In this document: positions 1-64,000 of the stretch, one piece after another
Layout: every line of letters begins with the position of its first letter
Numbering within the stretch: position 1 is the stretch's first letter
Assembly (NCBI RefSeq): GCF_001870515.1
Contig: NZ_MDGT01000003.1
Span: 636,151-700,150, forward strand
From: Idiomarina sp. MD25a
Lineage (GTDB): Bacteria; Pseudomonadota; Gammaproteobacteria; Enterobacterales; Alteromonadaceae
Length of the DNA stretch: 64,000 bases
Direction of reading: 5' to 3'
Made by a program: the position numbers and the translations under genes
Notes under the pieces: model-generated
What the model was told of the DNA's origin: nothing
Databases searched by the model: none
Seen by the model: only the letters and a program-made list of their open reading frames with translations

Positions 1-1
1 A

Positions 2-1639
2 GTCGGCTTGGGTTACCACATCCCGATGCTCATGGAGCGTGTTCAATTTGACTACATTTATTTAATTGAGCCGAGCTTTGAGAATTTCTACTGCAGTCTC
101 TATTGCACTGATTGGCATAGTATTATTGAACAAGTGGATGAACAGCGGGGCGTGTTGACCTTTCAACTCGGTGCGTCCTATCAGACTTTTATCGATGATT
201 TATACCGTGTGAGCCAAGATATTGGTGTGTTCTCGCTGACAAAGTGTTTTTGTTATCAGCATTACCCCTCAAAAGAAAACGCCACCCTATTACGTGAGTT
301 TTTCATGCGACTATTTGAATTGCATGGTGGCTACGGTTTCTACAATGATGCGACAACAGCATTGGCGCATACAGTACAAAATGCGAAGCAGGGCATGAAC
401 CTACTTAAGCATAAAACGGAGGATAGCAACCGATATCGCGACTATCCCGTTTATGTCGTTGGCAATGGTCCGTCGCTTGATGAAAGTATTGAGTTCATTA
501 AAGACACCCAAGAACACGCGCTTATTATCGCAGCGGGAACGGCGTTACAAACGCTGTTGAAACACGATATTGTGCCCGACTTTCATACGCTCGTTGAACG
601 GCCCAAAAGCACCTACGATGTGCTACTCAAATCATTACCCAAAGAGACTTACAGCAAGCTCAACTTGCTGACCATGAACCTGATTTACCCGGATGTGGTG
701 CCGCTGTATCAGTGGGTGGGTATGGCCGGTAAAGGTATTGATGCGAGCGGTGATTTGCTCAACTACGTGTTGCTCAATGAGGCTCAACAGGCACTGCGTT
801 ATTTACCGTTTTGTAACCCGTTGGTCGCCAACACCGCATTGTCTTATGCGGCACATATGGGCTTTAAAGAGATCTACATGTTTGGTGTTGATAATGGCTA
901 CTCGGCTGACGGTCGTCACCATTCAAAAGATTCTGCTTACTACCAGGGCGCGCTGAAAGATTGGAAACCACACGACGCACGGCACGAGTTAGCGGGTAAC
1001 CTGGGTGGTACGGTCATGTCATCGAACTTCTTGGCGATGTCGTGCCAGCAAATGGGGCGTTTGTTGGGCTTACCGAAATTTGCCGATATTCACTGCTATA
1101 ACGTCGGCGAGGGCGCTAAGGTCAACCATGCATTGCCACTTAAGCCTGAGCACGTGCTACCAGAACCACAACAGCATGATAAGTCGCAGGTGGTGGATTA
1201 CATCAAGGATGAGTTATTTAATCACTTCCAGTTTGAGCATTTCGAGCGTTATATGGCGTTCGATCGTTACGACGAAATCTGCGACCATTTGATTGCTATT
1301 AGTGAAGAGCCCATCACTAACCGCGCTGAGGCGCTGGATAACCTGCGCCGACAAGCGCGCTACTTATATAGTCATCGGCAAACGCGTTACTCACATCTGC
1401 ATTATGTGTTAGAGGGCGAGATGCTGTATTTTCAGTGCCCATTAGTGGTATTGCTTTACAACGCCAATGACGAAGCTCAGTGCTTAACTCACTTTAAAAA
1501 GGCGCTCGATGTTTGGCGTCGGTTTATAGTGGAAGCGCGGGAAGATCTCAAAACGGCGTGGCTGGAGAAGTGTACACGAGGCTATAAACCTAAGGTGCGT
1601 AAAAATTTCCGAGTTGATGAGCAACAACCCAGCACTTAG
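2..1639 (+). CDS. Maf-type flagellin glycosyltransferase (DUF115/MptE-like), 5' end outside window
   Basis: The frame is open to the left edge (Val-Gly-Leu-Gly-Tyr-His precedes any plausible start), so this is the C-terminal part of a longer protein. The TTG at 8 is not a real start. The N-terminal visible part has the GLGYHI and IEPSFENF signatures of motility accessory factors. The DUF115 core follows at about residues 150-200 (VVGNGPSL, then AAGTALQTLLKHDIVPDF), a Rossmann-like nucleotide-sugar fold. Family knowledge: Maf proteins in Campylobacter and Aeromonas transfer nonulosonic acids such as pseudaminic acid onto flagellin in the cytoplasm before export. The neighbouring Pse genes fit this role. 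It is convergent with the next operon, and its stop codon lies inside a hairpin. Confidence 0.9.
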   Translation, partial: VGLGYHIPMLMERVQFDYIYLIEPSFENFYCSLYCTDWHSIIEQVDEQRGVLTFQLGASYQTFIDDLYRVSQDIGVFSLTKCFCYQHYPSKENATLLREFFMRLFELHGGYGFYNDATTALAHTVQNAKQGMNLLKHKTEDSNRYRDYPVYVVGNGPSLDESIEFIKDTQEHALIIAAGTALQTLLKHDIVPDFHTLVERPKSTYDVLLKSLPKETYSKLNLLTMNLIYPDVVPLYQWVGMAGKGIDASGDLLNYVLLNEAQQALRYLPFCNPLVANTALSYAAHMGFKEIYMFGVDNGYSADGRHHSKDSAYYQGALKDWKPHDARHELAGNLGGTVMSSNFLAMSCQQMGRLLGLPKFADIHCYNVGEGAKVNHALPLKPEHVLPEPQQHDKSQVVDYIKDELFNHFQFEHFERYMAFDRYDEICDHLIAISEEPITNRAEALDNLRRQARYLYSHRQTRYSHLHYVLEGEMLYFQCPLVVLLYNANDEAQCLTHFKKALDVWRRFIVEAREDLKTAWLEKCTRGYKPKVRKNFRVDEQQPST

Positions 1640-1650
1640 CTGGGTTGTTG
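1622..1650. terminator. Perfect 12-bp hairpin between convergent genes
   Basis: CAACAACCCAGC and GCTGGGTTGTTG form a perfect 12-bp stem around a 5-base loop. The stop codon of the Maf gene is at 1637-1639, in the loop and the first base of the right arm. No long T-run follows on either strand, so it may act as a bidirectional hairpin terminator or simply block read-through between the two convergent genes. Confidence 0.6.
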
Positions 1651-1657
1651 TCTAAGT

Positions 1658-2869
1658 TTACAGTAAAAACAGACCGTGAATTTCGGACAGTTTAGAAGGC
1701 AATTGTAAAAACCGGGATACTTTGGTCTCTGGGTCAAAAATGACTACGCCGGTATCTATCGAAATATTTTTTGACACACCGACATTCTTAGAGAAGTTGC
1801 GGTTACGGCTTTGACCGACAAAGAACAAGTGACCATTAAAGGCAAGCCCGCGCGTAAAGGCAGCAAACTCGCCTATCACCGATGCGTTGTTTTGACGCAA
1901 ACCACCACGCAGAGAGTCGAGCACAGTGAGGCAGCCGTCGATAAACTGAATGTTGTGCGGCATCCATAAATCGCGGATAGGCGTTCCAATGCGCTCGCCC
2001 GTGACAATATCAAACTCAATGACTGCACCATCAAAGATATCGCGTTTCCAATTGCCAGTTTCGGAAAACATGGAGACATATAAGCTATCACCGACGATGC
2101 AACAGTCATTGGTATGATGAAAGGGCCCCTCATCGCGGCCTGCTTTTACGGATAATGGAATTTTGCGTTGTAGGGTTAAATCCCGGTCGTAAACCAAAAC
2201 CGCATCTAACAAGCTACAGGCAATAAAAAAGCACTGGCTAGCTGCGTGATACGCGATCCCGTGGCCACGACTTTTGGTCGGTAAGGGTTGGTTTCGAATA
2301 ACATTAAAGTCACGATCGAGCTGCAAAATGCCGCGTTCGTCGTCGACTGTGTAAAGATGATTATCAACTTCGATGATACAGTGGCAGCATCCCGATAGTA
2401 CTTTTTTATAGTGCCACTCAGTCCCCTTAACGTCGAGTTGGTAAAGACCACCGCCTGCTTCTGGATCGTCTGAGGGTTGTGCGCCTGAGCTGACTAACAG
2501 TTGGCATTGAATCGTTTCGAGCTCATCAATGATGCGCAAGTCATTCAAAACGGGGCTGACGATAAAATCCTTTTGTGCGGTTAACCCCATGTCACTGAGT
2601 TGCTCGGATACTTCCGCAAATGAGGTTGTACAAATAATCACGTAGCGATCAGTGTATTCCTTTTGAAATAACTCGGGGCTGATGATGGGGTGACCCTCCT
2701 GTTCGCCTCCCCACATATTAGCGCTGTTATCGCATATGACGATGTCACTATCGGGTAAACGACGTATCGTTTTGGTGCAGATATTGCCCGCCCCCCATAG
2801 GGCGATTGGACGCTGACCCGCATGGCGAGAGATATCGGCAAAACGACTGAATGGAATTGATGTCTTCAT
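1658..2869 (-). CDS. Unknown: Rossmann-like domain fused to a DUF4915-like beta-propeller
   Basis: About 403 aa. The start is the ATG at 2869, preceded by AAGGAG at a 5-base spacing and overlapping the upstream stop (ATGA), which is better than the longer frame beginning at 2899. Residues about 10-105 look like a nucleotide-binding Rossmann domain (IALWGAGNIC, then CDNSANMWGG and VIICTTS), as in sugar-modifying or C-methyltransferase C-terminal domains. Residues about 140-403 look like a beta-propeller (repeated HCIIEV, GHGIAY, MPHNIQF, VLDSLRGG strands) reminiscent of DUF4915/TIGR03032 proteins. It is the last gene of the acetamidino-sugar operon, which suggests a role in glycan modification or sensing. 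No catalytic function can be assigned; the propeller assignment rests on motif memory. Confidence 0.7.
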   Translation of the reverse strand: MKTSIPFSRFADISRHAGQRPIALWGAGNICTKTIRRLPDSDIVICDNSANMWGGEQEGHPIISPELFQKEYTDRYVIICTTSFAEVSEQLSDMGLTAQKDFIVSPVLNDLRIIDELETIQCQLLVSSGAQPSDDPEAGGGLYQLDVKGTEWHYKKVLSGCCHCIIEVDNHLYTVDDERGILQLDRDFNVIRNQPLPTKSRGHGIAYHAASQCFFIACSLLDAVLVYDRDLTLQRKIPLSVKAGRDEGPFHHTNDCCIVGDSLYVSMFSETGNWKRDIFDGAVIEFDIVTGERIGTPIRDLWMPHNIQFIDGCLTVLDSLRGGLRQNNASVIGEFAAFTRGLAFNGHLFFVGQSRNRNFSKNVGVSKNISIDTGVVIFDPETKVSRFLQLPSKLSEIHGLFLL

Positions 2870-4074
2870 GCAGGCTCCTTGCGTAAGTATTTTGCCCACT
2901 CTGATTCAGGTAAATACACCTTGCCGTAAGCTGAACTACCGCCCCAGAGGTTATATTTATGCCACTGTCCATCTTCTATCCACCAAACGCGCGGGTCTCT
3001 AAAGCCATCTGCAATGCGCCAGAATTCATCCTCGGTCATGTCGACATAGTCAAGCCAGTAATACAAGTCGGATGACACCACATGATCATATTTGCGTACC
3101 ATCTCGATACCTTCATCACGGGTCATATAGCCTGTGCGAATATCCTTTGATGCGTGGTCGGTGGCGCGCCCATAACCAAATTTGACGAATTTGAGTAGAT
3201 CATGGATACCATTTTCGTATCGGTCGTCGAGGTTCGACATCTTGCGATACGTGCGTTCAAACGGTTCTTCTTTCTCTTTCCAGCCGTACTGATCTTTTAC
3301 CAGTTGCGTATGCGCATTGGGATCCCATTTAAAGAAGTTGCCCACATAAATGCCGCGAACGCCGACCTCAAGAATTTCCTCATCCGATGGATACTTAGCC
3401 CAGTTAAGATCTTTACTGCTCAGCGGGTCTTGTTCATCGTCGAGAAAGTCATACCATTCATAACCACGCAGTGCGTTGTCATGGCGCATTTGTGCGCTGA
3501 ATTCGACAAAGTCGTCAGGATCGTACATGCCTGAAATATCCCATGCGGTCTCGCCCCAAATAATTAATGGGATCTTGTAACGCACAGCGACCTGAATAGG
3601 CACCGTGAAAATGCCGCAGTGGGCGTGCCAGTTCATATCACCCATCATTTTAAAGCCCAACCGGTTCATCTTTTTCAAAACCGATACGCTGGGGCCGACC
3701 ATCAAGTGATCGGCGTCGAATACGTGACGCATGCGGTCACGATTATAGTCGCCTTCGGGTAAGTAATTGTTGCCATGATAGGTGACGAGTAGGGGTTTTA
3801 AGCCATATTCCGTCGCCATTTTATGGATTTGATAGTAACTATCTTTGCCACCACTGACCGGTATCAAACAGTCATAGTCGCCTTCATTCTGACTTTTGAT
3901 ACTTTCGACCAAGCGTTCAAAGCGTTTTTTGCGACGCGCCCAGTGATCATCCGATAACTGTTCGAATTGTTCTGCAACACGGCACGCCGAACAGACATTA
4001 TCCTCATCTAATGTCATATTAACCGCGTGGGCGGGTGCTACACAGACTTTGCAGTAATTTGCCTCATTAACCAT
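2866..4074 (-). CDS. N-acetyl sugar amidotransferase (WbpG/PseA-like)
   Basis: 402 aa, typical length. It has N-terminal Cys pairs (YCKVC and CSAC, about residues 8-32) likely to bind zinc, and the PP-loop ATP-pyrophosphatase motif SGGKDS at about residue 74. The family activates the carbonyl of a sugar N-acetyl group with ATP and replaces the oxygen with ammonia, giving an acetamidino group. WbpG with HisH2/HisF2 does this in Pseudomonas O-antigen, and PseA acts on pseudaminic acid in Campylobacter. Here it is encoded directly downstream of hisF-like and hisH-like genes, which would supply ammonia. The Pse operon next door makes the Pse backbone the likely substrate (inference). Confidence 0.9.
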   Translation of the reverse strand: MVNEANYCKVCVAPAHAVNMTLDEDNVCSACRVAEQFEQLSDDHWARRKKRFERLVESIKSQNEGDYDCLIPVSGGKDSYYQIHKMATEYGLKPLLVTYHGNNYLPEGDYNRDRMRHVFDADHLMVGPSVSVLKKMNRLGFKMMGDMNWHAHCGIFTVPIQVAVRYKIPLIIWGETAWDISGMYDPDDFVEFSAQMRHDNALRGYEWYDFLDDEQDPLSSKDLNWAKYPSDEEILEVGVRGIYVGNFFKWDPNAHTQLVKDQYGWKEKEEPFERTYRKMSNLDDRYENGIHDLLKFVKFGYGRATDHASKDIRTGYMTRDEGIEMVRKYDHVVSSDLYYWLDYVDMTEDEFWRIADGFRDPRVWWIEDGQWHKYNLWGGSSAYGKVYLPESEWAKYLRKEPA

Positions 4075-4081
4075 GGTTCAC

Positions 4082-4897
4082 TCACTTAGTTATAAAAGGT
4101 TGTAACTCTGGCTTACGAACGGCGAAGCCACTTTCAAATAAATGTTTTTTTGCTAAATACACGCTTTGATCGCGGTAATGAAATAGGTTTGCGGCCGCCA
4201 CGGCAGATGCTTGGGTATCGCTTAATACATCTTCAAAATCAAACCACTCCCCTGCGCCACCGAGCGCAATCACAGGAATGCTGAGTGCTTGCGTCACCTC
4301 TGCGATAAGGTCAATGTTGTAACCTGTTTGCTGTCCGTCGGCATCAATGTCGTTTAACAGCACTTCACCGCAGCCGAGTTGTTCAGCACGTTTTGCCCAA
4401 TTGAGCGTGGTGCATTCAGTGCTCGTTTGACCGCCGTGGATAAATGCAATCGCCTGACCATCAACGCGCTTACTATCAATTGAAGCGACAATGCACTGTG
4501 AGCCAAATTCCTTGGCTGCTTCTTCGACGAGGTCAGGAGCCTCTGCCAGCAGTGTGTTGACTGAGACTTTATCAGCGCCCCATTGCAAACGTTTTTCAAT
4601 ATCTAATAATGTGCGAATTCCGCCACCCACGGTCATGGGCATGAAGGCTGATTGTGACATCTCGCGCACGATAGCCTCGATGGAAGTGGGGTTGCCATGC
4701 CGTAAATCGTCACGCTTAGCATCGTATTGGCCGTCTCGAGTAATATCGAGATAAATCAGTTCGTCTGCACCCCATTCGCTCATCCGACGCACCGCCCAGA
4801 TAGCATTACCGATATTTTGGTACTTACTGAATTTTTTACTTTGTACCAAGTAGCCGTTGCGTAACAATAAAACGGGAATGATACGTTTCTTAAGCAT
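4082..4897 (-). CDS. HisF2/AglZ-type ammonia-channel subunit for acetamidino modification
   Basis: 271 aa TIM barrel homologous to HisF. The start ATG at 4897 overlaps the end of the upstream hisH-like gene by 8 bases. Several HisF signatures remain (SIDSKRVDG, LLNDIDADG, ALGGAGEW), including the Asp of the second catalytic position. The first catalytic Asp of true HisF (in the N-terminal CLDV strand) is replaced: here the strand reads IPVLLLRNG. The loss of that acid argues against imidazole-glycerol-phosphate synthesis and for an ancillary role, passing ammonia from the HisH-like glutaminase to the sugar amidotransferase. The lack of other histidine biosynthesis genes nearby agrees. Confidence 0.88.
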   Translation of the reverse strand: MLKKRIIPVLLLRNGYLVQSKKFSKYQNIGNAIWAVRRMSEWGADELIYLDITRDGQYDAKRDDLRHGNPTSIEAIVREMSQSAFMPMTVGGGIRTLLDIEKRLQWGADKVSVNTLLAEAPDLVEEAAKEFGSQCIVASIDSKRVDGQAIAFIHGGQTSTECTTLNWAKRAEQLGCGEVLLNDIDADGQQTGYNIDLIAEVTQALSIPVIALGGAGEWFDFEDVLSDTQASAVAAANLFHYRDQSVYLAKKHLFESGFAVRKPELQPFITK

Positions 4898-5516
4898 CGG
4901 TACGGTACTCCAAAAAGCGACTCAATAAAGTGCGGCCAGCCGTTTGGCTTTTTTCTGGGTGAAACTGCACCGCAAATAAATTACCCCGTTCAACGGCGGC
5001 GACGAATTGTGAGCCATAGTCGCTGTGTGCGCTCGCATCAGCACTTTTAGCCAAAGCAAAGCTATGCACAAAGTAAAACTCTTTGGGCTCAGCAAAAGCC
5101 GGTGCAAACCACGAATCTTCGGCAAAGTGAACAGTATTCCAGCCGATATGAGGCAGGTGTAAACCGTGACTCTCGAGTCGCTCAACCGTCCCATTTAACC
5201 AACCGAGCCCGGCCGTTTTGCCACCTTCGGTTCCGGCATCGCAGAGCACTTGAAGGCCCACGCAAATACCCATCAGCGGCTTTTTGTCGATCTTGACTTG
5301 TTGCTCAATTAATTCGAGTGGCAGGCGCTCACGCATTTTCTGTAGCGAGCGGTCGAAAGCACCCACGCCGGGTAAGATTAAATGAGTCGCGGATTCGATA
5401 GCTTCAGGCGCGTTAGAAACCGTAACCTCATCGCATAATGTGCGACAAATATTAGCAACGGAGCCTACGTTACCTGAGCCATAATTCAATATACAAATTG
5501 AAGTCGGCTCACTCAA
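4890..5516 (-). CDS. HisH2-type glutamine amidotransferase subunit
   Basis: 208 aa class I glutaminase. The oxyanion loop PGVGAFD, the nucleophile Cys in GICVGLQ (about residue 85) and the His/Glu of VQFHPEKS (about residues 185-190) are all present, so it should be active. The start appears to be TTG at 5516: AGGGAG lies a suitable distance upstream and no better in-frame start exists. It hydrolyses glutamine and hands ammonia to the HisF-like partner. It is the first gene of a four-gene operon ending at 1658 and is divergent from pseB. Confidence 0.9.
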   Translation of the reverse strand: MSEPTSICILNYGSGNVGSVANICRTLCDEVTVSNAPEAIESATHLILPGVGAFDRSLQKMRERLPLELIEQQVKIDKKPLMGICVGLQVLCDAGTEGGKTAGLGWLNGTVERLESHGLHLPHIGWNTVHFAEDSWFAPAFAEPKEFYFVHSFALAKSADASAHSDYGSQFVAAVERGNLFAVQFHPEKSQTAGRTLLSRFLEYRTDA

Positions 5517-5535
5517 AGATTGCTCTCCCTGGTTG

Positions 5536-5549
5536 ACGTTAATTAACGT
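5536..5549. promoter_or_regulatory. Perfect 14-bp palindrome at the predicted start site (operator candidate)
   Basis: ACGTTAATTAACGT is a perfect inverted repeat covering the predicted transcription start and touching the -10 element of the minus-strand promoter. A related half, ACGTTAATT, recurs at 5582-5590 just beyond the -35. This layout is typical for a repressor site, but the regulator is unknown. Confidence 0.45.
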
Positions 5550-5577
5550 ATATAAGATATTTTAAGTATTCGTTCAA
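5549..5577 (-). promoter_or_regulatory. Sigma-70-type promoter for the acetamidino operon
   Basis: On the minus strand a TTGAAC -35 (5577-5572) and a TATATA -10 (5554-5549) are separated by exactly 17 bases. The predicted start is near 5542, leaving a leader of about 25 nt before the TTG start of the hisH-like gene. Basis: consensus match only. Confidence 0.6.
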
Positions 5578-5670
5578 AAGAACGTTAATTCAAAATAATA
5601 TTGATTCATAAGAATAAGTGCTCAAAGCTGTAAGCAAGGATAGTGCCAATAGAATGTCGGGTTTTTGACA

Positions 5671-5686
5671 TGGCGTGAGATTTGCA
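5671..5686 (+). promoter_or_regulatory. Sigma-54 (-24/-12) promoter of the pse operon
   Basis: TGGCGTG, four bases, then TTGCA: the invariant GG (5672-5673) and GC (5684-5685) are 10 bases apart, exactly as RpoN requires. The predicted start is near 5697 and pseB begins at 5735. In polar flagellates RpoN with FleQ/FlrA-type activators drives flagellar operons, so Pse synthesis is probably co-timed with flagellum assembly. I did not identify an activator site. Confidence 0.75.
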
Positions 5687-5734
5687 TGGGGACGGTATCG
5701 GTTCACTACCCAGCTTAAACACTAAGGGCGGAGC

Positions 5735-6733
5735 ATGTTTAATAATAAAACCATTTTGATTACCGGTGGCACTGGGTCCTTTGGTCATAAGTTTATTCCT
5801 ATGACATTGGAAAAGTATAACCCCAAGAAAATTATCGTTTTTTCTAGAGATGAAATGAAGCAATGGGAAATGGCTAAGTTGTTTCCCAATGACGATAGGT
5901 TGCGGTTTTTTATCGGTGACGTGCGTGACCGTGACCGTCTCTATCGCGCATTAGACGGTGTTGATTATGTTGTGCATGCTGCCGCCACCAAGATTGTGCC
6001 CACCGCCGAATACAATCCATTTGAGTGTATCAAGACTAATGTTAATGGTGCGATGAACCTCATTGATGCATGTATCGATAAAAAGGTTAAAGGATGTGTT
6101 GCGTTATCTACCGATAAAGCGAGTAGTCCGGTGAATTTGTATGGTGCTTCGAAGTTGGCATCGGACAAGTTGTTTGTTTCCGGTAACGCCTATGCCGGGG
6201 GACACGAAACGCATTTTTCTGTCGTGCGGTATGGGAATGTGATGGGTTCTCGCGGCTCGGTGATTCCTTTCTTCATGTCCATTCGCGATCAAGGCAAACT
6301 GCCTATTACCGACGAACGCATGACCCGTTTTATGATTTCGCTAGAGCAGGGCGTTGAGCTCGTGTGGCACGCATTTGAAGATATGATTGGTGGCGAGATT
6401 TACGTTAAGAAAATACCGTCAATGAAAGTCACTGATTTAGCACGGGTGGTTGCGCCAGAAGCTGAGCTCGAGATGGTGGGGGTGCGGCCTGGTGAAAAAC
6501 TACATGAACAAATGATAGGGTTTGAGGATGCGCCTTATACTTATGAGTATCCGGAACATTTCAAAATCCTACCGGCGATTAATGATTGGCACAAAGATCC
6601 TCGGCGTATCAAAGATGGTGTTAAAGTGGCTGAGAACTTTGTCTACTCGAGTGACAACAACGCCGAGTGGATGACCGACAGCGAGCTACAAGCATGGCTT
6701 GAGCAAAACGCGCAGAGTATAGGGCGCATTTAA
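5735..6733 (+). CDS. pseB: UDP-N-acetylglucosamine 4,6-dehydratase (inverting)
   Basis: 332 aa short-chain dehydrogenase-type enzyme, first step of pseudaminic acid synthesis. It shows the NAD(P) loop GGTGSFG (residues about 11-17), the family hallmark HAAATKIVPTAEYNP, the STDKA catalytic strand and YGASK. The ATG at 5735 follows GGCGGAG with good spacing. It removes water and inverts C5 of UDP-GlcNAc to give the 4-keto-6-deoxy L-arabino sugar. The stop overlaps the pseC start (TAATG). Confidence 0.97.
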   Translation: MFNNKTILITGGTGSFGHKFIPMTLEKYNPKKIIVFSRDEMKQWEMAKLFPNDDRLRFFIGDVRDRDRLYRALDGVDYVVHAAATKIVPTAEYNPFECIKTNVNGAMNLIDACIDKKVKGCVALSTDKASSPVNLYGASKLASDKLFVSGNAYAGGHETHFSVVRYGNVMGSRGSVIPFFMSIRDQGKLPITDERMTRFMISLEQGVELVWHAFEDMIGGEIYVKKIPSMKVTDLARVVAPEAELEMVGVRPGEKLHEQMIGFEDAPYTYEYPEHFKILPAINDWHKDPRRIKDGVKVAENFVYSSDNNAEWMTDSELQAWLEQNAQSIGRI

Positions 6734-7890
6734 TGATTCCATACGGACGACAGGATATTACCCAAGCGGATATCGACGCTGTAACCAAGGTGTTGCAGTC
6801 AGATTTTTTGACTCAGGGTCCCAAGGTTCCTGAGTTCGAAGCCGCACTTGCAGCGCAGGTTGGAGCGCAGTTTGGTGTTGCAGTCAACAGCGCCACCTCT
6901 GCACTTCATATTGCTTGTATGGCGTTGGATTTAGGCCCCGGTGATAGGCTGTGGACAACGCCGGTAACCTTTGTCGCTTCGGCAAACTGTGGCCGCTATT
7001 GCGGTGCTGAAGTCGACTTTGTCGACATCGATCCTAATACTTATAATCTCTCGGTTTCAGCCCTAGCTGCGAAGTTAGAGACTGCCGCGCAAACGCATAC
7101 GTTACCGAAAGTGCTCGTCGTCGTTCACTTATCAGGCCAGCCGTGTGAAATGCAGGCCATCCGTAACCTAACCGCAGAGTACGGCATAGCGATTATCGAA
7201 GATGCATCCCATGCTGTGGGCGGGCGTTATCAAGATGAGCCTATCGGCAATAGCCGATACAGTGACATCACGGTATTCAGTTTTCATCCCGTTAAAATTA
7301 TTACGTCTGCCGAGGGCGGTATGGCGCTCACAAATGATGAGCAACTGGCCGAGCGCATGCGTTTGGCGCGCAGTCATGGTATTACGCGTGATCCTGAACA
7401 GATGACTCAAACACCTGATGGCGACTGGTATTATCAACAATTAAGCTTGGGCTACAACTACCGGATGACTGAACTGCAAGCGGCCCTGGGGCTGAGCCAG
7501 CTACAACGCTTGCAAGCATTTGTTGCGGCTCGTCATCGTGTTGCAGCGCACTATAACGAGCAATTGGCGGATTTACCGATACGGCTGCCTTGGCAGCACC
7601 CCGATAGTTACTCGGGTTATCATCTGTATATTATTCGGTTAGAGACCGACAAGTTGACTAAAAGCCATGCCCAAGTGTTCAGTGAGCTCAGAGCAAAAGG
7701 CATCGGTGTTAACTTGCACTACATTCCGGTACATACTCAACCTTACTATCAACAACGAGGCTTTAAGCCTGACCAGTTCCCGCAAGCGATGGCTTACTAT
7801 CGGGAGGCGATTAGCATTCCGATGTTTGCTAGTTTAACTGAAAGCGAGCAGCAACAGGTTATTGCGACTTTGCGTGAGGTCTTAACATGA
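6733..7890 (+). CDS. pseC: UDP-4-amino-4,6-dideoxy-N-acetyl-L-altrosamine transaminase
   Basis: 385 aa PLP-dependent DegT/DnrJ/EryC1-family aminotransferase. The Schiff-base lysine is in HPVKIITSAEGG at about residue 188, with the acidic cofactor-binding segment IIEDASHAVG before it. It transfers an amino group from glutamate to C4 of the PseB product. It is translationally coupled at both ends: TAATG with pseB and ATGA with pseF. Confidence 0.96.
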   Translation: MIPYGRQDITQADIDAVTKVLQSDFLTQGPKVPEFEAALAAQVGAQFGVAVNSATSALHIACMALDLGPGDRLWTTPVTFVASANCGRYCGAEVDFVDIDPNTYNLSVSALAAKLETAAQTHTLPKVLVVVHLSGQPCEMQAIRNLTAEYGIAIIEDASHAVGGRYQDEPIGNSRYSDITVFSFHPVKIITSAEGGMALTNDEQLAERMRLARSHGITRDPEQMTQTPDGDWYYQQLSLGYNYRMTELQAALGLSQLQRLQAFVAARHRVAAHYNEQLADLPIRLPWQHPDSYSGYHLYIIRLETDKLTKSHAQVFSELRAKGIGVNLHYIPVHTQPYYQQRGFKPDQFPQAMAYYREAISIPMFASLTESEQQQVIATLREVLT

Positions 7891-8585
7891 GTGTGCTGAT
7901 GGTGATTCCTGCGCGCGGCGGAAGTAAACGTATTCCACGTAAAAATATAAAACCGTTTGCGGGCAAGCCGATGTTGCAATGGTCTGTGGAAGCAGCGCGC
8001 GAGGCACAATGTTTTAATCATATTGTCGTCTCTACCGACGATGATGAGATCGCCGAAGTCGCGCGTATTGCGGGCGCTCAAGTGCCGTTTATGCGACCGA
8101 ATGACTTAGCAGATGATTACACTCCGACCATACCGGTTATTCGCCATGCCATAGAAACCTATGAGGCAGAGCATGGCCGCGTTGACTACGTGTGCTGTCT
8201 GTATGCCACAGCCCCCTTTGTTGAGGCCGATGATCTGGCAGCCAGCTTTGCTGAACTTGCTCATGCGAAGGTGCCACTCGACTTTGTCGTTTCGGGTACC
8301 GAGTTCAGCTTTCCGATTCAACGCGCCGTACGCATCAACGATGAGGGGTTAGTCGAGATGTTCATGCCTGAGCATGCGAGTACACGTTCTCAAGATCTGC
8401 CGAAAGCATGGCATGATGCCGGTCAGTTCTATTGGGGACAGCGTGACGCTTGGTTTTCTCAAGACAGCTTTTTTACGGCGCGCACACGATTATTTCCGCT
8501 ACCCAGCTTTCGAGTGCAAGACATCGACACGCCCGATGATTGGTTGCGTGCAGAATGGATGAAAAAGGCGATGCAAAAGCCATGA
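7887..8585 (+). CDS. pseF: CMP-pseudaminic acid cytidylyltransferase
   Basis: 232 aa CMP-sialic-acid-synthetase-type nucleotidyltransferase. It has the N-terminal IPARGGSKRIPRKN signature that binds CTP, then VVSTDDDEI and the C-terminal DIDTPDDW acidic motif. It activates the finished nonulosonic acid with CMP for transfer by Maf. Its order (before pseG, pseI) and 4-base overlaps with both neighbours indicate one transcript. Confidence 0.95.
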   Translation: MSVLMVIPARGGSKRIPRKNIKPFAGKPMLQWSVEAAREAQCFNHIVVSTDDDEIAEVARIAGAQVPFMRPNDLADDYTPTIPVIRHAIETYEAEHGRVDYVCCLYATAPFVEADDLAASFAELAHAKVPLDFVVSGTEFSFPIQRAVRINDEGLVEMFMPEHASTRSQDLPKAWHDAGQFYWGQRDAWFSQDSFFTARTRLFPLPSFRVQDIDTPDDWLRAEWMKKAMQKP

Positions 8586-9679
8586 AGCGTGCTGTTATCC
8601 GTGCCGATGCAGGGATCAATATCGGTAGCGGTCATGTGATGCGTTGCTTAACCCTCGCCGATGCGTTGGCATCTGAGGGGTTCGACATTTGCTTTATTTG
8701 CCGACCGCAAACCGGTGATTTGATTACCCTGATTTCCGACCGAGGCTACCGAGTCGAGGCTTTGTCGACTCAGTCGGAGACGCCTGATAGCCACCTAGCT
8801 CATAGTGCATGGTTGTATGGTGGTCATGTTTTAGACGCACAAGAAACTCAGGTAATTATTGACCGCGAACAGCCGACACTATTGGTGGTTGATCATTACG
8901 GCATTGACCAGCGTTGGTTTGACGCGTTAACGCAGTGCCCGTCTCTTGTAATCGCGCTCGATGATCTGGCTGACCGGAAATTGCCATGTGATTTACTGGT
9001 CGACCCAACAGTAGGGCGAAGCACCGATAAGTACAAAAAGCTGCTACCAACTCAGGCAGAAGCCCTGGTGGGCGCAAAATATTGTTTACTACGCAATGAG
9101 TTTTTGCAGTGGCGAGAACCCAGTCTTCAGCGACGCCAGCGTGTGACCGATATTGAGCGTATTGTAGTCAGTCTTGGCGGCGTCGATGCCACCAATGTGA
9201 CCGCAACGGTGCTCACTGAACTTGAGCGCTCTAATTTAGCATCAGGCTGTCAGATTGATATATTAGTCGGCAGCGCTTATCCGCATATACAAGCTTTGCA
9301 GCGACAGATTAATCAAAGTCGTTTTAGTGTGTCGGTTGCTGTCGCGGTAAACAATGTCGCGGAGCGTTTAGCACACGCAGATTTGGCGATAGGCGCCGCG
9401 GGTAGCAGTGCATGGGAACGATGTTGCTTGGGTGTTCCGACATTGATGTGCGTATTAGCCGAAAACCAAGCCGCCATTGCCGCCGTACTTGAAGACCGCC
9501 AAGCGGCGATTTTAGTGCATTGCCGAGGCAGTGTTGAGGTTGGTCGTCCCTTGCAAAGTGTCTTGGTACATTACATTGAACAGCCTCACTATTTGGCGCT
9601 GTTATCACAGAATGCGGCTAATCTAGTCGATGGTCGCGGTACGGTCCGTGTCATTGAGGCAATCAAGGGGGTATTATGA
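8582..9679 (+). CDS. pseG: UDP-2,4-diacetamido-2,4,6-trideoxy-altrose hydrolase
   Basis: About 366 aa with start ATG at 8582, which overlaps the pseF stop (ATGA) and gives the family-typical beginning MKRAVIRADAG. The frame opens earlier, at 8540, but that lies inside pseF. It shows GSGHVMRC with the putative catalytic His, VVDHYGID, and the GT28-like GAAGSSAWERCCLGVP loop. It removes UDP to release the hexose for PseI. No acetyltransferase (PseH) domain is fused at the C-terminus, as seen in some species. Confidence 0.94.
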   Translation: MKRAVIRADAGINIGSGHVMRCLTLADALASEGFDICFICRPQTGDLITLISDRGYRVEALSTQSETPDSHLAHSAWLYGGHVLDAQETQVIIDREQPTLLVVDHYGIDQRWFDALTQCPSLVIALDDLADRKLPCDLLVDPTVGRSTDKYKKLLPTQAEALVGAKYCLLRNEFLQWREPSLQRRQRVTDIERIVVSLGGVDATNVTATVLTELERSNLASGCQIDILVGSAYPHIQALQRQINQSRFSVSVAVAVNNVAERLAHADLAIGAAGSSAWERCCLGVPTLMCVLAENQAAIAAVLEDRQAAILVHCRGSVEVGRPLQSVLVHYIEQPHYLALLSQNAANLVDGRGTVRVIEAIKGVL

Positions 9680-10335
9680 CGCAAGCACTGCAAGTGAGTG
9701 TACTTTGTTCCGATCCTAATCATCCTATCCAACCACTGTTGCAGGACTGGAAAATCAAGCAACAAGAAGACGGGCATCAGGTTGAGATTGTTGAGCGTGC
9801 AAAGCACCTTCGCGGTGGCGATATATTGTTGCTGATTTCCTGTGCGGAAAAAATTACCGCAGATGTGCGTTCTGGCTATCAGCGAAGTTTGGTCATTCAT
9901 GCCAGTGATTTACCTAAAGGACGTGGCTGGAGCCCCCACATTTGGGGTCTACTAGAAGGCAAAGACCAACTGACTGTTACCTTGCTCGATGCGGCCGAAG
10001 GTATTGACGAGGGTGCCATCTATAAACAACTGCAACTCCCCGTGACTAAAGATGCACTTTGGGATGAAATCAATGCAGCGTTGTTTAGTATGGAATTAGT
10101 GCTGATGGATTGGGCGGTGGCCCATGTTTTAGCAACACAACCGCAACCGCAAACAGAACAGCAGGCGACCTATTACCCCAAACGCACGCCTTCAGACAGT
10201 CAGTTAGATGCCGATAAAAGCATAGCAGCGCAGTGGGACCTGATTCGGGTGTGCGATCCCAACCGCTATCCAGCGTGGTTCTCCTTGCATGGGCACCAGT
10301 ATAAAGTGATCGTGGAGAAGATGGATGACAAATAG
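9676..10335 (+). CDS. Formyltransferase-family protein in the PseH position
   Basis: 219 aa, resembling the N-terminal domain of methionyl-tRNA/ArnA formyltransferases. The core HASDLPKGRGWSPHIW and EGIDEGAIY correspond to the His and Asp of the usual Asn-His-Asp catalytic set. The Asn position (Asn-x-His) reads Val-Ile-His here, so that residue is missing. The gene sits between pseG and pseI with overlaps at both ends (4 and 11 bases), and no GNAT-type PseH exists in the locus. I infer that it acylates, probably formylates, the 4-amino group of the altrose intermediate, giving a 7-formamido Pse. I recall similar proteins in other Pse loci but could not check. Confidence 0.75.
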   Translation: MTQALQVSVLCSDPNHPIQPLLQDWKIKQQEDGHQVEIVERAKHLRGGDILLLISCAEKITADVRSGYQRSLVIHASDLPKGRGWSPHIWGLLEGKDQLTVTLLDAAEGIDEGAIYKQLQLPVTKDALWDEINAALFSMELVLMDWAVAHVLATQPQPQTEQQATYYPKRTPSDSQLDADKSIAAQWDLIRVCDPNRYPAWFSLHGHQYKVIVEKMDDK

Positions 10336-11374
10336 CATTGAGATTGATGGACGTCGTATTGGCGACGATGCGCCACCTTATATTATTGCTGAAATGTCAG
10401 CAAACCATAATGGAGATATCCAACAGGCCTTCAAAATTATCGAAGCGGCAAAAGCGGCTGGCGCCGACGCGCTTAAAATACAGACCTACCGCCCTGATAC
10501 CATTACGTTAGATTCGTCTAAACCTGACTTTTGTATCAATGAGGGCTTATGGGAAGGGCGTACACTATATGAACTCTATGAGTGGGCGCATACCCCTTGG
10601 GAATGGCATGAGGCCTTATTTGCTCATGCAAAGAAGGTTGGCATTACGCTATTTAGTTCGCCTTTCGATCCAACCGCAGTCGATTTGCTGGAGTCACTTG
10701 GCGCCCCCGCCTACAAGATTGCCTCGTTTGAAGCGGTCGATATTCCGCTTATTGAGTACGTCGCTAAAACGGGTAAGCCGATGATTATTTCGACCGGCAT
10801 GGCAGACGCTGAAGAAATTCAAGATGCGATAGATGCTGCTCTTCGGGCGGGCTGTAAAGAACTCGCGGTGTTGCACTGTGTAAGTGGCTATCCCGCGCCT
10901 GCCGCAGATTATAATTTATCGACGCTGGTTGATATGAAGCAGCGCTTTGGCCAGTTGACCGGATTATCCGACCATACATTAGATAACACCACCGCGATTT
11001 GTAGTGTGGCTCTGGGTGCCGCATTAATTGAAAAACACTTCACGCTCGACCGCGAGGGGGGCGGGCCTGATGATAGTTTCTCGTTAGAACCAAATGAACT
11101 CGCCGCTTTGTGTCGCGATAGCAAAACAGCTTGGGAGGCACTCGGAAAGGTTGATTACGGGCGCAAATCCAGTGAGCAAGATAATTTGAAATTCCGTCGT
11201 TCGTTGTATTTTGTTAAAGAGCTTGCGGCAGGTGAATTGATTACTGCGGAACATGTACGAAGTGTACGCCCTGGCTATGGGCTCGCACCTAAACACATCA
11301 AAGAGGTCATTGGTAAGCGTGCAACGCGAGACCTTGAGGCGAATACTCGCGTTGCACCTGATGACTTTACTTAA
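10325..11374 (+). CDS. pseI: Pseudaminic acid synthase
   Basis: 349 aa NeuB-family enzyme. The PEP-binding TIM barrel (residues about 1-275: IAEMSANHNG, LKIQTYRPDT, KIASFE, ISTGMA, LHCVSGYPAP, GLSDHT, EKHFTLDR) is followed by a C-terminal SAF/antifreeze-like domain (about 290-349, VRPGYGLAPKHIKEVIGK). It condenses the 6-deoxy-altrose diamino sugar with phosphoenolpyruvate. The ATG at 10325 follows GGAG and overlaps the upstream gene. Its last 8 bases overlap the convergent S9 peptidase gene. Confidence 0.97.
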   Translation: MTNSIEIDGRRIGDDAPPYIIAEMSANHNGDIQQAFKIIEAAKAAGADALKIQTYRPDTITLDSSKPDFCINEGLWEGRTLYELYEWAHTPWEWHEALFAHAKKVGITLFSSPFDPTAVDLLESLGAPAYKIASFEAVDIPLIEYVAKTGKPMIISTGMADAEEIQDAIDAALRAGCKELAVLHCVSGYPAPAADYNLSTLVDMKQRFGQLTGLSDHTLDNTTAICSVALGAALIEKHFTLDREGGGPDDSFSLEPNELAALCRDSKTAWEALGKVDYGRKSSEQDNLKFRRSLYFVKELAAGELITAEHVRSVRPGYGLAPKHIKEVIGKRATRDLEANTRVAPDDFT

Positions 11375-13295
11375 TGTGCTGTTTCACGAACTTAATAGCG
11401 CGTGTGTATGCATCTTTTCGGTTTGGGTTACTATCTAGTTGGTGAGTACCTTCTTCAAGTAGCAGTAACTCGACCGGCAAGTTATATTTTTGTGCGGCTT
11501 TGTAAAACTGTTTCGACTGGTCATCGGGGACAACAACATCGCCGGTACCGTGAATTAATAGCGTGGGGCGTTTAAGCATACCGATATTATTAACCGGCGA
11601 AATCGATGCTAAGTGCGCTTTGCCTTTCTCACTATCGCGGTCGCCAACCATAATATTATCGACCATTTCGGCCGTTTCACTGGCTCGGGTATCTTCTAAA
11701 ATCGCATTAATATCACTCACACCGGCGATAGAGACATAGCAATTAAATTGCGTGGGTGTATTAGTCGCTGCAAACAGCGACACATAGCCACCGTACGACC
11801 AACCCACAACGCAACTTTTATCTGTATTGGCGAGTTGTTGCTCTTTGACCCAAGCAACACCATCCATTACGTCCTTTTGCATGCGCTGGCCCCACTCACC
11901 ATAGCCCTGGGCCTCATAGTTTGAGCCAAAGCCGCTCGAGCCACGGAAGTTAACTTGTAATACCGCGTAGCCTGCGTTAACAAACATATGTTCTAGGGGC
12001 GAGAAAACCTGAGTGTCGCGTGACCAAGGGCCGCCATGGGGCATTACTACTAGCGGGCGCTCTGAATCACCACCATTAATCAAATAGCCACTAAGCTCAA
12101 AATCGTCACTTGCTTTAAAGGCAATTGGCTGTTTAGCAGGGAACGTCTTGTTCTCTAGTGTAGGTTGCAATGCCATCCACAGCCCACCCGCTTTGTTCGC
12201 CAAATCAACAAAGTAGAATCTTGATGGAGCAGACGCTGAAAAGGTTTTAACTAATAGCTTGTTAACAGACTCATCGTAACCAATGATAATTGGATTCATG
12301 CCTTTAAAGGTATTTTCGATGAGTGCTTGGCGTTGTTTAAACGCTGGGGCAACAAACGAAACTTCAGGCATATCTGCAATATAGCGAAACCCAACGACTT
12401 GACCGTTGTGCTCATGAATACCTTGTACATCAAATTGCTCGTTCTGAAAGAGCGGTGTGACCCAGTCATTGGAATCTAGCGAATAGCGCCACACTTGTTG
12501 CTTATCACCTTTCTGGTAGGTTTTCACAATCAACGTGTTATTCGTAGGCTCATATAGGACAGGCGTGAAACTATCTTCTTCAAAGGCTGTATATGAGCCT
12601 ATTTCTTTCCATTCAGAACTGTCTTCAAGCCATAAATAAAATGTTCTTTCAAGATCTTCTACAGTGACGCCAACGATCGACTGTCCAGTTGAATCTCCGA
12701 TAAAGTAACTTGGCTTTTGTAAACTTGGGGCATATTTTTCTGAAGCGCCACTATATACATTGATTTTATAGACTGAAGGGAAATAATTATCTCGTTCGCT
12801 TACTTGTTGCAGCAAAATATGTTCTGGATCGTTCGGCAGCATCGATACGATTTGATCGCCACTAAAAAGCCAAGACCAATCTTTCCCATCGGACAATTTT
12901 CGCAGTTTAATTTCTTTTAACTCGCCGCCATCTTTGTTTACGGCATACAACTGTCCAACACGACGTGAGCTACCGTACATATGTTCCGGGTAATCTGCAC
13001 TCACTAACAAGCGCTCATTGTTGACCCAACGCAACTTAACGATTCGCTCTGATTTATTCTGCAGTTTGAGGATTGTGGTTAATTCTACTTTACCAAACGG
13101 AGATATAACGACTTGTTGTGTTGCACCATCAGAATTATAAACGGCAGCGATGAGTTCGCCATTAGGAGAAACCGTAGGTTTTTCCACAATATCAAGCTGA
13201 CTAAAAGCACTGCTGGGCAGTGAGTCTGTTTGAGCGAAGCCCGTTGTAGAGAATGTAAGAAATAATGCAATGAGAGTTATTATTATTTTATTCAT
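11367..13295 (-). CDS. Secreted S9 (prolyl oligopeptidase family) peptidase
   Basis: 642 aa. The N-terminal signal peptide (hydrophobic LIALFLTFS, cleavage near GFAQ, residue about 22) predicts export. Residues about 40-380 form the propeller-like domain; the C-terminal alpha/beta hydrolase has the nucleophile in GWSYGGY (about residue 497), Asp in HGTGDVVVP (about 584) and His in EGTHQL (about 614). It is probably a dipeptidyl- or acylaminoacyl-peptidase acting in the periplasm or outside on peptides, a common trait of protein-feeding marine bacteria. It is unrelated to the Pse operon it overlaps tail-to-tail. Confidence 0.93.
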   Translation of the reverse strand: MNKIIITLIALFLTFSTTGFAQTDSLPSSAFSQLDIVEKPTVSPNGELIAAVYNSDGATQQVVISPFGKVELTTILKLQNKSERIVKLRWVNNERLLVSADYPEHMYGSSRRVGQLYAVNKDGGELKEIKLRKLSDGKDWSWLFSGDQIVSMLPNDPEHILLQQVSERDNYFPSVYKINVYSGASEKYAPSLQKPSYFIGDSTGQSIVGVTVEDLERTFYLWLEDSSEWKEIGSYTAFEEDSFTPVLYEPTNNTLIVKTYQKGDKQQVWRYSLDSNDWVTPLFQNEQFDVQGIHEHNGQVVGFRYIADMPEVSFVAPAFKQRQALIENTFKGMNPIIIGYDESVNKLLVKTFSASAPSRFYFVDLANKAGGLWMALQPTLENKTFPAKQPIAFKASDDFELSGYLINGGDSERPLVVMPHGGPWSRDTQVFSPLEHMFVNAGYAVLQVNFRGSSGFGSNYEAQGYGEWGQRMQKDVMDGVAWVKEQQLANTDKSCVVGWSYGGYVSLFAATNTPTQFNCYVSIAGVSDINAILEDTRASETAEMVDNIMVGDRDSEKGKAHLASISPVNNIGMLKRPTLLIHGTGDVVVPDDQSKQFYKAAQKYNLPVELLLLEEGTHQLDSNPNRKDAYTRAIKFVKQHIK

Positions 13296-13377
13296 GGAGA
13301 GTTACGTGCTTTTTGTTAAAAAAATGGATCCTAACAGGGAAATTGAGTTTAGACGAATACTATAGAATTGTTAAAAG

Positions 13378-13409
13378 TGGCAAGCAGGACGTACACGCTG
13401 AACTTGCCA
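13378..13409 (-). terminator. Possible terminator of the small lipoprotein gene
   Basis: On the minus strand TGGCAAG and CTTGCCA pair across a loop that can extend with CAG/CTG, followed by CTTTT. The stem is good and the T-run short, so this is a moderate candidate. Confidence 0.4.
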
Positions 13410-13425
13410 TCTTCAATTAGAAGGG

Positions 13426-13908
13426 TTACAAAGTGCTATCGTCGCAACGCGCCTTTTGTCGAGCTGGCGTATCTACTACTTCTTCCGTCACCAGTTTTCC
13501 GGTTGCTTTGTTTGTAACTGCTTGCTCATTGGCTGCGTCAACAATCCAAACCGTTGCTGTTCCTGCGTCCGAGTCGCGACTGTATCTGAATTCGTAAATA
13601 TTACCAGGTTCAAAGTTACCTTTGAGTTTAAAGAATTGCTCTAGCGGACCACCCGGTACATATTTTTTGATAAATGCGTAACGAGCGACAACGGTCTGTT
13701 CGCCTGCCTCGAAATCACGAGCCGTAACAAAGTCGGTTTCACGACCTCGGTAACAATAGTTGTAAATTATATGGCTAGCTTGAATCGACTTATCTTGAAA
13801 ATTGCGAAGTTTGAACTGGTTATTATCAGCGAGCGAACTGCTACAAGCTGTTAAGCCAACCAAAAAAGCAGCGCTTAATACACCTTGTACGAGTTGAGTA
13901 GAGCGCAT
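13426..13908 (-). CDS. Small hypothetical lipoprotein
   Basis: 160 aa. It starts at ATG 13908 with AGGGGA upstream. Signal peptide with lipobox LTAC (Cys at about residue 22) followed by Ser-Ser-Ser, so outer-membrane sorting is likely. The mature part has two further Cys (YCYRGRETDF and KARCDDSTL) that could form a disulfide, and is mostly beta by appearance (YEFRYSRD, TATVWIVD). I do not recognise a family. It is monocistronic, between the rpsT terminator and the S9 peptidase gene. Confidence 0.75.
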   Translation of the reverse strand: MRSTQLVQGVLSAAFLVGLTACSSSLADNNQFKLRNFQDKSIQASHIIYNYCYRGRETDFVTARDFEAGEQTVVARYAFIKKYVPGGPLEQFFKLKGNFEPGNIYEFRYSRDSDAGTATVWIVDAANEQAVTNKATGKLVTEEVVDTPARQKARCDDSTL

Positions 13909-14033
13909 AATTTTCCCCTTTTTTCAAAAATATGCACTTAGAATATAATTTATGTAATATTTAAATGAAAACAAATTGAGAAATATATGCGTTTTACTTG
14001 TAACAAAATGTAACCGAGATAAATTTTAGACAC

Positions 14034-14063
14034 AAAAAAACCGGCTCAATAAGCCGGTTTTTT
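14034..14063 (-). terminator. Rho-independent terminator of rpsT
   Basis: CCGGCT/AGCCGG stem with loop of five, flanked by A7 on the left and T6 on the right, so it can work on both strands. On the minus strand it lies 20 bases after the rpsT stop and ends in T7. Confidence 0.9.
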
Positions 14064-14082
14064 GAACACTGCAACGTGTCAA

Positions 14083-14343
14083 TTAAAGCGCTTGGATCTT
14101 AGCGTTCAAACGGCTCTTATGACGTGCCGCTTTGTTCTTGCTGATCAAGCCTTTAGTTGCGTAACGGTCCAATAATGGGGTTACTGTGGTTAAAGCTGAG
14201 GTTGCAGCTTCTTTATCTTTGCTTTCAATGGCTGCGTTTACACGTTTAAGGTAAGTACGCATCATTGAACGGCGGCTTGCATTATGGCGGCGATTTTTCT
14301 CGGCTTGAATCGCACGCTTTTTAGCAGACTTAATGTTAGCCAA
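14083..14343 (-). CDS. rpsT: 30S ribosomal protein S20
   Basis: 86 aa, standard length. The N-terminus [13 protein letters not shown] and the basic RRHNASRRS segment are diagnostic. It binds 16S rRNA early in 30S assembly. TAGGAG precedes the ATG at 14343. It has its own promoter and terminator, and S20 is autoregulated in E. coli. Confidence 0.98.
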
Positions 14344-14393
14344 GGTGAACTCCTAAAATTCGTTAACAGAACGCTTCTTTATAAAGGTCGTGG

Positions 14394-14421
14394 ATTATGC
14401 CTAATCTGGCGGAAATGTCAA
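14394..14421 (-). promoter_or_regulatory. Sigma-70 promoter of rpsT
   Basis: On the minus strand a perfect TTGACA (14421-14416), 16-base spacer and CATAAT (14399-14394). The predicted start is near 14387. A second TATAAT at 14480-14475 lacks a clear -35 but could be an upstream promoter, as E. coli rpsT also has two. Confidence 0.7.
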
Positions 14422-14548
14422 CACCTATTCTAGGTTACTTGTTTAATTTTGCACTGCATCAAAGCGGACAGCTCATTATATACAAGGCTTGCCAAAAAGA
14501 AATTTTTATTCAATATTGTTAACAGCGTGCAACATTTAAGGATGAGTT

Positions 14549-16849
14549 ATGTCTGAATCGCTCCGAGTAGAGAAGATTCGTGAGTTTGGACTCTATATAG
14601 GACAAGAGGACCCTCAGTTAAATGGGTTAATGAAGGCGCTTGCAGCCTGGTTAGATGTGCCTATGGCATTCGTCAGTATCGTCGACAATGACACCCAGTT
14701 TTTTAAGGCGAAGACAGGCTTTGACGGGGAGCAAATCGATCCTGAGCCTTCGTTTTGTAATTACGTCGTGAACAACGAAGAGCAATTGCTAATAAACGAT
14801 GCGCTTAAAAGTAAACAATTTAAAGACAACCCTTATGTCATCGACGCACCTAATGTCCGGTTTTACGCCGGGGTTCCACTTAAGCTCGACGATGTGACGG
14901 TGGGAACGGTATGCGTGCTCGATACACAGCCGCATAACTTTACTGATAAAGAACTCGAGAGCCTGTCGCATGTCAGCGAGCATGTCAGTGAATACCTAAC
15001 CTTATCTTTAAAGCACCAACAGTTAGTGCAAGAACGCTCATTTATCGATGACACGCCTGCTGCGCTCATTAAATGGCGTTATAACATGGCACTGGACCTG
15101 CAGTATGTCTCGGCAAATATGTCGACGTTGTTCAATATTCCCAGTGATCAACTCCTTGATGGCTCAAAAAGCTTTGAAGACTTTCTCGATGATAAAGGTC
15201 GCAAGGAGCTCAACTTTTTACTCAGTAACCATCTGGCTGGAGTCGCAACGAGTGAAGCCCAGTTTCGTCTAGTCCCAGCCAAAGGTCCAGAACGCTGGGT
15301 CAAGCTGTTATCAAAAAGCTTTTATGATCCCGAGGGACGACTTGAAAATATCCACGCTATGCTGATTGATAACACCGCTAACCGCTACTTTGAACGGCGG
15401 TTGAATGAGGCGAACCAGCAAATGCGTTTGGTCTTGGAGGCATCAGGGTTGGGTACCTGGGATTGGAACGTGCCAACCGATACCAATAAAGTGAATCAGC
15501 GTTGGTGTGAGTTACTCGGGATTGAGTACGCTAACTTCGACCCGTCTCTGTATTTCTGGGAGAGCCTTGTTCATCCTGCCGATTTAAAACGGGTTGAGCA
15601 AGAGTTACAAGCCCATATGGTGGGCGACACGCCTGCTTTCTCTACCATTTATCGCATGCGTCATGCGCAAGGTTATTGGGTTTGGATAGAAACCTATGGA
15701 CGTGTGGTAGAGCGCGATTCGGAAGGTAAAGCACTACGCTTAACGGGGACGCACCGCGACATTACTGAAAAGAAAGAGGCCGAGCTGCTCGATACTAAGC
15801 AGCGACAACTATTAAGCTTTATCAACAAAGCACAGGCGCTCTACTTAAATGACAAAGATCTCTCTAAAGCCTGCCAAGACATTTTACCGGAGCTGATTGA
15901 GATTGCCGACAGCCAGTTTGCCTTTATCGGCGAGATGCAAAAGCGCAATGGTAAAGATGTGTTGTATATCCATGCGATATCGGAGCTCTCATGGAACGAA
16001 CAAAGCTCAGAGCTGTATAAAGCGTATCTGCGCGGCGAACTATTCTTCGAGAGTTTAAACAATTTATTTGGTCGCACCATTACCTCCAACGAAGTCGTAC
16101 TGACCAACGAACCAAGCCAACACGCTGCTTCTAAAGGCACACCGAGTGGCCATCCCCGTATTATGCGATTCTTAGGTTTACCGATTCGTTTACAAGGTAA
16201 TGTGGTTGGCATGATAGGTCTTGCTAACAAGCTCAATGATTATGAGCAAAGTGACGCGACTTTTTTGCAGCCCTTGTTAGACGCGCTGGGAGCACTGTTT
16301 TATGCAGTTCAATTGGACAAAGCACGTATCGATGCTGAGCGACGTCTAAAAAATATGGCGATGACAGACGCGCTAACTGGGATACCTAATCGTCGTGCAT
16401 TTATTGAGCGTTGCCAATTGTTAAATGACGAGGGTGGCGCACGCAGTGTTGCCATTCTTGATATCGACCACTTTAAACGTGTCAATGACACCTTTGGTCA
16501 TGCTGCCGGCGATGCGGTGATCAAGCATTTAGCAGAGTCGCTAGCGCGCAGCATTCGTTCCGACGATATGGTCGCGCGGTTAGGCGGTGAAGAGTTTGCA
16601 CTTATTCTTAATAGCGATGCAAAAGATAAGGCGCATCAACGCTTGGAGGCGTTGCGACAAGAGATAGAACAATCTCAGGTCACTTTTGATGGTGAGCAAA
16701 TAGGCTACACCATTAGTATCGGGGCACTGTTTATAGCTGAGGATGAGTCTGCAAACAGTGATCTCGAACAAGCGGTACTGGATCATGCTGATAAAGCACT
16801 GTATGACGCCAAAAAATCTGGCCGTAATCGTGTTGTATGGGGCACCTAG
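14549..16849 (+). CDS. GAF-PAS-PAS-GAF-GGDEF diguanylate cyclase
   Basis: 766 aa, no signal peptide or membrane segment. Domains: GAF (about 10-150), a PAS-like segment (about 165-280), a second PAS/PAC (about 290-410, WDWNV...HPADLKRV...GTHRDITEKK), GAF (about 430-590) and GGDEF (about 600-766). The active site reads GGEEF, with an RSDD inhibitory (I-) site five residues before it, so product-inhibited c-di-GMP synthesis is predicted. No EAL domain. The ATG at 14549 follows AAGGA. It is a single-gene unit with a cytoplasmic sensory role; the ligand is unknown. Confidence 0.92.
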   Translation: MSESLRVEKIREFGLYIGQEDPQLNGLMKALAAWLDVPMAFVSIVDNDTQFFKAKTGFDGEQIDPEPSFCNYVVNNEEQLLINDALKSKQFKDNPYVIDAPNVRFYAGVPLKLDDVTVGTVCVLDTQPHNFTDKELESLSHVSEHVSEYLTLSLKHQQLVQERSFIDDTPAALIKWRYNMALDLQYVSANMSTLFNIPSDQLLDGSKSFEDFLDDKGRKELNFLLSNHLAGVATSEAQFRLVPAKGPERWVKLLSKSFYDPEGRLENIHAMLIDNTANRYFERRLNEANQQMRLVLEASGLGTWDWNVPTDTNKVNQRWCELLGIEYANFDPSLYFWESLVHPADLKRVEQELQAHMVGDTPAFSTIYRMRHAQGYWVWIETYGRVVERDSEGKALRLTGTHRDITEKKEAELLDTKQRQLLSFINKAQALYLNDKDLSKACQDILPELIEIADSQFAFIGEMQKRNGKDVLYIHAISELSWNEQSSELYKAYLRGELFFESLNNLFGRTITSNEVVLTNEPSQHAASKGTPSGHPRIMRFLGLPIRLQGNVVGMIGLANKLNDYEQSDATFLQPLLDALGALFYAVQLDKARIDAERRLKNMAMTDALTGIPNRRAFIERCQLLNDEGGARSVAILDIDHFKRVNDTFGHAAGDAVIKHLAESLARSIRSDDMVARLGGEEFALILNSDAKDKAHQRLEALRQEIEQSQVTFDGEQIGYTISIGALFIAEDESANSDLEQAVLDHADKALYDAKKSGRNRVVWGT

Positions 16850-16938
16850 GGCGCGTTACGTAAAGCATGCGTAGCGCATAGCGAGCGCTTGGTATACACT
16901 GACGTTTTTCAATCCGCAGCCCGTGTACAGGAGAGCCC

Positions 16939-18501
16939 GTGTCCAAAGCGTTGTTACGTTCCGGATTCATAGTCAGTGCCATGACCTTGATATCACGTGT
17001 ATTAGGATTGGTACGTGATGTTGTGATTGCCAACCTGATGGGGGCTGGCGCGGCAGCGGATGTGTTCTTTTTTGCGAATAAAATTCCCAACTTTTTACGT
17101 CGGCTGTTTGCTGAAGGCGCCTTTGCTCAGGCGTTCGTTCCCGTGCTTACCGAATACAAGCAGGGGCAGCCATTGGAGCAGCAACGGCTCCTGATAGCCC
17201 GGGTATCGGGCACGCTGGGCACTATCGTAACGATTGTCACTTTAGTGGGTATGCTTGCTTCACCGGTAGTGGCAGCACTTTTTGGTACAGGCTGGTTCCT
17301 AGACTGGTGGAACGACGGACCGCAAGGTGAAAAGTTTGTACTGGCAAGTGACTTGTTGCGTATCACTTTTCCTTATTTATGGTTTATCACCTTTACCGCA
17401 ATGGCGGGCGCTATTCTCAATACGTTGGGTAAGTTTGCTGTCGCGGCATTTACGCCTGTTTTCCTCAATATTGCGATTATTGCAGCCGCGATTTGGCTGG
17501 CGCCTAACCTTGAGCAACCTGAATTCGGTCTAGCTTGGGGGGTATTTTTTGGTGGTTTAATCCAGTTTTTATTTCAAATTCCGTTCTTGAAGCGTGCTGG
17601 TTTGTTAACACGTCCACGTTGGGGCTGGCATGACACTGGGGTTACGCGCATTCGCAAATTAATGTTGCCGGCGATATTTGGTGTTTCTGTCAGTCAAATC
17701 AACTTATTACTCGATACTCTGATTGCCAGCTTTTTAATGACCGGCTCAATTAGTTGGCTTTATTACTCGGACCGTTTGCTTGAGTTTCCGCTTGGACTAT
17801 TTGGTATTGCCATCGCCACGGTCATTTTGCCGGCGCTGTCCTCGCGACATGTCGATAAGTCGAGCGAAAACTTCGCCGCTACGCTCGACTGGGGTTTGCG
17901 CATGGTGCTGTTACTTGGTCTCCCAGCAATGGCTGGACTGTTCTTTTTAGCCGAGCCCATGCTGATGGTGCTGTTCATGCACGGTGCCTTTACCCCAGCA
18001 GATGCCGAGATGGCGTCGTATAGTTTAATGGCATACTCAGCGGGGTTGTTGAGCTTTATGTTAGTTAAGGTGCTGGCGACCGGTTTTTACTCGCGACAAG
18101 ACACTAAGCGACCCGTTAAGTTTGGCATTATTGCGATGGTCGCAAATATGGTGCTCAACATAGCATTTGCAATTCCCTACAGTTATGTGGGGCTTGCCAT
18201 GGCGACCGCGGCATCCGCTGCGCTGAATGCGATCATGCTAGGCGTGACGTTGTACCGCGAACGGGTGTTGGTTATTCAGCCTGGTACCTGGGCATTTGTA
18301 GCGCGTGTGCTCATCGCTGTAGTGGCAATGGTCGCCGTTGTTTTATGGGTGACGCCCTCGGTACAACAATGGCGCGAAATGTCGCTTGTTGCACGGCCAT
18401 GGCAATTGGCACAAATTATTGGTGTTGGTGCGGGGGCGTATCTGCTGGTGTTGTTAGGCAGTGGATTAAGACCACGCCATTTGCGCGCGCAAGAATACTG
18501 A
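16939..18501 (+). CDS. murJ: Lipid II flippase MurJ
   Basis: 520 aa MOP-superfamily integral membrane protein with about 14 hydrophobic helices. The N-terminus (SKALLRSGFIVSAMTLISRVLGLVRD) and the NKIPNFLRRLFAEGAFAQAFVP stretch, here quoted in pieces of family signature, are diagnostic. It flips lipid II across the inner membrane for peptidoglycan synthesis. The start is GTG at 16939 with AGGAG four to eight bases upstream. The order rpsT, murJ, ribF, ileS is conserved in gammaproteobacteria; here a GGDEF gene is inserted between rpsT and murJ. Confidence 0.96.
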   Translation: MSKALLRSGFIVSAMTLISRVLGLVRDVVIANLMGAGAAADVFFFANKIPNFLRRLFAEGAFAQAFVPVLTEYKQGQPLEQQRLLIARVSGTLGTIVTIVTLVGMLASPVVAALFGTGWFLDWWNDGPQGEKFVLASDLLRITFPYLWFITFTAMAGAILNTLGKFAVAAFTPVFLNIAIIAAAIWLAPNLEQPEFGLAWGVFFGGLIQFLFQIPFLKRAGLLTRPRWGWHDTGVTRIRKLMLPAIFGVSVSQINLLLDTLIASFLMTGSISWLYYSDRLLEFPLGLFGIAIATVILPALSSRHVDKSSENFAATLDWGLRMVLLLGLPAMAGLFFLAEPMLMVLFMHGAFTPADAEMASYSLMAYSAGLLSFMLVKVLATGFYSRQDTKRPVKFGIIAMVANMVLNIAFAIPYSYVGLAMATAASAALNAIMLGVTLYRERVLVIQPGTWAFVARVLIAVVAMVAVVLWVTPSVQQWREMSLVARPWQLAQIIGVGAGAYLLVLLGSGLRPRHLRAQEY

Positions 18502-18503
18502 TT

Positions 18504-18526
18504 CTGAGCGCAGCATCGGTTATAAT
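18504..18526 (+). promoter_or_regulatory. Promoter candidate for ribF-ileS-lspA-fkpB-ispH
   Basis: A perfect TATAAT at 18521-18526, with a poorer -35 match (CTGATT, 18498-18503) 17 bases upstream. The predicted start is near 18533, giving a leader of about 40 nt before ribF. Confidence 0.45.
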
Positions 18527-18575
18527 CTCACCCGAGTTATTTTTATACATTTAATTAGTGGTACTTTGTTCGGCT

Positions 18576-19502
18576 ATGGAACTCATTCGCGGCATACACA
18601 ATTTGCGCTCAGAACATCATGGATGCGTGCTTACTATCGGCAACTTCGATGGCGTACATCTTGGCCATCAGGCGGTGTTGGCGCAAGTCAAAGCAAAAGC
18701 CAGTGCGCTTGGTGTGCCGGCAGCCGTAATGACATTTGAACCGCAGCCGCAAGAAATTTTCCAGCCCGAAAAAGCACCCGCGCGTCTGACTAACTGGCGT
18801 GAAAAATATCTCGCTTTGCGAGATGAGGCGATTGACCGCCATGTAGTGATCGAATTTAACCGTAAGTTTGCCAGTCAGCCTCCTATCGAGTTTATCGAAA
18901 ATGTATTAGTTGAAAAGTTGGGCGTGAAATTTTTAGTGGTGGGTGATGATTTTCGCTTTGGTTACAAGCGTGAAGGGGACTTTGCGCTATTGCAACGCGA
19001 GGGTAAACGGCTCGGTTTTGAAGTCGTCGATACGCGCAGCTACCGTCAGCAGCAACAGCGGGTCAGCAGTACTGCGATCCGAGCGGCACTTGCCGAGGGC
19101 GACTTTGAGCGCGCCGAGAGTATGTTGGGGCGTCCGTATCAAATGATGGGCAAAGTCGTGCATGGTCGTAAAAATGGCCGTACCATTGGCTTCCCCACGG
19201 CTAATATCCCATTAAAGCGGCTAAAAAGCCCGCTACACGGCGTATTCGCGGTAAAAATCAATGTCGGCCGCGCCGAAGACACGTACCATGGTGTCGCCAA
19301 TCTAGGCACGCGGCCTACGTTGAATGGCGATGAAGTCCAATTGGAAGTGCATTTATTTGATTTTTCAGGCAACCTGTACGGTCAGCACGCAACCGTGACG
19401 CCGGTCGCCAAATTAAGATCCGAGCAGCGTTTTGCTTCGCTCGAACATTTAAAACAGCAAATAGAGAAAGATGCCGCTCGTGCCCGAGTACTTTTAAGTT
19501 GA
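18576..19502 (+). CDS. ribF: Bifunctional riboflavin kinase / FAD synthetase
   Basis: About 309 aa with start ATG at 18576 (MELIRGIHNL, as in family members) rather than the in-frame GTG at 18558. The N-terminal FAD synthetase domain has GNFDGVHLGH (about residue 22) and the SSTAIR motif. The C-terminal riboflavin kinase domain has GRTIGFPTAN and GVANLGTRPT. It makes FMN and FAD. First gene of the ribF-ileS-lspA-fkpB-ispH group. Confidence 0.97.
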   Translation: MELIRGIHNLRSEHHGCVLTIGNFDGVHLGHQAVLAQVKAKASALGVPAAVMTFEPQPQEIFQPEKAPARLTNWREKYLALRDEAIDRHVVIEFNRKFASQPPIEFIENVLVEKLGVKFLVVGDDFRFGYKREGDFALLQREGKRLGFEVVDTRSYRQQQQRVSSTAIRAALAEGDFERAESMLGRPYQMMGKVVHGRKNGRTIGFPTANIPLKRLKSPLHGVFAVKINVGRAEDTYHGVANLGTRPTLNGDEVQLEVHLFDFSGNLYGQHATVTPVAKLRSEQRFASLEHLKQQIEKDAARARVLLS

Positions 19503-19549
19503 TCGGCCACGATAGTCAGTAAATATGCGGAAAATGGAAACAGTGACCC

Positions 19550-22384
19550 ATGAGTGATTATAAGCACACATTAAACTTGCCGGAAACGGCGTTCCCAATG
19601 CGCGGAAATCTCGCGAAACGCGAGCCGGGCATGCTCAAACAATGGTATCAAGACGATCTCTATGGCGAGATTCGTAAAGCCAAACAGGGCAAACCGAGTT
19701 TTATTTTGCACGATGGACCTCCGTACGCAAACGGTCAGATCCACATTGGTCATGCGGTCAATAAAATCCTTAAAGACATTATTATCAAGTCGAAAACCCT
19801 AAGCGACTTTGATGCACCTTACACCCCAGGCTGGGACTGTCATGGCTTGCCTATCGAACTGCAAGTCGAGAAAAAGCACGGCAAACCGGGTCAGAAGCTC
19901 GACTTGGCGGAGTTTCGTAAACACTGTCGTGACTACGCGCAGACGCAGATTGATCAGCAGCGTGAAGACTTCAAACGGTTGGGTGTATTGGGTGACTGGG
20001 ATAACCCTTATTTAACGATGAACTTTAAGCAAGAAGCGGATAGTGTGCGTGCGCTTGCTAAAATCATCGATAAAGGTCATTTGCATCAGGGCTTTAAGCC
20101 TGTGCATTGGTGTACGGACTGTGGTTCAGCATTAGCCGAAGCAGAAGTCGAGTATAAAGATAAAGAGTCACCAGCCATCGATGTGCGTATGCCGCTCACG
20201 GATAGCGACAAAGCACTGGCGGCGTTCACGACGCCAGAAGGACATCAAGGTCAAGGCAAACTGAGCATGGTGATCTGGACCACCACGCCATGGACCATGC
20301 CGGCTAACCGTGCAGTAACGCTTGCCGAAGGACTTGAATACGCGTTAGTGCAAATCGAAGCAACTGACGACCAACAGGCTGAGCGTGTCATTCTTGCGAG
20401 TGACTTGGTAAATGATTGTATGGACCGTTGGGGCATCAATCATTATCACAAGTTGGGCTTCTGCAAAGGTAAAGCGCTTGAGCTGTTGCAGCTCGACCAC
20501 CCATTATTTGATATCAAAGTGCCGGTGATCATGGGTGATCATGTCACCACCGAGAGTGGTACAGGTTGTGTGCATACCGCACCGGGCCACGGTGTGGATG
20601 ACTTCTTGGTGGGTCAAAAATACGATTTAGAAGTCTATAACCCAGTTGGCGACAACGGTGTTTACAAAGAAGATACGCCGCGCTTTGCTGGACAGCACGT
20701 GTTCAAGGCGAATGAGCCTATCATCGATGCCTTACGTGATGCAGGCAACTTGATGCACGCTGAGCGTTATAAGCACTCGTATCCGCATTGCTGGCGGCAT
20801 AAAACGCCGATTATCTTCCGTGCTACACCACAGTGGTTTATCAGTATGGATCAGAAAGGCTTACGTAGCCAAGCGCTTGAGCAAATCAAGCAAGTGCGTT
20901 GGGTGCCTGAGTGGGGGCAAAGCCGTATCGAGTCCATGGTTGAGGGCCGCCCGGATTGGTGTATCTCGCGTCAACGGACGTGGGGTAACCCGATTGCGAT
21001 TTTCGTCAATCGCGAAACTGAAGAACTCCACCCAAATACGCTTGAGCTGATGGAAAAAGTGGCTCAGCTTATTGAAAAAGATGGTGTTCAGGCATGGTTT
21101 GACCTTGATCCGGCGACCTTGTTAGGTGATGAAGCTGACCAGTATCGTAAAGTCACTGACACATTAGATGTTTGGTTCGATTCGGGTGTGACTCACCATT
21201 GTGTATTACGTGAATTCCCAGGATTAAGCTGGCCGGCTGATTTATACCTTGAAGGCTCTGACCAACACCGCGGCTGGTTCCAAAGCTCATTGGTAACGGG
21301 CGTCGCGATGTATGAACAAGCGCCATACCGCCAAGTGCTGACGCACGGCTTTACCGTTGATGCGCAAGGCCGCAAGATGTCGAAGTCAATCGGTAACGTG
21401 GTCGCGCCGCAGGATGTAATGAATAAACTCGGTGGCGATATCCTACGCTTGTGGGTCGCTTCGGCAGACTATTCAGGCGAGATGACGGTATCGGATGAGA
21501 TCCTTAAGCGTTCAGCCGATGCGTATCGCCGTATCCGTAACACGTCGCGTTTCTTGCTAGCGAACTTGAGCGGTTACGATCCTAAGCAGCATCAAGTGCC
21601 GATGGACGAGATGGTCGAGCTTGATCGCTGGATTGTTGGACGCGCAGCTGACTTACAGAAGCAACTGGTGGATGCCTACGATAACTACCAATTCTTGTCG
21701 GTGGTGCAAAAACTGATGCACTTCTGCTCGATTGAACTGGGTAGTTTCTATCTGGATATCATTAAAGACCGTCAGTATACCGCTAAAGCCGATAGTCTGG
21801 CGCGCCGCTCGTGTCAGACCGCATTACATCATATTGCTGAGGCGTTAGTACGCTGGATGGCGCCGATTTGTAGCTTTACCGCGCAAGAAATCTGGGATCT
21901 GTTGCCGGGTGAACGTGAGCAATACGTATTTACTCAGGCATGGTATGAAGGCTTTGAGCAGTTTGCCGGCGTGAGCAGCGAGGAAAATACCTTCTGGATT
22001 GAGCTTCTGAATGTACGTGATGCGGTTAACCAAGCGCTTGAACAAGCGCGTCGTGACGATGTGATTGGTGGCTCACTGCAAGCTGAAGTGACCTTATATG
22101 CGGATACGGCACTGGCCGAAAAACTGAAACGCTTAGGTGCAGAGTTACGTTTTGCGCTACTGACCTCAGAAGCGTCAGTCGCGGACCTTGCGGATGCACC
22201 TGAGAGCGCGGTAAAAGCTGAGCAATTACCGCTCGCCGTCGCTGTGGTTGCAAGTGCTCACAAAAAATGTGAGCGTTGCTGGCATCATCGTGAAGAAGTG
22301 GGTCAAATCAACGAACATCCAGACTTGTGTCAACGTTGCGTGAGCAACATTGATGGTGCTGGGGAGGAGCGTCACTTTGCCTAA
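19550..22384 (+). CDS. ileS: Isoleucyl-tRNA synthetase
   Basis: 944 aa class I synthetase, bacterial type. It has HIGH-box [12 protein letters not shown] (about residues 58-69), the editing domain ([24 protein letters not shown]), KMSKS at about residue 608, and a C-terminal zinc finger (CERCWHH, CQRC). It charges tRNA-Ile. Its 3' end contains the lspA ribosome-binding site and start. Confidence 0.98.
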
Positions 22385-22910
22385 TGCTCAAGCGATGAAA
22401 CCTAATAAACGCGCATCGGGTCTACAGTATTTGTGGATCACTTTGGCTATTTTTATCCTCGACCAACTCACCAAATGGTGGGTTGCGAGTGACTTTGAAC
22501 TTTACGAAAGCCGTATCATTATTGACGGCTTGTTTAACCTGACGTATGTGCACAATTATGGGGCTGCGTTTAGCTTTCTAAGCGATGGCGGTGGCTGGCA
22601 ACGCTGGTTCTTTACCTTAATCGCGGTCGCCGTCAGTATCGTGTTGCTCATCTGGTTGCGTCGTAATGATGTGAGTTTTTGGCGTCAGAATTTGTCATTC
22701 TCATTGATCTTGGCGGGTGCCGTTGGCAATGTGACAGACCGATTCTTGTTCGGTTATGTTATCGACTTTTTAGATGTGCATTATCAAGGCTGGCATTGGC
22801 CCGCATTCAACGTGGCGGACTGTGCGATTACCATTGGTGCGGTGCTGATGTTGTTAGAAGCGTTTATCGATAACCGTCGAGATCCCGAAGATACGAAAGG
22901 TAAGGAGTAG
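22377..22910 (+). CDS. lspA: Lipoprotein signal peptidase
   Basis: About 177 aa, four membrane helices. The catalytic aspartates are in GNVTDR and NVADCAIT. Start: TTG at 22377 is favoured because GGGGAGGAG ends seven bases upstream; it overlaps ileS by 8 bases. The ATG at 22395 has no ribosome-binding site. It cleaves signal peptides of lipidated prolipoproteins, such as the lipoproteins in this window. Confidence 0.95.
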
Positions 22911-22912
22911 TC

Positions 22913-23353
22913 GTGGGACGTTTACCGATTGAAGATGGCCGTGAAGTGGTCATGCATTTTACCATTAAACTGAGCGACGGTTCGGTGGCTGATAGTACGC
23001 GGATGTCCGGAAAACCAGCGAAATTTCGTATGGGTGACGGTAGCCTAACCGAAAACTTCGAAGCCTGTTTAATTGGACTGCGTCCAGGCAGTGAGCGCGA
23101 GTTTACGCTGGCACCACAAGACGCCTTTGGTGAACCGAACCCTGATAACTACTATTATGTTGATTCGGCCAAGTTTAGTGACGAGACCAAGCCTGAAGTG
23201 GGCGCTATTCTCGCGTTCACTCAGCCTGATGGCACCGAGTTACCAGGGATTGTACGGAAAATCGAAGGTCCTACGGTGACTATCGACTTTAACCACCCTC
23301 TGGCTGGTCAAACTGTGGTTTTCGAAGTTGAAATTATCAGCGTGGAGCCGTAA
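22913..23353 (+). CDS. fkpB: FKBP-type peptidyl-prolyl isomerase (SlpA type)
   Basis: 146 aa with an FKBP fold and inserted IF domain (VTMHFTIKL-like start, GDGSLTENFEACLIGL, then DAFGEPNP, and NHPLAGQTVVFEVEI at the end). GTG start at 22913, preceded by AAGGAG. Cytoplasmic cis-trans prolyl isomerase and chaperone. The lspA-fkpB-ispH order is conserved. Confidence 0.94.
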   Translation: MGRLPIEDGREVVMHFTIKLSDGSVADSTRMSGKPAKFRMGDGSLTENFEACLIGLRPGSEREFTLAPQDAFGEPNPDNYYYVDSAKFSDETKPEVGAILAFTQPDGTELPGIVRKIEGPTVTIDFNHPLAGQTVVFEVEIISVEP

Positions 23354-23371
23354 CGGGCACACGGAGGAATT

Positions 23372-24301
23372 ATGCAAATTTTACTCGCCAACCCACGTGG
23401 CTTTTGTGCAGGCGTGGATCGCGCGATTACCATCGTCGAGCGAGCATTAGAGATATTTGAGCCACCCATTTACGTGCGCCACGAGGTGGTACATAACAAA
23501 TATGTGGTGAATAAATTGCGTGATGCGGGTGCTGTCTTTGTCGAAGAACTCGATGAAGTGCCCGACGATGCGATTGTTATTTTTAGTGCGCACGGCGTTT
23601 CACAAGCGGTTCGCCAGAATGCCAAAGATCGCGGCTTAAAAGTCTTTGATGCAACCTGCCCACTGGTGACTAAAGTGCATATGGAAGTGACACGCGCCAG
23701 TCGTAAAGGACACGAGTGTGTGCTCATTGGTCACGCCGGACACCCCGAAGTTGAAGGCACTATGGGGCAGTATGCCAATCCGCAGGGCGGCATTTACTTA
23801 GTCGAATCTCCCGAGGATGTCGCAACGCTCGAAGTAAAAGATGCGGATAATTTGCACTACATGAGTCAAACCACCTTATCTGTCGATGATACGGCGGATG
23901 TGATTGATGCCTTACGGGTGCGTTTCCCTAACATTAACGGGCCTCGTAAAGACGACATCTGCTATGCCACACAGAACCGACAAGATGCGGTACGTCAATT
24001 AGCAGAAGAAGCGCAATTAATGTTGGTGGTCGGTGCCAAGAATAGCTCAAACTCAAACCGGTTGCGTGAGCTTTCCGAGAAAATGGGCACACCTGCTTAC
24101 TTGATTGATGATGCCAGTGGCATCCAACGCGACTGGCTTAACGATATTGATCGTGTGGCGGTGACCGCAGGTGCTTCAGCGCCGGAGGTATTGGTGCGCG
24201 AGGTTATCGAACAGTTACGCAATTGGGGCGGTGAAACCGTGACTGAACGAGAAGGGCGCGAGGAAAACATCATCTTTAGTATTCCGCCAGATCTTCGGTA
24301 G
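23372..24301 (+). CDS. ispH: 4-hydroxy-3-methylbut-2-enyl diphosphate reductase
   Basis: 309 aa, typical length. Start [19 protein letters not shown]; the three [4Fe-4S]-ligand Cys are in RGFCAGV (about 12), DATCPLV (about 96) and DICYATQ (about 197); SSNSNRL binds diphosphate. Last step of the MEP isoprenoid pathway. GGAGG precedes the ATG. Its last 26 bases overlap the convergent pilin-like gene. Confidence 0.98.
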
Positions 24302-24629
24302 TCAGCTCTACATAAATTGGGATAATTCCCTCTAAATTAGCATGGGCAAGCCAGAACGTGGCTTGCCGTGCCGAGTGCCATTCTTGTTTAAGTGTTATTG
24401 CCTCAACGGGGGGCTGCCAGTGTCGAGCTTTTCCTTCCCCGATAGCCGCCAATAAATCATTTTGTGCCGCTTGTAGTAGTTCCAATGCGTGTTGCCGTGC
24501 CTGTAATCTGCGGATTTCCATGTGCGTAAGTTGCACCATGCTTAAGCCGCTCGCTAGCGATATGCTCACCACGACCGTCATTATCATCGCTTCGATAAGT
24601 GCTGAACCTTTGAGCTTTAGCCTGTTCAT
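24276..24629 (-). CDS. PilV/PpdC-like minor pilin
   Basis: 117 aa. Class III prepilin signal: basic MNRLKLKG, cleavage after Gly8, then SALIE with Glu at +5 and a hydrophobic stretch. The +1 residue is Ser rather than the usual Phe. The globular part is short. It is the last gene of a cluster in the order of E. coli ppdA-ppdB-ygdB-ppdC, a minor-pilin set used in type IV pilus priming or type II secretion. Its ATG overlaps the stop of the PilW-like frame (ATGA). Confidence 0.75.
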
Positions 24630-24771
24630 AAGCGCGTTGTTGTAGCTGCTCGTATTGTTGCCATTGCCAGGCGAAACGTTGCGTTAATAGATTCAGGTGT
24701 TCGGTGGCAAAGAGCATGATCAATGCATGTATGCCAATCAAGGACAGAAGGGGCGTAATAAAGCTGCTCAT
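24457..24771 (-). CDS. Hidden small membrane protein, YgdB/PilX position (frame uncertain)
   Basis: ATG at 24771 with GGAG eight bases upstream. The first 50 or so residues (MSSFITPLLSLIGIHALIML, then [21 protein letters not shown]) form a hydrophobic helix followed by a polar helix, as in minor pilins. Codon choice (CAA, CGT, GAA, CTG) looks like neighbouring genes, unlike the overlapping PilW-like frame. After about 24629 the frame runs inside the PilV-like gene and looks non-coding, so the real 3' end is unclear. No prepilin Gly cleavage site is visible. E. coli has ygdB at this place. Confidence 0.4.
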   Translation of the reverse strand: MSSFITPLLSLIGIHALIMLFATEHLNLLTQRFAWQWQQYEQLQQRAYEQAKAQRFSTYRSDDNDGRGEHIASERLKHGATYAHGNPQITGTATRIGTTTSGTK

Positions 24772-25288
24772 CAAACACGCTCCGATTGATTGGTGCAGGA
24801 CTGAATAAAGGAAAACTCATCGAGTGTGCCGACGTGGCGAGGGTGATCTGGTAACCGGGCGCATGTATTCGAATGTTAAACTGGGTCAGGCTGAGTGTTT
24901 GCGCTGTGGTTAGACTTTGCCAGCCGCGCTGGGCACAATCAAAGGCATCACCATGGTATTGCAACGCCCCAGCGCGCAAGCGATAACCAACCTGCTCGCC
25001 TGTGTGTATCGTCAGCACGTAACAGCGTTGTTGGGAGCTCGAAGTCAATTGCCTGACCTGTTCACTGCGTAACAGATCACGTCCAATTTGTAGCGCTAGA
25101 CCTTGCAAAGCAAGCTGCGCCTGAGGTTGCTGCAACGCTTGATTGATTGACGTGGTTTGCCACAGTATGACCTGTACTGACGAACCTGCTAATAGGGCCA
25201 TTAGGGCACAAGCCGCAAGTAGCTCAATAAGTGCAAACCCCCAAGGGCGTGCTTTTCGCGGCCCATCGAGATTGATTTTTATGCACAT
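24626..25288 (-). CDS. PilW/PpdB-like minor pilin, 3' end probably frameshifted
   Basis: 220 aa as read. Canonical class III prepilin signal: RKARPWG, cleavage, FALIELLAACALMALL (Glu at +5). The body has Cys pairs (RCYVL, FDCAQRG). The last 50 or so codons (from about 24780) are rich in ACA, ATA, CGA and overlap a more protein-like frame. A one-base shift near 24815-24880 would end the protein at a TGA (24772-24770) overlapping the next ATG. Both versions end in a translational overlap, so sequence evidence alone does not settle it. Confidence 0.75.
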   Translation of the reverse strand: MCIKINLDGPRKARPWGFALIELLAACALMALLAGSSVQVILWQTTSINQALQQPQAQLALQGLALQIGRDLLRSEQVRQLTSSSQQRCYVLTIHTGEQVGYRLRAGALQYHGDAFDCAQRGWQSLTTAQTLSLTQFNIRIHAPGYQITLATSAHSMSFPLFSPAPINRSVFDEQLYYAPSVLDWHTCIDHALCHRTPESINATFRLAMATIRAATTTRL

Positions 25289-25698
25289 GAAGTCATACCA
25301 ACTATTTCGACATCGCCTGCGCTACAGTATCTTATCCGTCCGATAGCACTGACAATCCAGTGCAGTTTTAGCTCACCCTTTTGCATACTTAAGCGGCCTG
25401 CACGAGCATACCCTTGTGGCGCGTAAAAAGTCAGCGGTCGGCTGTGATCATTAAAATTACTGGAAAACTGCCAACCGTCAGTTTTAAGTGCGTGTTGAAT
25501 GGCAGAGAGCGGAATCTCAACATGTTGTTGCTGCGCTTGCGCACGTGCTTGATAAGCTTGCAGCAAGCTCAAGCCACGCAGCCCAAGCGCTCGCGCTTCG
25601 AGTTGTGCGGTTGAGTGCTGCATAGCAGGGACACCTGCACTCATCAATAACAGGCTCAACAGCGAACACACAGTCCACTCCAGTAAACTACTTGGCAT
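25279..25698 (-). CDS. FimT/GspH/PpdA-like minor pilin
   Basis: 139 aa. GGAGAA precedes the ATG at 25698. The hydrophobic N-terminus (LLEWTVCSLLSLLLMS) has the Glu of a pilin helix but no Gly at the cleavage position, so processing is uncertain. The C-terminal SAIGRIRYC segment resembles the last strand of GspH/FimT proteins. First gene of the cluster, divergent from flhA, overlapping the PilW-like gene by 10 bases. Confidence 0.65.
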   Translation of the reverse strand: MPSSLLEWTVCSLLSLLLMSAGVPAMQHSTAQLEARALGLRGLSLLQAYQARAQAQQQHVEIPLSAIQHALKTDGWQFSSNFNDHSRPLTFYAPQGYARAGRLSMQKGELKLHWIVSAIGRIRYCSAGDVEIVGMTSCA

Positions 25699-25798
25699 TA
25701 ATCGTTCTCCAAAAATAACCCTCAGAAAAGCTAAACCTCCGTTCGATAAACGGCCAGCGGAGACGTCCGATAGATGCGTAAGTGATAGCTGTATTTTG

Positions 25799-25815
25799 TT
25801 GGCACAGAATTTGTA
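25799..25815 (+). promoter_or_regulatory. Sigma-54-like promoter of the flhA operon (one -12 mismatch)
   Basis: TTGGCACA, four bases, TTGTA. The -24 element is near perfect and the spacing exact (10 bases between GG and the -12 pair), but the -12 pair is GT, not GC. The predicted start is near 25826, 35 nt before the preferred flhA ATG. RpoN control of flhA is known in Vibrio and Pseudomonas. Confidence 0.5.
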
Positions 25816-25860
25816 TCAGTTAGTCAGAGAATCATTTTTTTGACGCGCAGGAAAAGAAGT

Positions 25861-27999
25861 ATGGCAAGTGGTGCTGCAAGACTGAACAATTTAAAAGGGC
25901 TGGCGCAAGCTAACTCGCACATAATTAAAGGGTTCGGTACCCCGCTGGCGGTGATGGCGATACTCGCGATGGTGGTGCTTCCCATTCCACCTATCTTGTT
26001 GGATATCCTCTTTTCATTCTCAATTACTCTTTCATTGGTGGTGATGCTGGTTGCGGTCTACACCCAACGTCCGCTCGATTTTGCCGCATTTCCTACGGTA
26101 TTGCTGATAGCGACCGTATTGCGCTTATCATTGAACGTAGCATCAACCCGTATCGTGTTACTCAATGGTCACGAGGGCCCTGGCGCCGCCGGTAGTGTTA
26201 TTGAGGCTTTTGGTAGTGTGGTCATCGGTGGTAACTATACTGTCGGTCTGGTGGTATTCGCCATTTTGGTCATCATCAACTTTATCGTAATCACCAAAGG
26301 TGCCGGCCGTATTTCTGAAGTCACTGCGCGCTTTACCCTTGATGCCATGCCGGGCAAACAGATGGCCATTGATGCAGATTTGAATGCCGGACTTATTAAT
26401 CAAGAGGAAGCGAAAGCGCGACGCAGCGACGTAACTCGTGAGGCTGACTTCTACGGCTCGATGGATGGTGCCAGTAAATTCGTAAAAGGAGATGCCATTG
26501 CCGGCATCTTAATCCTACTGATTAACGTTGTAGGCGGCTTCTTAATCGGCATGATCCAGCATGACTTGTCGTTTGGGCAAGCGATTGAAGTCTACACGCT
26601 GCTTACTATCGGTGACGGCTTAGTTGCACAAATTCCGGCACTGTTATTGTCTGTCGCAACCGCCATCATCATCACCCGTGAAAATGATACCAAGGACATG
26701 GGTGAAGCGGTTGTATTTCAACTGATTAACAACCCCAAAGTGCTTGTCATTTCAAGTGCAGTGCTATTTGCTATGGGCGTTATTCCAGGTATGCCGCACT
26801 TTGCTTTCTTATCGATGTCTGCAGTGCTCGCGGGCGCCGCTTATTACAAAATGCGTCATGCAGAAACTCAAGAAACTGAGCAAGTTGAGCAAAAGCAACA
26901 AGAACAACAGCAACAGTTAGCACAAAAAGAGTTGAGCTGGGACGATGTGCGTCACGTTGACACCCTCGGCTTAGAAGTAGGCTACCGCTTGATCCCGCTC
27001 GTTGATAGAAGCCAAGGTGGTGAACTGTTGTCGCGCATTAAAGGGGTGCGGAAGAAGCAATCACAAGAGTTCGGCTTTTTAGTACCGGCTGTGCATATCC
27101 GCGATAATCTCGATTTGGGTCCTAATAGCTATCGCATCACGCTCATGGGAGTCACCATGGGTGAGGCGGATATTCGTCATGACTGTGAATTAGCGATTAA
27201 TCCAGGCCAAGTGTTTGGTGAATTAGAAGGTGAGAAGACCACTGATCCAGCGTTTGGCCTCGAAGCGATTTGGATTAAACCAGAACAACGCGAAAACGCC
27301 CAAACCATGGGCTATACCGTGGTTGATGCAGCAACGGTTGTTGCCACGCATTTGAGTCAAATCGTCACAAACCACGCCTCGCAATTATTAGGGCATGAAG
27401 AAGCGCAAGAGCTACTGGATCGTTTGGGTCGCAGTCATCCTAAACTGGTCGAGGGCTTGGTACCCGATTTATTGTCACTCGGCAACTTTGTCAAAGTCTT
27501 ACAAAACCTGCTCGACGAAGGCATCGCTATCCGGGATATGCGGACCATTGCACAGACGCTTGTCGAATATGCAGGACGCACACAAGACACCGATGTGTTG
27601 ACCGCCGCGGTACGCATTTCCTTACGTCGGCTCATCGTTCAAGACATCTCCGAAGGGCAACAAGAATTGCCTGTCATTACTTTGGCGCCAGAGTTGGAAC
27701 AGATGTTGCATCAGTCATTGCAAGCCGCAGGCAATGAAGCCGAACAGCAAGGCGCAGGTATCGAACCTGGCTTGGCAGAACGCCTGCAGCAATCGTTGAA
27801 AGAGGTTCATCAACAACAAGAGATGAACGGCGAGCCATCGGTGTTACTGACATCAGGGCTATTGCGCTCAACGATGGCGCGTTTCGCGCGTCACGCAACT
27901 GACGGAATGCGGGTGCTGAGTTACCAAGAAATTCCAGATGATAAACAGATTCGAATTGTGAGTTCGATTGGCGGCCAACAACAGCCAGCGGCTCAGTGA
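25861..27999 (+). CDS. flhA: Flagellar export apparatus protein FlhA
   Basis: About 712 aa. ATG at 25861 is preferred (AGGA eight bases upstream); the in-frame TTG at 25840 has no such site. Eight membrane helices in residues about 25-330, with the FHIPEP-family loop RISEVTARFTLDAMPGKQ (about 155-175), then a linker rich in Glu/Gln (about 335-360) and the cytoplasmic C-terminal domain that docks chaperone-substrate complexes. Core of the flagellar type III export gate. flhB is not upstream here, so the usual flhB-flhA arrangement is broken. Confidence 0.97.
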   Translation: MASGAARLNNLKGLAQANSHIIKGFGTPLAVMAILAMVVLPIPPILLDILFSFSITLSLVVMLVAVYTQRPLDFAAFPTVLLIATVLRLSLNVASTRIVLLNGHEGPGAAGSVIEAFGSVVIGGNYTVGLVVFAILVIINFIVITKGAGRISEVTARFTLDAMPGKQMAIDADLNAGLINQEEAKARRSDVTREADFYGSMDGASKFVKGDAIAGILILLINVVGGFLIGMIQHDLSFGQAIEVYTLLTIGDGLVAQIPALLLSVATAIIITRENDTKDMGEAVVFQLINNPKVLVISSAVLFAMGVIPGMPHFAFLSMSAVLAGAAYYKMRHAETQETEQVEQKQQEQQQQLAQKELSWDDVRHVDTLGLEVGYRLIPLVDRSQGGELLSRIKGVRKKQSQEFGFLVPAVHIRDNLDLGPNSYRITLMGVTMGEADIRHDCELAINPGQVFGELEGEKTTDPAFGLEAIWIKPEQRENAQTMGYTVVDAATVVATHLSQIVTNHASQLLGHEEAQELLDRLGRSHPKLVEGLVPDLLSLGNFVKVLQNLLDEGIAIRDMRTIAQTLVEYAGRTQDTDVLTAAVRISLRRLIVQDISEGQQELPVITLAPELEQMLHQSLQAAGNEAEQQGAGIEPGLAERLQQSLKEVHQQQEMNGEPSVLLTSGLLRSTMARFARHATDGMRVLSYQEIPDDKQIRIVSSIGGQQQPAAQ

Positions 28000-28014
28000 T
28001 AGGGGGATTTACCT

Positions 28015-29346
28015 GTGAAAATGAAGCGCTTTTTTGCTGAGGATATGCGTCGTGCCTTATTGCAAGTTAAGGAAACGCTTGGACCGGATGCCGTTATCAT
28101 GTCGAATAAAAAGGTAAACGGTGGCGTTGAGATTGTCGCTGCAATTGATGGTGATGCAGAGCCTCAAGCATCGCAAGCAGCGGCACCCGCAGTCGAGTCG
28201 GCAGCGCAGAGCGATGAGTCGGAACGGTATGCTGAGCCAGCAAACTCGCTGGCAGAAATCTTGGCACGCCAGGCGCAACATCCAGCGATGCAGGCAGGCA
28301 ATGCAGAACCAAAGCCGGCACCCGAGCCTCAAACTGAGTCGGTCCAAGCCAGCGCCGAAGCGACCCGGGTACCCGATGAGCCCGAAGTTGATATCCCTGA
28401 CTATGTCGGCGGCGGTAGCGCTGCTGAAATCGCAGAACTGCGAGCGCAAATCAAGGGGGTTCAGAATTTGCTGCAACATCAGTTGAGCGGCTTGATGAAA
28501 CAAGAAATTGAGCGCGAAGAGCCAATGCGCGCTTTACTGACTCAACGTCTCATGACTATGGGTGTGAGTGAACGGATTGCCGATCAAATCGCCTGCTTTA
28601 TCCCCGAAGGCGATGACATCGAAGATAGCTGGGAGCAATCATTGCAATTATTGGAAGGCCAGCTTAACACCACCCATGACGATATTTTGACTCGTGGCGG
28701 CGCGGTTGCTTTAGTGGGGCCGACCGGAGTGGGTAAAACAACGACTATTGCTAAGTTAGCAGCCCGTTACGCACAACGACACGGCTCTGACTCAGTCGCG
28801 TTGATTACCACCGATACGTTTCGTATTGGCGCAAGCGAGCAACTGAAAGTTTATGGCCGTATTATTGGTTGTCCAGTTAAGGTGGCAAACGATGCCAAAG
28901 AGTTGGCTGATGCGATGCTGACATTGCGCGACAAACGCCTGATTTTGATAGATACCGCGGGCATGGGGCAGCGCGATAAACGCTTAAGTGAACAACTCGC
29001 GCAATTATTACAGAATAAACGTCTAAGAATTCGTCCATATTTGGTATTATCTTCAACATCACAAACACAGGTGTTGAACGATACGGTTAAGCAGTTCAAA
29101 ACATTGCCGTTGGCAGGATGCATTTTTACTAAACTAGACGAGTGTTTAAGTTTAGGTGAAAGCATCAGTGTTGCCATCGAGCAAGGGCTTGCGGTGGGTT
29201 ACTTAACCCATGGACAGCAAGTACCAGAAGACATTCGCGTGGCCGACGAGCACTACATGGTCACCGAAGCGGAGCGCTTATACGATAAAAGCATTTGTTC
29301 GAATGTGTCAGACATGCCAAAATCAAATTGGCAGGCCGTTCAATAA
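28015..29346 (+). CDS. flhF: Flagellar placement GTPase FlhF
   Basis: 443 aa SRP-type GTPase. GTG start at 28015 gives MKMKRFFAEDM, matching the family. N-terminal B domain, then an Ala/Pro/Glu-rich spacer (about 45-125), an N domain, and the G domain with GPTGVGKTTT (about residue 235), DTFRIGA, DTAGMGQ and TKLDE. It marks the cell pole for flagellum assembly; supports a polar flagellum. Confidence 0.97.
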   Translation: MKMKRFFAEDMRRALLQVKETLGPDAVIMSNKKVNGGVEIVAAIDGDAEPQASQAAAPAVESAAQSDESERYAEPANSLAEILARQAQHPAMQAGNAEPKPAPEPQTESVQASAEATRVPDEPEVDIPDYVGGGSAAEIAELRAQIKGVQNLLQHQLSGLMKQEIEREEPMRALLTQRLMTMGVSERIADQIACFIPEGDDIEDSWEQSLQLLEGQLNTTHDDILTRGGAVALVGPTGVGKTTTIAKLAARYAQRHGSDSVALITTDTFRIGASEQLKVYGRIIGCPVKVANDAKELADAMLTLRDKRLILIDTAGMGQRDKRLSEQLAQLLQNKRLRIRPYLVLSSTSQTQVLNDTVKQFKTLPLAGCIFTKLDECLSLGESISVAIEQGLAVGYLTHGQQVPEDIRVADEHYMVTEAERLYDKSICSNVSDMPKSNWQAVQ

Positions 29347-29394
29347 AAGGTCATCGATTAATCAAGCATTAACCAGCAGTAAGAGTTAGAGCGC

Positions 29395-30267
29395 ATGGAT
29401 CAAGCTAGTGGCTTAAGAAAGATGAAACAAAGTAAAGTCAAAGTCATTGCAGTAACGGGTGGTAAAGGCGGTGTGGGTAAAACCAACATCTCTTTAAACA
29501 TGGCGATTGCAATGGCAGAGCAAGGCAAACGGGTATTGGTGCTAGACGCTGATTTAGGTCTCGCCAATGTCGATGTCATGCTCGGACTGCGCGTGCAAAA
29601 GAATCTTTCTCATGTGCTCAGTGGGCAAGCCGAACTCAAAGACATCCTGATAGAAGGCCCTGCAGGTATCAAAATTGTACCGGCCACTTCAGGCACCCGT
29701 TCGATGATTGACCTTGACGAAACGCAACACGCCGAGTTGATTCGCGCTTTTAGCGACCTACAAGGTGACTTTGACGTGTTGGTCATTGATACCGCAGCGG
29801 GTATCGGTAATACCGTTGTGCGGTTTGCCCGCGCTGCTCAAGATGTAATGCTAGTAGTTTGTGATGAGCCGACCTCAATTACCGATGCTTACGCACTGAT
29901 GAAAGTGCTCAGCAAAGAACAGGATGTGTTCAAGTTTAAAGTCGTTGCCAATATGGTGCGTAACCTAAGGGAAGGCCAATTGCTGTTTAATAAGTTGACT
30001 AAGGTCACTGATAGGTTTTTGGATGTCGCGTTAGAATTAGCCGCCATTATCCCGTTTGACGATAACATTCGTTTGGCGGTGCGAAAGCAAAAGCCATTAG
30101 TACTTATGCAGCCTCGTTCGCCTGCCTCATTAGCCATTAAAGCCCTTGCGCAGCGTGCGCTTGACTGGCCGGTACCTGCGCAAGCAGGCGGGCATTTGGA
30201 ATTTTTTCTTGAACAATTAATAGGATCGGCCGATAACGGTAAGAAGCAGGATGTTGCCAATGAATAA
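29395..30267 (+). CDS. flhG: MinD-like flagellar number regulator FlhG (FleN)
   Basis: 290 aa. Deviant Walker A KGGVGKT at about residue 24, LDADLGLANVD, and a switch motif DTAAGI. It has an N-terminal basic extension and a C-terminal amphipathic tail expected to bind membrane. It limits flagellar number by stimulating FlhF GTPase and restraining the RpoN activator. Its end overlaps the start of fliA. Confidence 0.96.
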   Translation: MDQASGLRKMKQSKVKVIAVTGGKGGVGKTNISLNMAIAMAEQGKRVLVLDADLGLANVDVMLGLRVQKNLSHVLSGQAELKDILIEGPAGIKIVPATSGTRSMIDLDETQHAELIRAFSDLQGDFDVLVIDTAAGIGNTVVRFARAAQDVMLVVCDEPTSITDAYALMKVLSKEQDVFKFKVVANMVRNLREGQLLFNKLTKVTDRFLDVALELAAIIPFDDNIRLAVRKQKPLVLMQPRSPASLAIKALAQRALDWPVPAQAGGHLEFFLEQLIGSADNGKKQDVANE

Positions 30268-30985
30268 AGCCGCTGTTTACAGTGCCCATGCTGATAATCG
30301 TCAAGCGATTATCGAGCAACATACGGGGCTCGTGAAGCGAATCGCGCATCACATGATGGCGCGCCTACCCGCGAGCGTACAAGTCGATGACTTGATCCAA
30401 TCCGGTATGATTGGCTTATTGGAAGCAGCTAGAAATTTTGATAACAGCAAAGGCGCAAGTTTTGAGACTTTTGCTGGCATTCGTATTCGTGGTGCTATGC
30501 TCGACGAAATCCGTCGCGGCGATTGGGCACCACGGTCGGTGCATCGTAACCATCGACGTGTGCTAGAAGCGATCCGCCAAGTCGAGAATGACACGGGGCG
30601 TGATGCTAAAGATACGGAAGTTGCGGAAAAGTTAGAAATGTCGCTTGAGGAATACCACGCTATTCTGCGTGATGTTAACTCGGGACGAATTATTGGCATC
30701 GAAGACCTGGGCGTCTCGGAAGATGTCATCGTGCCTGAACAAGTAACAGGCACTAACTATGAGCCGCAAAAGGATGTAGAGAACGATGCGTTTCACCGCG
30801 CACTGGTGGACACCATCTCTGGCTTACCTGAACGTGAAGCCTTAGTGCTTTCGTTGTATTATGATGAGGAACTGAACCTAAAAGAAATTGGGGAAGTGCT
30901 CAGCGTGAGTGAATCACGTGTTAGTCAAATTCATAGCCAAGCGATGATGCGCTTAAAAACGCGTATGCAAAGCTGGGTTGAGTAA
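30260..30985 (+). CDS. fliA: Flagellar sigma factor sigma-28
   Basis: About 241 aa, start MNKAAVYS at 30260 (an in-frame ATG at 30251 is possible). Regions 2 (VDDLIQSGMIGLLEAARNF, quoted by its two halves), 3 (RAMLDEIRRGDWAPRSVHR-type stretch) and 4 (LPEREALVLSLYYDEEL... SESRVSQIH) are all present. It drives late flagellar genes. It is placed after flhG, as in Vibrio and Pseudomonas, with cheY next. Confidence 0.96.
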   Translation: MNKAAVYSAHADNRQAIIEQHTGLVKRIAHHMMARLPASVQVDDLIQSGMIGLLEAARNFDNSKGASFETFAGIRIRGAMLDEIRRGDWAPRSVHRNHRRVLEAIRQVENDTGRDAKDTEVAEKLEMSLEEYHAILRDVNSGRIIGIEDLGVSEDVIVPEQVTGTNYEPQKDVENDAFHRALVDTISGLPEREALVLSLYYDEELNLKEIGEVLSVSESRVSQIHSQAMMRLKTRMQSWVE

Positions 30986-31021
30986 TTGTCGTAGTAATCG
31001 AGAGCCCAAGTGGAGGGAGCT

Positions 31022-31405
31022 TTGGATAAAAACATGAAAATTCTTGTTGTTGATGACTTTTCAACAATGAGACGAATCATCAAAAACCTTCTTCGCGACC
31101 TTGGATTTACCAACATCCAAGAAGCTGACGATGGCAACACCGCCTTACCGATGCTCCAGCAAGGTGACTTTGACTTTGTTGTCACTGACTGGAACATGCC
31201 AGGGATGCAAGGTATCGACTTACTTAAAGAAATTCGTAAAGACGATGACCTCGCGCACTTGCCGGTATTGATGGTGACCGCAGAAGCTAAACGCGAGCAG
31301 ATTATTCAAGCCGCACAAGCGGGTGTTAATGGGTACATCGTTAAACCTTTCACAGCTGTCACGTTGAAAGAGAAGCTCGATAAAATCTTTGAACGCATCA
31401 GTTAA
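31022..31405 (+). CDS. cheY: Chemotaxis response regulator CheY
   Basis: About 127 aa. The TTG at 31022 gives [14 protein letters not shown], matching polar-flagellate CheY, with GGAG six bases upstream; the longer GTG start at 31010 lies within the ribosome-binding region. It has the acid pocket VVDDFS, phosphorylated Asp in VTDWNMPG (about residue 56), Thr in MVTAEA and Lys in IVKPFT. Phospho-CheY binds the flagellar switch. The stop overlaps cheZ (TAATG). Confidence 0.97.
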
Positions 31406-32157
31406 TGAGTGCGGTTATGTCAAAATCATCGGCAAATATATCGCTCCAGCAAGCGCAGCAACTGGTTGAATGGCTAGAAGCGGGCGAGCAAGCCAAAGCC
31501 GATCAATGGCTTGACGACTTTCGCGAGGAGCGTGATGACAAACTCTTCACGTCGGTAGGGCAACTGACTCGCGATCTCCACGAAGCACTGCAAGATTTCC
31601 AACTCGATCCGCGGATTATGCAGTTAACGCAGGATGACCTGCCCGACGCACAAAACCGTCTGCAATACGTTATCGAAAAGACAGAGGACGCTGCTAACCG
31701 AACCATGGATGCGGTCGAAGCCTGCTTACCGATGACTGACGAAATGCATCAGCGCGTCGAACAAGTCATGCCGGCTTGGCAGCGGTTGATGAGTAACGAT
31801 ATTCAGTTGCACGAATTCAAAGAAATGTGTCACCAAGTCGATGCGTTAATGCGTGAATGTGGTCAAAATATGCCGCAAATTCATGGCTTAATGACCGAAG
31901 TGTTAATGGCGCAAGATTATCAAGATATTACCGGTCAAATCATCCGTCGAGTGATTCAGCTCGTAGAAGATGTCGAGAAAAATTTGATCGAACTTCTCAA
32001 GTTGTTTGGTGAGGAACAGAAATCTCAAGCTAAACAAAATGTAAAAGCAGTCGATAAGAGTGCAGCAGAAGGACCTGTGATTAACCCAGAACAACGTGAT
32101 GATGTCGTCGAGAATCAGGATGACGTAGACGATTTATTATCTAGCTTAGGTTTCTAG
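31405..32157 (+). CDS. cheZ: CheY phosphatase CheZ
   Basis: 250 aa, somewhat longer than E. coli CheZ. The long four-helix bundle contains AQDYQDITGQ with the catalytic Gln (about residue 170), and the C-terminal peptide VDDLLSSLGF that docks phospho-CheY. It dephosphorylates CheY. An alternative ATG is at 31417. Confidence 0.95.
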   Translation: MSAVMSKSSANISLQQAQQLVEWLEAGEQAKADQWLDDFREERDDKLFTSVGQLTRDLHEALQDFQLDPRIMQLTQDDLPDAQNRLQYVIEKTEDAANRTMDAVEACLPMTDEMHQRVEQVMPAWQRLMSNDIQLHEFKEMCHQVDALMRECGQNMPQIHGLMTEVLMAQDYQDITGQIIRRVIQLVEDVEKNLIELLKLFGEEQKSQAKQNVKAVDKSAAEGPVINPEQRDDVVENQDDVDDLLSSLGF

Positions 32158-32170
32158 GAGAGAGCAGCGC

Positions 32171-34315
32171 ATGAGCTTTGAGATGGACGAAGACATCTTA
32201 CAGGATTTCTTGATCGAGGCGGCAGAAATCCTCGAGCAGTTATCCGAGCAACTCGTTCAATTAGAAAACGACCCCGAGAACAAAGAGCTCCTAAACGCCA
32301 TCTTTAGAGGTTTCCACACCGTTAAAGGTGGGGCCGGTTTCTTATCGGTTTCCGCGTTGGTTGATACCTGTCACGGTGCGGAAAATGTTTTCGATACCTT
32401 ACGTAATGGTCAACGTTCTGTTTCGGCTGACTTGATGGATGTGATCCTGCAAGCGTTGGACACCATTAATGCCCAGTTTGCTCAATTACAAGCGCGTGAA
32501 GAACCCGAAGCGGCCGATAGCGAGCTACTCGAGACGCTGCACAAGCTTTCCCAACCCGAATCGGAAGACGAAATCGCCGACGATACCGACGTACGTAGCG
32601 CCTCTGGCGCGACAGGCGATGCCTCCGCCGACACCGAAACCGACGACGATACCGACGTACCTAGCGCCTCTGGCACGGCAGACGATGCCTCCGTCGACGA
32701 CATCCAAGAAGACGAATTCGAAGCCTTACTTGACGAACTCCACGGCAAAGGGCAAGGACCCGGTGCCAATAAATCGTCAGGTAGTGAGCCGTCAAAAGAT
32801 CAAAGTAAAGCAAGTAGCAAAGACGGTGACGACGAAATCACCGATGATGAATTTGAAGCCTTACTGGATGAGCTGCATGGTTCAGGTAAAGCACCGACCA
32901 GTGCTGAGAAAAAGCAAGAAGAGCAGAAGTCTGTTAGTAAGAGCGATAGCGATGAAATCACAGATGATGAATTTGAAGCGCTGTTAGACGATTTACACGG
33001 CAAAGGACAAGCGCCTAAGGTTGATAAAGCGGCTGCTAAACAACCAGAAGCGCAAAAACCAGCGCCGAAAAAACCGCAAGCTAAACAACCAGAGCCGAAG
33101 AAGCCAGAGGCAAAGAAAGCCGCTGCGCCACCACCGCCTCCTGCCGAAACCACGGTGCGCGTGGATACTAAACGACTCGATGAAATCATGAATATGGTCG
33201 GTGAGCTCGTGTTGGTGCGTAACCGATTATTGAGCTTGAGCAATAATGACGATCAAAAACACGAAGAGATGAGTAAAGCCATCTCTAACCTCGACGTGGT
33301 TACGGGTGACCTGCAAGGCGCGGTGATGAAAACACGCATGCAGCCCATCAAGAAAGTCTTTGGTCGCTTCCCCCGTGTCGTGCGCGATCTGGCGCGTAGC
33401 TTGAAGAAAGAAATTAACCTCGAAATGTACGGCGAAGATACCGATCTCGACAAAAACCTTGTCGAGGCATTGGCGGATCCGCTAGTGCACTTGGTGCGTA
33501 ACTCTGTCGACCATGGCATCGAAATGCCAGATGACCGCCAAGCGAAGGGTAAACCGCGCGAAGGAACTGTGACTTTATCGGCGTCGCAAGAAGGCGATCA
33601 CATTATGCTGTCTATCAAGGATGACGGTGCCGGCATGGATGCTGAAAAGCTCAAGCAAATTGCGATTAAACGCGGTGTGCTTGATGAAGATGCAGCGGCT
33701 CGTTTATCCAACGAAGATGCTTACAACCTGATTTTTGCGGCGGGCTTTTCAACTAAAGAGCAAGTATCCGATATCTCAGGTCGTGGCGTGGGCATGGATG
33801 TGGTGAAAACCAAAATTAGTCAGCTCAACGGCAGCATTAAAATCGATTCAGAGCTTGGTAAAGGCACAGAATTACTAATTAAGGTACCGCTGACCCTCGC
33901 TATTTTGCCAACCTTAATGGTCGAAGTGAAAGAGCAAACTTTTGCGTTACCGTTGGCAGTGGTCAGTGAGATTATTGATCTTGATATGTCGAAGACCAAT
34001 ACCGTCGATGGCCAACTGACACTGATCGTGCGTAAACGCGCTATTCCACTGTTCTTCTTAGAGCACTGGCTGACCCGTACGCCTGAGCGTAACAAGCGCA
34101 ACGAAAATGGTCATGTGGTGGTCGTTCAAATCGGCAACCAGCAAGTCGGCTTTGTTGTTGATGCGTTAATCGGTCAAGAAGAAGTCGTCATCAAGCCATT
34201 AGATAAGTTATTGCAAGGTACGCCAGGTATGGCCGGTGCAACAATCACCAGCGATGGTGGTATCGCATTGATTATCGATGTACCGAGCATGCTGAAGTAC
34301 TACGCAAAACGATAA
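32171..34315 (+). CDS. cheA: Chemotaxis histidine kinase CheA with a repeat-bearing linker
   Basis: 714 aa. The P1/HPt domain has the phosphorylated His in FHTVKGGAGF (His49). P3 begins near residue 325 (RVDTKRLDEIMNMVGELV), P4 ATPase has HLVRNSVDHG, DDGAGMD and GRGVGMDVV, and P5/CheW-like domain is C-terminal. Residues about 125-320 show no recognisable P2 domain: they are acidic then Lys/Pro/Glu rich and carry three copies of a D-E-F-E-A-L-L-D-(E/D)-L-H-G motif. In Vibrio a CheA linker segment (LID) binds ParP; the repeats may serve that role (inference). Confidence 0.96.
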   Translation: MSFEMDEDILQDFLIEAAEILEQLSEQLVQLENDPENKELLNAIFRGFHTVKGGAGFLSVSALVDTCHGAENVFDTLRNGQRSVSADLMDVILQALDTINAQFAQLQAREEPEAADSELLETLHKLSQPESEDEIADDTDVRSASGATGDASADTETDDDTDVPSASGTADDASVDDIQEDEFEALLDELHGKGQGPGANKSSGSEPSKDQSKASSKDGDDEITDDEFEALLDELHGSGKAPTSAEKKQEEQKSVSKSDSDEITDDEFEALLDDLHGKGQAPKVDKAAAKQPEAQKPAPKKPQAKQPEPKKPEAKKAAAPPPPPAETTVRVDTKRLDEIMNMVGELVLVRNRLLSLSNNDDQKHEEMSKAISNLDVVTGDLQGAVMKTRMQPIKKVFGRFPRVVRDLARSLKKEINLEMYGEDTDLDKNLVEALADPLVHLVRNSVDHGIEMPDDRQAKGKPREGTVTLSASQEGDHIMLSIKDDGAGMDAEKLKQIAIKRGVLDEDAAARLSNEDAYNLIFAAGFSTKEQVSDISGRGVGMDVVKTKISQLNGSIKIDSELGKGTELLIKVPLTLAILPTLMVEVKEQTFALPLAVVSEIIDLDMSKTNTVDGQLTLIVRKRAIPLFFLEHWLTRTPERNKRNENGHVVVVQIGNQQVGFVVDALIGQEEVVIKPLDKLLQGTPGMAGATITSDGGIALIIDVPSMLKYYAKR
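32579..32699 (+). repeat. Tandem 66-bp duplication in the cheA linker
   Basis: Two copies of about 55 bases start 66 bases apart (32579 and 32645), encoding D-T-D-V-x-S-A-S-G-x-x-x-D-A-S twice. Only a few substitutions separate them, suggesting a recent in-frame duplication. Confidence 0.8.
32711..33009 (+). repeat. Three-copy DEFEALLDELHG motif in CheA
   Basis: The copies are at about 32711-32755, 32834-32886 and 32953-33009, spaced by about 120 bases. The protein motif (I)-T-D-D-E-F-E-A-L-L-D-E/D-L-H-G is nearly identical, while the DNA uses different codons, so the protein is conserved rather than the DNA freshly duplicated. Confidence 0.85.
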
Positions 34316-34330
34316 CGGGTAACACTAAAA

Positions 34331-35491
34331 ATGACAGTGAGTGTTTTAGTGGTCGATGACTCGGCGTTTTTCCGACGCCGAGTAACAGAGATTCTTGAAA
34401 GCAACAGCCAGATAAAGGTCATTGGCTCGGCTAATGACGGGCGTCAAGCGGTGGAACAAGCAAAGAGCTTACGTCCCGATGTGATCACCATGGATATTGA
34501 GATGCCCGTCATGAATGGCATCGATGCGGTCCGCGAAATCATGCGCGACGCGCCGTGTCCTATTTTAATGTTCAGCTCACTTACCCACGAGGGTGCAACG
34601 GCGACATTGAATGCATTAGAAGCCGGAGCCGCCGATTTCTTACCGAAAAAGTTTGAAGATGTCGCGCGTAATCGTGAGGAAGCGGTAAAGACGCTACAAG
34701 ATCGTGTAATAGCTATCGCGGGGAAACCGGCGGTGCGCCGCTCAACACCTTCGCGTCCTTCGGCAACGACGCGTGCAACTGAATCGACTAGCGAACGCCC
34801 GTCGCTCAACCGGTTTGCGCGCAAAACGCCACCACCGACACGGAGCTCAACGCGAGAGCCCGAGCCACCCACTACCCGTGTTACGACCGAACGCCTTACG
34901 ATTAATCGCGCGTATCAGGTGTTGGCAATTGGCACATCGACCGGTGGGCCGGTCGCACTGCAAAAGATATTGACCCAGCTCCCGGCAAACTTTCCCTATC
35001 CGATTGTGATGGTGCAGCATATGCCGGCTGCTTTTACTAAAGCCTTTTCGCAGCGGTTAGATGGGCTTTGTAAAATTAGCGTACGTGAGGCAGAAGATGG
35101 CGACAGTTTACAGCCGGGCGTGGCTTATTTAGCACCGGGTGGCAAGCAGATGCTTGTTGAAGGTCGTGCAGGCGCAGCGCGTTTGCGCGTGCGCGAGGAT
35201 AATTCCGGCCGCGTAACCTATAAGCCCAGTGTTGATTTGACCTTTGCCAGCCTCTCGAAAGTTTATGGTGGCAAAGTGTTGGGTGTTATTTTGACAGGCA
35301 TGGGTGCTGATGGCCGAGAAGGAGCACGCATGTTGAAAGATCAGGGCGCAACAATATGGGCACAAGATGAAGCGAGCTGCGTGGTCTATGGTATGCCACA
35401 AGCGGTCGCCAGTGCCGGTATTTCATCACGTAATGTCAGTCTTAATCAAATGGGCAGTGCGCTACTGACCGAAGTCGGTTACGGAGACTAG
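34331..35491 (+). CDS. cheB: Protein-glutamate methylesterase CheB
   Basis: 386 aa. Receiver domain with phosphorylated Asp in TMDIEMP (about residue 54), a long Arg/Thr/Pro-rich linker (about 130-190), and the methylesterase domain with Ser in GTSTGGP, His in QHMP and Asp in GMGADG. It demethylates chemoreceptors; no cheR lies in this cluster. Confidence 0.97.
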
Positions 35492-35494
35492 CCC

Positions 35495-36268
35495 ATGCAC
35501 GTGTGGACCATCGCAAACCAAAAGGGCGGCGTAGGCAAGACCACCACAACGGTGGCGCTAGCCGGCTTGTTGCAGCAGCGAGGTCAACGGGTGTTATGTA
35601 TTGATATCGATCCACATGCGTCATTGACGTTTTATTTCGGTATTGATGCCGAAGGGGTCGAGGCAACTGCGTATGACGTGTTTGCCATGGGCAAAGATGT
35701 CGATAAACAAACCACTTTAAAGGCGATCGTTCCGACTGAGCATGATCATCTTGATGTCATGCCCGCGAGCATGGCGCTTGCTACGCTAGATAGAAAGCTT
35801 GGCACTCAAGGGGGCATGGGATTGGTCCTACAACGTGCCTTAGCGTTGGTGGAACACCGTTATGATTATGTTTTAATCGATGTACCTCCAGTGCTGGGCG
35901 TATTAATGGTGAATGCCTTGGCATGCTGCGAACGCGTGCTCATTCCAGTGCAAACCGAACCGCTTGCACTTAAGGGCTTAGAACGTATGATGCGAACACT
36001 CGCGCTTATCCAAAAGTCACGCGGGCATGCTCATCAATACACTATTATTCCAACGTTGTACGATAAACGGACGCGCGCATCGCTAGAAACCTACAAAAAA
36101 GTGGCGCAGCGTTACGGGAAAAGTGTCTGGAACGGCATGATCCCAATTGATACAAAGTTTCGTGATGCCAGTAATGAGCAGTTACCGCCATCGATGTTTG
36201 CGCCACAATCGCGGGGCGTGCTGGCCTATCAAACATTGCTGACTTATTTACAGCAATTACATCTATAG
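35495..36268 (+). CDS. parC: ParA-like ATPase ParC for polar chemotaxis arrays
   Basis: 257 aa. Deviant Walker [10 protein letters not shown] at about residue 11, [11 protein letters not shown], and DVPPVLG. It starts three bases after cheB and precedes a CheW-domain protein. In Vibrio the ParC/ParP pair in this same position recruits chemotaxis arrays to the pole. It is not a chromosomal parA, since no parB is adjacent. Confidence 0.88.
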
Positions 36269-36276
36269 GAGGTCAC

Positions 36277-37131
<855 letters not shown>

Positions 37132-37132
37132 C

Positions 37133-37636
37133 ATGGCAACTGAAAACCGTAAAACGAAACAACAAGCTGAAGCCGATAGCAATGATGAAGTGCTTCAGTG
37201 GGTAACCTTTCAACTTGAGGAAGAAACCTACGGAATTAATGTAATGCAGGTACAAGAAGTGCTGCGTTACAGCGAGATCGCGCCTGTTCCAGGAGCGCCC
37301 GATTATGTGCTAGGTATTATCAACCTCCGCGGTAACGTGGTGACCGTGATCGATACACGACTACGGTTTGGCTTGCCAGAGAACGAGATTACCGATAACA
37401 CGCGTATTGTAATTATCGAGTCGGATAAGCAGGTCATTGGTATTCTCGTCGACAGTGTCGCCGAAGTGGTTTATCTGAAAAAATCGGAAATCGACAGTGC
37501 ACCGAATGTCGGCACCGAAGAAAGCGCGCGCTTTATCCAAGGGGTTTCGAACCGTGAGGGCGAGTTGTTGATCCTAGTCGACTTAGATAAAATGCTGACC
37601 GACGAAGAATGGGATGAAATTTCGCGGTTAGGATAA
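37133..37636 (+). CDS. cheW: Chemotaxis coupling protein CheW
   Basis: About 167 aa with start ATG at 37133 (MATENRK), preceded by GGAG. A single CheW domain (VTFQLEEETYGI, GIINLRGNVVTVID, ILVDSVAEV). It couples receptors to CheA. It begins one base after the parP stop. Confidence 0.96.
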   Translation: MATENRKTKQQAEADSNDEVLQWVTFQLEEETYGINVMQVQEVLRYSEIAPVPGAPDYVLGIINLRGNVVTVIDTRLRFGLPENEITDNTRIVIIESDKQVIGILVDSVAEVVYLKKSEIDSAPNVGTEESARFIQGVSNREGELLILVDLDKMLTDEEWDEISRLG

Positions 37637-37645
37637 AAATAGTTA

Positions 37646-38107
37646 ATGACCTCACTTACAGTTTGGCTGGCATCGGCAGCGCTGATGCTAGCAATTGTTG
37701 CTCTTATTGTGGCGGTAATGACCAGCCGCAAGCACACAGAATTGCTCGAACGCCAGCAACAGCGTTTATTGATGCTCACCGAGGCGTTGGGCGCTTTAGA
37801 AGAGCAACCAAAACCTCGGCGCTCGGCCGCCGATGACGAGGCTGTCAGCAAGCTACGCGAAGATATAGCGCAGTGGCAAAGACAGCAACAGCACGCCATA
37901 AAACAGCTTGAACAACAACAGCAAAGCCAACAAGAGCAATTTGCCACCACTTTGCAGCAGCTCGAGCAACAAGAGCCTGAAATAAAGCTGTATCAACGGG
38001 CAGCGAAACTGGTGGAGCAGGGGGCGAGTGTCGATGACTTGATGCAAGCCTGTGATTTACCGCGTGCTGAAGCGGAGCTGATGCTAGCTATGCATAAGCG
38101 CAGTTAG
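37646..38107 (+). CDS. DUF2802 protein
   Basis: 153 aa. One N-terminal membrane helix (about 5-27), then a Gln-rich coiled coil (about 35-115) and a small C-terminal helical domain (AAKLVEQGASVDDLMQACDLPRAEAELM). DUF2802 genes regularly follow cheW in polar flagellates; function unknown. Its last 4 bases overlap the convergent FlhB-like gene. Confidence 0.85.
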   Translation: MTSLTVWLASAALMLAIVALIVAVMTSRKHTELLERQQQRLLMLTEALGALEEQPKPRRSAADDEAVSKLREDIAQWQRQQQHAIKQLEQQQQSQQEQFATTLQQLEQQEPEIKLYQRAAKLVEQGASVDDLMQACDLPRAEAELMLAMHKRS

Positions 38108-38382
38108 TACCAGCTATCCGGAAATTTTCCGTCCAATAAATACGAAAACGCAATCAGTTCCGCGATGAGCACATAGAGCTCGCGCGGAATTTCTTCGCCT
38201 ACATTCAGCCGTGCTAGGGAATCCGACAGCATCGGATCTTCATGCACCATGACGCCATGGGCCTTAGCGACTTCGATAATTTCTTCGGCAAGCTCATCAA
38301 AGCCTTTGGCGATGACCTGCGGTGCATTTAAACCATCGTAAGATAAGCCAATGGCTTGTTTTTGTTTATTGTTCTCGCTCAT
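38104..38382 (-). CDS. FlhB C-terminal domain paralogue (FlhX/EscU type)
   Basis: 92 aa. It resembles only the cytoplasmic switch domain of FlhB (AIGLSYDGLNAPQVIAKG, then VHEDPMLSDSLARLNVGEEIP, quoted by its halves), without membrane helices. The autocleavage motif Asn-Pro-Thr-His is absent. FlhX-like proteins can partly replace the FlhB C-domain in Helicobacter. It overlaps the FliK-like gene by 4 bases, pairing the export switch with its ruler partner. Confidence 0.85.
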   Translation of the reverse strand: MSENNKQKQAIGLSYDGLNAPQVIAKGFDELAEEIIEVAKAHGVMVHEDPMLSDSLARLNVGEEIPRELYVLIAELIAFSYLLDGKFPDSWY

Positions 38383-40103
38383 ACCGTGACCCGAATAATA
38401 CCGCTGTGTTGTTGTGCCAAACTGTCAGGCACTTTGCCTTGCTTGATCTGAAAATCCACTGCTGCGACATCTAAACCTGCAAGCCGTTGTTCAAGCTCTG
38501 GGAGTTGGCGTTGCAAGTGCCGCTGCGCTGCCTCTGATTCGGTAAAGAACTGCACGCGAGTGCCAGCGGTTTGGTAACGTCCCTTGACTAACATCGGCCC
38601 CCATTGCTTAAGCTCAAAGCGCAAATTAAATAACCACACTGAACGCTCATTTTTATCATCGCTATGCCCACTTGACTCCCGTTTGATCAGCAGTTCGGTG
38701 CCGGTTTGGCTGCTCGGATTTTGCGACGGCAGCATCAGATAAAATTCGGGCTGTTGCGCCGGACTGTCTTGCAAGCGCATTTGACTGCTTTGTGCGCTAT
38801 TCATTGTTTGCGCTAGGTTGCTCAACAAGCGCTGCAACTGTGCCGCTGGCTGCTGAAGTAATTGCGCGTTAAGGCGTTCACGTACTTCTGCAGTCATGGG
38901 CGGACGTGGCATCAATACCCGATCGTCGCCCGCCCGTGCCTCACCAGGTCCGCGCATAATCTGATCCAGTATGGCTTGGCTGAGTGCTTTAGCTGCCTGT
39001 GGCTGCGTGCTTTGTTGTGCCTGCATACGAATACCTAACAGTGCGATAATCAATTTACCGACCACGCCTAACTGTTGATTGGGCTGACTACTGACCGGTT
39101 TAGCAGCAAACCAATCACTGACGTAATTAGCAAGTTGTTGGGGATGCATCATTTGCTCGCCTTTGGGGAGTTGCGCGAGTGTTTGCGTTAGTAGCTGTTT
39201 GACCTCGGGCTGCTGTTGCGGTGTGATTTCTGTGACTTGGCGTAAAAACTGGGTCAATTGCGCAGGTGTCAGCGTTTGCGTTTGCTTCACTAATCGCCCA
39301 TCCACCGTGGGCGCTGTTGGTGCTGGCGTCGTCGGTACAGTCGATGTGGGCGCAGTTGCTGCGGTCTGTTGCGTTTGACTGGGGACCGAAGTAGTCATTT
39401 GTTGAAGCAATGCACGCGCGATGGGCTGGGGGATTTGTTGTAAGGGAACACTCACTTCGCTAACTACTTTAGACGGCGTTTGCAGTTGCATCGTCAGTTG
39501 ACCCTGACTCACCTTTATCGCGTTAATCTGAATCGGTAATGGCGTGAGGGCTGAAGGCGTTGCTGTCGATTTAGCCTGCGCGACTTTCACCCACTGTGTG
39601 AGCACCTGTTGTAACTGCTCACTGACTGCTTGTCGTATGGGTTGTGGTAGTTGAGTCAATGGTACTGCAATCTTATTGGATACGTTCGAGCTCGGCGAGG
39701 CAGTCATTTGTCCCTGCTGTCGCAGCGGCACACTGATACGCGCGTCGCTGCGCATTAGCTGTTCAACAATACGGCTGATCACAGCACTTTGAGCTTTAGG
39801 TGTTACTGGCGGTTGAGCATCTCCCGTGGCACGCAGTACGACTTGCTCCAGTTGTTGTTTTACCGCTGCTAGGGCCTGTGGCGTGATAGTTAACTGACCG
39901 TTAACTGGCGCGGGGTTAAACTGCTGGGGCTGCGGAGTCGAGCTATTCAATTGTGTCGTCAGCGCATTAAATACGCTTTGCATGGCATTCTGCTGCGCTT
40001 GTGAAACAGCCGCTTGCGGGGTATTCAACGCGGTTGTCGTCGCCGAGTTTGACGGCGTCGCCAACGACTGCATCATTTGTTGTAATAGCTGTTTAATTTG
40101 CAT
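38379..40103 (-). CDS. FliK-like flagellar hook-length control protein
   Basis: 574 aa. A long Gln/Thr/Pro-rich region (about 1-430) is followed by a conserved-looking C-terminal domain (about 470-574, LFNLRFELKQWGPMLVKGRY, split at Gln), like the FliK C-domain that contacts FlhB. It probably acts as a secreted ruler or as a cytoplasmic switch regulator. Located apart from the hook genes and paired with the FlhB-like gene, it may be a second FliK. Confidence 0.75.
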   Translation of the reverse strand: MQIKQLLQQMMQSLATPSNSATTTALNTPQAAVSQAQQNAMQSVFNALTTQLNSSTPQPQQFNPAPVNGQLTITPQALAAVKQQLEQVVLRATGDAQPPVTPKAQSAVISRIVEQLMRSDARISVPLRQQGQMTASPSSNVSNKIAVPLTQLPQPIRQAVSEQLQQVLTQWVKVAQAKSTATPSALTPLPIQINAIKVSQGQLTMQLQTPSKVVSEVSVPLQQIPQPIARALLQQMTTSVPSQTQQTAATAPTSTVPTTPAPTAPTVDGRLVKQTQTLTPAQLTQFLRQVTEITPQQQPEVKQLLTQTLAQLPKGEQMMHPQQLANYVSDWFAAKPVSSQPNQQLGVVGKLIIALLGIRMQAQQSTQPQAAKALSQAILDQIMRGPGEARAGDDRVLMPRPPMTAEVRERLNAQLLQQPAAQLQRLLSNLAQTMNSAQSSQMRLQDSPAQQPEFYLMLPSQNPSSQTGTELLIKRESSGHSDDKNERSVWLFNLRFELKQWGPMLVKGRYQTAGTRVQFFTESEAAQRHLQRQLPELEQRLAGLDVAAVDFQIKQGKVPDSLAQQHSGIIRVTV

Positions 40104-40220
40104 GACGCACTGCCCTTACCCAGATCATGAAAAGCGACCGTTTTACATGGCTTTTTCGGCAAATATTGTGGTAAACTCGAGCCAATTTACACATCATTTG
40201 CAGACATTGCCGCAGCCTTG

Positions 40221-40904
40221 ATGAAGCATAAAACGACAGAACCTCTGCCCCGACTTACAGCGCACGAACTTTCCTCAGTTCGCGGCGGGCGTACCTTGTT
40301 CGAGCAGGTCTCTTTTGAGGTTCATGCTGGCGAACTCTGGCAAATTACTGGTGCCAATGGCGCCGGTAAGTCGACATTACTCCGTATGCTTGCCGGGCTA
40401 ATGCCGAGCAGTACTGGCAGCATTGAGTTTAACAATCACTCAATACAGTATGACCGTAGTGCCTACCATCAGCAACTCTTGTTTATCGGTCACAAACCCG
40501 CGGTTAAAGCCGAGCTGACAGCGTTGGAAAATGTCTATTGGCAACGTCGCTTAAGCGGCGATAAGGGTGCCAGACAAGACAGCATGGATGACTGGAGTCT
40601 ACTCGAAACCATCGGGCTACTCGGATTGGAAGATGAAGTGACGGGGCGGTTATCAGCCGGGCAACAACGTCGCGTGGCACTGACGCGGTTATGGCATAGC
40701 CAAGCACCGTTATGGATTCTCGATGAACCCTTTACCGCGTTGGACGTAAAAGGTATCGCTTTGCTTGAGCAACGCTTTAGCGAGCACTTAAGTCAAGGTG
40801 GCAGTATCGTGATGACCTCGCATCAGGCGTTATCGCTGGCGAGTTTGAATCCACAGCAGTTGCATTTAGGTGAAGTTTACGCCAATGCCATGGGAGCCGC
40901 GTGA
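40221..40904 (+). CDS. ccmA: Heme exporter ATPase CcmA
   Basis: About 228 aa ABC ATPase: Walker A GANGAGKST, signature LSAGQQRR, Walker B LWILDEPFTALD. Start ATG 40221 (an in-frame TTG is just before it). Works with CcmB/C to release holo-CcmE. First gene of a ccmABCDEFGHI operon where all starts overlap or nearly touch the preceding stops. Confidence 0.96.
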   Translation: MKHKTTEPLPRLTAHELSSVRGGRTLFEQVSFEVHAGELWQITGANGAGKSTLLRMLAGLMPSSTGSIEFNNHSIQYDRSAYHQQLLFIGHKPAVKAELTALENVYWQRRLSGDKGARQDSMDDWSLLETIGLLGLEDEVTGRLSAGQQRRVALTRLWHSQAPLWILDEPFTALDVKGIALLEQRFSEHLSQGGSIVMTSHQALSLASLNPQQLHLGEVYANAMGAA

Positions 40905-41578
40905 TGACCGCAGTGCAGTTATGGCGTTCAGTGTTGAGTAAGGATCTGCGTCTCGCAGCAAGACGACGTTCAGACGCGATCAACCCACTGGTTTTCTTGC
41001 TCATGGTGATTACTTTGTTCCCGCTCGGCGTTGGACCAGGACCCGATATTTTAGCGCGTATTGCACCGGGCATTATTTGGGTCGCGGCGTTGTTAGCTAC
41101 CTTGTTGGGCGTGGATCGTATTTTCAAAGATGATTATGCCGATGGGTCGCTCGAACAGCTGTGTTTATTGCCGCAGCCGCTCGCCTTTACAGTGAGCGCA
41201 AAAATGGTTTCGCACTGGTTATTGAGTGGTTTGCCATTAGTGATACTCTCGCCGCTGCTGGCTTTATTGTTGAGCTTACCGACCTCCGCATATGGTGCGT
41301 TAAGCCTTTCACTATTGTTGGGTACGCCGGCATTGAGTGCCTTGGCTGCCATCGGCGCTTCGCTGACGTTGCCGCTGCAACGAGGCAGTGCCTTAGTCAG
41401 TTTAATTTTATTGCCATTGTTTATTCCGTTACTGATATTCGCTACGTCGGCGGTAGAGAGTGCGGGAATGGGCATGGCTGTGCACGGACAGTTGGCTATT
41501 TTAGCCGCCATTTCCGTATTAACAGTAACATTAGCACCGCTGGCCGTGGCCGCGGGCGTCAGAATGAGTGTGAATTAA
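40904..41578 (+). CDS. ccmB: Heme exporter membrane protein CcmB
   Basis: About 224 aa with six membrane helices. The N-terminus LRLAARRRSDAINPLVF and FKDDYADGSLEQL are typical. The ATG at 40904 overlaps the ccmA stop (TGATG). Membrane part of the CcmABCD complex. Confidence 0.95.
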   Translation: MTAVQLWRSVLSKDLRLAARRRSDAINPLVFLLMVITLFPLGVGPGPDILARIAPGIIWVAALLATLLGVDRIFKDDYADGSLEQLCLLPQPLAFTVSAKMVSHWLLSGLPLVILSPLLALLLSLPTSAYGALSLSLLLGTPALSALAAIGASLTLPLQRGSALVSLILLPLFIPLLIFATSAVESAGMGMAVHGQLAILAAISVLTVTLAPLAVAAGVRMSVN

Positions 41579-41579
41579 T

Positions 41580-42344
41580 ATGTGGCGTTGGTTACACCCT
41601 TATGCAAAGCCTGAAGCGACGTATCGCTTAGTGGATAAGTTATTACCATGGTTCGCGGGCTTGACACTTATTAGCCTATTGGTGGGCATGGTTTGGGGCT
41701 TGGCGTTTGCGCCGGCCGACTATCAGCAAGGCGATAGCTATCGCATTATCTACATTCACGTTCCTGCGGCTATTTTCTCCATGGGTGCCTATTTTGGCAT
41801 GGCAATCTGTGGCGCTATCGCTCTAATCTGGCAGATTAAAACAGCGGAGTGGGCATTACCCGCGATTGCGCCCGTAGGCGCCGCCATGACCGCTATTGCA
41901 TTATTTACGGGTGCCATTTGGGGTAAACCCATGTGGGGCACGTGGTGGGTATGGGATGCACGGCTCACGTCAGAACTTATTTTATTGTTTTTATACATTG
42001 GCGTAATGGCTCTTTACGCTGCATTTGATGATGCGCGTACCGGCGCCAAAGCCGCATCGATTCTGGCGATTGTAGGGGTCGTGAACTTACCCATTATTCA
42101 TTATTCGGTAGAATGGTGGAACACGCTACATCAAGGCGCCACCATTACTAAATTTGAGCGTCCCTCCATTGCCACGAGCATGCTGTGGCCGCTACTTATC
42201 AGCTTGTTAGGCTTTATGCTGTTGACCGCGACTTTAGTGCTGATGCGTTACAAAAATCAGTTGCTTAAGCACGAACTCAATCGCCCGTGGGCGCAGGCAG
42301 AGCTCGCGCTCGATAGTCGCGAATCAGCTGAGGAGACTCGCTAA
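41580..42344 (+). CDS. ccmC: Heme lyase-type membrane protein CcmC
   Basis: 254 aa, six membrane helices and the periplasmic tryptophan-rich WWD motif (GKPMWGTWWVWDARLT) that binds heme, with flanking His residues (YIHVPAA, IIHYSVEWWNTLHQG). It loads heme onto CcmE. The stop overlaps ccmD (TAATG). Confidence 0.96.
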   Translation: MWRWLHPYAKPEATYRLVDKLLPWFAGLTLISLLVGMVWGLAFAPADYQQGDSYRIIYIHVPAAIFSMGAYFGMAICGAIALIWQIKTAEWALPAIAPVGAAMTAIALFTGAIWGKPMWGTWWVWDARLTSELILLFLYIGVMALYAAFDDARTGAKAASILAIVGVVNLPIIHYSVEWWNTLHQGATITKFERPSIATSMLWPLLISLLGFMLLTATLVLMRYKNQLLKHELNRPWAQAELALDSRESAEETR

Positions 42345-42553
42345 TGGCATTTGATAGTTTTAGTGAATTTGTTCATATGGGTGGCTACGGACTGTATGTG
42401 TGGTCGTCTTTCTTTCTGACTTTTTTAGTGATTGCAGGTGTTGCCTTAGAAACCAGTGTGCAGCGGCGACGTTTGCAGAAGGAAAGCTTAAAAGTTCAAC
42501 GTCGTAAACAGCGGCTTGCGCGTCGCACGCAGCAAGCAAGCGCTGAGGAGTAG
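42344..42553 (+). CDS. ccmD: Heme exporter small subunit CcmD
   Basis: 69 aa with one membrane helix ([19 protein letters not shown]) and a basic tail, the family layout. Needed to release holo-CcmE from CcmABC. Confidence 0.93.
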
Positions 42554-42557
42554 AGGT

Positions 42558-43040
42558 ATGAACCCGCGTCGTAAAAAACGGTTAACCTGGGTACTTGTAT
42601 TAGTTGTTGGCGTTAGTATTGCCATTGGTCTCATGTTGTATGCCATGAGCTACAGCATTAACTTGTTCTACACGCCGAGTGATTTTGAACAAGTTGAGGA
42701 AGGCAAACAGCCACCACAAGTCGGTCAACGTATGCGCATTGGCGGCATGGTGGTAGAGGGATCTGTGGATCGCGATCCAGAGACGCTGGAAGTCAGCTTT
42801 AAAGTCACCGATACCGGACCTGAAGTGACTATTTTATATCAAGGTATTTTGCCCGACTTATTCCGCGAAGGGCAGGGTATTGTCGCGCAAGGCGAACTGA
42901 TTGCCCCACGTACGCTGAAAGCGAGCGAAGTGTTGGCAAAACATGACGAGGAATACATGCCACCCGAACTCGCCGAAAAAATGAAAGGCATTAAGCATGT
43001 CAACCCAAACCAACCAGCTGAGCAAGGGGAGACACCATGA
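42558..43040 (+). CDS. ccmE: Periplasmic heme chaperone CcmE
   Basis: About 160 aa. ATG at 42558 (MNPRRKKRL) with AGAGG upstream; the longer frame starts inside ccmD. N-terminal anchor, OB-fold body, and the heme-attaching His in LAKHDEEY (about residue 129). Confidence 0.96.
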
Positions 43041-45001
43041 TTGCTGAGCTTGGTCATTTAAGTATTGCGATTGCGCTGGCATTCTCAGCGCTGTTGGCGG
43101 GCTATGCACTGATTGGTGCACAACGCGGCCACGGGGGCATGATGAGTCTGTCGCGCCCGCTCGCGATAGGGCAGTTTATTTTCACCGCAATTGCCTTCGC
43201 GTTGTTGGTCGCCGCTTTCGTCCAAAATGACTTTAGTATTGCTTATGTAGCCGCTAACTCGAATACGCAGTTGCCCTGGTTTTACCGTATTACCGCGGTG
43301 TGGGGCTCGCACGAAGGTTCTTTCTTGCTGTGGATGCTGATGCAAGCGGGCTGGATCGCCGCTGTTGCACTGTTTTCTCGCTCTATGCCACTGCCGATGG
43401 TGGCGCGCGTACTCGGCATTCTGGGTCTGATCAGTATTGGTTTCTATCTGTTTATGATGACAGTATCGAACCCGTTTGATCGCAACTTGCCGATTATTCC
43501 GGTCGATGGCAATGATTTAAACCCATTACTGCAAGATCCCGGCATGATCATTCACCCGCCGTTGCTATATATGGGCTATGTGGGTTTTTCTGTTGCCTTT
43601 GCGTTCGCTATCGCTGCGCTGATGTCGGGCAAACTCGATGCGGCATGGGCACGTTGGTCACGTCCCTGGACATTGGCGGCATGGATGTTCCTGACTGTCG
43701 GCATCGCGCTCGGTAGTTGGTGGGCATACTATGAGCTCGGTTGGGGCGGTTGGTGGTTCTGGGACCCCGTCGAAAACGCCAGTTTTATGCCGTGGCTCGT
43801 GGGTACAGCCCTTATCCACTCGTTAGCGGTCACCGAAAAGCGTGGCAGTTTTAAATCCTGGACCGTGCTGTTGGCAATCGCAGCCTTTAGCTTAAGTTTG
43901 CTCGGTACCTTCTTGGTCCGTTCGGGCGTATTGGTGTCAGTGCATGCCTTTGCTTCCGATCCGACTCGAGGTCTGTTTATTCTCGTATTATTGGCTATCG
44001 TCATCGGTGGTTCATTGGCTCTGTACGGTTGGCGAGCCTCACAAATGCAAGGGTATAGCCGTTATGAGGCGGCCTCGCGCGAGGTCTTTTTGCTGGCGAA
44101 TAACGTGTTACTGATGGCCGCCATGATGGTGGTGTTGTTGGGGACTTTATTACCGCTAGTCTACAAACAGTTAGGCTTAGGTTCGATTTCGATTGGTGAA
44201 CCTTTCTTTAACGAGCTGTACAGTTATTTGATTGTGCCTTTTGCACTCATGCTCGGTGTTGGCCCTTGGATGCGTTGGCGTAGACAACCGCTCGCGCCGC
44301 TGTTAAAGCCACTACTACTATGCCTTGCATTGGCCGCCATTCTTGCTTTCGTACTGCCAAAAATATGGGCCGACGAAATGCACTTATGGGCTGTTTTAGG
44401 GCTATTCTTGGCACTGTGGGTGGCATTGGCAACCATCACCGATGTGTTGCAAAGCGTGCAACAGCGCGGTGGCGATGTCAGCGCCTTACGTCGGATACCG
44501 GCCAGTCAGTGGGGCATGGTACTCGGTCATATCGGTTTTGCTGTAACGCTAGTAGGCGTTGCACTTGTATCGCACTACGAAACCGAGCGTGATATCTCGA
44601 TTGAGCCCGGTCAAACCGTGAATGTGGGTCAATACGACCTAACCTTTGAACACCTCACCCATAAAGAGGGACCTAATTATGACTCAGACCATGGTGTCTT
44701 TACGGTTAGTGAAGAAGGTGAGTACGTTACTGAGGTGGTCAGCGAAAAACGCTTCTATCGCGTGCAACGGATGAGCATGACCGAAGTCGGTTTAGACTCT
44801 GGCTTATTACGCGATCTGTATGTCGCCATGGGTGAGCCGCTCGAGCAGGGGCAAGGCAACCAAACTAAATGGGCTGTGCGTTTTTATACCAAACCCTTTG
44901 TTCGCTGGATTTGGCTCGGTGCCTTGATTATGGCCGTAGGTGGTTTAATTGCGATGGCCGACAAGCGGTACCGCAAGCGTAAACAAGGAGCCCAAGCATG
45001 A
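43037..45001 (+). CDS. ccmF: Heme lyase subunit CcmF
   Basis: 654 aa, about 15 membrane helices with the WWD motif [15 protein letters not shown] (about residue 235) and conserved His ([17 protein letters not shown]). It attaches heme to apocytochrome c with CcmH/I. Overlaps ccmE and ccmG by 4 bases each. Confidence 0.97.
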
Positions 45002-45570
45002 GTGCACAGGAGACTCAAGGTTCAAATAAAAAGTGGATAGTACTGTTCGTTCCGCTGGTGCTTTTCATCGTGTTGGTGGTTTTCCTCCTGAAAGGGCTGG
45101 GTAAAGATCCAACACACTTAGAATCAGTGCTAATCGATAAACCAGTGCCCGAATTTACCGCGCAGGATCTGTTTGATCCGACCCAGCAACACAGCGAGCA
45201 GGTGCTGAAAAAAGGACCCTTATTATTTAATGTTTGGGCGACGTGGTGTCCGACTTGCCGTGCTGAGCATGAATTTCTAAATGAACTCGCGGCGCAAGGT
45301 ATTCCTATTGTTGGATTAAACTATAAAGACGATTCGCGTGGTAAAGCCATGGATTGGTTGAATACCCTAGGTGACCCTTACACGGTCAACCTATATGACC
45401 CAGAGGGTAAAGTTGCCTTTGAATTTGGTGTATATGGTGCGCCAGAAACTTATTTCATTGATGCCGAGGGCCGAGTCCGTTATCGCCATGTGGGTGATGT
45501 GAATCCGCGTAACTGGGAGAACCAACTCAAGGGTATTTACCAACAAATGGTGAAGGAGGCGAAGCAATAA
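44998..45570 (+). CDS. dsbE: Thiol:disulfide interchange protein CcmG/DsbE
   Basis: 190 aa. An N-terminal membrane anchor and a thioredoxin fold with active site WATWCPTCR (about residues 80-88) and cis-Pro loop YGAPETYF. It reduces apocytochrome or CcmH thiols in the periplasm. Confidence 0.96.
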   Translation: MSAQETQGSNKKWIVLFVPLVLFIVLVVFLLKGLGKDPTHLESVLIDKPVPEFTAQDLFDPTQQHSEQVLKKGPLLFNVWATWCPTCRAEHEFLNELAAQGIPIVGLNYKDDSRGKAMDWLNTLGDPYTVNLYDPEGKVAFEFGVYGAPETYFIDAEGRVRYRHVGDVNPRNWENQLKGIYQQMVKEAKQ

Positions 45571-46046
45571 TGCGTACCTTAACCAGCACTGTTATCAGCG
45601 CGCTGGCGCTGGTAGCAACCTTGTTTAGTTTGTATGCCGTTGGACAAGCATCAATTCGCGAACATGCATTTGAAACGGAAGCCCAGCGTGAACTTTACCA
45701 AACACTCATTCAGGAATTACGTTGCCCGAAGTGTCAGAATCAAAACATTGCTGATTCCAATGCGCCACTCTCGGCAGACATGCGCGACCGAACTTATACC
45801 ATGGTGATGGAAGGTAAGAGTCGCAAACAAATTATCGACTATATGGTCGCTCGCTACGGTAACTTTGTGCATTATCGGCCCCCCTTTAATTGGTACACCA
45901 GTATTTTATGGTGGGGACCGTTGCTGATTATTGTGGTTGGCGTGGGAGTCGCATGGGCGATGTCACGTAAGCGCAAACAGCCATTAGCGCTGTCAGAAGA
46001 AGAGCAAGAGCGACTCAAACAGTTAAGGAAGCCGGACCATGATTAA
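45570..46046 (+). CDS. ccmH: Cytochrome c maturation protein CcmH
   Basis: 158 aa. Signal peptide, then LRCPKCQNQNIADSNAPL with the redox CxxC, and a C-terminal membrane helix (SILWWGPLLIIVVGVGVAW). It covers only the N-terminal half of E. coli CcmH; the TPR half is the next gene. Confidence 0.96.
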   Translation: MRTLTSTVISALALVATLFSLYAVGQASIREHAFETEAQRELYQTLIQELRCPKCQNQNIADSNAPLSADMRDRTYTMVMEGKSRKQIIDYMVARYGNFVHYRPPFNWYTSILWWGPLLIIVVGVGVAWAMSRKRKQPLALSEEEQERLKQLRKPDHD

Positions 46047-47262
46047 GTTGTATTTGGCGATGGCCGTATTACTGATCATTGCGGTGATCATTTTGCTACT
46101 CGCGGGCCTGCGGCAACGGCGGCAAAGTGTCGATCGTGAGAGCGAGAATCGTGACTGGTATGAAGAACGTCTCGCGGAACTCGAGCAGGACAAACAACAG
46201 CAACGTATATCGCAAGAAGCCTATGATGAGGCTAAACTGGAACTCGATAAAACCTTTATTAGCGACAGTCGTGATATCGAGGGTGAAGTCAGTTGGAAGC
46301 GTGCCAACCCATTTATTCCGATTGCGATTATTTTGGCCGTAGCAGTAGGCTTTTACGCCGTGTTTGGCAGTTGGTCATTGCAGAAACAAGCCGATGATGC
46401 GCTTGCGCAGCTACCCGAACTGGGTCAGCGTTTATTGCAGGAACAACAACAAGCGGATGTCGAATCGATGCAAACCTTTGCCTTAGGTATGCGCCAAAAG
46501 CTTGCGGCAAAACCCGATGACCCCATGGCATGGTGGTTGTATGCCGGTATCATGTCTGATTTGCGTCAGTTTGATCAAGCTCAGCAAGCATTTGAGAAGT
46601 CCTTAGCACTGGCCCCGAATCGTACCGGCACATTAATTAGCTATGCACGCTTTTTGATGTCGTCTCCGACAGAAGAGCACCTGCGTAAGGCGGCAGGCAT
46701 GCTTGCCCGTGTACTGCAACAGCAACCTACGCACGTCGAGGCATTGTCGCTAACGGGCTTTGTTGCCTATGAGCGAGGCGACTGGCAGCAAGCTATTGCC
46801 GCATGGCAACAGCTACTGCCGTTATTAGACAAGGCGTCTCAGCGCAGTAACGCGGTGAAACAAGCGATTGCCGATGCCGAGCAAAAGATGCAAGCGGCGG
46901 ATCGCAGTGTGACTGTAACGGTATCCTTAGGCGAGGAAATGCGTGCGCAGTTGCCTGAGCAAGGTACACTCTTTATCTATGTCACTGCGACGCAAGGGCC
47001 TCCGATGCCGGCTGCCGTTAAACGTATGCCTGTTAATGACTGGCCCGTTACCGTGACGTTGACCGATGCCGATTCGATGTTAGCCGATTACCGTTTAAGT
47101 GGGCTTGATCAATGGCAGGTTAAAGCGATGGTATCGCAGGATGATAAAATTGACCGTCAGGCGGGTGATCTCTTTGCCGAATCGGTGACTATAAATGCAC
47201 AGCGTTCTGCAGAAGTAGCGCTGACTCTTAATCAAAAAGTAACGGAAGTAGCGAATGACTAA
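46039..47262 (+). CDS. ccmI: Cytochrome c maturation TPR protein CcmI
   Basis: 407 aa. Two membrane helices (about 3-22, 93-110) around a cytoplasmic loop with a leucine-zipper-like segment, then TPR repeats (about 150-285) and a C-terminal beta domain. It presents apocytochrome c to CcmFH. Confidence 0.94.
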   Translation: MIKLYLAMAVLLIIAVIILLLAGLRQRRQSVDRESENRDWYEERLAELEQDKQQQRISQEAYDEAKLELDKTFISDSRDIEGEVSWKRANPFIPIAIILAVAVGFYAVFGSWSLQKQADDALAQLPELGQRLLQEQQQADVESMQTFALGMRQKLAAKPDDPMAWWLYAGIMSDLRQFDQAQQAFEKSLALAPNRTGTLISYARFLMSSPTEEHLRKAAGMLARVLQQQPTHVEALSLTGFVAYERGDWQQAIAAWQQLLPLLDKASQRSNAVKQAIADAEQKMQAADRSVTVTVSLGEEMRAQLPEQGTLFIYVTATQGPPMPAAVKRMPVNDWPVTVTLTDADSMLADYRLSGLDQWQVKAMVSQDDKIDRQAGDLFAESVTINAQRSAEVALTLNQKVTEVAND

Positions 47263-48001
47263 TTGGCTTAAAACCGCACCTAAATGGGCTTTACTTGCCA
47301 GTACGCTGGTATTGGGTGCGTGTTCATCTCAACCGGATGACCCTTATGCAGACCCCCGTGACCCCTTTGAAGATACAAACCGGGCTGTATGGGACTTTAA
47401 CCGCGAGCTAGACAAAGCGGTCATTAAACCGGCCGCTGAGGTATACGAAAACGTGCCTGAACCGGTGCGTAACTCGCTTTACCGTGCGTTAGAAAACTTG
47501 CAAGAGCCTTGGTCATTCGTCAACAACGTGCTGCAAGGTCAGTTTAAGGACGCCGGCGTAACTGCAGGACGCTTCTTTTTCAACAGCACCATTGGGTTGT
47601 TGGGTCTACTCGACCCTGCAACAGAAATGGGGCTGACTAAGCGCGAAGAGAGCCTAGGTCAGACACTCGCAGTATGGGGTGTACCCAACGGTCCATTCTT
47701 AATGTTACCGGTGTTAGGGCCAACGGTTGTTATCGACCGGGGTACCGACTGGGTCGATGGTAATTACTTCCCCTACACTGAAATCAGCGATGACTGGGAT
47801 ATCCCGCGTTATACCGTGAAAGGCTTATCCTTACGCCTTCGGTTACGTGAGCAAGAGCAGGTCCTAGAAAATTCGCTCGACCCTTACACGTTCGTAAAAG
47901 AAGCCTACTACCAAAACTGGCGTTACGAAGTTTACGATGGCAACCCGCCCCCTGAAGTTGAGGGTGATGCCGAAGAAATCGACTTTTCGGAAGATCAGTA
48001 A
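47255..48001 (+). CDS. mlaA: MlaA (VacJ) outer-membrane lipoprotein
   Basis: 248 aa. Lipobox LVLGACSS (Cys about 23) and the family core DPFEDTNRAVWDFN, then NNVLQGQ and FFFNSTIGLLGLLD. It removes misplaced phospholipids from the outer leaflet, with the Mla pathway encoded elsewhere. It overlaps ccmI by 8 bases, so it may be expressed with the ccm operon. Confidence 0.95.
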   Translation: MTNWLKTAPKWALLASTLVLGACSSQPDDPYADPRDPFEDTNRAVWDFNRELDKAVIKPAAEVYENVPEPVRNSLYRALENLQEPWSFVNNVLQGQFKDAGVTAGRFFFNSTIGLLGLLDPATEMGLTKREESLGQTLAVWGVPNGPFLMLPVLGPTVVIDRGTDWVDGNYFPYTEISDDWDIPRYTVKGLSLRLRLREQEQVLENSLDPYTFVKEAYYQNWRYEVYDGNPPPEVEGDAEEIDFSEDQ

Positions 48002-48052
48002 GTCGACCCGTCGGATATATCGAAAAGCTTGTATTGACGACAGACCTGCCTT

Positions 48053-48076
48053 GGACGATGCTTAGAGTAATCGTCC
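48053..48076. other. Inverted repeat before rssB
   Basis: GGACGAT and ATCGTCC form a perfect 7-bp stem with a 10-base loop, 19 bases before the rssB start and 52 bases after mlaA. No T-run follows, so an operator or a weak terminator are both possible. Confidence 0.4.
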
Positions 48077-48094
48077 GAGGATAGGTGTGCCTGA

Positions 48095-49108
48095 ATGGGT
48101 CAAAAACAAGTCTTGCTGATTGAAGATGATCGCGTGTTTCAGTCAGTGGTTGAGCAGTTTCTCATCCAGCAGAATTATGCAGTCCATTGTGTGGAATATG
48201 GTGAACAGGCGTTGTCGCTGTGCCAACAAAGTGCGCCTGATATTGTATTATGCGACCTCATGTTGCCCGATATTAATGGCCTCGAAGTCATCGAACGCCT
48301 GTTGAGTATCGCGCCTCATTTGCCCGTCATTGTTATTTCCGCAAGTTCCGATATGGCCGATATCCGCGAAGCAGTTCGTTTGGGGGCATGGGATTACCTC
48401 GTCAAGCCTCTCGATAGCTTGAGTACTATCACCCAAGCGATAGAGCATTGTTTACAACGACATCGTTTAGAAGAAACCTATGTCAGCGATATATGGGAAC
48501 TCGATAGTCACATTAACCAGCTTTACAAAGATGCTCAAATCGTTGAGCGCTTAGCGAGTAATCTATTGCCGCAACAAGCGCTTGAAGTGGGTGAGTATCA
48601 TATCGAGAACCAGGTAGCCGAAAGTGCAGAGTCTAATATTTGGATAGACTATCGACCGTTATCTGAAGGCCGCGTGCTAGTAGTAATGGCCACCGCGCAT
48701 AGTCAGACGGATCAGAACTTAATCCCATTACTGGTTTTGAAGACCTTAATCGACCCACTGATACGCCAACACTTGGCCGGCAGTGATGATACCGTGCTCG
48801 ATCCGCGCGATCTCGTGCAACACATCAATTTTGAGCTGTGTCACTCGCGGGTGCGCACGGCATTTGATGGGGTGTTTGCTATTCTAGATACCGAACAACA
48901 TACATTTCGTTGGACGCAAGTAGGCGATCGCATTCGCATGCAGCCACAAGCGAAGCCTGATCTGGCCTTGGGTATTTGGCGCCATGCCAGTTTTCACAGT
49001 TATATTCACTCCAACGTTAAACGCGTGCATTGCCAGTTACCCGAAGCCATCCTCAGTATTGAACGTCAGGCTCTATCGTCGTCGTCCTCGTCGTCATCTT
49101 CTAATTGA
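48095..49108 (+). CDS. rssB: RssB-like response regulator (RpoS turnover adaptor)
   Basis: 337 aa. Receiver domain (about 1-120: LLIEDDRVF, phosphorylated Asp in LCDLMLP, Lys in LVKPLD, plus MADIREAVRLG as in E. coli RssB) and a helical linker, then a PP2C-like C-domain whose metal-binding acids are gone (SNIWIDY and ATAHSQT where active enzymes have GGDWYD and DVSGHG). RssB delivers RpoS to ClpXP. Nearness to galU, as in E. coli, supports the call. The protein ends in nine Ser from a TCG-type repeat shared with the convergent gene. Confidence 0.82.
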   Translation: MGQKQVLLIEDDRVFQSVVEQFLIQQNYAVHCVEYGEQALSLCQQSAPDIVLCDLMLPDINGLEVIERLLSIAPHLPVIVISASSDMADIREAVRLGAWDYLVKPLDSLSTITQAIEHCLQRHRLEETYVSDIWELDSHINQLYKDAQIVERLASNLLPQQALEVGEYHIENQVAESAESNIWIDYRPLSEGRVLVVMATAHSQTDQNLIPLLVLKTLIDPLIRQHLAGSDDTVLDPRDLVQHINFELCHSRVRTAFDGVFAILDTEQHTFRWTQVGDRIRMQPQAKPDLALGIWRHASFHSYIHSNVKRVHCQLPEAILSIERQALSSSSSSSSSN

Positions 49109-49416
49109 TCCGCGTGCTGTGCTTCAAATTGACGCACAGCCTTGTCAATATAAGGCAACGACATATTGAGCGTGATAGGTTGAGTAAACAATGGATAGCC
49201 AATACCCGCAGCCAGTAGGCCAACGGCCTTCCACCAACCGGGTAGGTCCACGATTGCAAAAAAGATGATGCAAATAGGGACTAATTTAGCGAGATTACAA
49301 ATCATACGACGCGGCACCGGCATCGCTTGTTGCGCCATTGTTAAGATGAGCGCTCTTTCTGTAAACGGATATGATTTAAGCTGTGGAACCTGTCGCGAGG
49401 TTAAATAAAATCCCAT
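49066..49416 (-). CDS. Small two-helix membrane protein of unknown function
   Basis: 116 aa. A short N-terminal region (FYLTSRQVPQL), two hydrophobic segments (about 45-60 and 64-80) and an acidic tail of Glu/Asp (EDDDEDDDDRA). It may belong to a small Alteromonadales family of unknown function. It lies between rssB and galU; its last 43 bases overlap rssB on the other strand. Confidence 0.65.
   Translation of the reverse strand: MGFYLTSRQVPQLKSYPFTERALILTMAQQAMPVPRRMICNLAKLVPICIIFFAIVDLPGWWKAVGLLAAGIGYPLFTQPITLNMSLPYIDKAVRQFEAQHADQLEDDDEDDDDRA
49076..49102 (+). repeat. TCG triplet repeat shared by convergent genes
   Basis: Nine Ser codons, mostly TCG, in rssB. The complementary strand is read in a frame giving GAC/GAT/GAA, so the same DNA encodes the poly-acidic tail of the opposite gene. 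Confidence 0.85.
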
Positions 49417-49523
49417 GGCATCTTACCTAAACCGTTGTTATTAACAAATTGGATTTGCATTATAACAGCTCGGCAGGGTATAAACGTGCCCCTATGAAAA
49501 AATGTTCGAAAAAGGAAGAATTC

Positions 49524-50423
49524 ATGAGCACCAAGCGGGTTAAAAAAGTTGTCATCCCAGTTGCCGGCTTAGGCACACGGATGCTACCAGCCACTAAGGC
49601 GATTCCAAAGGAAATGCTGCCACTTGTCGATCGGCCATTAATCCAATACATCGTCGAAGAGTGTGCTGCAGCGGGCTTAACCGATGTGATCTTAGTGACT
49701 CACTCAAGTAAGAATTCCATCGAGAACCATTTTGATACCAGCTTTGAGCTCGAAACCACGCTTGAACGCCGTGTAAAACGTCAACTACTTGAGGAAGTTC
49801 AAGCCATTTGCCCTAAAGGCACAACCATCATGCACGTACGTCAAGGTGAGGCGAAAGGCTTGGGTCACGCAGTCTTGTGCGCGCGTCCGTTGGTTGGTGA
49901 TGAACCCTTTGCTGTGGTATTGCCAGACGTATTGGTTGACTCTGCCAGCTGTGACCTCCGCCAAGACAATATGGCGGAAATGGTGCGTAACTTTAAAGAA
50001 TCCGGTGCGGCTCAGGTTATGGTTGAAAAAGTGCCCCACGAGCAGGTCAGTAGTTATGGTATCGCTGATATCAACGGTGTCGACCTTGCTGAAGGTGAAC
50101 AAGCGCCGATAAAGCAATTAGTTGAGAAGCCAGAGGTCGATAAAGCGCCTTCAGATTTAGCGGTCGTTGGCCGCTATGTATTCCCTGAGAGTTTGTGGGA
50201 CTTATTAGCAAAAACGCCAGTCGGTGCGGGCAATGAGATTCAGCTTACCGATGCCATGGCGATGTTGCTTGAGCAATCACCGGTGAACGCCTATTACATG
50301 AAAGGTAAGAGCCATGATTGCGGTAATAAACTGGGCTATGCTCAAGCATTTATTGAGCACGCCCTACGTCATCCAGCGCTTGCGGATGATATGAAAAAGT
50401 ACATCAAGCAGCTGCAAGCTTAA
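49524..50423 (+). CDS. galU: UTP-glucose-1-phosphate uridylyltransferase
   Basis: About 299 aa. ATG at 49524 ([12 protein letters not shown]) follows AGGAAG and matches the family; the frame is open further upstream. [18 protein letters not shown] nucleotide-binding signature, EKP motif VEKPEVD. It makes UDP-glucose for surface polysaccharides. A TTGTTA-T-TAACAA palindrome lies upstream at 49435-49447. Confidence 0.96.
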
Positions 50424-50439
50424 GCCACGCTGCTCAACG

Positions 50440-50461
50440 GCCAGCGCTAACCGGCGCTGGC
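50440..50461. terminator. Hairpin between convergent galU and the LysR gene
   Basis: GCCAGCGC and GCGCTGGC pair perfectly (8 bp) over a 6-base loop; the LysR stop codon is inside. No T-run follows on either strand, so termination is uncertain. Confidence 0.45.
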
Positions 50462-51373
50462 TTCCATATCATCCTCTTGGCGCTTTGGGGCATGACGCAA
50501 TACCAAATCTGCCAGTAAGCGTGAACAAGGACCTGTTTTATCCCCCTTGGGTAATACCAAGTACAGCGACCCTTTCCGACAGGTGCTGCCTTTCAGCTCT
50601 AGTTTACGCAATGAACCCTTTTGCATGGCCCGTTTAGCGATATAAGGGGGGAGCCAACAAAAACCTAATCCTGAGCGTACTAAGCGAAGGGCTTCATCAA
50701 AATGACTCACGGTCCAACGCTGCTCCGCTTTCAGCCAACCTCCTTCTTCAGCTGGCTGCATTGCAGTATCGCGAATAACGATTTGCAAGTGTTGAGCGAG
50801 TTCATCTTGAGAAATCGGCGAGTCTTGCTGTGCGAGTGGGTGATCAGGGTGGCAGACTAAATCCATATAGTAGTCATGAATGGGCTCACCGAGGTAGCCT
50901 TTGGGCAACTGATGCGTGATGACTAAGTCTGCACTCTGGTTGCGTATGTGCTCAAGCGTACCTGTCAATACAGTGTCTTCGATTGTGAGTCGAGAACCGC
51001 GACCATGTTCTTGAAAATCTTTTAACGCTGGGATTAAGTCGTTGCGGTCAAACACCATCTCGAGTGCGAGTTTGATTTCTGGCTCCCAGCCTTGTTCCAT
51101 GTTGCAAGCCAATTGCTCAAGTTCGTATACGGTTTGAGTCAGTTGTCGAGAGCGTCGCAGCATGACTTCACCCACATGCGTTAACTCGGCCTTACGCCCC
51201 TTTATTTCTAAAAGCTGTACGCCTAACACCTGCTGAAGCTTAGAAACTGCATGGTTTAACGAAGACTGACTCTTATTAAGTTTCTCTGCTGCATGTGCAT
51301 AGCCACCACAGTCTACAACTGCTTGTAAAATGCGCCATTGTTCCAAAGTGGACTTAGCTCTGTAGTGTGGCAT
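50447..51373 (-). CDS. LysR-family transcriptional regulator
   Basis: 308 aa. N-terminal winged HTH (about 8-66: WRILQAVVDCGGYAHAAEKLNKSQSSLNHAVSKL in pieces) and a C-terminal periplasmic-binding-protein-like effector domain (about 95-295). The regulated gene is unclear: the neighbours galU and cmoB are housekeeping genes. Confidence 0.9.
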   Translation of the reverse strand: MPHYRAKSTLEQWRILQAVVDCGGYAHAAEKLNKSQSSLNHAVSKLQQVLGVQLLEIKGRKAELTHVGEVMLRRSRQLTQTVYELEQLACNMEQGWEPEIKLALEMVFDRNDLIPALKDFQEHGRGSRLTIEDTVLTGTLEHIRNQSADLVITHQLPKGYLGEPIHDYYMDLVCHPDHPLAQQDSPISQDELAQHLQIVIRDTAMQPAEEGGWLKAEQRWTVSHFDEALRLVRSGLGFCWLPPYIAKRAMQKGSLRKLELKGSTCRKGSLYLVLPKGDKTGPCSRLLADLVLRHAPKRQEDDMEASAG

Positions 51374-51403
51374 AGGATTAATGTCTAACCTCTTGTCTGA
51401 CGA

Positions 51404-52375
51404 TTAAATTGTCGCTTTAACGATTGCACGGATGGGTGCTTGGTATCCCTCAATAGTCTTTTTTGGGTCATTTGGATCAAGAAAATCTTTTAGCGATTCA
51501 CCGGTCATCCATTCAGTTGATCGCTGTTCGTCAAGTGAGGTGGGGTTATGGTCAACAATTTCAGTTTGTTTAAAACCTAATCGTTCTAGCCAAACACACA
51601 GTGCTTTGGCGCTGGGTAAAAACCAAACATTACGCATTTGAGCATAGCGTTCACCCGGCATCATGACCGTATGTTCATCACCTTCGACTACGATGGTCTC
51701 CAAGATCAACTGACCACCTGGTTTTAATAAGTTTTTAAGTTGTTGTAAAAACTCAAGTGGTGAACGGCGATGATACAATACTCCCATGCTAAAAACCGTA
51801 TCAAAACTTTGAAGTGAGGGCATATGCTCAATTCCGACTGGAAAGAAGTGCGCACGCTCAGCAATTTGGCTTGGCATCATTTGCTTAACTGCTTGAAATT
51901 GAGTCATAAATAGCTCACCTGGGTCAATCCCCCAAACGTCGGCTGCGCCTGCCTCTAACATTCGCCATAGGTGATAACCACTGCCACAACCTACGTCTAA
52001 AACTTGTTGAGCGTTCAAACTATTTAGATGCGGTTGTACCCGCTGCCACTTCCAATCTGAGCGCCATTCGGTGTCAATCGATAGTCCGAATAAATCGAAA
52101 GGTCCTTTTCGCCATGGTTGCAGCTGCTTTAATAAGCCGTTCATACGGGCTCTGTCAGAATCACTGGCTTGTTCGGGCAAGCCAACCTGTATGGTATCAC
52201 CTAACGCGACATGGTCCGTCGCCAACTGTGGGAGCTGTTTAAGCACGCGCTGCCACTTTTTAAACTCGCCATGAGGCGATTGTAGAAACGCATTAAGTTG
52301 CTGAGGTAGGGTGGTTAACCACTGACGGTGAGGGCTTTGAGCAAGCGCACTGAGATCCTTGGCAAACATCTCCAT
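51404..52375 (-). CDS. cmoB: tRNA U34 carboxymethyltransferase
   Basis: 323 aa. SAM-type Rossmann fold with DVGCGSGYHLWRM (about residue 125) and GVLYHRRSPLEFL. It transfers the carboxymethyl group from carboxy-SAM to 5-hydroxyuridine at tRNA position 34. It lies 3 bases after cmoA. Confidence 0.96.
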   Translation of the reverse strand: MEMFAKDLSALAQSPHRQWLTTLPQQLNAFLQSPHGEFKKWQRVLKQLPQLATDHVALGDTIQVGLPEQASDSDRARMNGLLKQLQPWRKGPFDLFGLSIDTEWRSDWKWQRVQPHLNSLNAQQVLDVGCGSGYHLWRMLEAGAADVWGIDPGELFMTQFQAVKQMMPSQIAERAHFFPVGIEHMPSLQSFDTVFSMGVLYHRRSPLEFLQQLKNLLKPGGQLILETIVVEGDEHTVMMPGERYAQMRNVWFLPSAKALCVWLERLGFKQTEIVDHNPTSLDEQRSTEWMTGESLKDFLDPNDPKKTIEGYQAPIRAIVKATI

Positions 52376-52378
52376 GAA

Positions 52379-53116
52379 TCATTCTCCTTTAACCGCGAGC
52401 ATCGCGGCAAAGTTAAAACATTGTAACCAGACACCCGCATGGGCAAAACCTGCGTGTTTAAAACGAGCAAAGTGAGTATCGAGGGTATCAATCTTCATGA
52501 CGTTCTCGATAGCCGCGCGTTTTTGGCTGATTTCTAACTCGCTGTAGCCGTTGGCACGCTTGAAGTCGTGATGAAGGTCAACGAGGGTTTCGTGAACATG
52601 CTGATCGGGGTGAGCGACTTTTTCGGCAATTAAGAGCACGCCACCAGGGTTTAATCCTGAATAAATTTTCTCAATAAGCGCATCTCTGTCTTCTTTTGGC
52701 ACAAATTGCAGTGTAAAATTTAGCACCACGATGGAGGCGTTTTCGATCGGCGTTTGTTGTACGTCTTGGCAATTAAAAGTAACGGGGATATCGCTTTTAA
52801 AGCCTTGTAAATGCAAACGCGCACGGTCGATCATAGGCTGCGAATTATCGACTGCGATAATGCGATTGCCGCGGTGTTTCTCACAACCTTTGCGCAACGC
52901 AAGCGTGGCTGCACCTAGCGAGCAACCCAGGTCGTATACATTTGTATCATTTTGACTATAACGTTCAGCTAGTTGTGGTAACGTCTGTATAATCGTAGCG
53001 TAGCCGGGCACTGAACGATTAATCATGTCAGGAAAGACTTCGACAACGTGCTCGTCAAATCGGAAGTCGCCGACGCTAGGTAAAGCTTTAGAGTAAATTG
53101 TATCCTGCTGACTCAT
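52379..53116 (-). CDS. cmoA: Carboxy-S-adenosyl-L-methionine synthase
   Basis: 245 aa SAM-binding enzyme (YDLGCSLGAATLAL, VLNFTLQFV, LIAEKV). It makes carboxy-SAM from SAM and prephenate for CmoB. cmoA-cmoB form one operon. Confidence 0.96.
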   Translation of the reverse strand: MSQQDTIYSKALPSVGDFRFDEHVVEVFPDMINRSVPGYATIIQTLPQLAERYSQNDTNVYDLGCSLGAATLALRKGCEKHRGNRIIAVDNSQPMIDRARLHLQGFKSDIPVTFNCQDVQQTPIENASIVVLNFTLQFVPKEDRDALIEKIYSGLNPGGVLLIAEKVAHPDQHVHETLVDLHHDFKRANGYSELEISQKRAAIENVMKIDTLDTHFARFKHAGFAHAGVWLQCFNFAAMLAVKGE

Positions 53117-53281
53117 AGGAATTAACTGTGTAAGCGGTCTAAAATATAAGCGTAGTTTAACGTTAATTCGCCTTCAGGCACAGATTAAACGGTAATAAAA
53201 GCTGAACTGTAAAGATGAATCCCAATCGGACATTAAACTTAACTCTAGGTTTTCGCCCTAATGCAAGGAAGCAAGGTTAGA

Positions 53282-54706
53282 ATGACAACAATAAAACACC
53301 TAGCAGCATATATCGCACTGTTTTGGATGTGCGCCGTTTCTGGGGCGGTGCTCGATACCGATGAATGGTTAGCCGAGCATGACACCGTTCGTGTTGGCGT
53401 ACCGAATAATCTGATGCCGCTAATTGGCATTGAAAACGGCGACGGTGTCGGCTTTGACGCCGATATGCTGCGCCTCATTACACAGCACGTACCTGTCACT
53501 CTCGAATGGACGTCCTGTGGTTCTTGGAGCCAGTGCTTGGTTGCCCTGCAAGAGAGAACCATCGATATTTTGCCAAGTATGTCCTACTCAGAAGACCGCT
53601 CACGCTATGCCAGCTTTACTCAGCGCTATTGGTCGATGCCGTGGGCGGTACTGTACTTGAATAAAGAAGCGCTCGATTCGCGTGGCAGTGTCAGTGTCGG
53701 TAATCTTCGCGGTCAACGGTTGGGCATTATTGAGGATTACAGTGTCGTGTCGTTACTGCGCAACCAACGTGGCACCGAGGTTATTGAATATCCGGTAATC
53801 GATAACGCCATTAATGCGCTTAAAGAAAATCAAATTAATGTGTATGTCGATAGCCTGCCCATATTAGTTTATGAGCTACAAAACCAACCTATCGCTAATG
53901 CCCAACTCGAGGTGCTCGATGATGCACCAGGACAAGATTTATTCTTTGGTGTACGCAGTGATTGGCAGCCATTAGTCGTCACCCTCAACAAGGGCATCGA
54001 CAACATCACTCAGAGCCAACAAAACCAGTTACGCAACAAGTGGTATGGCTACGAGTTGCAAACTGGTTGGAGCGACGAAGAGCTGATTCAAATCGCACTC
54101 AAAGTCGGCTCAGGTGTTGTCTTGGTGTTTTTATTCATCGCTTTTAGAAACAGCCGCTTACGTCGAGAAGTTAAGCTTCGCAAAGACGCCGAGAAACGCA
54201 TTCGTTACGTGGCAACGCATGACGAACTGACCGGATTACCTAACCGTAAATTGTTATCGGACCGTTTAGACCAAGCAATTTTGCAAGCGGAGCGCTCAAA
54301 TAAAGCGTTTGCTGTCATGTTTCTCGACCTGGATGGCTTTAAGCAAATTAACGACCAGTTCGGTCACGAAGTCGGCGATGAATTACTTATTCACGCCTCA
54401 CAACGCATGCAAAGCCTATTAAGACGCTCCGATACCGTGTGTCGTTATGGCGGGGATGAATTCGTCATACTTTTACCCACAACACCGACCACCAGTGCCG
54501 CACTCGCTGTGGCACGTAAATTGGTGGTTCATATTGCGCGACCGTATCAGATTGGTACGCACATGCTCGAAGTCAGTACCAGTATCGGTGTGAGCTTATT
54601 TCCACAGCACGGTAGTGATGAAAATGCCTTACTTCGGGCCGCGGACAAAGCCATGTACGCGGCAAAAGATGCTGGCAAGAACGATGTCAGGTTAGCCGCG
54701 CCTTAA
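53282..54706 (+). CDS. Periplasmic-binding-domain diguanylate cyclase
   Basis: About 474 aa. ATG at 53282 preferred (AAGG five bases upstream); 53261 is an alternative. Signal/anchor, SBP_bac_3-type sensor (about 25-265: VRVGVPNNLMPL, GFDADMLRLI, LRGQRLGIIED), a membrane helix (about 275-297), then GGDEF (about 315-470) with intact YGGDEF and RRSD I-site. Amino-acid-type ligands outside the cell may tune c-di-GMP synthesis (inference from the sensor fold). Confidence 0.92.
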   Translation: MTTIKHLAAYIALFWMCAVSGAVLDTDEWLAEHDTVRVGVPNNLMPLIGIENGDGVGFDADMLRLITQHVPVTLEWTSCGSWSQCLVALQERTIDILPSMSYSEDRSRYASFTQRYWSMPWAVLYLNKEALDSRGSVSVGNLRGQRLGIIEDYSVVSLLRNQRGTEVIEYPVIDNAINALKENQINVYVDSLPILVYELQNQPIANAQLEVLDDAPGQDLFFGVRSDWQPLVVTLNKGIDNITQSQQNQLRNKWYGYELQTGWSDEELIQIALKVGSGVVLVFLFIAFRNSRLRREVKLRKDAEKRIRYVATHDELTGLPNRKLLSDRLDQAILQAERSNKAFAVMFLDLDGFKQINDQFGHEVGDELLIHASQRMQSLLRRSDTVCRYGGDEFVILLPTTPTTSAALAVARKLVVHIARPYQIGTHMLEVSTSIGVSLFPQHGSDENALLRAADKAMYAAKDAGKNDVRLAAP

Positions 54707-54711
54707 CTCGG

Positions 54712-54739
54712 ATGACATTGGCGCCCATTTCGCTATAAT
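54712..54739 (+). promoter_or_regulatory. Sigma-70 promoter of aspS-yebC-ruvCAB
   Basis: ATGACA (5 of 6 to consensus) at 54712-54717, 16-base spacer, perfect TATAAT at 54734-54739. Predicted start near 54746, a leader of about 38 nt. Confidence 0.7.
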
Positions 54740-54783
54740 ATGCGCTTTAAATCATTCAGCAGAATAAAAGGTGTGAAAGGCGC

Positions 54784-56556
54784 ATGCGAACGCATTACTG
54801 TGGGCAGGTAACTGCCGAACTAGCCGAACAAGAAGTGACTTTATGTGGTTGGGTCAACAAACGTCGCGATTTAGGTGGTTTGATCTTTATCGATCTGCGT
54901 GACCGCGAAGGCTTGGTTCAAGTGGTTTTTGACCCCGACGAAAACGCCTTGTTTGAGCAGGCGAACCGTCTGCGCCAAGAGTTCTGCGTACAAATCCGTG
55001 GTAAAGTAAACCGTCGCCCAGATAGCCAAGTCAACGCCAACATGAAAACCGGCGAAGTCGAGATCATTGCCAAAGACCTGACTATCTTAAGCCGTTCAGA
55101 ACCGCTACCTATCGATTTTAATTCGCAAGTGAGCGAAGAAGCGCGCTTGCGTTATCGCTACCTTGATTTGCGCCGTCCGCAAATGAACGAAAATCTTCAG
55201 TTCCGTGCCAAAGTGGCGAGTGCAGTGCGTCGTTTCTTAGACGACAACGGCTTCTTAGATATTGAAACACCAATGCTGACGCGAGCGACGCCCGAAGGTG
55301 CGCGTGACTATCTAGTACCGAGCCGGACGCACAAAGGACGTTTCTTTGCGTTGCCGCAAAGCCCCCAGTTATTTAAACAACTACTGATGATGTCCGGCTT
55401 TGACCGTTATTATCAAATCGTGAAGTGCTTCCGTGACGAAGACTTACGTGCCGATCGTCAGCCAGAATTTACTCAGATTGATATCGAAACGTCGTTCATG
55501 AGTGCAGAACAGGTGATGGAAGTCACCGAGACTATGACGCGTCAGTTGTTTCAACAATTGCTGGATATCGATTTAGGCAAATTCCCAACCATGACGTGGC
55601 ACGAAGCGATGCGTCGTTTTGGTTCGGACAAGCCCGACTTGCGTAACCCACTCGAATTGGTCGATGTGGCGGATTTACTTAAAGACGTTGAGTTTAAAGT
55701 CTTCTCAGGTCCTGCAAACGATGAAAAAGGGCGTGTTGCCGTGATTCGTTTGCCGGGTCAGGCAGACAACGTATCGCGTAAAATGATCGACGAATATACA
55801 CAGTTTGTCGGTATCTACGGTGCTAAAGGCTTGGCATGGATTAAAGTGAACGACTTAAGCCAAGGCCGCGAGGGCTTGCAATCGCCCATCCTAAAATTCT
55901 TGCCGGATGAAGCACTTAACGCAATTCTCGAGCGCACCGAAGCGGCCACGGGCGATATCCTGTTCTTTGGTTCAGACAAAGCCAACGTGGTTGCCGAAGC
56001 GATGGGCGCGTTACGCCTTAAGTTAGGTGAAACCTTTGAACTGGTTAGCGACGAATGGCGTCCGCTGTGGGTGGTTGACTTCCCAATGTTCGAAGAAGAC
56101 GACGAAGGCCGTTTAGCCGCGATGCACCATCCGTTTACCGCGCCGGTTAATGTCACGCCAGACGAGCTTAAAGCGAATCCAGCACAAGCGCTGTCAAATG
56201 CGTACGATATGGTACTTAATGGCGTTGAAGTGGGTGGTGGTTCAGTTCGTATTCACGATAACGCCATGCAACAAGCTGCGTTCGAAGTACTGGGCATTGG
56301 TGCAGAAGAAGCCAAAGAAAAATTTGGTTTCCTACTCGAAGCGTTAAAATACGGTACGCCACCACACGCCGGTTTAGCCTTTGGTTTGGACCGCCTAGTC
56401 ATGTTGATGGTCGGTGCAAGCTCAATCCGTGACGTTATCGCGTTCCCAAAAACCACCACCGCCGCGTGTGTATTGACCGATGCACCAGGGCTGGCGAACC
56501 CTGATGCATTGCAAGAACTGGGCGTTAAGAGTACGGTGGAAGACAAAGACGAATAG
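54784..56556 (+). CDS. aspS: Aspartyl-tRNA synthetase
   Basis: 590 aa class IIb, bacterial type with a GAD insertion (about 280-420). N-terminal OB-fold ([15 protein letters not shown]), motif 2 [18 protein letters not shown], motif 3 [13 protein letters not shown]. It heads the aspS-yebC-ruvC-ruvA-ruvB operon. Confidence 0.98.
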
Positions 56557-56574
56557 CAACAAATGGAGTGAGAC

Positions 56575-57324
56575 ATGGCAGGTCATTCCAAATGGGCCAA
56601 CATAAAACATCGTAAAGCCGCGCAAGACGCAAAGCGCGGCAAAATCTTTACCAAATTGATTCGAGAAATCACCGTGTCGGCGCGTCAGGGCGGCGGTGAT
56701 CCCGAGACGAATCCGCGCTTACGGGCGGCGATTGATAAAGCGCTTTCTAATAACATGAAGCGCGATACCATCGATACCGCAGTCAAGCGTGGCTCTGGCG
56801 AACTTGAAGGTGAAAACGTTGAAGAGTTGACCTACGAAGGCTACGGCCCCAGTGGTGTCGCCATCTTACTCGAGTGCATGACCGATAACCGTAATCGTAC
56901 GGTATCTGAAGTGCGCCACGCCTTTAATAAGTTCAACGGTAACTTAGGCACCGACGGCTCGGTGGCGTACTTGTTTAATAAACGCGGCGTCATCAGTTAT
57001 GGTAGTGAAACCAGTGAAGAAATCATTCTCGAACCAGCGATTGAAGCGGGTGCTGATGATGTGTTGAATCACGGTGACGGTCACATTGATGTCTTCACTA
57101 GCCCAGAGGTGTTTGGCGCAGTAAAGGACGCGTTAGATGCCACCGGTGCTGAAGCAACCAACGCCGAAGTGACCATGGTGCCCGAGACTAAAGTCGACTT
57201 AGATGAAGACGGCGCGCGCACCTTCCTCAAACTACTCGACGCACTTGAGGATTTAGATGATGTGCAAAACGCCTACCACAATGCGGATATTTCGGACGAC
57301 GTATTGGCAAAGCTGGATGAGTAA
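56575..57324 (+). CDS. yebC: YebC/PmpR family protein
   Basis: 249 aa. The start [20 protein letters not shown] is diagnostic. The family has been described both as DNA-binding regulators and as ribosome-associated translation factors. Directly upstream of ruvC, as in E. coli. Confidence 0.96.
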
Positions 57325-57330
57325 CTACCG

Positions 57331-57870
57331 ATGAGCGTGATCCTCGGTATCGATCCAGGCTCACGCTTAACGGGCTTTGGTGTAATTCAGCAGCAAGGGC
57401 GCCATTTATCGTATATTGCCAGCGGTTGCATCCGTGCCACAGGCACTACCGCCCAGCCGCTGAGTCTCGCCGAGAAACTCAAACGCATTCATAACAGCGT
57501 GGTCGAGCTCATCACACAATACCAGCCTGATGAATTTGCGATTGAGCAAGTATTCATGGCACGCAACCCAGATTCTGCGTTAAAGTTAGGACAAGCGCGC
57601 GGTGCCGCTATCGTGGCCGCTGCATGTGCCGATTTACCCGTGGCTGAGTATAGTGCCCGACAGATCAAGCAGGCAGTGGTGGGCAATGGTGGAGCCGATA
57701 AAACACAAGTACAGCACATGGTGATGGCATTACTCAATTTGAGTAAATCACCCCAAGCCGACGCCGCGGACGCATTAGCTGTCGCGCTTTGCCATGCGCA
57801 CAGCGCGCAGAGTTTAATCAAAATGTCGGGTGCAGCACGTAAAATCGTGCGCGGGCGATTACGCCGCTAG
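57331..57870 (+). CDS. ruvC: Holliday junction resolvase RuvC
   Basis: 179 aa RNase H fold. Acidic active site: Asp in LGIDPGS (7), Glu in AIEQVF (about 70), and DAADALAVA Asp pair (about 143-146). It cuts Holliday junctions. It starts 6 bases after yebC. Confidence 0.97.
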
Positions 57871-57906
57871 CACGGGCATTCATTAGAATAATAAAGAGGA
57901 CATCCT

Positions 57907-58527
57907 GTGATCGGACAAATTCGTGGCACATTAGTCAGCAAGCAACCCCCAGAAGTGTTAGTCGATGTGCAAGGGGTCGGCTATGAAATTCAATTGCCGA
58001 TGACGTGCTTTTATCAGCTGCCTGCCACTGGAGAATCCGTGACCTTAGTGACTCACTTTGTCGTACGCGAGGATGCGCAATTATTATATGGCTTTAACTC
58101 GCTCGCTGAGCGCAGTTTGTTTAGACTGTTGATTAAAACGCAAGGTGTTGGACCCAAGCTGGCGCTGGCCATATTGTCAGGCATGAGTGCTGACGAATTT
58201 GTCTGGGCAGTGAATCAGAATGATGTCAGCCGCTTGGTCAAGCTACCCGGTGTTGGAAAGAAAACCGCTGAGCGCCTGGTCATTGAAATGCGTGACCGTT
58301 TGAAAGATTGGCAAGGCTCGAGCACGCCAGCGACCGATGCTGCGCCGCTTGATAATGCCAGTGGTGATGCTTTGGTGCATCCAGCCGATGCGCGCAACGA
58401 TGCGTTAAGCGCGTTATTGGCGCTCGGTTACAAACCGGTACAAGCCGAAAAAGCATTAAAAGCGGTATATCAGCAAGGTGAAAGTAGCGAAACGCTTATT
58501 CGCAGTGCGCTAAAACAATTGTCTTAA
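57907..58527 (+). CDS. ruvA: Holliday junction branch migration protein RuvA
   Basis: 206 aa. GTG start at 57907 after GAGGA. N-terminal OB-fold ([10 protein letters not shown]), helix-hairpin-helix repeats ([26 protein letters not shown]) and a C-terminal domain that binds RuvB. No LexA-type operator is visible upstream. Confidence 0.97.
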
Positions 58528-58554
58528 TAGGCCGAACAGCCTTTGGAATAGGTT

Positions 58555-59580
58555 ATGATTGAAGCAGATCACATCCCCAGTCACCGCATTATCGAAGCCG
58601 ATGTACAAGGCGATGATGAAGCCATTGACCGTGCCATTCGTCCTAAAAAGCTCGCCGACTATACGGGTCAGAAGCATGTCGTCGAGCAGATGGAAATCTT
58701 TATTGAGGCGGCTCGCAAGCGCGAGGAAGCGCTCGACCACTTATTGATTTTTGGACCGCCTGGTTTGGGTAAAACGACCTTAGCCAATATTGTTGCGAAC
58801 GAGCTGGATGTGAACATCAAAACCACCTCGGGACCGGTGCTCGAAAAAGCCGGCGATCTCGCGGCGTTGCTGACGAATCTCGATGCCCATGATGTGCTGT
58901 TTATCGATGAAATACATCGATTGAGTCCCGTGGTTGAAGAAATCCTCTATCCCGCGATGGAAGACTACCAACTCGATATTATGATAGGTGAGGGACCCGC
59001 CGCGCGTTCTATAAAACTCGACTTACCGCCGTTTACGCTGATTGGCGCGACGACGCGGGCAGGCGCGCTGACGTCGCCACTGCGCGACCGCTTTGGCATC
59101 GTACAGCGCTTAGAATTCTACCAAGTCGAAGAACTGACCGAGATCATAAAGCGCTCGGCGCATTACATGAATGTGAATATGGACGTGGGTGGCGCACAAG
59201 AAATCGCGCGTCGCTCACGGGGTACGCCACGGATTGCCAATCGACTGTTACGGCGAGTACGAGACTACGCCGAAGTAAAAGCCGATGGTAAAGTGAATCA
59301 AGATATAGCCAGTGCCGCACTGACCATGGTGGATGTCGACCAAGCCGGTTTTGACTACATGGATAGAAAACTGCTGCTCGCGATTATGGAGAAGTTTTTA
59401 GGCGGCCCTGTGGGTTTAGACAACCTGGCCGCAGCCATCGGTGAAGAAAAGGACACCATCGAGGATGTGCTCGAACCTTATTTGATTCAACAAGGTTTCT
59501 TACAGCGTACTCCACGCGGTCGTATCGCCACACCGCGGGCATACCGCCACTTTGGTTTAAATCCCAACGCAGAAGAGTAA
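58555..59580 (+). CDS. ruvB: Holliday junction branch migration ATPase RuvB
   Basis: 341 aa AAA+ helicase. Walker [11 protein letters not shown] (about 66), Walker [10 protein letters not shown], sensor GATTRAG, and a C-terminal winged helix ([16 protein letters not shown]). Motor of RuvAB. Confidence 0.98.
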
Positions 59581-59608
59581 AAAGGCATTGAAAGGGTAAA
59601 AATTGAGT

Positions 59609-59638
59609 AAAAAAAAGCCCGAACCAAATGGAACGGGC
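59609..59638 (-). terminator. Rho-independent terminator of the candidate small RNA
   Basis: On the minus strand GCCCG-tt-CC, ATTT loop, GG-tt-CGGGC followed by T8 (59616-59609). On the plus strand there is no T-run, so it does not serve ruvB well. Confidence 0.75.
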
Positions 59639-59749
59639 AAACAGAACAACAAGAAGGAAGTTAAAAATCCAGGGAACCTACTTTAAGTAATCAAAAAAAG
59701 TAAGTAACAATCTAAGAAGAAGTGACAACCAATCTCCTCATCTCGATTT
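59609..59749 (-). ncRNA. Candidate small RNA, about 140 nt
   Basis: Between a strong promoter and a rho-independent terminator on the minus strand, facing ruvB. The transcript has U-rich single-stranded-looking stretches (several UUCUU/ACUUAC elements) suited to Hfq-type pairing. It contains a possible 9-codon frame (ATG near 59741, MRRLVVTSSS), but without a good ribosome-binding site. I do not recognise an Rfam family. Existence is inferred from signals only. Confidence 0.55.
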
Positions 59750-59756
59750 AGGGGCT

Positions 59757-59784
59757 ATTATACGCCCGAATGAGGCATCATCAA
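59757..59784 (-). promoter_or_regulatory. Sigma-70 promoter of the candidate small RNA
   Basis: Minus strand TTGATG (59784-59779), 16-base spacer, perfect TATAAT (59762-59757). Predicted start 59749-59751. Confidence 0.65.
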
Positions 59785-60018
59785 GCTAGAAAAATTACAT
59801 CTTCAGATTAGAAAAACTAATATGAAGAAATTGTAGATTGTTCGAAAATAGCGCAACAAAAAAGCAACAAAACAAAAAATTGTATACAAAACAGTGCGTT
59901 GAAAATTGATTGTTTCAAATTTGTCATAAATAAAAGTCTGTTGATAATTTAATCAGCGTGACTTTTTCAATCTTTTACATAGTATTGGGACGAAAGAGTT
60001 ATTTCTCAAGGAATTTTT

Positions 60019-60432
60019 ATGCAAGAGGCGGTCTTTAGCTGGCCCATACGGGTCTATTACGAGGATACCGATGCAGGTGGTATCGTTTATTATGCGAATT
60101 ATCTCAAGTTTATTGAGCGAGCTAGGACAGAATGGTTAAGGTCTTTAGGGATTGAACAGGATAGCTGGTTAGATCACAATAGAGCCTTCGTGGTGCGTCA
60201 TGTCGATCTCGACTTGCAAGCAGCGGCAAGGTTTAATGCTGAACTGACGGTGACCGTCGTGGTCGAACAGGTCAAGAAAGCATCCTTAGTGTTTACTCAG
60301 CAAGTTGTGGGCGCCGATGGCACCTTACATTGTCAGGCACGGGTGAAAGCCGCATGTGTCGACAAAGATGCGATGAAAGCGGTCGCAATACCCGATAGTA
60401 TCTTACAAGCGATAAAAGCAGAGGTTAGTTAG
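60019..60432 (+). CDS. ybgC: Tol-Pal-associated acyl-CoA thioesterase
   Basis: 137 aa hotdog-fold thioesterase with YYEDTDAGGIVYYANYLKF (split after Gly) containing the catalytic Asp. AAGGAA precedes the ATG. It hydrolyses acyl-CoA/ACP thioesters. First gene of the tol-pal cluster. Confidence 0.96.
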   Translation: MQEAVFSWPIRVYYEDTDAGGIVYYANYLKFIERARTEWLRSLGIEQDSWLDHNRAFVVRHVDLDLQAAARFNAELTVTVVVEQVKKASLVFTQQVVGADGTLHCQARVKAACVDKDAMKAVAIPDSILQAIKAEVS

Positions 60433-60433
60433 C

Positions 60434-61138
60434 GTGGAAGCAGAATTGTCCTTTATTGATTTGTTTTTGCAGGCCAGTTTACTGGTTAAATTGGTGATGC
60501 TCATGCTATTGGCAATGTCCGTGTGGGGCTGGGTACTCATATTCCAACGTAAAAAGGTCATTGGACAAGCCCACAGCGATGCACTCAAATTCGAAGACCG
60601 CTTTTGGTCAGGGGTTGACCTCGCTCGCTTATATCAAGAAATTTCAGCACGGGCGAAAAACAGTCGCGGTATGGAGCTACTGTTCCACGCCGGCTTTAAA
60701 GAATTCGCTCGGCTCAGTAACCACGATAACGCCGATGCACAAACCCGTGTAGAAGGTGCCTTCCGGGCCATGCGCGTGGCACACGCCCGCGAACTGGAAA
60801 AACTCGATTCCAACCTCGGTATTCTCGCAACCATCGGGTCTATCAGCCCCTATATCGGTTTGTTCGGTACCGTATGGGGTATCATGAACGCATTCATCGC
60901 GCTCGGTGCTGTTAAACAGGCGACCCTAGCGATGGTCGCGCCGGGTATCGCAGAAGCATTGATTGCAACAGCGATGGGTCTTTTTGCTGCAATTCCAGCA
61001 GTTATTGCGTACAACCGCTTTACCAACCGTGTCGAGAAAGTCGATAACCAATACATGAACTTTATTGACGAGTTCGTTGCAATTTTACAACGTCAAACGT
61101 TGTCTAATGGCAAGAATGTAAAAGGTGACGCGCTATGA
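60434..61138 (+). CDS. tolQ: Tol-Pal system proton channel subunit TolQ
   Basis: 234 aa, MotA/ExbB-type with three membrane helices (about 15-40, 135-160, 170-195). GTG start at 60434, with GAGG upstream. SISPYIGLFGTVWGIMNAF is the family signature. It forms the force-generating complex with TolR and TolA. Confidence 0.96.
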   Translation: MEAELSFIDLFLQASLLVKLVMLMLLAMSVWGWVLIFQRKKVIGQAHSDALKFEDRFWSGVDLARLYQEISARAKNSRGMELLFHAGFKEFARLSNHDNADAQTRVEGAFRAMRVAHARELEKLDSNLGILATIGSISPYIGLFGTVWGIMNAFIALGAVKQATLAMVAPGIAEALIATAMGLFAAIPAVIAYNRFTNRVEKVDNQYMNFIDEFVAILQRQTLSNGKNVKGDAL

Positions 61139-61563
61139 TGGTGATGCCACGTAAGCGCCGTAAGCCGGTCGCGGAAATCAACGTGGTGCCATACATCGAC
61201 GTTATGTTGGTGTTACTTATTATCTTTATGGTTACCGCACCACTGATCACCCAAGGGGTCAAGGTCGAGCTGCCGAAGGCCACCGCAGAGCCGTTGGCTA
61301 AAGATACTAATCCACCGTTGGTTGCCTCGGTTGATGCTGAAGGTAATTACTACCTGAATCAGGGGACCGATCCCGATGTGCCGATTAGCGCCGACGAAGT
61401 TGCGACGCTAGTAGCGGCGCATTTACAAGTTGAGCCAGAGACACCGGTGATGGTGAACGGTGACGGGGCGGTTTCGTATAATCAAATTGTGCAATTGATG
61501 GTGTTACTGCAACGCGCAGGGGTGCCGTCAGTTGGGCTTATGACAGATTCAGCGGATAATTAG
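61135..61563 (+). CDS. tolR: Tol-Pal system subunit TolR
   Basis: 142 aa, one membrane helix with the channel Asp in VVPYIDVMLVLLIIF (about residue 24) and a periplasmic domain. Overlaps tolQ by 4 bases. Confidence 0.96.
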   Translation: MMVMPRKRRKPVAEINVVPYIDVMLVLLIIFMVTAPLITQGVKVELPKATAEPLAKDTNPPLVASVDAEGNYYLNQGTDPDVPISADEVATLVAAHLQVEPETPVMVNGDGAVSYNQIVQLMVLLQRAGVPSVGLMTDSADN

Positions 61564-61565
61564 TT

Positions 61566-62510
61566 GTGGCAAAGTCAGCAGAGAGTTTTAAGTTACCCTT
61601 AGTCTACTCGATAGGCATTCACGCGGCGATAGCGGCGGTATTGTTGGTGAGCTTTGAATTCACTTCGCCTGAGCCTACGCCTATGCAAGTGAATCTCGAT
61701 CAAAGCGAGATGAATCCGCAGCCAGAAGAAATCGTCAACGCAGTGTCGGTGGATAAAGCCGCTGTCGAGCGCCAAGTGCAACGCATTAAAGACCAGAAGG
61801 CAGCTGAACGCCGCGCCGAGCAACAGCGCATTCAAGAACTTGAGCGCAAAGCGGCAGAAGCACGTCAAGCACGTGAACGTGAGCAACAGCGCTTAGAGCA
61901 GATTGCTGAGCAGCAAAAGCAAGAAGAGCAAGAAGCGGCCGAGGCACGTAAGCGTGCTCAACAAGCTAAAAAAGAAGCTGAACAACTGGCTGAGCAACGT
62001 CGCAAAGAAGAACAAGCAGCAAAACAGGCTGCAGAGCGTCGTGCTAAAGCTGAGCGTGAAGCCGAAGAAGCGGCACGCAAAGCTGAGGAAGAGCGTAAGC
62101 AGCGCGAGGCCGAGCGAAAAAGACGCGAAGAAGAAGAGCGTCAGCGTCGTTTGGCAGCAGAACGTGAAGCTCAGTTGCAAAAAGAAATGGAAGAAGAGCG
62201 TCAACGCCGCTCGGCCGCACGTCGCCGCCAGGTGTTGAGCGAACTTGAAAAATACCAAGCGCTGATCCAACAGACCATTCAGCGCAACTGGAACGTAGAT
62301 GATTCGATGTCTGGGAAATCTTGTGAGCTGACGATTAGCTTGGCGCCGAGTGGCTTCGTCAAGTCGGTGACCACCGGGGCGGGTGATCCTGCGGTATGTC
62401 GTTCAGCCGAGAATGCGGTATTAAAAGCCACCACGCTACCGGTGTCAGAAGATCCCGAAGTCTACCAACAGATGAGTACCATTAAACTAACGGTTAAACC
62501 GCAGTTATAA
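61566..62510 (+). CDS. tolA: Tol-Pal system protein TolA
   Basis: 314 aa. GTG start at 61566. N-terminal anchor with SxxxH-type IGIHAA, a long Lys/Arg/Glu/Ala-rich helix (about 65-225), and a globular C-domain with two Cys (KSCELTI, PAVCRSA). It spans the periplasm to Pal/TolB. Confidence 0.95.
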   Translation: MAKSAESFKLPLVYSIGIHAAIAAVLLVSFEFTSPEPTPMQVNLDQSEMNPQPEEIVNAVSVDKAAVERQVQRIKDQKAAERRAEQQRIQELERKAAEARQAREREQQRLEQIAEQQKQEEQEAAEARKRAQQAKKEAEQLAEQRRKEEQAAKQAAERRAKAEREAEEAARKAEEERKQREAERKRREEEERQRRLAAEREAQLQKEMEEERQRRSAARRRQVLSELEKYQALIQQTIQRNWNVDDSMSGKSCELTISLAPSGFVKSVTTGAGDPAVCRSAENAVLKATTLPVSEDPEVYQQMSTIKLTVKPQL

Positions 62511-62524
62511 ACGTAAGGTGAACC

Positions 62525-63874
62525 ATGAAAAAGCTGTTTTTGAATTTATGTATCTTAGTTATGGCAGTCACGTCGACCGCTCGAGCCGGGGTGTTAGAAA
62601 TTGTCATCACCGAAGGTATCGACAGTGCGCGTCCGATTGCGGTCGTTCCATTTAAATGGTTAGGTGACGGTGAAGCGCCGGGTAACCTTACAGACGTTAT
62701 CGCAGCGGATTTAACCCGCAGCGGTAAGTTTAATCCGATCCCACAATCGGCAATGCCACAGTATCCGGTGAATGATGAAGAGTTGGATTACTCGGCATGG
62801 GCGAAGATGGGGGTTGAAGCGGTACTAATGGGCACCGTAGAACCTTACTCCGTTGACCGTTACATGGTTAAGTTTCAGCTGGTGGATGTGCTACGCGGGC
62901 AAATCACCGGCGGCAACGCGCAGATGCTAAAGAATGGCCAGTTGGTGCAAAGCAACGACCATATTTTAGATGCCCGTAGTTCAGTGATTGATGGCAATCA
63001 GTTCCGTCAATACTCGCATCGCATTTCTGATGTCGTTTACGAAGCATTGACCGGTGAGCCGGGTGCGTTCATGACTCGCATCGCTTATGTCACCGTTAAT
63101 CAAGAAGACCAGTATCCCTACAAATTGTTGGTCGCGGATTATGACGGTGCAAATGAAAAGGTCTTGCTGCGTAGCCCTGAACCTTTAATGTCGCCTTCAT
63201 GGTCGCCTGATGGTAATAAATTGGCGTATGTAAGCTTTGAGAACAAAAAGCCAGAAATTTTCGTACAAGATATTTACACCACTCGACGTGAGAAGGTGAC
63301 CTCGTTCCCTGGCATTAACGGCAGCCCAGTGTTCTCTCCGAACGGCGAGAAAATGGCGATGGTATTGTCAAAAGATGGCAATCCTGAGTTGTATGTTATG
63401 GATCTTAAGACTAAAAACTTGCAACGCTTAACGCGGAATCGTACGATTGATACTGAGCCAAGTTGGACGCCTGATGGTAAATCGATCGTCTTCACTTCAG
63501 AAAGAGGTGGAAGACCGCAATTATATAGCGTAAATTTATCTTCAGGTGAGGTGCGTCGCTTAACTTTTGAAGGCGAGCAAAACTTAGGTGGCACGGTCAT
63601 GCCTTCGGGCGAATCGATGATTTTAGTTAACCGCACTAACGGTAACTATCACATCGCGCGGCAGGAATTCCCGCGGGGTACGATGCAAGTACTCACTCGC
63701 ACGGCGTTGGACGAATCACCAAGTGTGGCACCTAATGGCAGTATGGTGATCTACAGCACTACGCATAACAATAAACAAGTGTTAGCGTTAGTGTCGACAG
63801 ACGGTCGTTTTAAAGCGCGTTTGCCGGCTAGTAGCGGCGAAGTGAAGTCACCATCGTGGTCGCCATTTATGTAA
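62525..63874 (+). CDS. tolB: Tol-Pal system periplasmic beta-propeller TolB
   Basis: 449 aa. Signal peptide with cleavage near ARAG (about residue 22), N-terminal domain (VPFKWLG...) and a six-bladed propeller with repeated SWSPDG/VFSPNG/SWTPDG motifs. It binds Pal and TolA. AAGGTG precedes the ATG. Confidence 0.97.
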
Positions 63875-63994
63875 GTGCTTGTAAAAGTGCTATAAAAGTA
63901 GTGTAAGCTTGTGCAGAATTGCGCGAGTTTTAATCAAAATTAATTTAGTAAACCGAACGGTTTGATCAACTGGATAACGATAAGGATCATTAGG

Positions 63995-64000
63995 ATGCAG
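63995..64000 (+). CDS. pal: Start of pal, cut by the right edge
   Basis: ATG CAG only, with AAGGA eight bases or so upstream, 120 bases after tolB. Pal lipoproteins in related bacteria start Met-Gln, and the tolB-pal order is near universal. The product itself is not visible. Confidence 0.55.

Follow-up and report, generated by a model that had tools for sequence, protein, structure and literature searches.

The analysed window is a 64,000-nt stretch of the Idiomarina sp. MD25a genome, and the region of interest is the 438-bp gap between ruvB (58555–59580, plus strand) and ybgC (60019–60432, plus strand), the first gene before tolQ. Both genes had been named in an earlier note on this DNA, and the name ruvB agrees with the conserved order ruvC-ruvA-ruvB. 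On the minus strand of the gap lies an sRNA unit. A promoter scan located the -35 hexamer TTGATG (59784–59779) and the -10 hexamer TATAAT (59762–59757) with a spacing of 16 nt, which places the predicted +1 near 59750. The sRNA gene, whose start is deduced from the -10 hexamer, comprises ~142 nt (59750–59609) and ends with the terminator stem-loop GCCCGTTCCATTTGGTTCGGGC (59638–59617; stem GCCCG/CGGGC, from the predicted fold) and a T8 tail (59616–59609, read from the sequence), a feature typical of Hfq binding. These coordinates confirm the complete minus-strand unit of about 140 nt described in the earlier note. They also agree with the direction given there, since the transcript runs toward the convergent ruvB and away from ybgC, which is divergent from it.

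Taken alone, the promoter and terminator motifs prove little, because promoter-like sites are common in this region (seven in 4 kb compared to 4.5 +/- 1.8 expected) and the GCCCG/CGGGC stem is missing from the list of the terminator scan, probably because of the 12 nt that lie within its five outer pairs. The predicted fold of the sRNA was better than that of all 200 shuffled sequences (z -2.6). It is conservation that raises the unit above chance. In the DNA search of the genus Idiomarina, the unit was found in 17 of 18 relatives, in all 17 behind ruvB, and in the remaining genome (G018) the region is masked with N. Thus, the unit withstood the condition under which the earlier note would have given it up, namely that promoter and terminator are not conserved in close relatives. 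The abundance of promoter-like sites could be taken as a sign of a fortuitous promoter-terminator pair without function, but this is contradicted by conservation with covariation over many genera, and we regard it as practically negligible.

The sRNA core, GUUCCCUGGA...CUUCCUUC...CUUGUUGUU, is followed by a terminator that co-varies. This arrangement is shared by Idiomarina, Alteromonas, Pseudoalteromonas, Bowmanella, Alkalimonas and further genera, in most cases next to ruvB and ybgC/tolQ. In public genomes the exact core pattern matched at least 119 stretches, also including Aliiglaciecola, Salinimonas and Lacimicrobium, and 76 distinct core sequences were obtained. Among the 80 pattern matches listed, 71 have ruvB, ybgC or tolQ in the surrounding DNA. 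Eight of the other nine are chance matches in unrelated taxa and have no terminator, and the ninth (L099, Aliiglaciecola sp.) is an sRNA kept without any of these neighbours. A covariance model, R1, was built from 39 core sequences and matched 51 of 394 genomes of the order (32 in family f1, six each in f20 and f6, five in f15 and one each in f27 and f25). Several of these 51 genomes supplied training sequences and match by construction, and the two to three weakest matches, including those in f27 and f25, look like terminator-only matches. At least three listed f1 genomes have no R1 match. Additional matches in the genus at query positions 160–192 cover the terminator alone, so that second copies of the sRNA were rejected. 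In other f1 genera a variant sRNA was observed which carries an extra CAACUU/AAGUUG hairpin directly before the terminator (L066, L069, L075, L076, L081 and L060).

The earlier note had also pointed out the proximity to the tol-pal operon. The position is correct, with ybgC and tolQ next to the unit, but the vicinity looks incidental, because the sRNAs of f6 and f15 have other genes on one or both sides. According to Pfam, these are a prolyl oligopeptidase gene upstream in L230, L240 and L246, a ybgC-like gene in L241, and MotY or TamB genes downstream.

Several sequence blocks of the transcript are strongly conserved. The motif GUUCCCUGGA (59677–59668) is invariant in the alignment of 15 genus sequences and nearly so between genera, and UUCCUUC and UUGUUG are also invariant in this alignment. 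The predicted seed CUUCCUUCUUGUUGUU (59660–59645) is complementary to ribosome-binding sites (RBSs); within it, UUCCUUCUUGUUGUU is invariant in the 15 sequences, and the first C is present in 14 of them. In contrast to these fixed blocks, the spacer between GUUCCCUGGA and UUCCUUC is 6, 8, 10, 11 or 12 nt long in the genus, and 3 to 14 nt over all cores measured. Short frames are present, for example a nine-codon ATG..TAG frame in the window recognized by eye, but no frame is kept through the core, where the spacer varies in this manner between invariant nucleotides. A small protein gene is disfavoured because the steps in spacer length are not multiples of three, and we consider it very improbable. 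Pfam gave no match for an antisense 52-aa ORF. The covariance analysis in relatives suggested in the earlier note revealed compensatory changes in the terminator stem: the pair 63-72 is UA, AU, GC or CG in 37 of 39 sequences. At the sequence level the unit thus encodes an RNA and not a protein, as the earlier note had assumed. In the consensus fold of the genus, the conserved 5’ part of the sRNA (59742–59726) is paired with the seed region (59663–59648). Such self-pairing may keep the seed inaccessible until the region is opened by a target or by Hfq; nearly all of the pairs are unvaried, and covariation is neutral on whether this pairing is real.

The sRNA was then compared to known RNA families (Rfam release 15). 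At the gathering level Rfam had no match in the window. A permissive search of the intergenic region (E up to 10) gave five matches far below threshold, including one of 13 bits to anti-hemB, and GcvB was not among them. In the relatives, the only matches over threshold were to cspA, away from the sRNA. The Burkholderia RNA 7 anti-hemB (RF02837) resembles the sRNA in a UCCCUG stretch and in a terminator made of GCCCG/CGGGC and U8, but it reaches 37.6 bits at best in the relatives scanned (gathering score 49.5) and its alignments rest largely on the terminator. Similarly, mmgR/suhB (RF00519), which has a pyrimidine-rich stretch before the terminator, scores 27.6 bits at best compared to the gathering score of 41. 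Sub-threshold anti-hemB matches were observed repeatedly at these sRNAs (L205, L213, L217, L228, L230, L231, L240, L241 and L246), in two cases together with mmgR. Perhaps this resemblance marks a loose class of pyrimidine-rich anti-Shine-Dalgarno sRNAs, or merely similar terminators.

Pf1-Pf3 of Pseudoalteromonas fuliginea and Aln1a-c of Alteromonas macleodii, presented as Csr RNAs in PMC11882849 and PMC5864184, are intergenic sRNAs of the same bacterial group. Unlike the sRNA described here, they bind CsrA via repeated GGA motifs: 25 GGA are given for Pf1, 21 for Pf2 and 9 for Pf3, compared to two in the Idiomarina sRNA. A CsrB/RsmY-type CsrA sponge, for which many GGA motifs in loops are expected, was therefore rejected. 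The motif UUUCCCUGG is presumably also contained in ArcZ and SdsR, which we take to differ in locus and terminator. Among the open-access literature matches listed we found no description of this sRNA, and the main text of PMC5471319 contains nothing on this locus. For A. macleodii Te101, 127 chromosomal sRNAs are reported (PMC5864184), and the locus may already be among them as an unnamed transcript. The family is uncatalogued and matches no Rfam model at threshold, in line with the proposal in the earlier note of an undescribed small RNA.

Three aspects are new compared to that note: the breadth of conservation, a GcvA-type box upstream of the promoter, and a link to GcvB. The box ATTAGTTTTTCTAAT (59821–59807, minus strand; read directly and found by pattern match at G000:C3:695957-695971) is the palindrome ATTAG-N5-CTAAT, with its centre ~64 nt upstream of the predicted sRNA start. 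According to a figure legend in PMC3658693, the GcvA consensus is T-N11-A containing CTAAT, and the box fits it at the sequence level. Between the box and the -10 hexamer, and overlapping the -35 hexamer, lies the conserved element GTAATTTTTCTAGCTTGATG (59799–59780), which was seen in the relatives’ sequences and resembles CATTATAATTTGTCCGTTG of gcvB promoters.

The box was counted in 150 distinct loci out of 169 collected, in which a genome may be represented twice. Terminator-only R1 matches (L239, L243-L245 and L247-L249) were dropped before the count, and the variant loci L066-L085 were outside of it. With at most one mismatch the box is present in 109 of the 150 loci, but only in 3% of shuffled upstream regions (20 mononucleotide shuffles per locus). 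Sixty loci have an exact box, 49 have one mismatch, 40 have two and one has three; since the loci are related by descent, these numbers measure conservation and not independent events. In 104 of the 109 boxed loci the box centre is located 64–68 nt before the predicted +1, and 61 of the 109 have the -10 hexamer TATAAT. The box is also retained where the neighbouring genes differ (1, 1, 1, 1 and 2 mismatches in the f15 loci; 0, 0, 0 and 2 in the f6 loci), and is thus to be assigned to the sRNA rather than to ybgC. The other 41 loci have no box at this stringency. Six of them (L105, L126, L132, L144, L157 (Pseudoalteromonas) and L173) were rechecked and have no box with at most one mismatch in the 330 nt upstream; they keep the sRNA core, and the control there may have changed.

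For comparison, we analyzed 15 canonical gcvB promoters (four from an earlier GcvB search, the one of G043, and the ten best from the scan of 394 genomes). The best box match lies at -65 to -67 in ten of them, the same box was recognized there by eye in L321, L324 and L326, and the gcvB loci L062 and L279 do not fit this position. The gcvB boxes have 0–2 mismatches, with at most one in five of the 15, and are looser than the ATTAG-N5-CTAAT pattern. Among genomes of the sRNA families, an exact box precedes gcvA in four of 11 (G225, G266, G138 and G026; three of f1 and one of f6) and gcvT in one of nine read (G225, f6). It was found before neither gene in the window genome, and not before gcvT in the seven f1 genomes read.

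The window genome encodes GcvA, as judged by 428 bits with the NCBI GcvA model (cut-off 288). The protein is 58% identical overall to the query, and in the DNA-binding domain it shares 86% identity with the GcvA from a genome that has GcvB. A GcvA orthologue was present in all 11 genomes besides the query’s own (58–72% identical), the next LysR protein being at most 38% identical. The gcvA gene of the window genome is located at G000:C3:1071837, ~376 kb from the sRNA, which is not the gcvA-adjacent position of GcvB. GcvB (RF00022) was detected over cut-off in 103 of the 394 genomes, all in families f5, f8, f9, f10, f12, f18 and f21, in a scan with stricter filters that lose weak matches. Above threshold, these 103 and the 51 R1-positive genomes do not overlap (0 of 394), a family-level pattern to which no probability is attached; five of the 51 have some GcvB match, always below cut-off.

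A GcvB at or near the locus itself was rejected: the covariance model (gathering score 42 bits) has no match in the window, and the only GcvB match listed at these sRNAs is one of 21.1 bits at L205. Elsewhere in Idiomarina, RF00022 matches of 27–31 bits in G002, G003 and G017 correspond to a cold-shock gene; the cspA leader was found in G003 and G017, and G002 looks alike by eye. A weak match in G018 falls in coding sequence, another is present in G011, and those in G023, G025, G034, G040 and G049 have no gcvA neighbour by eye. A true, gcvA-linked GcvB exists in G043.

Which mRNAs could be bound by the sRNA? The earlier note had guessed that U-rich segments serve for base-pairing, and CUUCCUUCUUGUUGUU indeed is among the best-conserved parts and has exceptional matches to RBSs. 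In the 32% of the window genome that was read, perfect complementarity of 12–16 nt to the sRNA occurs at the RBSs of three genes only, encoding a secreted DUF5117/Met-zincin protein (a metalloprotease) and the valine degradation enzymes MmsB (TIGR01692) and MmsA (TIGR01722). The mmsB and mmsA genes end 1.3 and 4.6 kb before gcvA. The matches of 16, 13 and 12 nt lie at -21, -20 and -18 and concern three of 787 gene starts, as defined by a simple caller; all others have at most 10 nt. In the window together with 400 kb from its contig (414 starts, 39-nt single-stranded segment), these three genes had 16, 13 and 12 nt and the rest at most 9. In 200 dinucleotide shuffles, neither a 16-nt match nor a set of three genes with at least 12 nt ever occurred. 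This 400-kb stretch was not chosen blind, as the exact 15-mer and the mmsB sites in it were already known. Another 400 kb on a different contig (355 starts) gave nothing above 10 nt. On both strands of 864 kb there are 36 twelve-base matches, 28 in the sRNA gene and eight at the three sites.

In a second species (G003), the best of 240 starts in the syntenic 260 kb (~10% of the genome) is mmsA (12 nt), followed by mmsB (11 nt), and the metalloprotease site is absent from the orthologue. In G012, the mmsA and mmsB sites shrink to ACAACAGGA with weaker duplexes, and ACAACA is kept beside the Shine-Dalgarno sequence, three bases shorter. The segment UUGUUGUUCUGUUUG is present in the window and in most of the genus, and ACAACAAGAAGG matches at the three RBSs; duplex energies were no better than those of 40 shuffled seeds (mean of the top ten -26.6 vs -26.0 +/- 1.2 kcal/mol). 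The share of signal-peptide-like starts is 26% for all genes, 35% for the top 20 and 22% for the top 40 by duplex energy.

A scan of five whole Idiomarina genomes with ACAACAAGAAGGAAG gave one exact match outside the sRNA, located at an RBS in the window genome. Allowing two mismatches, 33 matches were found compared to 47 for the reversed control. Five of the 33 are the sRNA itself, three have no locus, and ten of the other 25, which were read, lie just before a start codon. Nine of these ten genes were assigned by Pfam: four encode peptidases (Met-zincin, S15, M14 and M1), the others an SDF symporter, PGI, an integrase, GH16 and a carboxyltransferase-domain protein. As the total for ACAACAAGAAGGAAG is no higher than that of the control, we treat the connection to peptidases as no more than a lead. 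Exact complements of GUUCCCUGGA revealed no recurrent target in the five genomes, and in five leaders of SBP_bac_5 genes no obvious sRNA site was recognized by eye.

The likeness to GcvB comprises the promoter, with a GcvA-type box near -65 and similar flanks, the occurrence of the two RNAs in complementary sets of families among the 394 genomes, and the probable pairing at ACA-rich RBSs together with the words ACUUCC and GUUGUU. GcvB pairs through a GU-rich single-stranded region, represses genes for the transport of amino acids and peptides, and depends on Hfq. In E. coli, GcvA activates gcvB at high glycine (PMC3658693), and GcvB acts on ACA/CA-rich elements of RBSs (excerpt of PMC3879156). 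There are also clear differences. GcvB is divergent from gcvA, but the sRNA is not, and it is unseen by the GcvB model; GcvB is ~200 nt long (same excerpt of PMC3879156) and has two terminators in E. coli (figure legend in PMC1557403), whereas the sRNA has ~142 nt and one terminator. The order of the motifs also differs, and the predicted targets of the sRNA are a protease and valine catabolism instead of dppA/oppA. Thus, the sRNA probably works like GcvB in its promoter and targeting, but because it is not recognized by the family model and is not adjacent to gcvA, we do not file it as GcvB.

On balance we favour, with some reservation, the view that this is a GcvA-activated, GcvB-like trans-acting sRNA, which fills the place of GcvB in families without a recognizable GcvB. 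When glycine or amino acids are plentiful, the LysR-type regulator GcvA would switch on the sRNA. Its U/C-rich CUUCCUUCUUGUUGUU would then pair, aided by Hfq, with ACA-rich Shine-Dalgarno regions. Translation of the secreted metalloprotease, MmsA and MmsB would be lowered, resulting in less protease and less valine breakdown. What the sequences show is a complete conserved unit, a promoter of the gcvB kind that includes a GcvA-type box, the mutual exclusion with canonical GcvB in the 394 genomes, and exceptional complementarity at three RBSs, two of which are kept in a second species; we infer that the unit is transcribed, that GcvA binds and conveys the glycine signal, and that the sRNA needs Hfq and represses its targets.

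Two other readings accept a real RNA. It could be a conserved Hfq-type sRNA under the control of another LysR-type or similar regulator, in which case the likeness to gcvB promoters would stem from a type of box common to both, and the main targets may be other genes. Other LysR proteins may recognize half sites of the CTAAT type, some Pseudoalteromonas retain the sRNA but have no box, and reading a third of the genome yielded just three strong target sites, in a stretch whose choice was not blind. However, the likeness to gcvB promoters is not limited to the box but spans the flank after it, a downstream AATTT-TC-GTTG element and the -65 spacing, and in an f6 genome carrying the sRNA the box also precedes gcvA and gcvT; we consider this reading unlikely. 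The other is a sub-case of our preferred explanation, according to which the sRNA is a highly diverged and relocated true gcvB orthologue rather than another RNA that has come under this promoter. The promoter similarity, the mutual exclusion with GcvB and the shared words ACUUCC and UUGUUGU..UGUUUGC (by eye) speak for such descent, but the only GcvB-model match listed at these sRNAs reaches half of the cut-off (L205), and the order of motifs, the length and the distance to gcvA are all unlike GcvB. Descent from gcvB appears rather doubtful to us, though less so than control by another regulator.

Under the preferred explanation of a GcvA-activated, GcvB-like sRNA, it is tempting to speculate that Alteromonadales-type bacteria kept the GcvA switch and the gcvB promoter and replaced the RNA behind them by an unrelated or unrecognizably remodelled one at a new locus. 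This RNA would govern the response to amino-acid sufficiency, with secreted proteases and the breakdown of branched-chain amino acids as its targets in place of ABC transporters. We offer this tentatively, as a possibility somewhat short of an even chance. If true, it would be a testable case of a core regulatory RNA replaced inside a conserved circuit and would explain amino-acid control in large marine bacterial groups without recognizable GcvB. GcvB is a model multi-target sRNA whose homologues have been sought starting from gcvA (PMC1557403), and a displaced counterpart would be missed by searches anchored in this way. The sRNA would also add a family unmatched by any Rfam release 15 model.

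The box pattern was also followed outside of the sRNA loci. A wider ATTAG-N5-CTAAT regulon in the genus was rejected, with 3–4 sites per genome in five genomes compared to 1–8 for the reversed control, and in nine of 12 non-sRNA box loci read the site is inside a gene (stop-to-stop frames). In two Idiomarina genomes (G000 and G012; L266 and L269), the palindrome ATTAGAGATGCTAAT was seen upstream of a gene that by eye is glutaredoxin-like. Finally, at L291 and L294-L297 a GcvA-type box, perfect in four cases and partial in L295, lies upstream of gcvA at the place where sister families carry gcvB. By eye, these loci contain a short ORF divergent from gcvA, whose small product has a signal-like start; it may be another GcvA-controlled gene.
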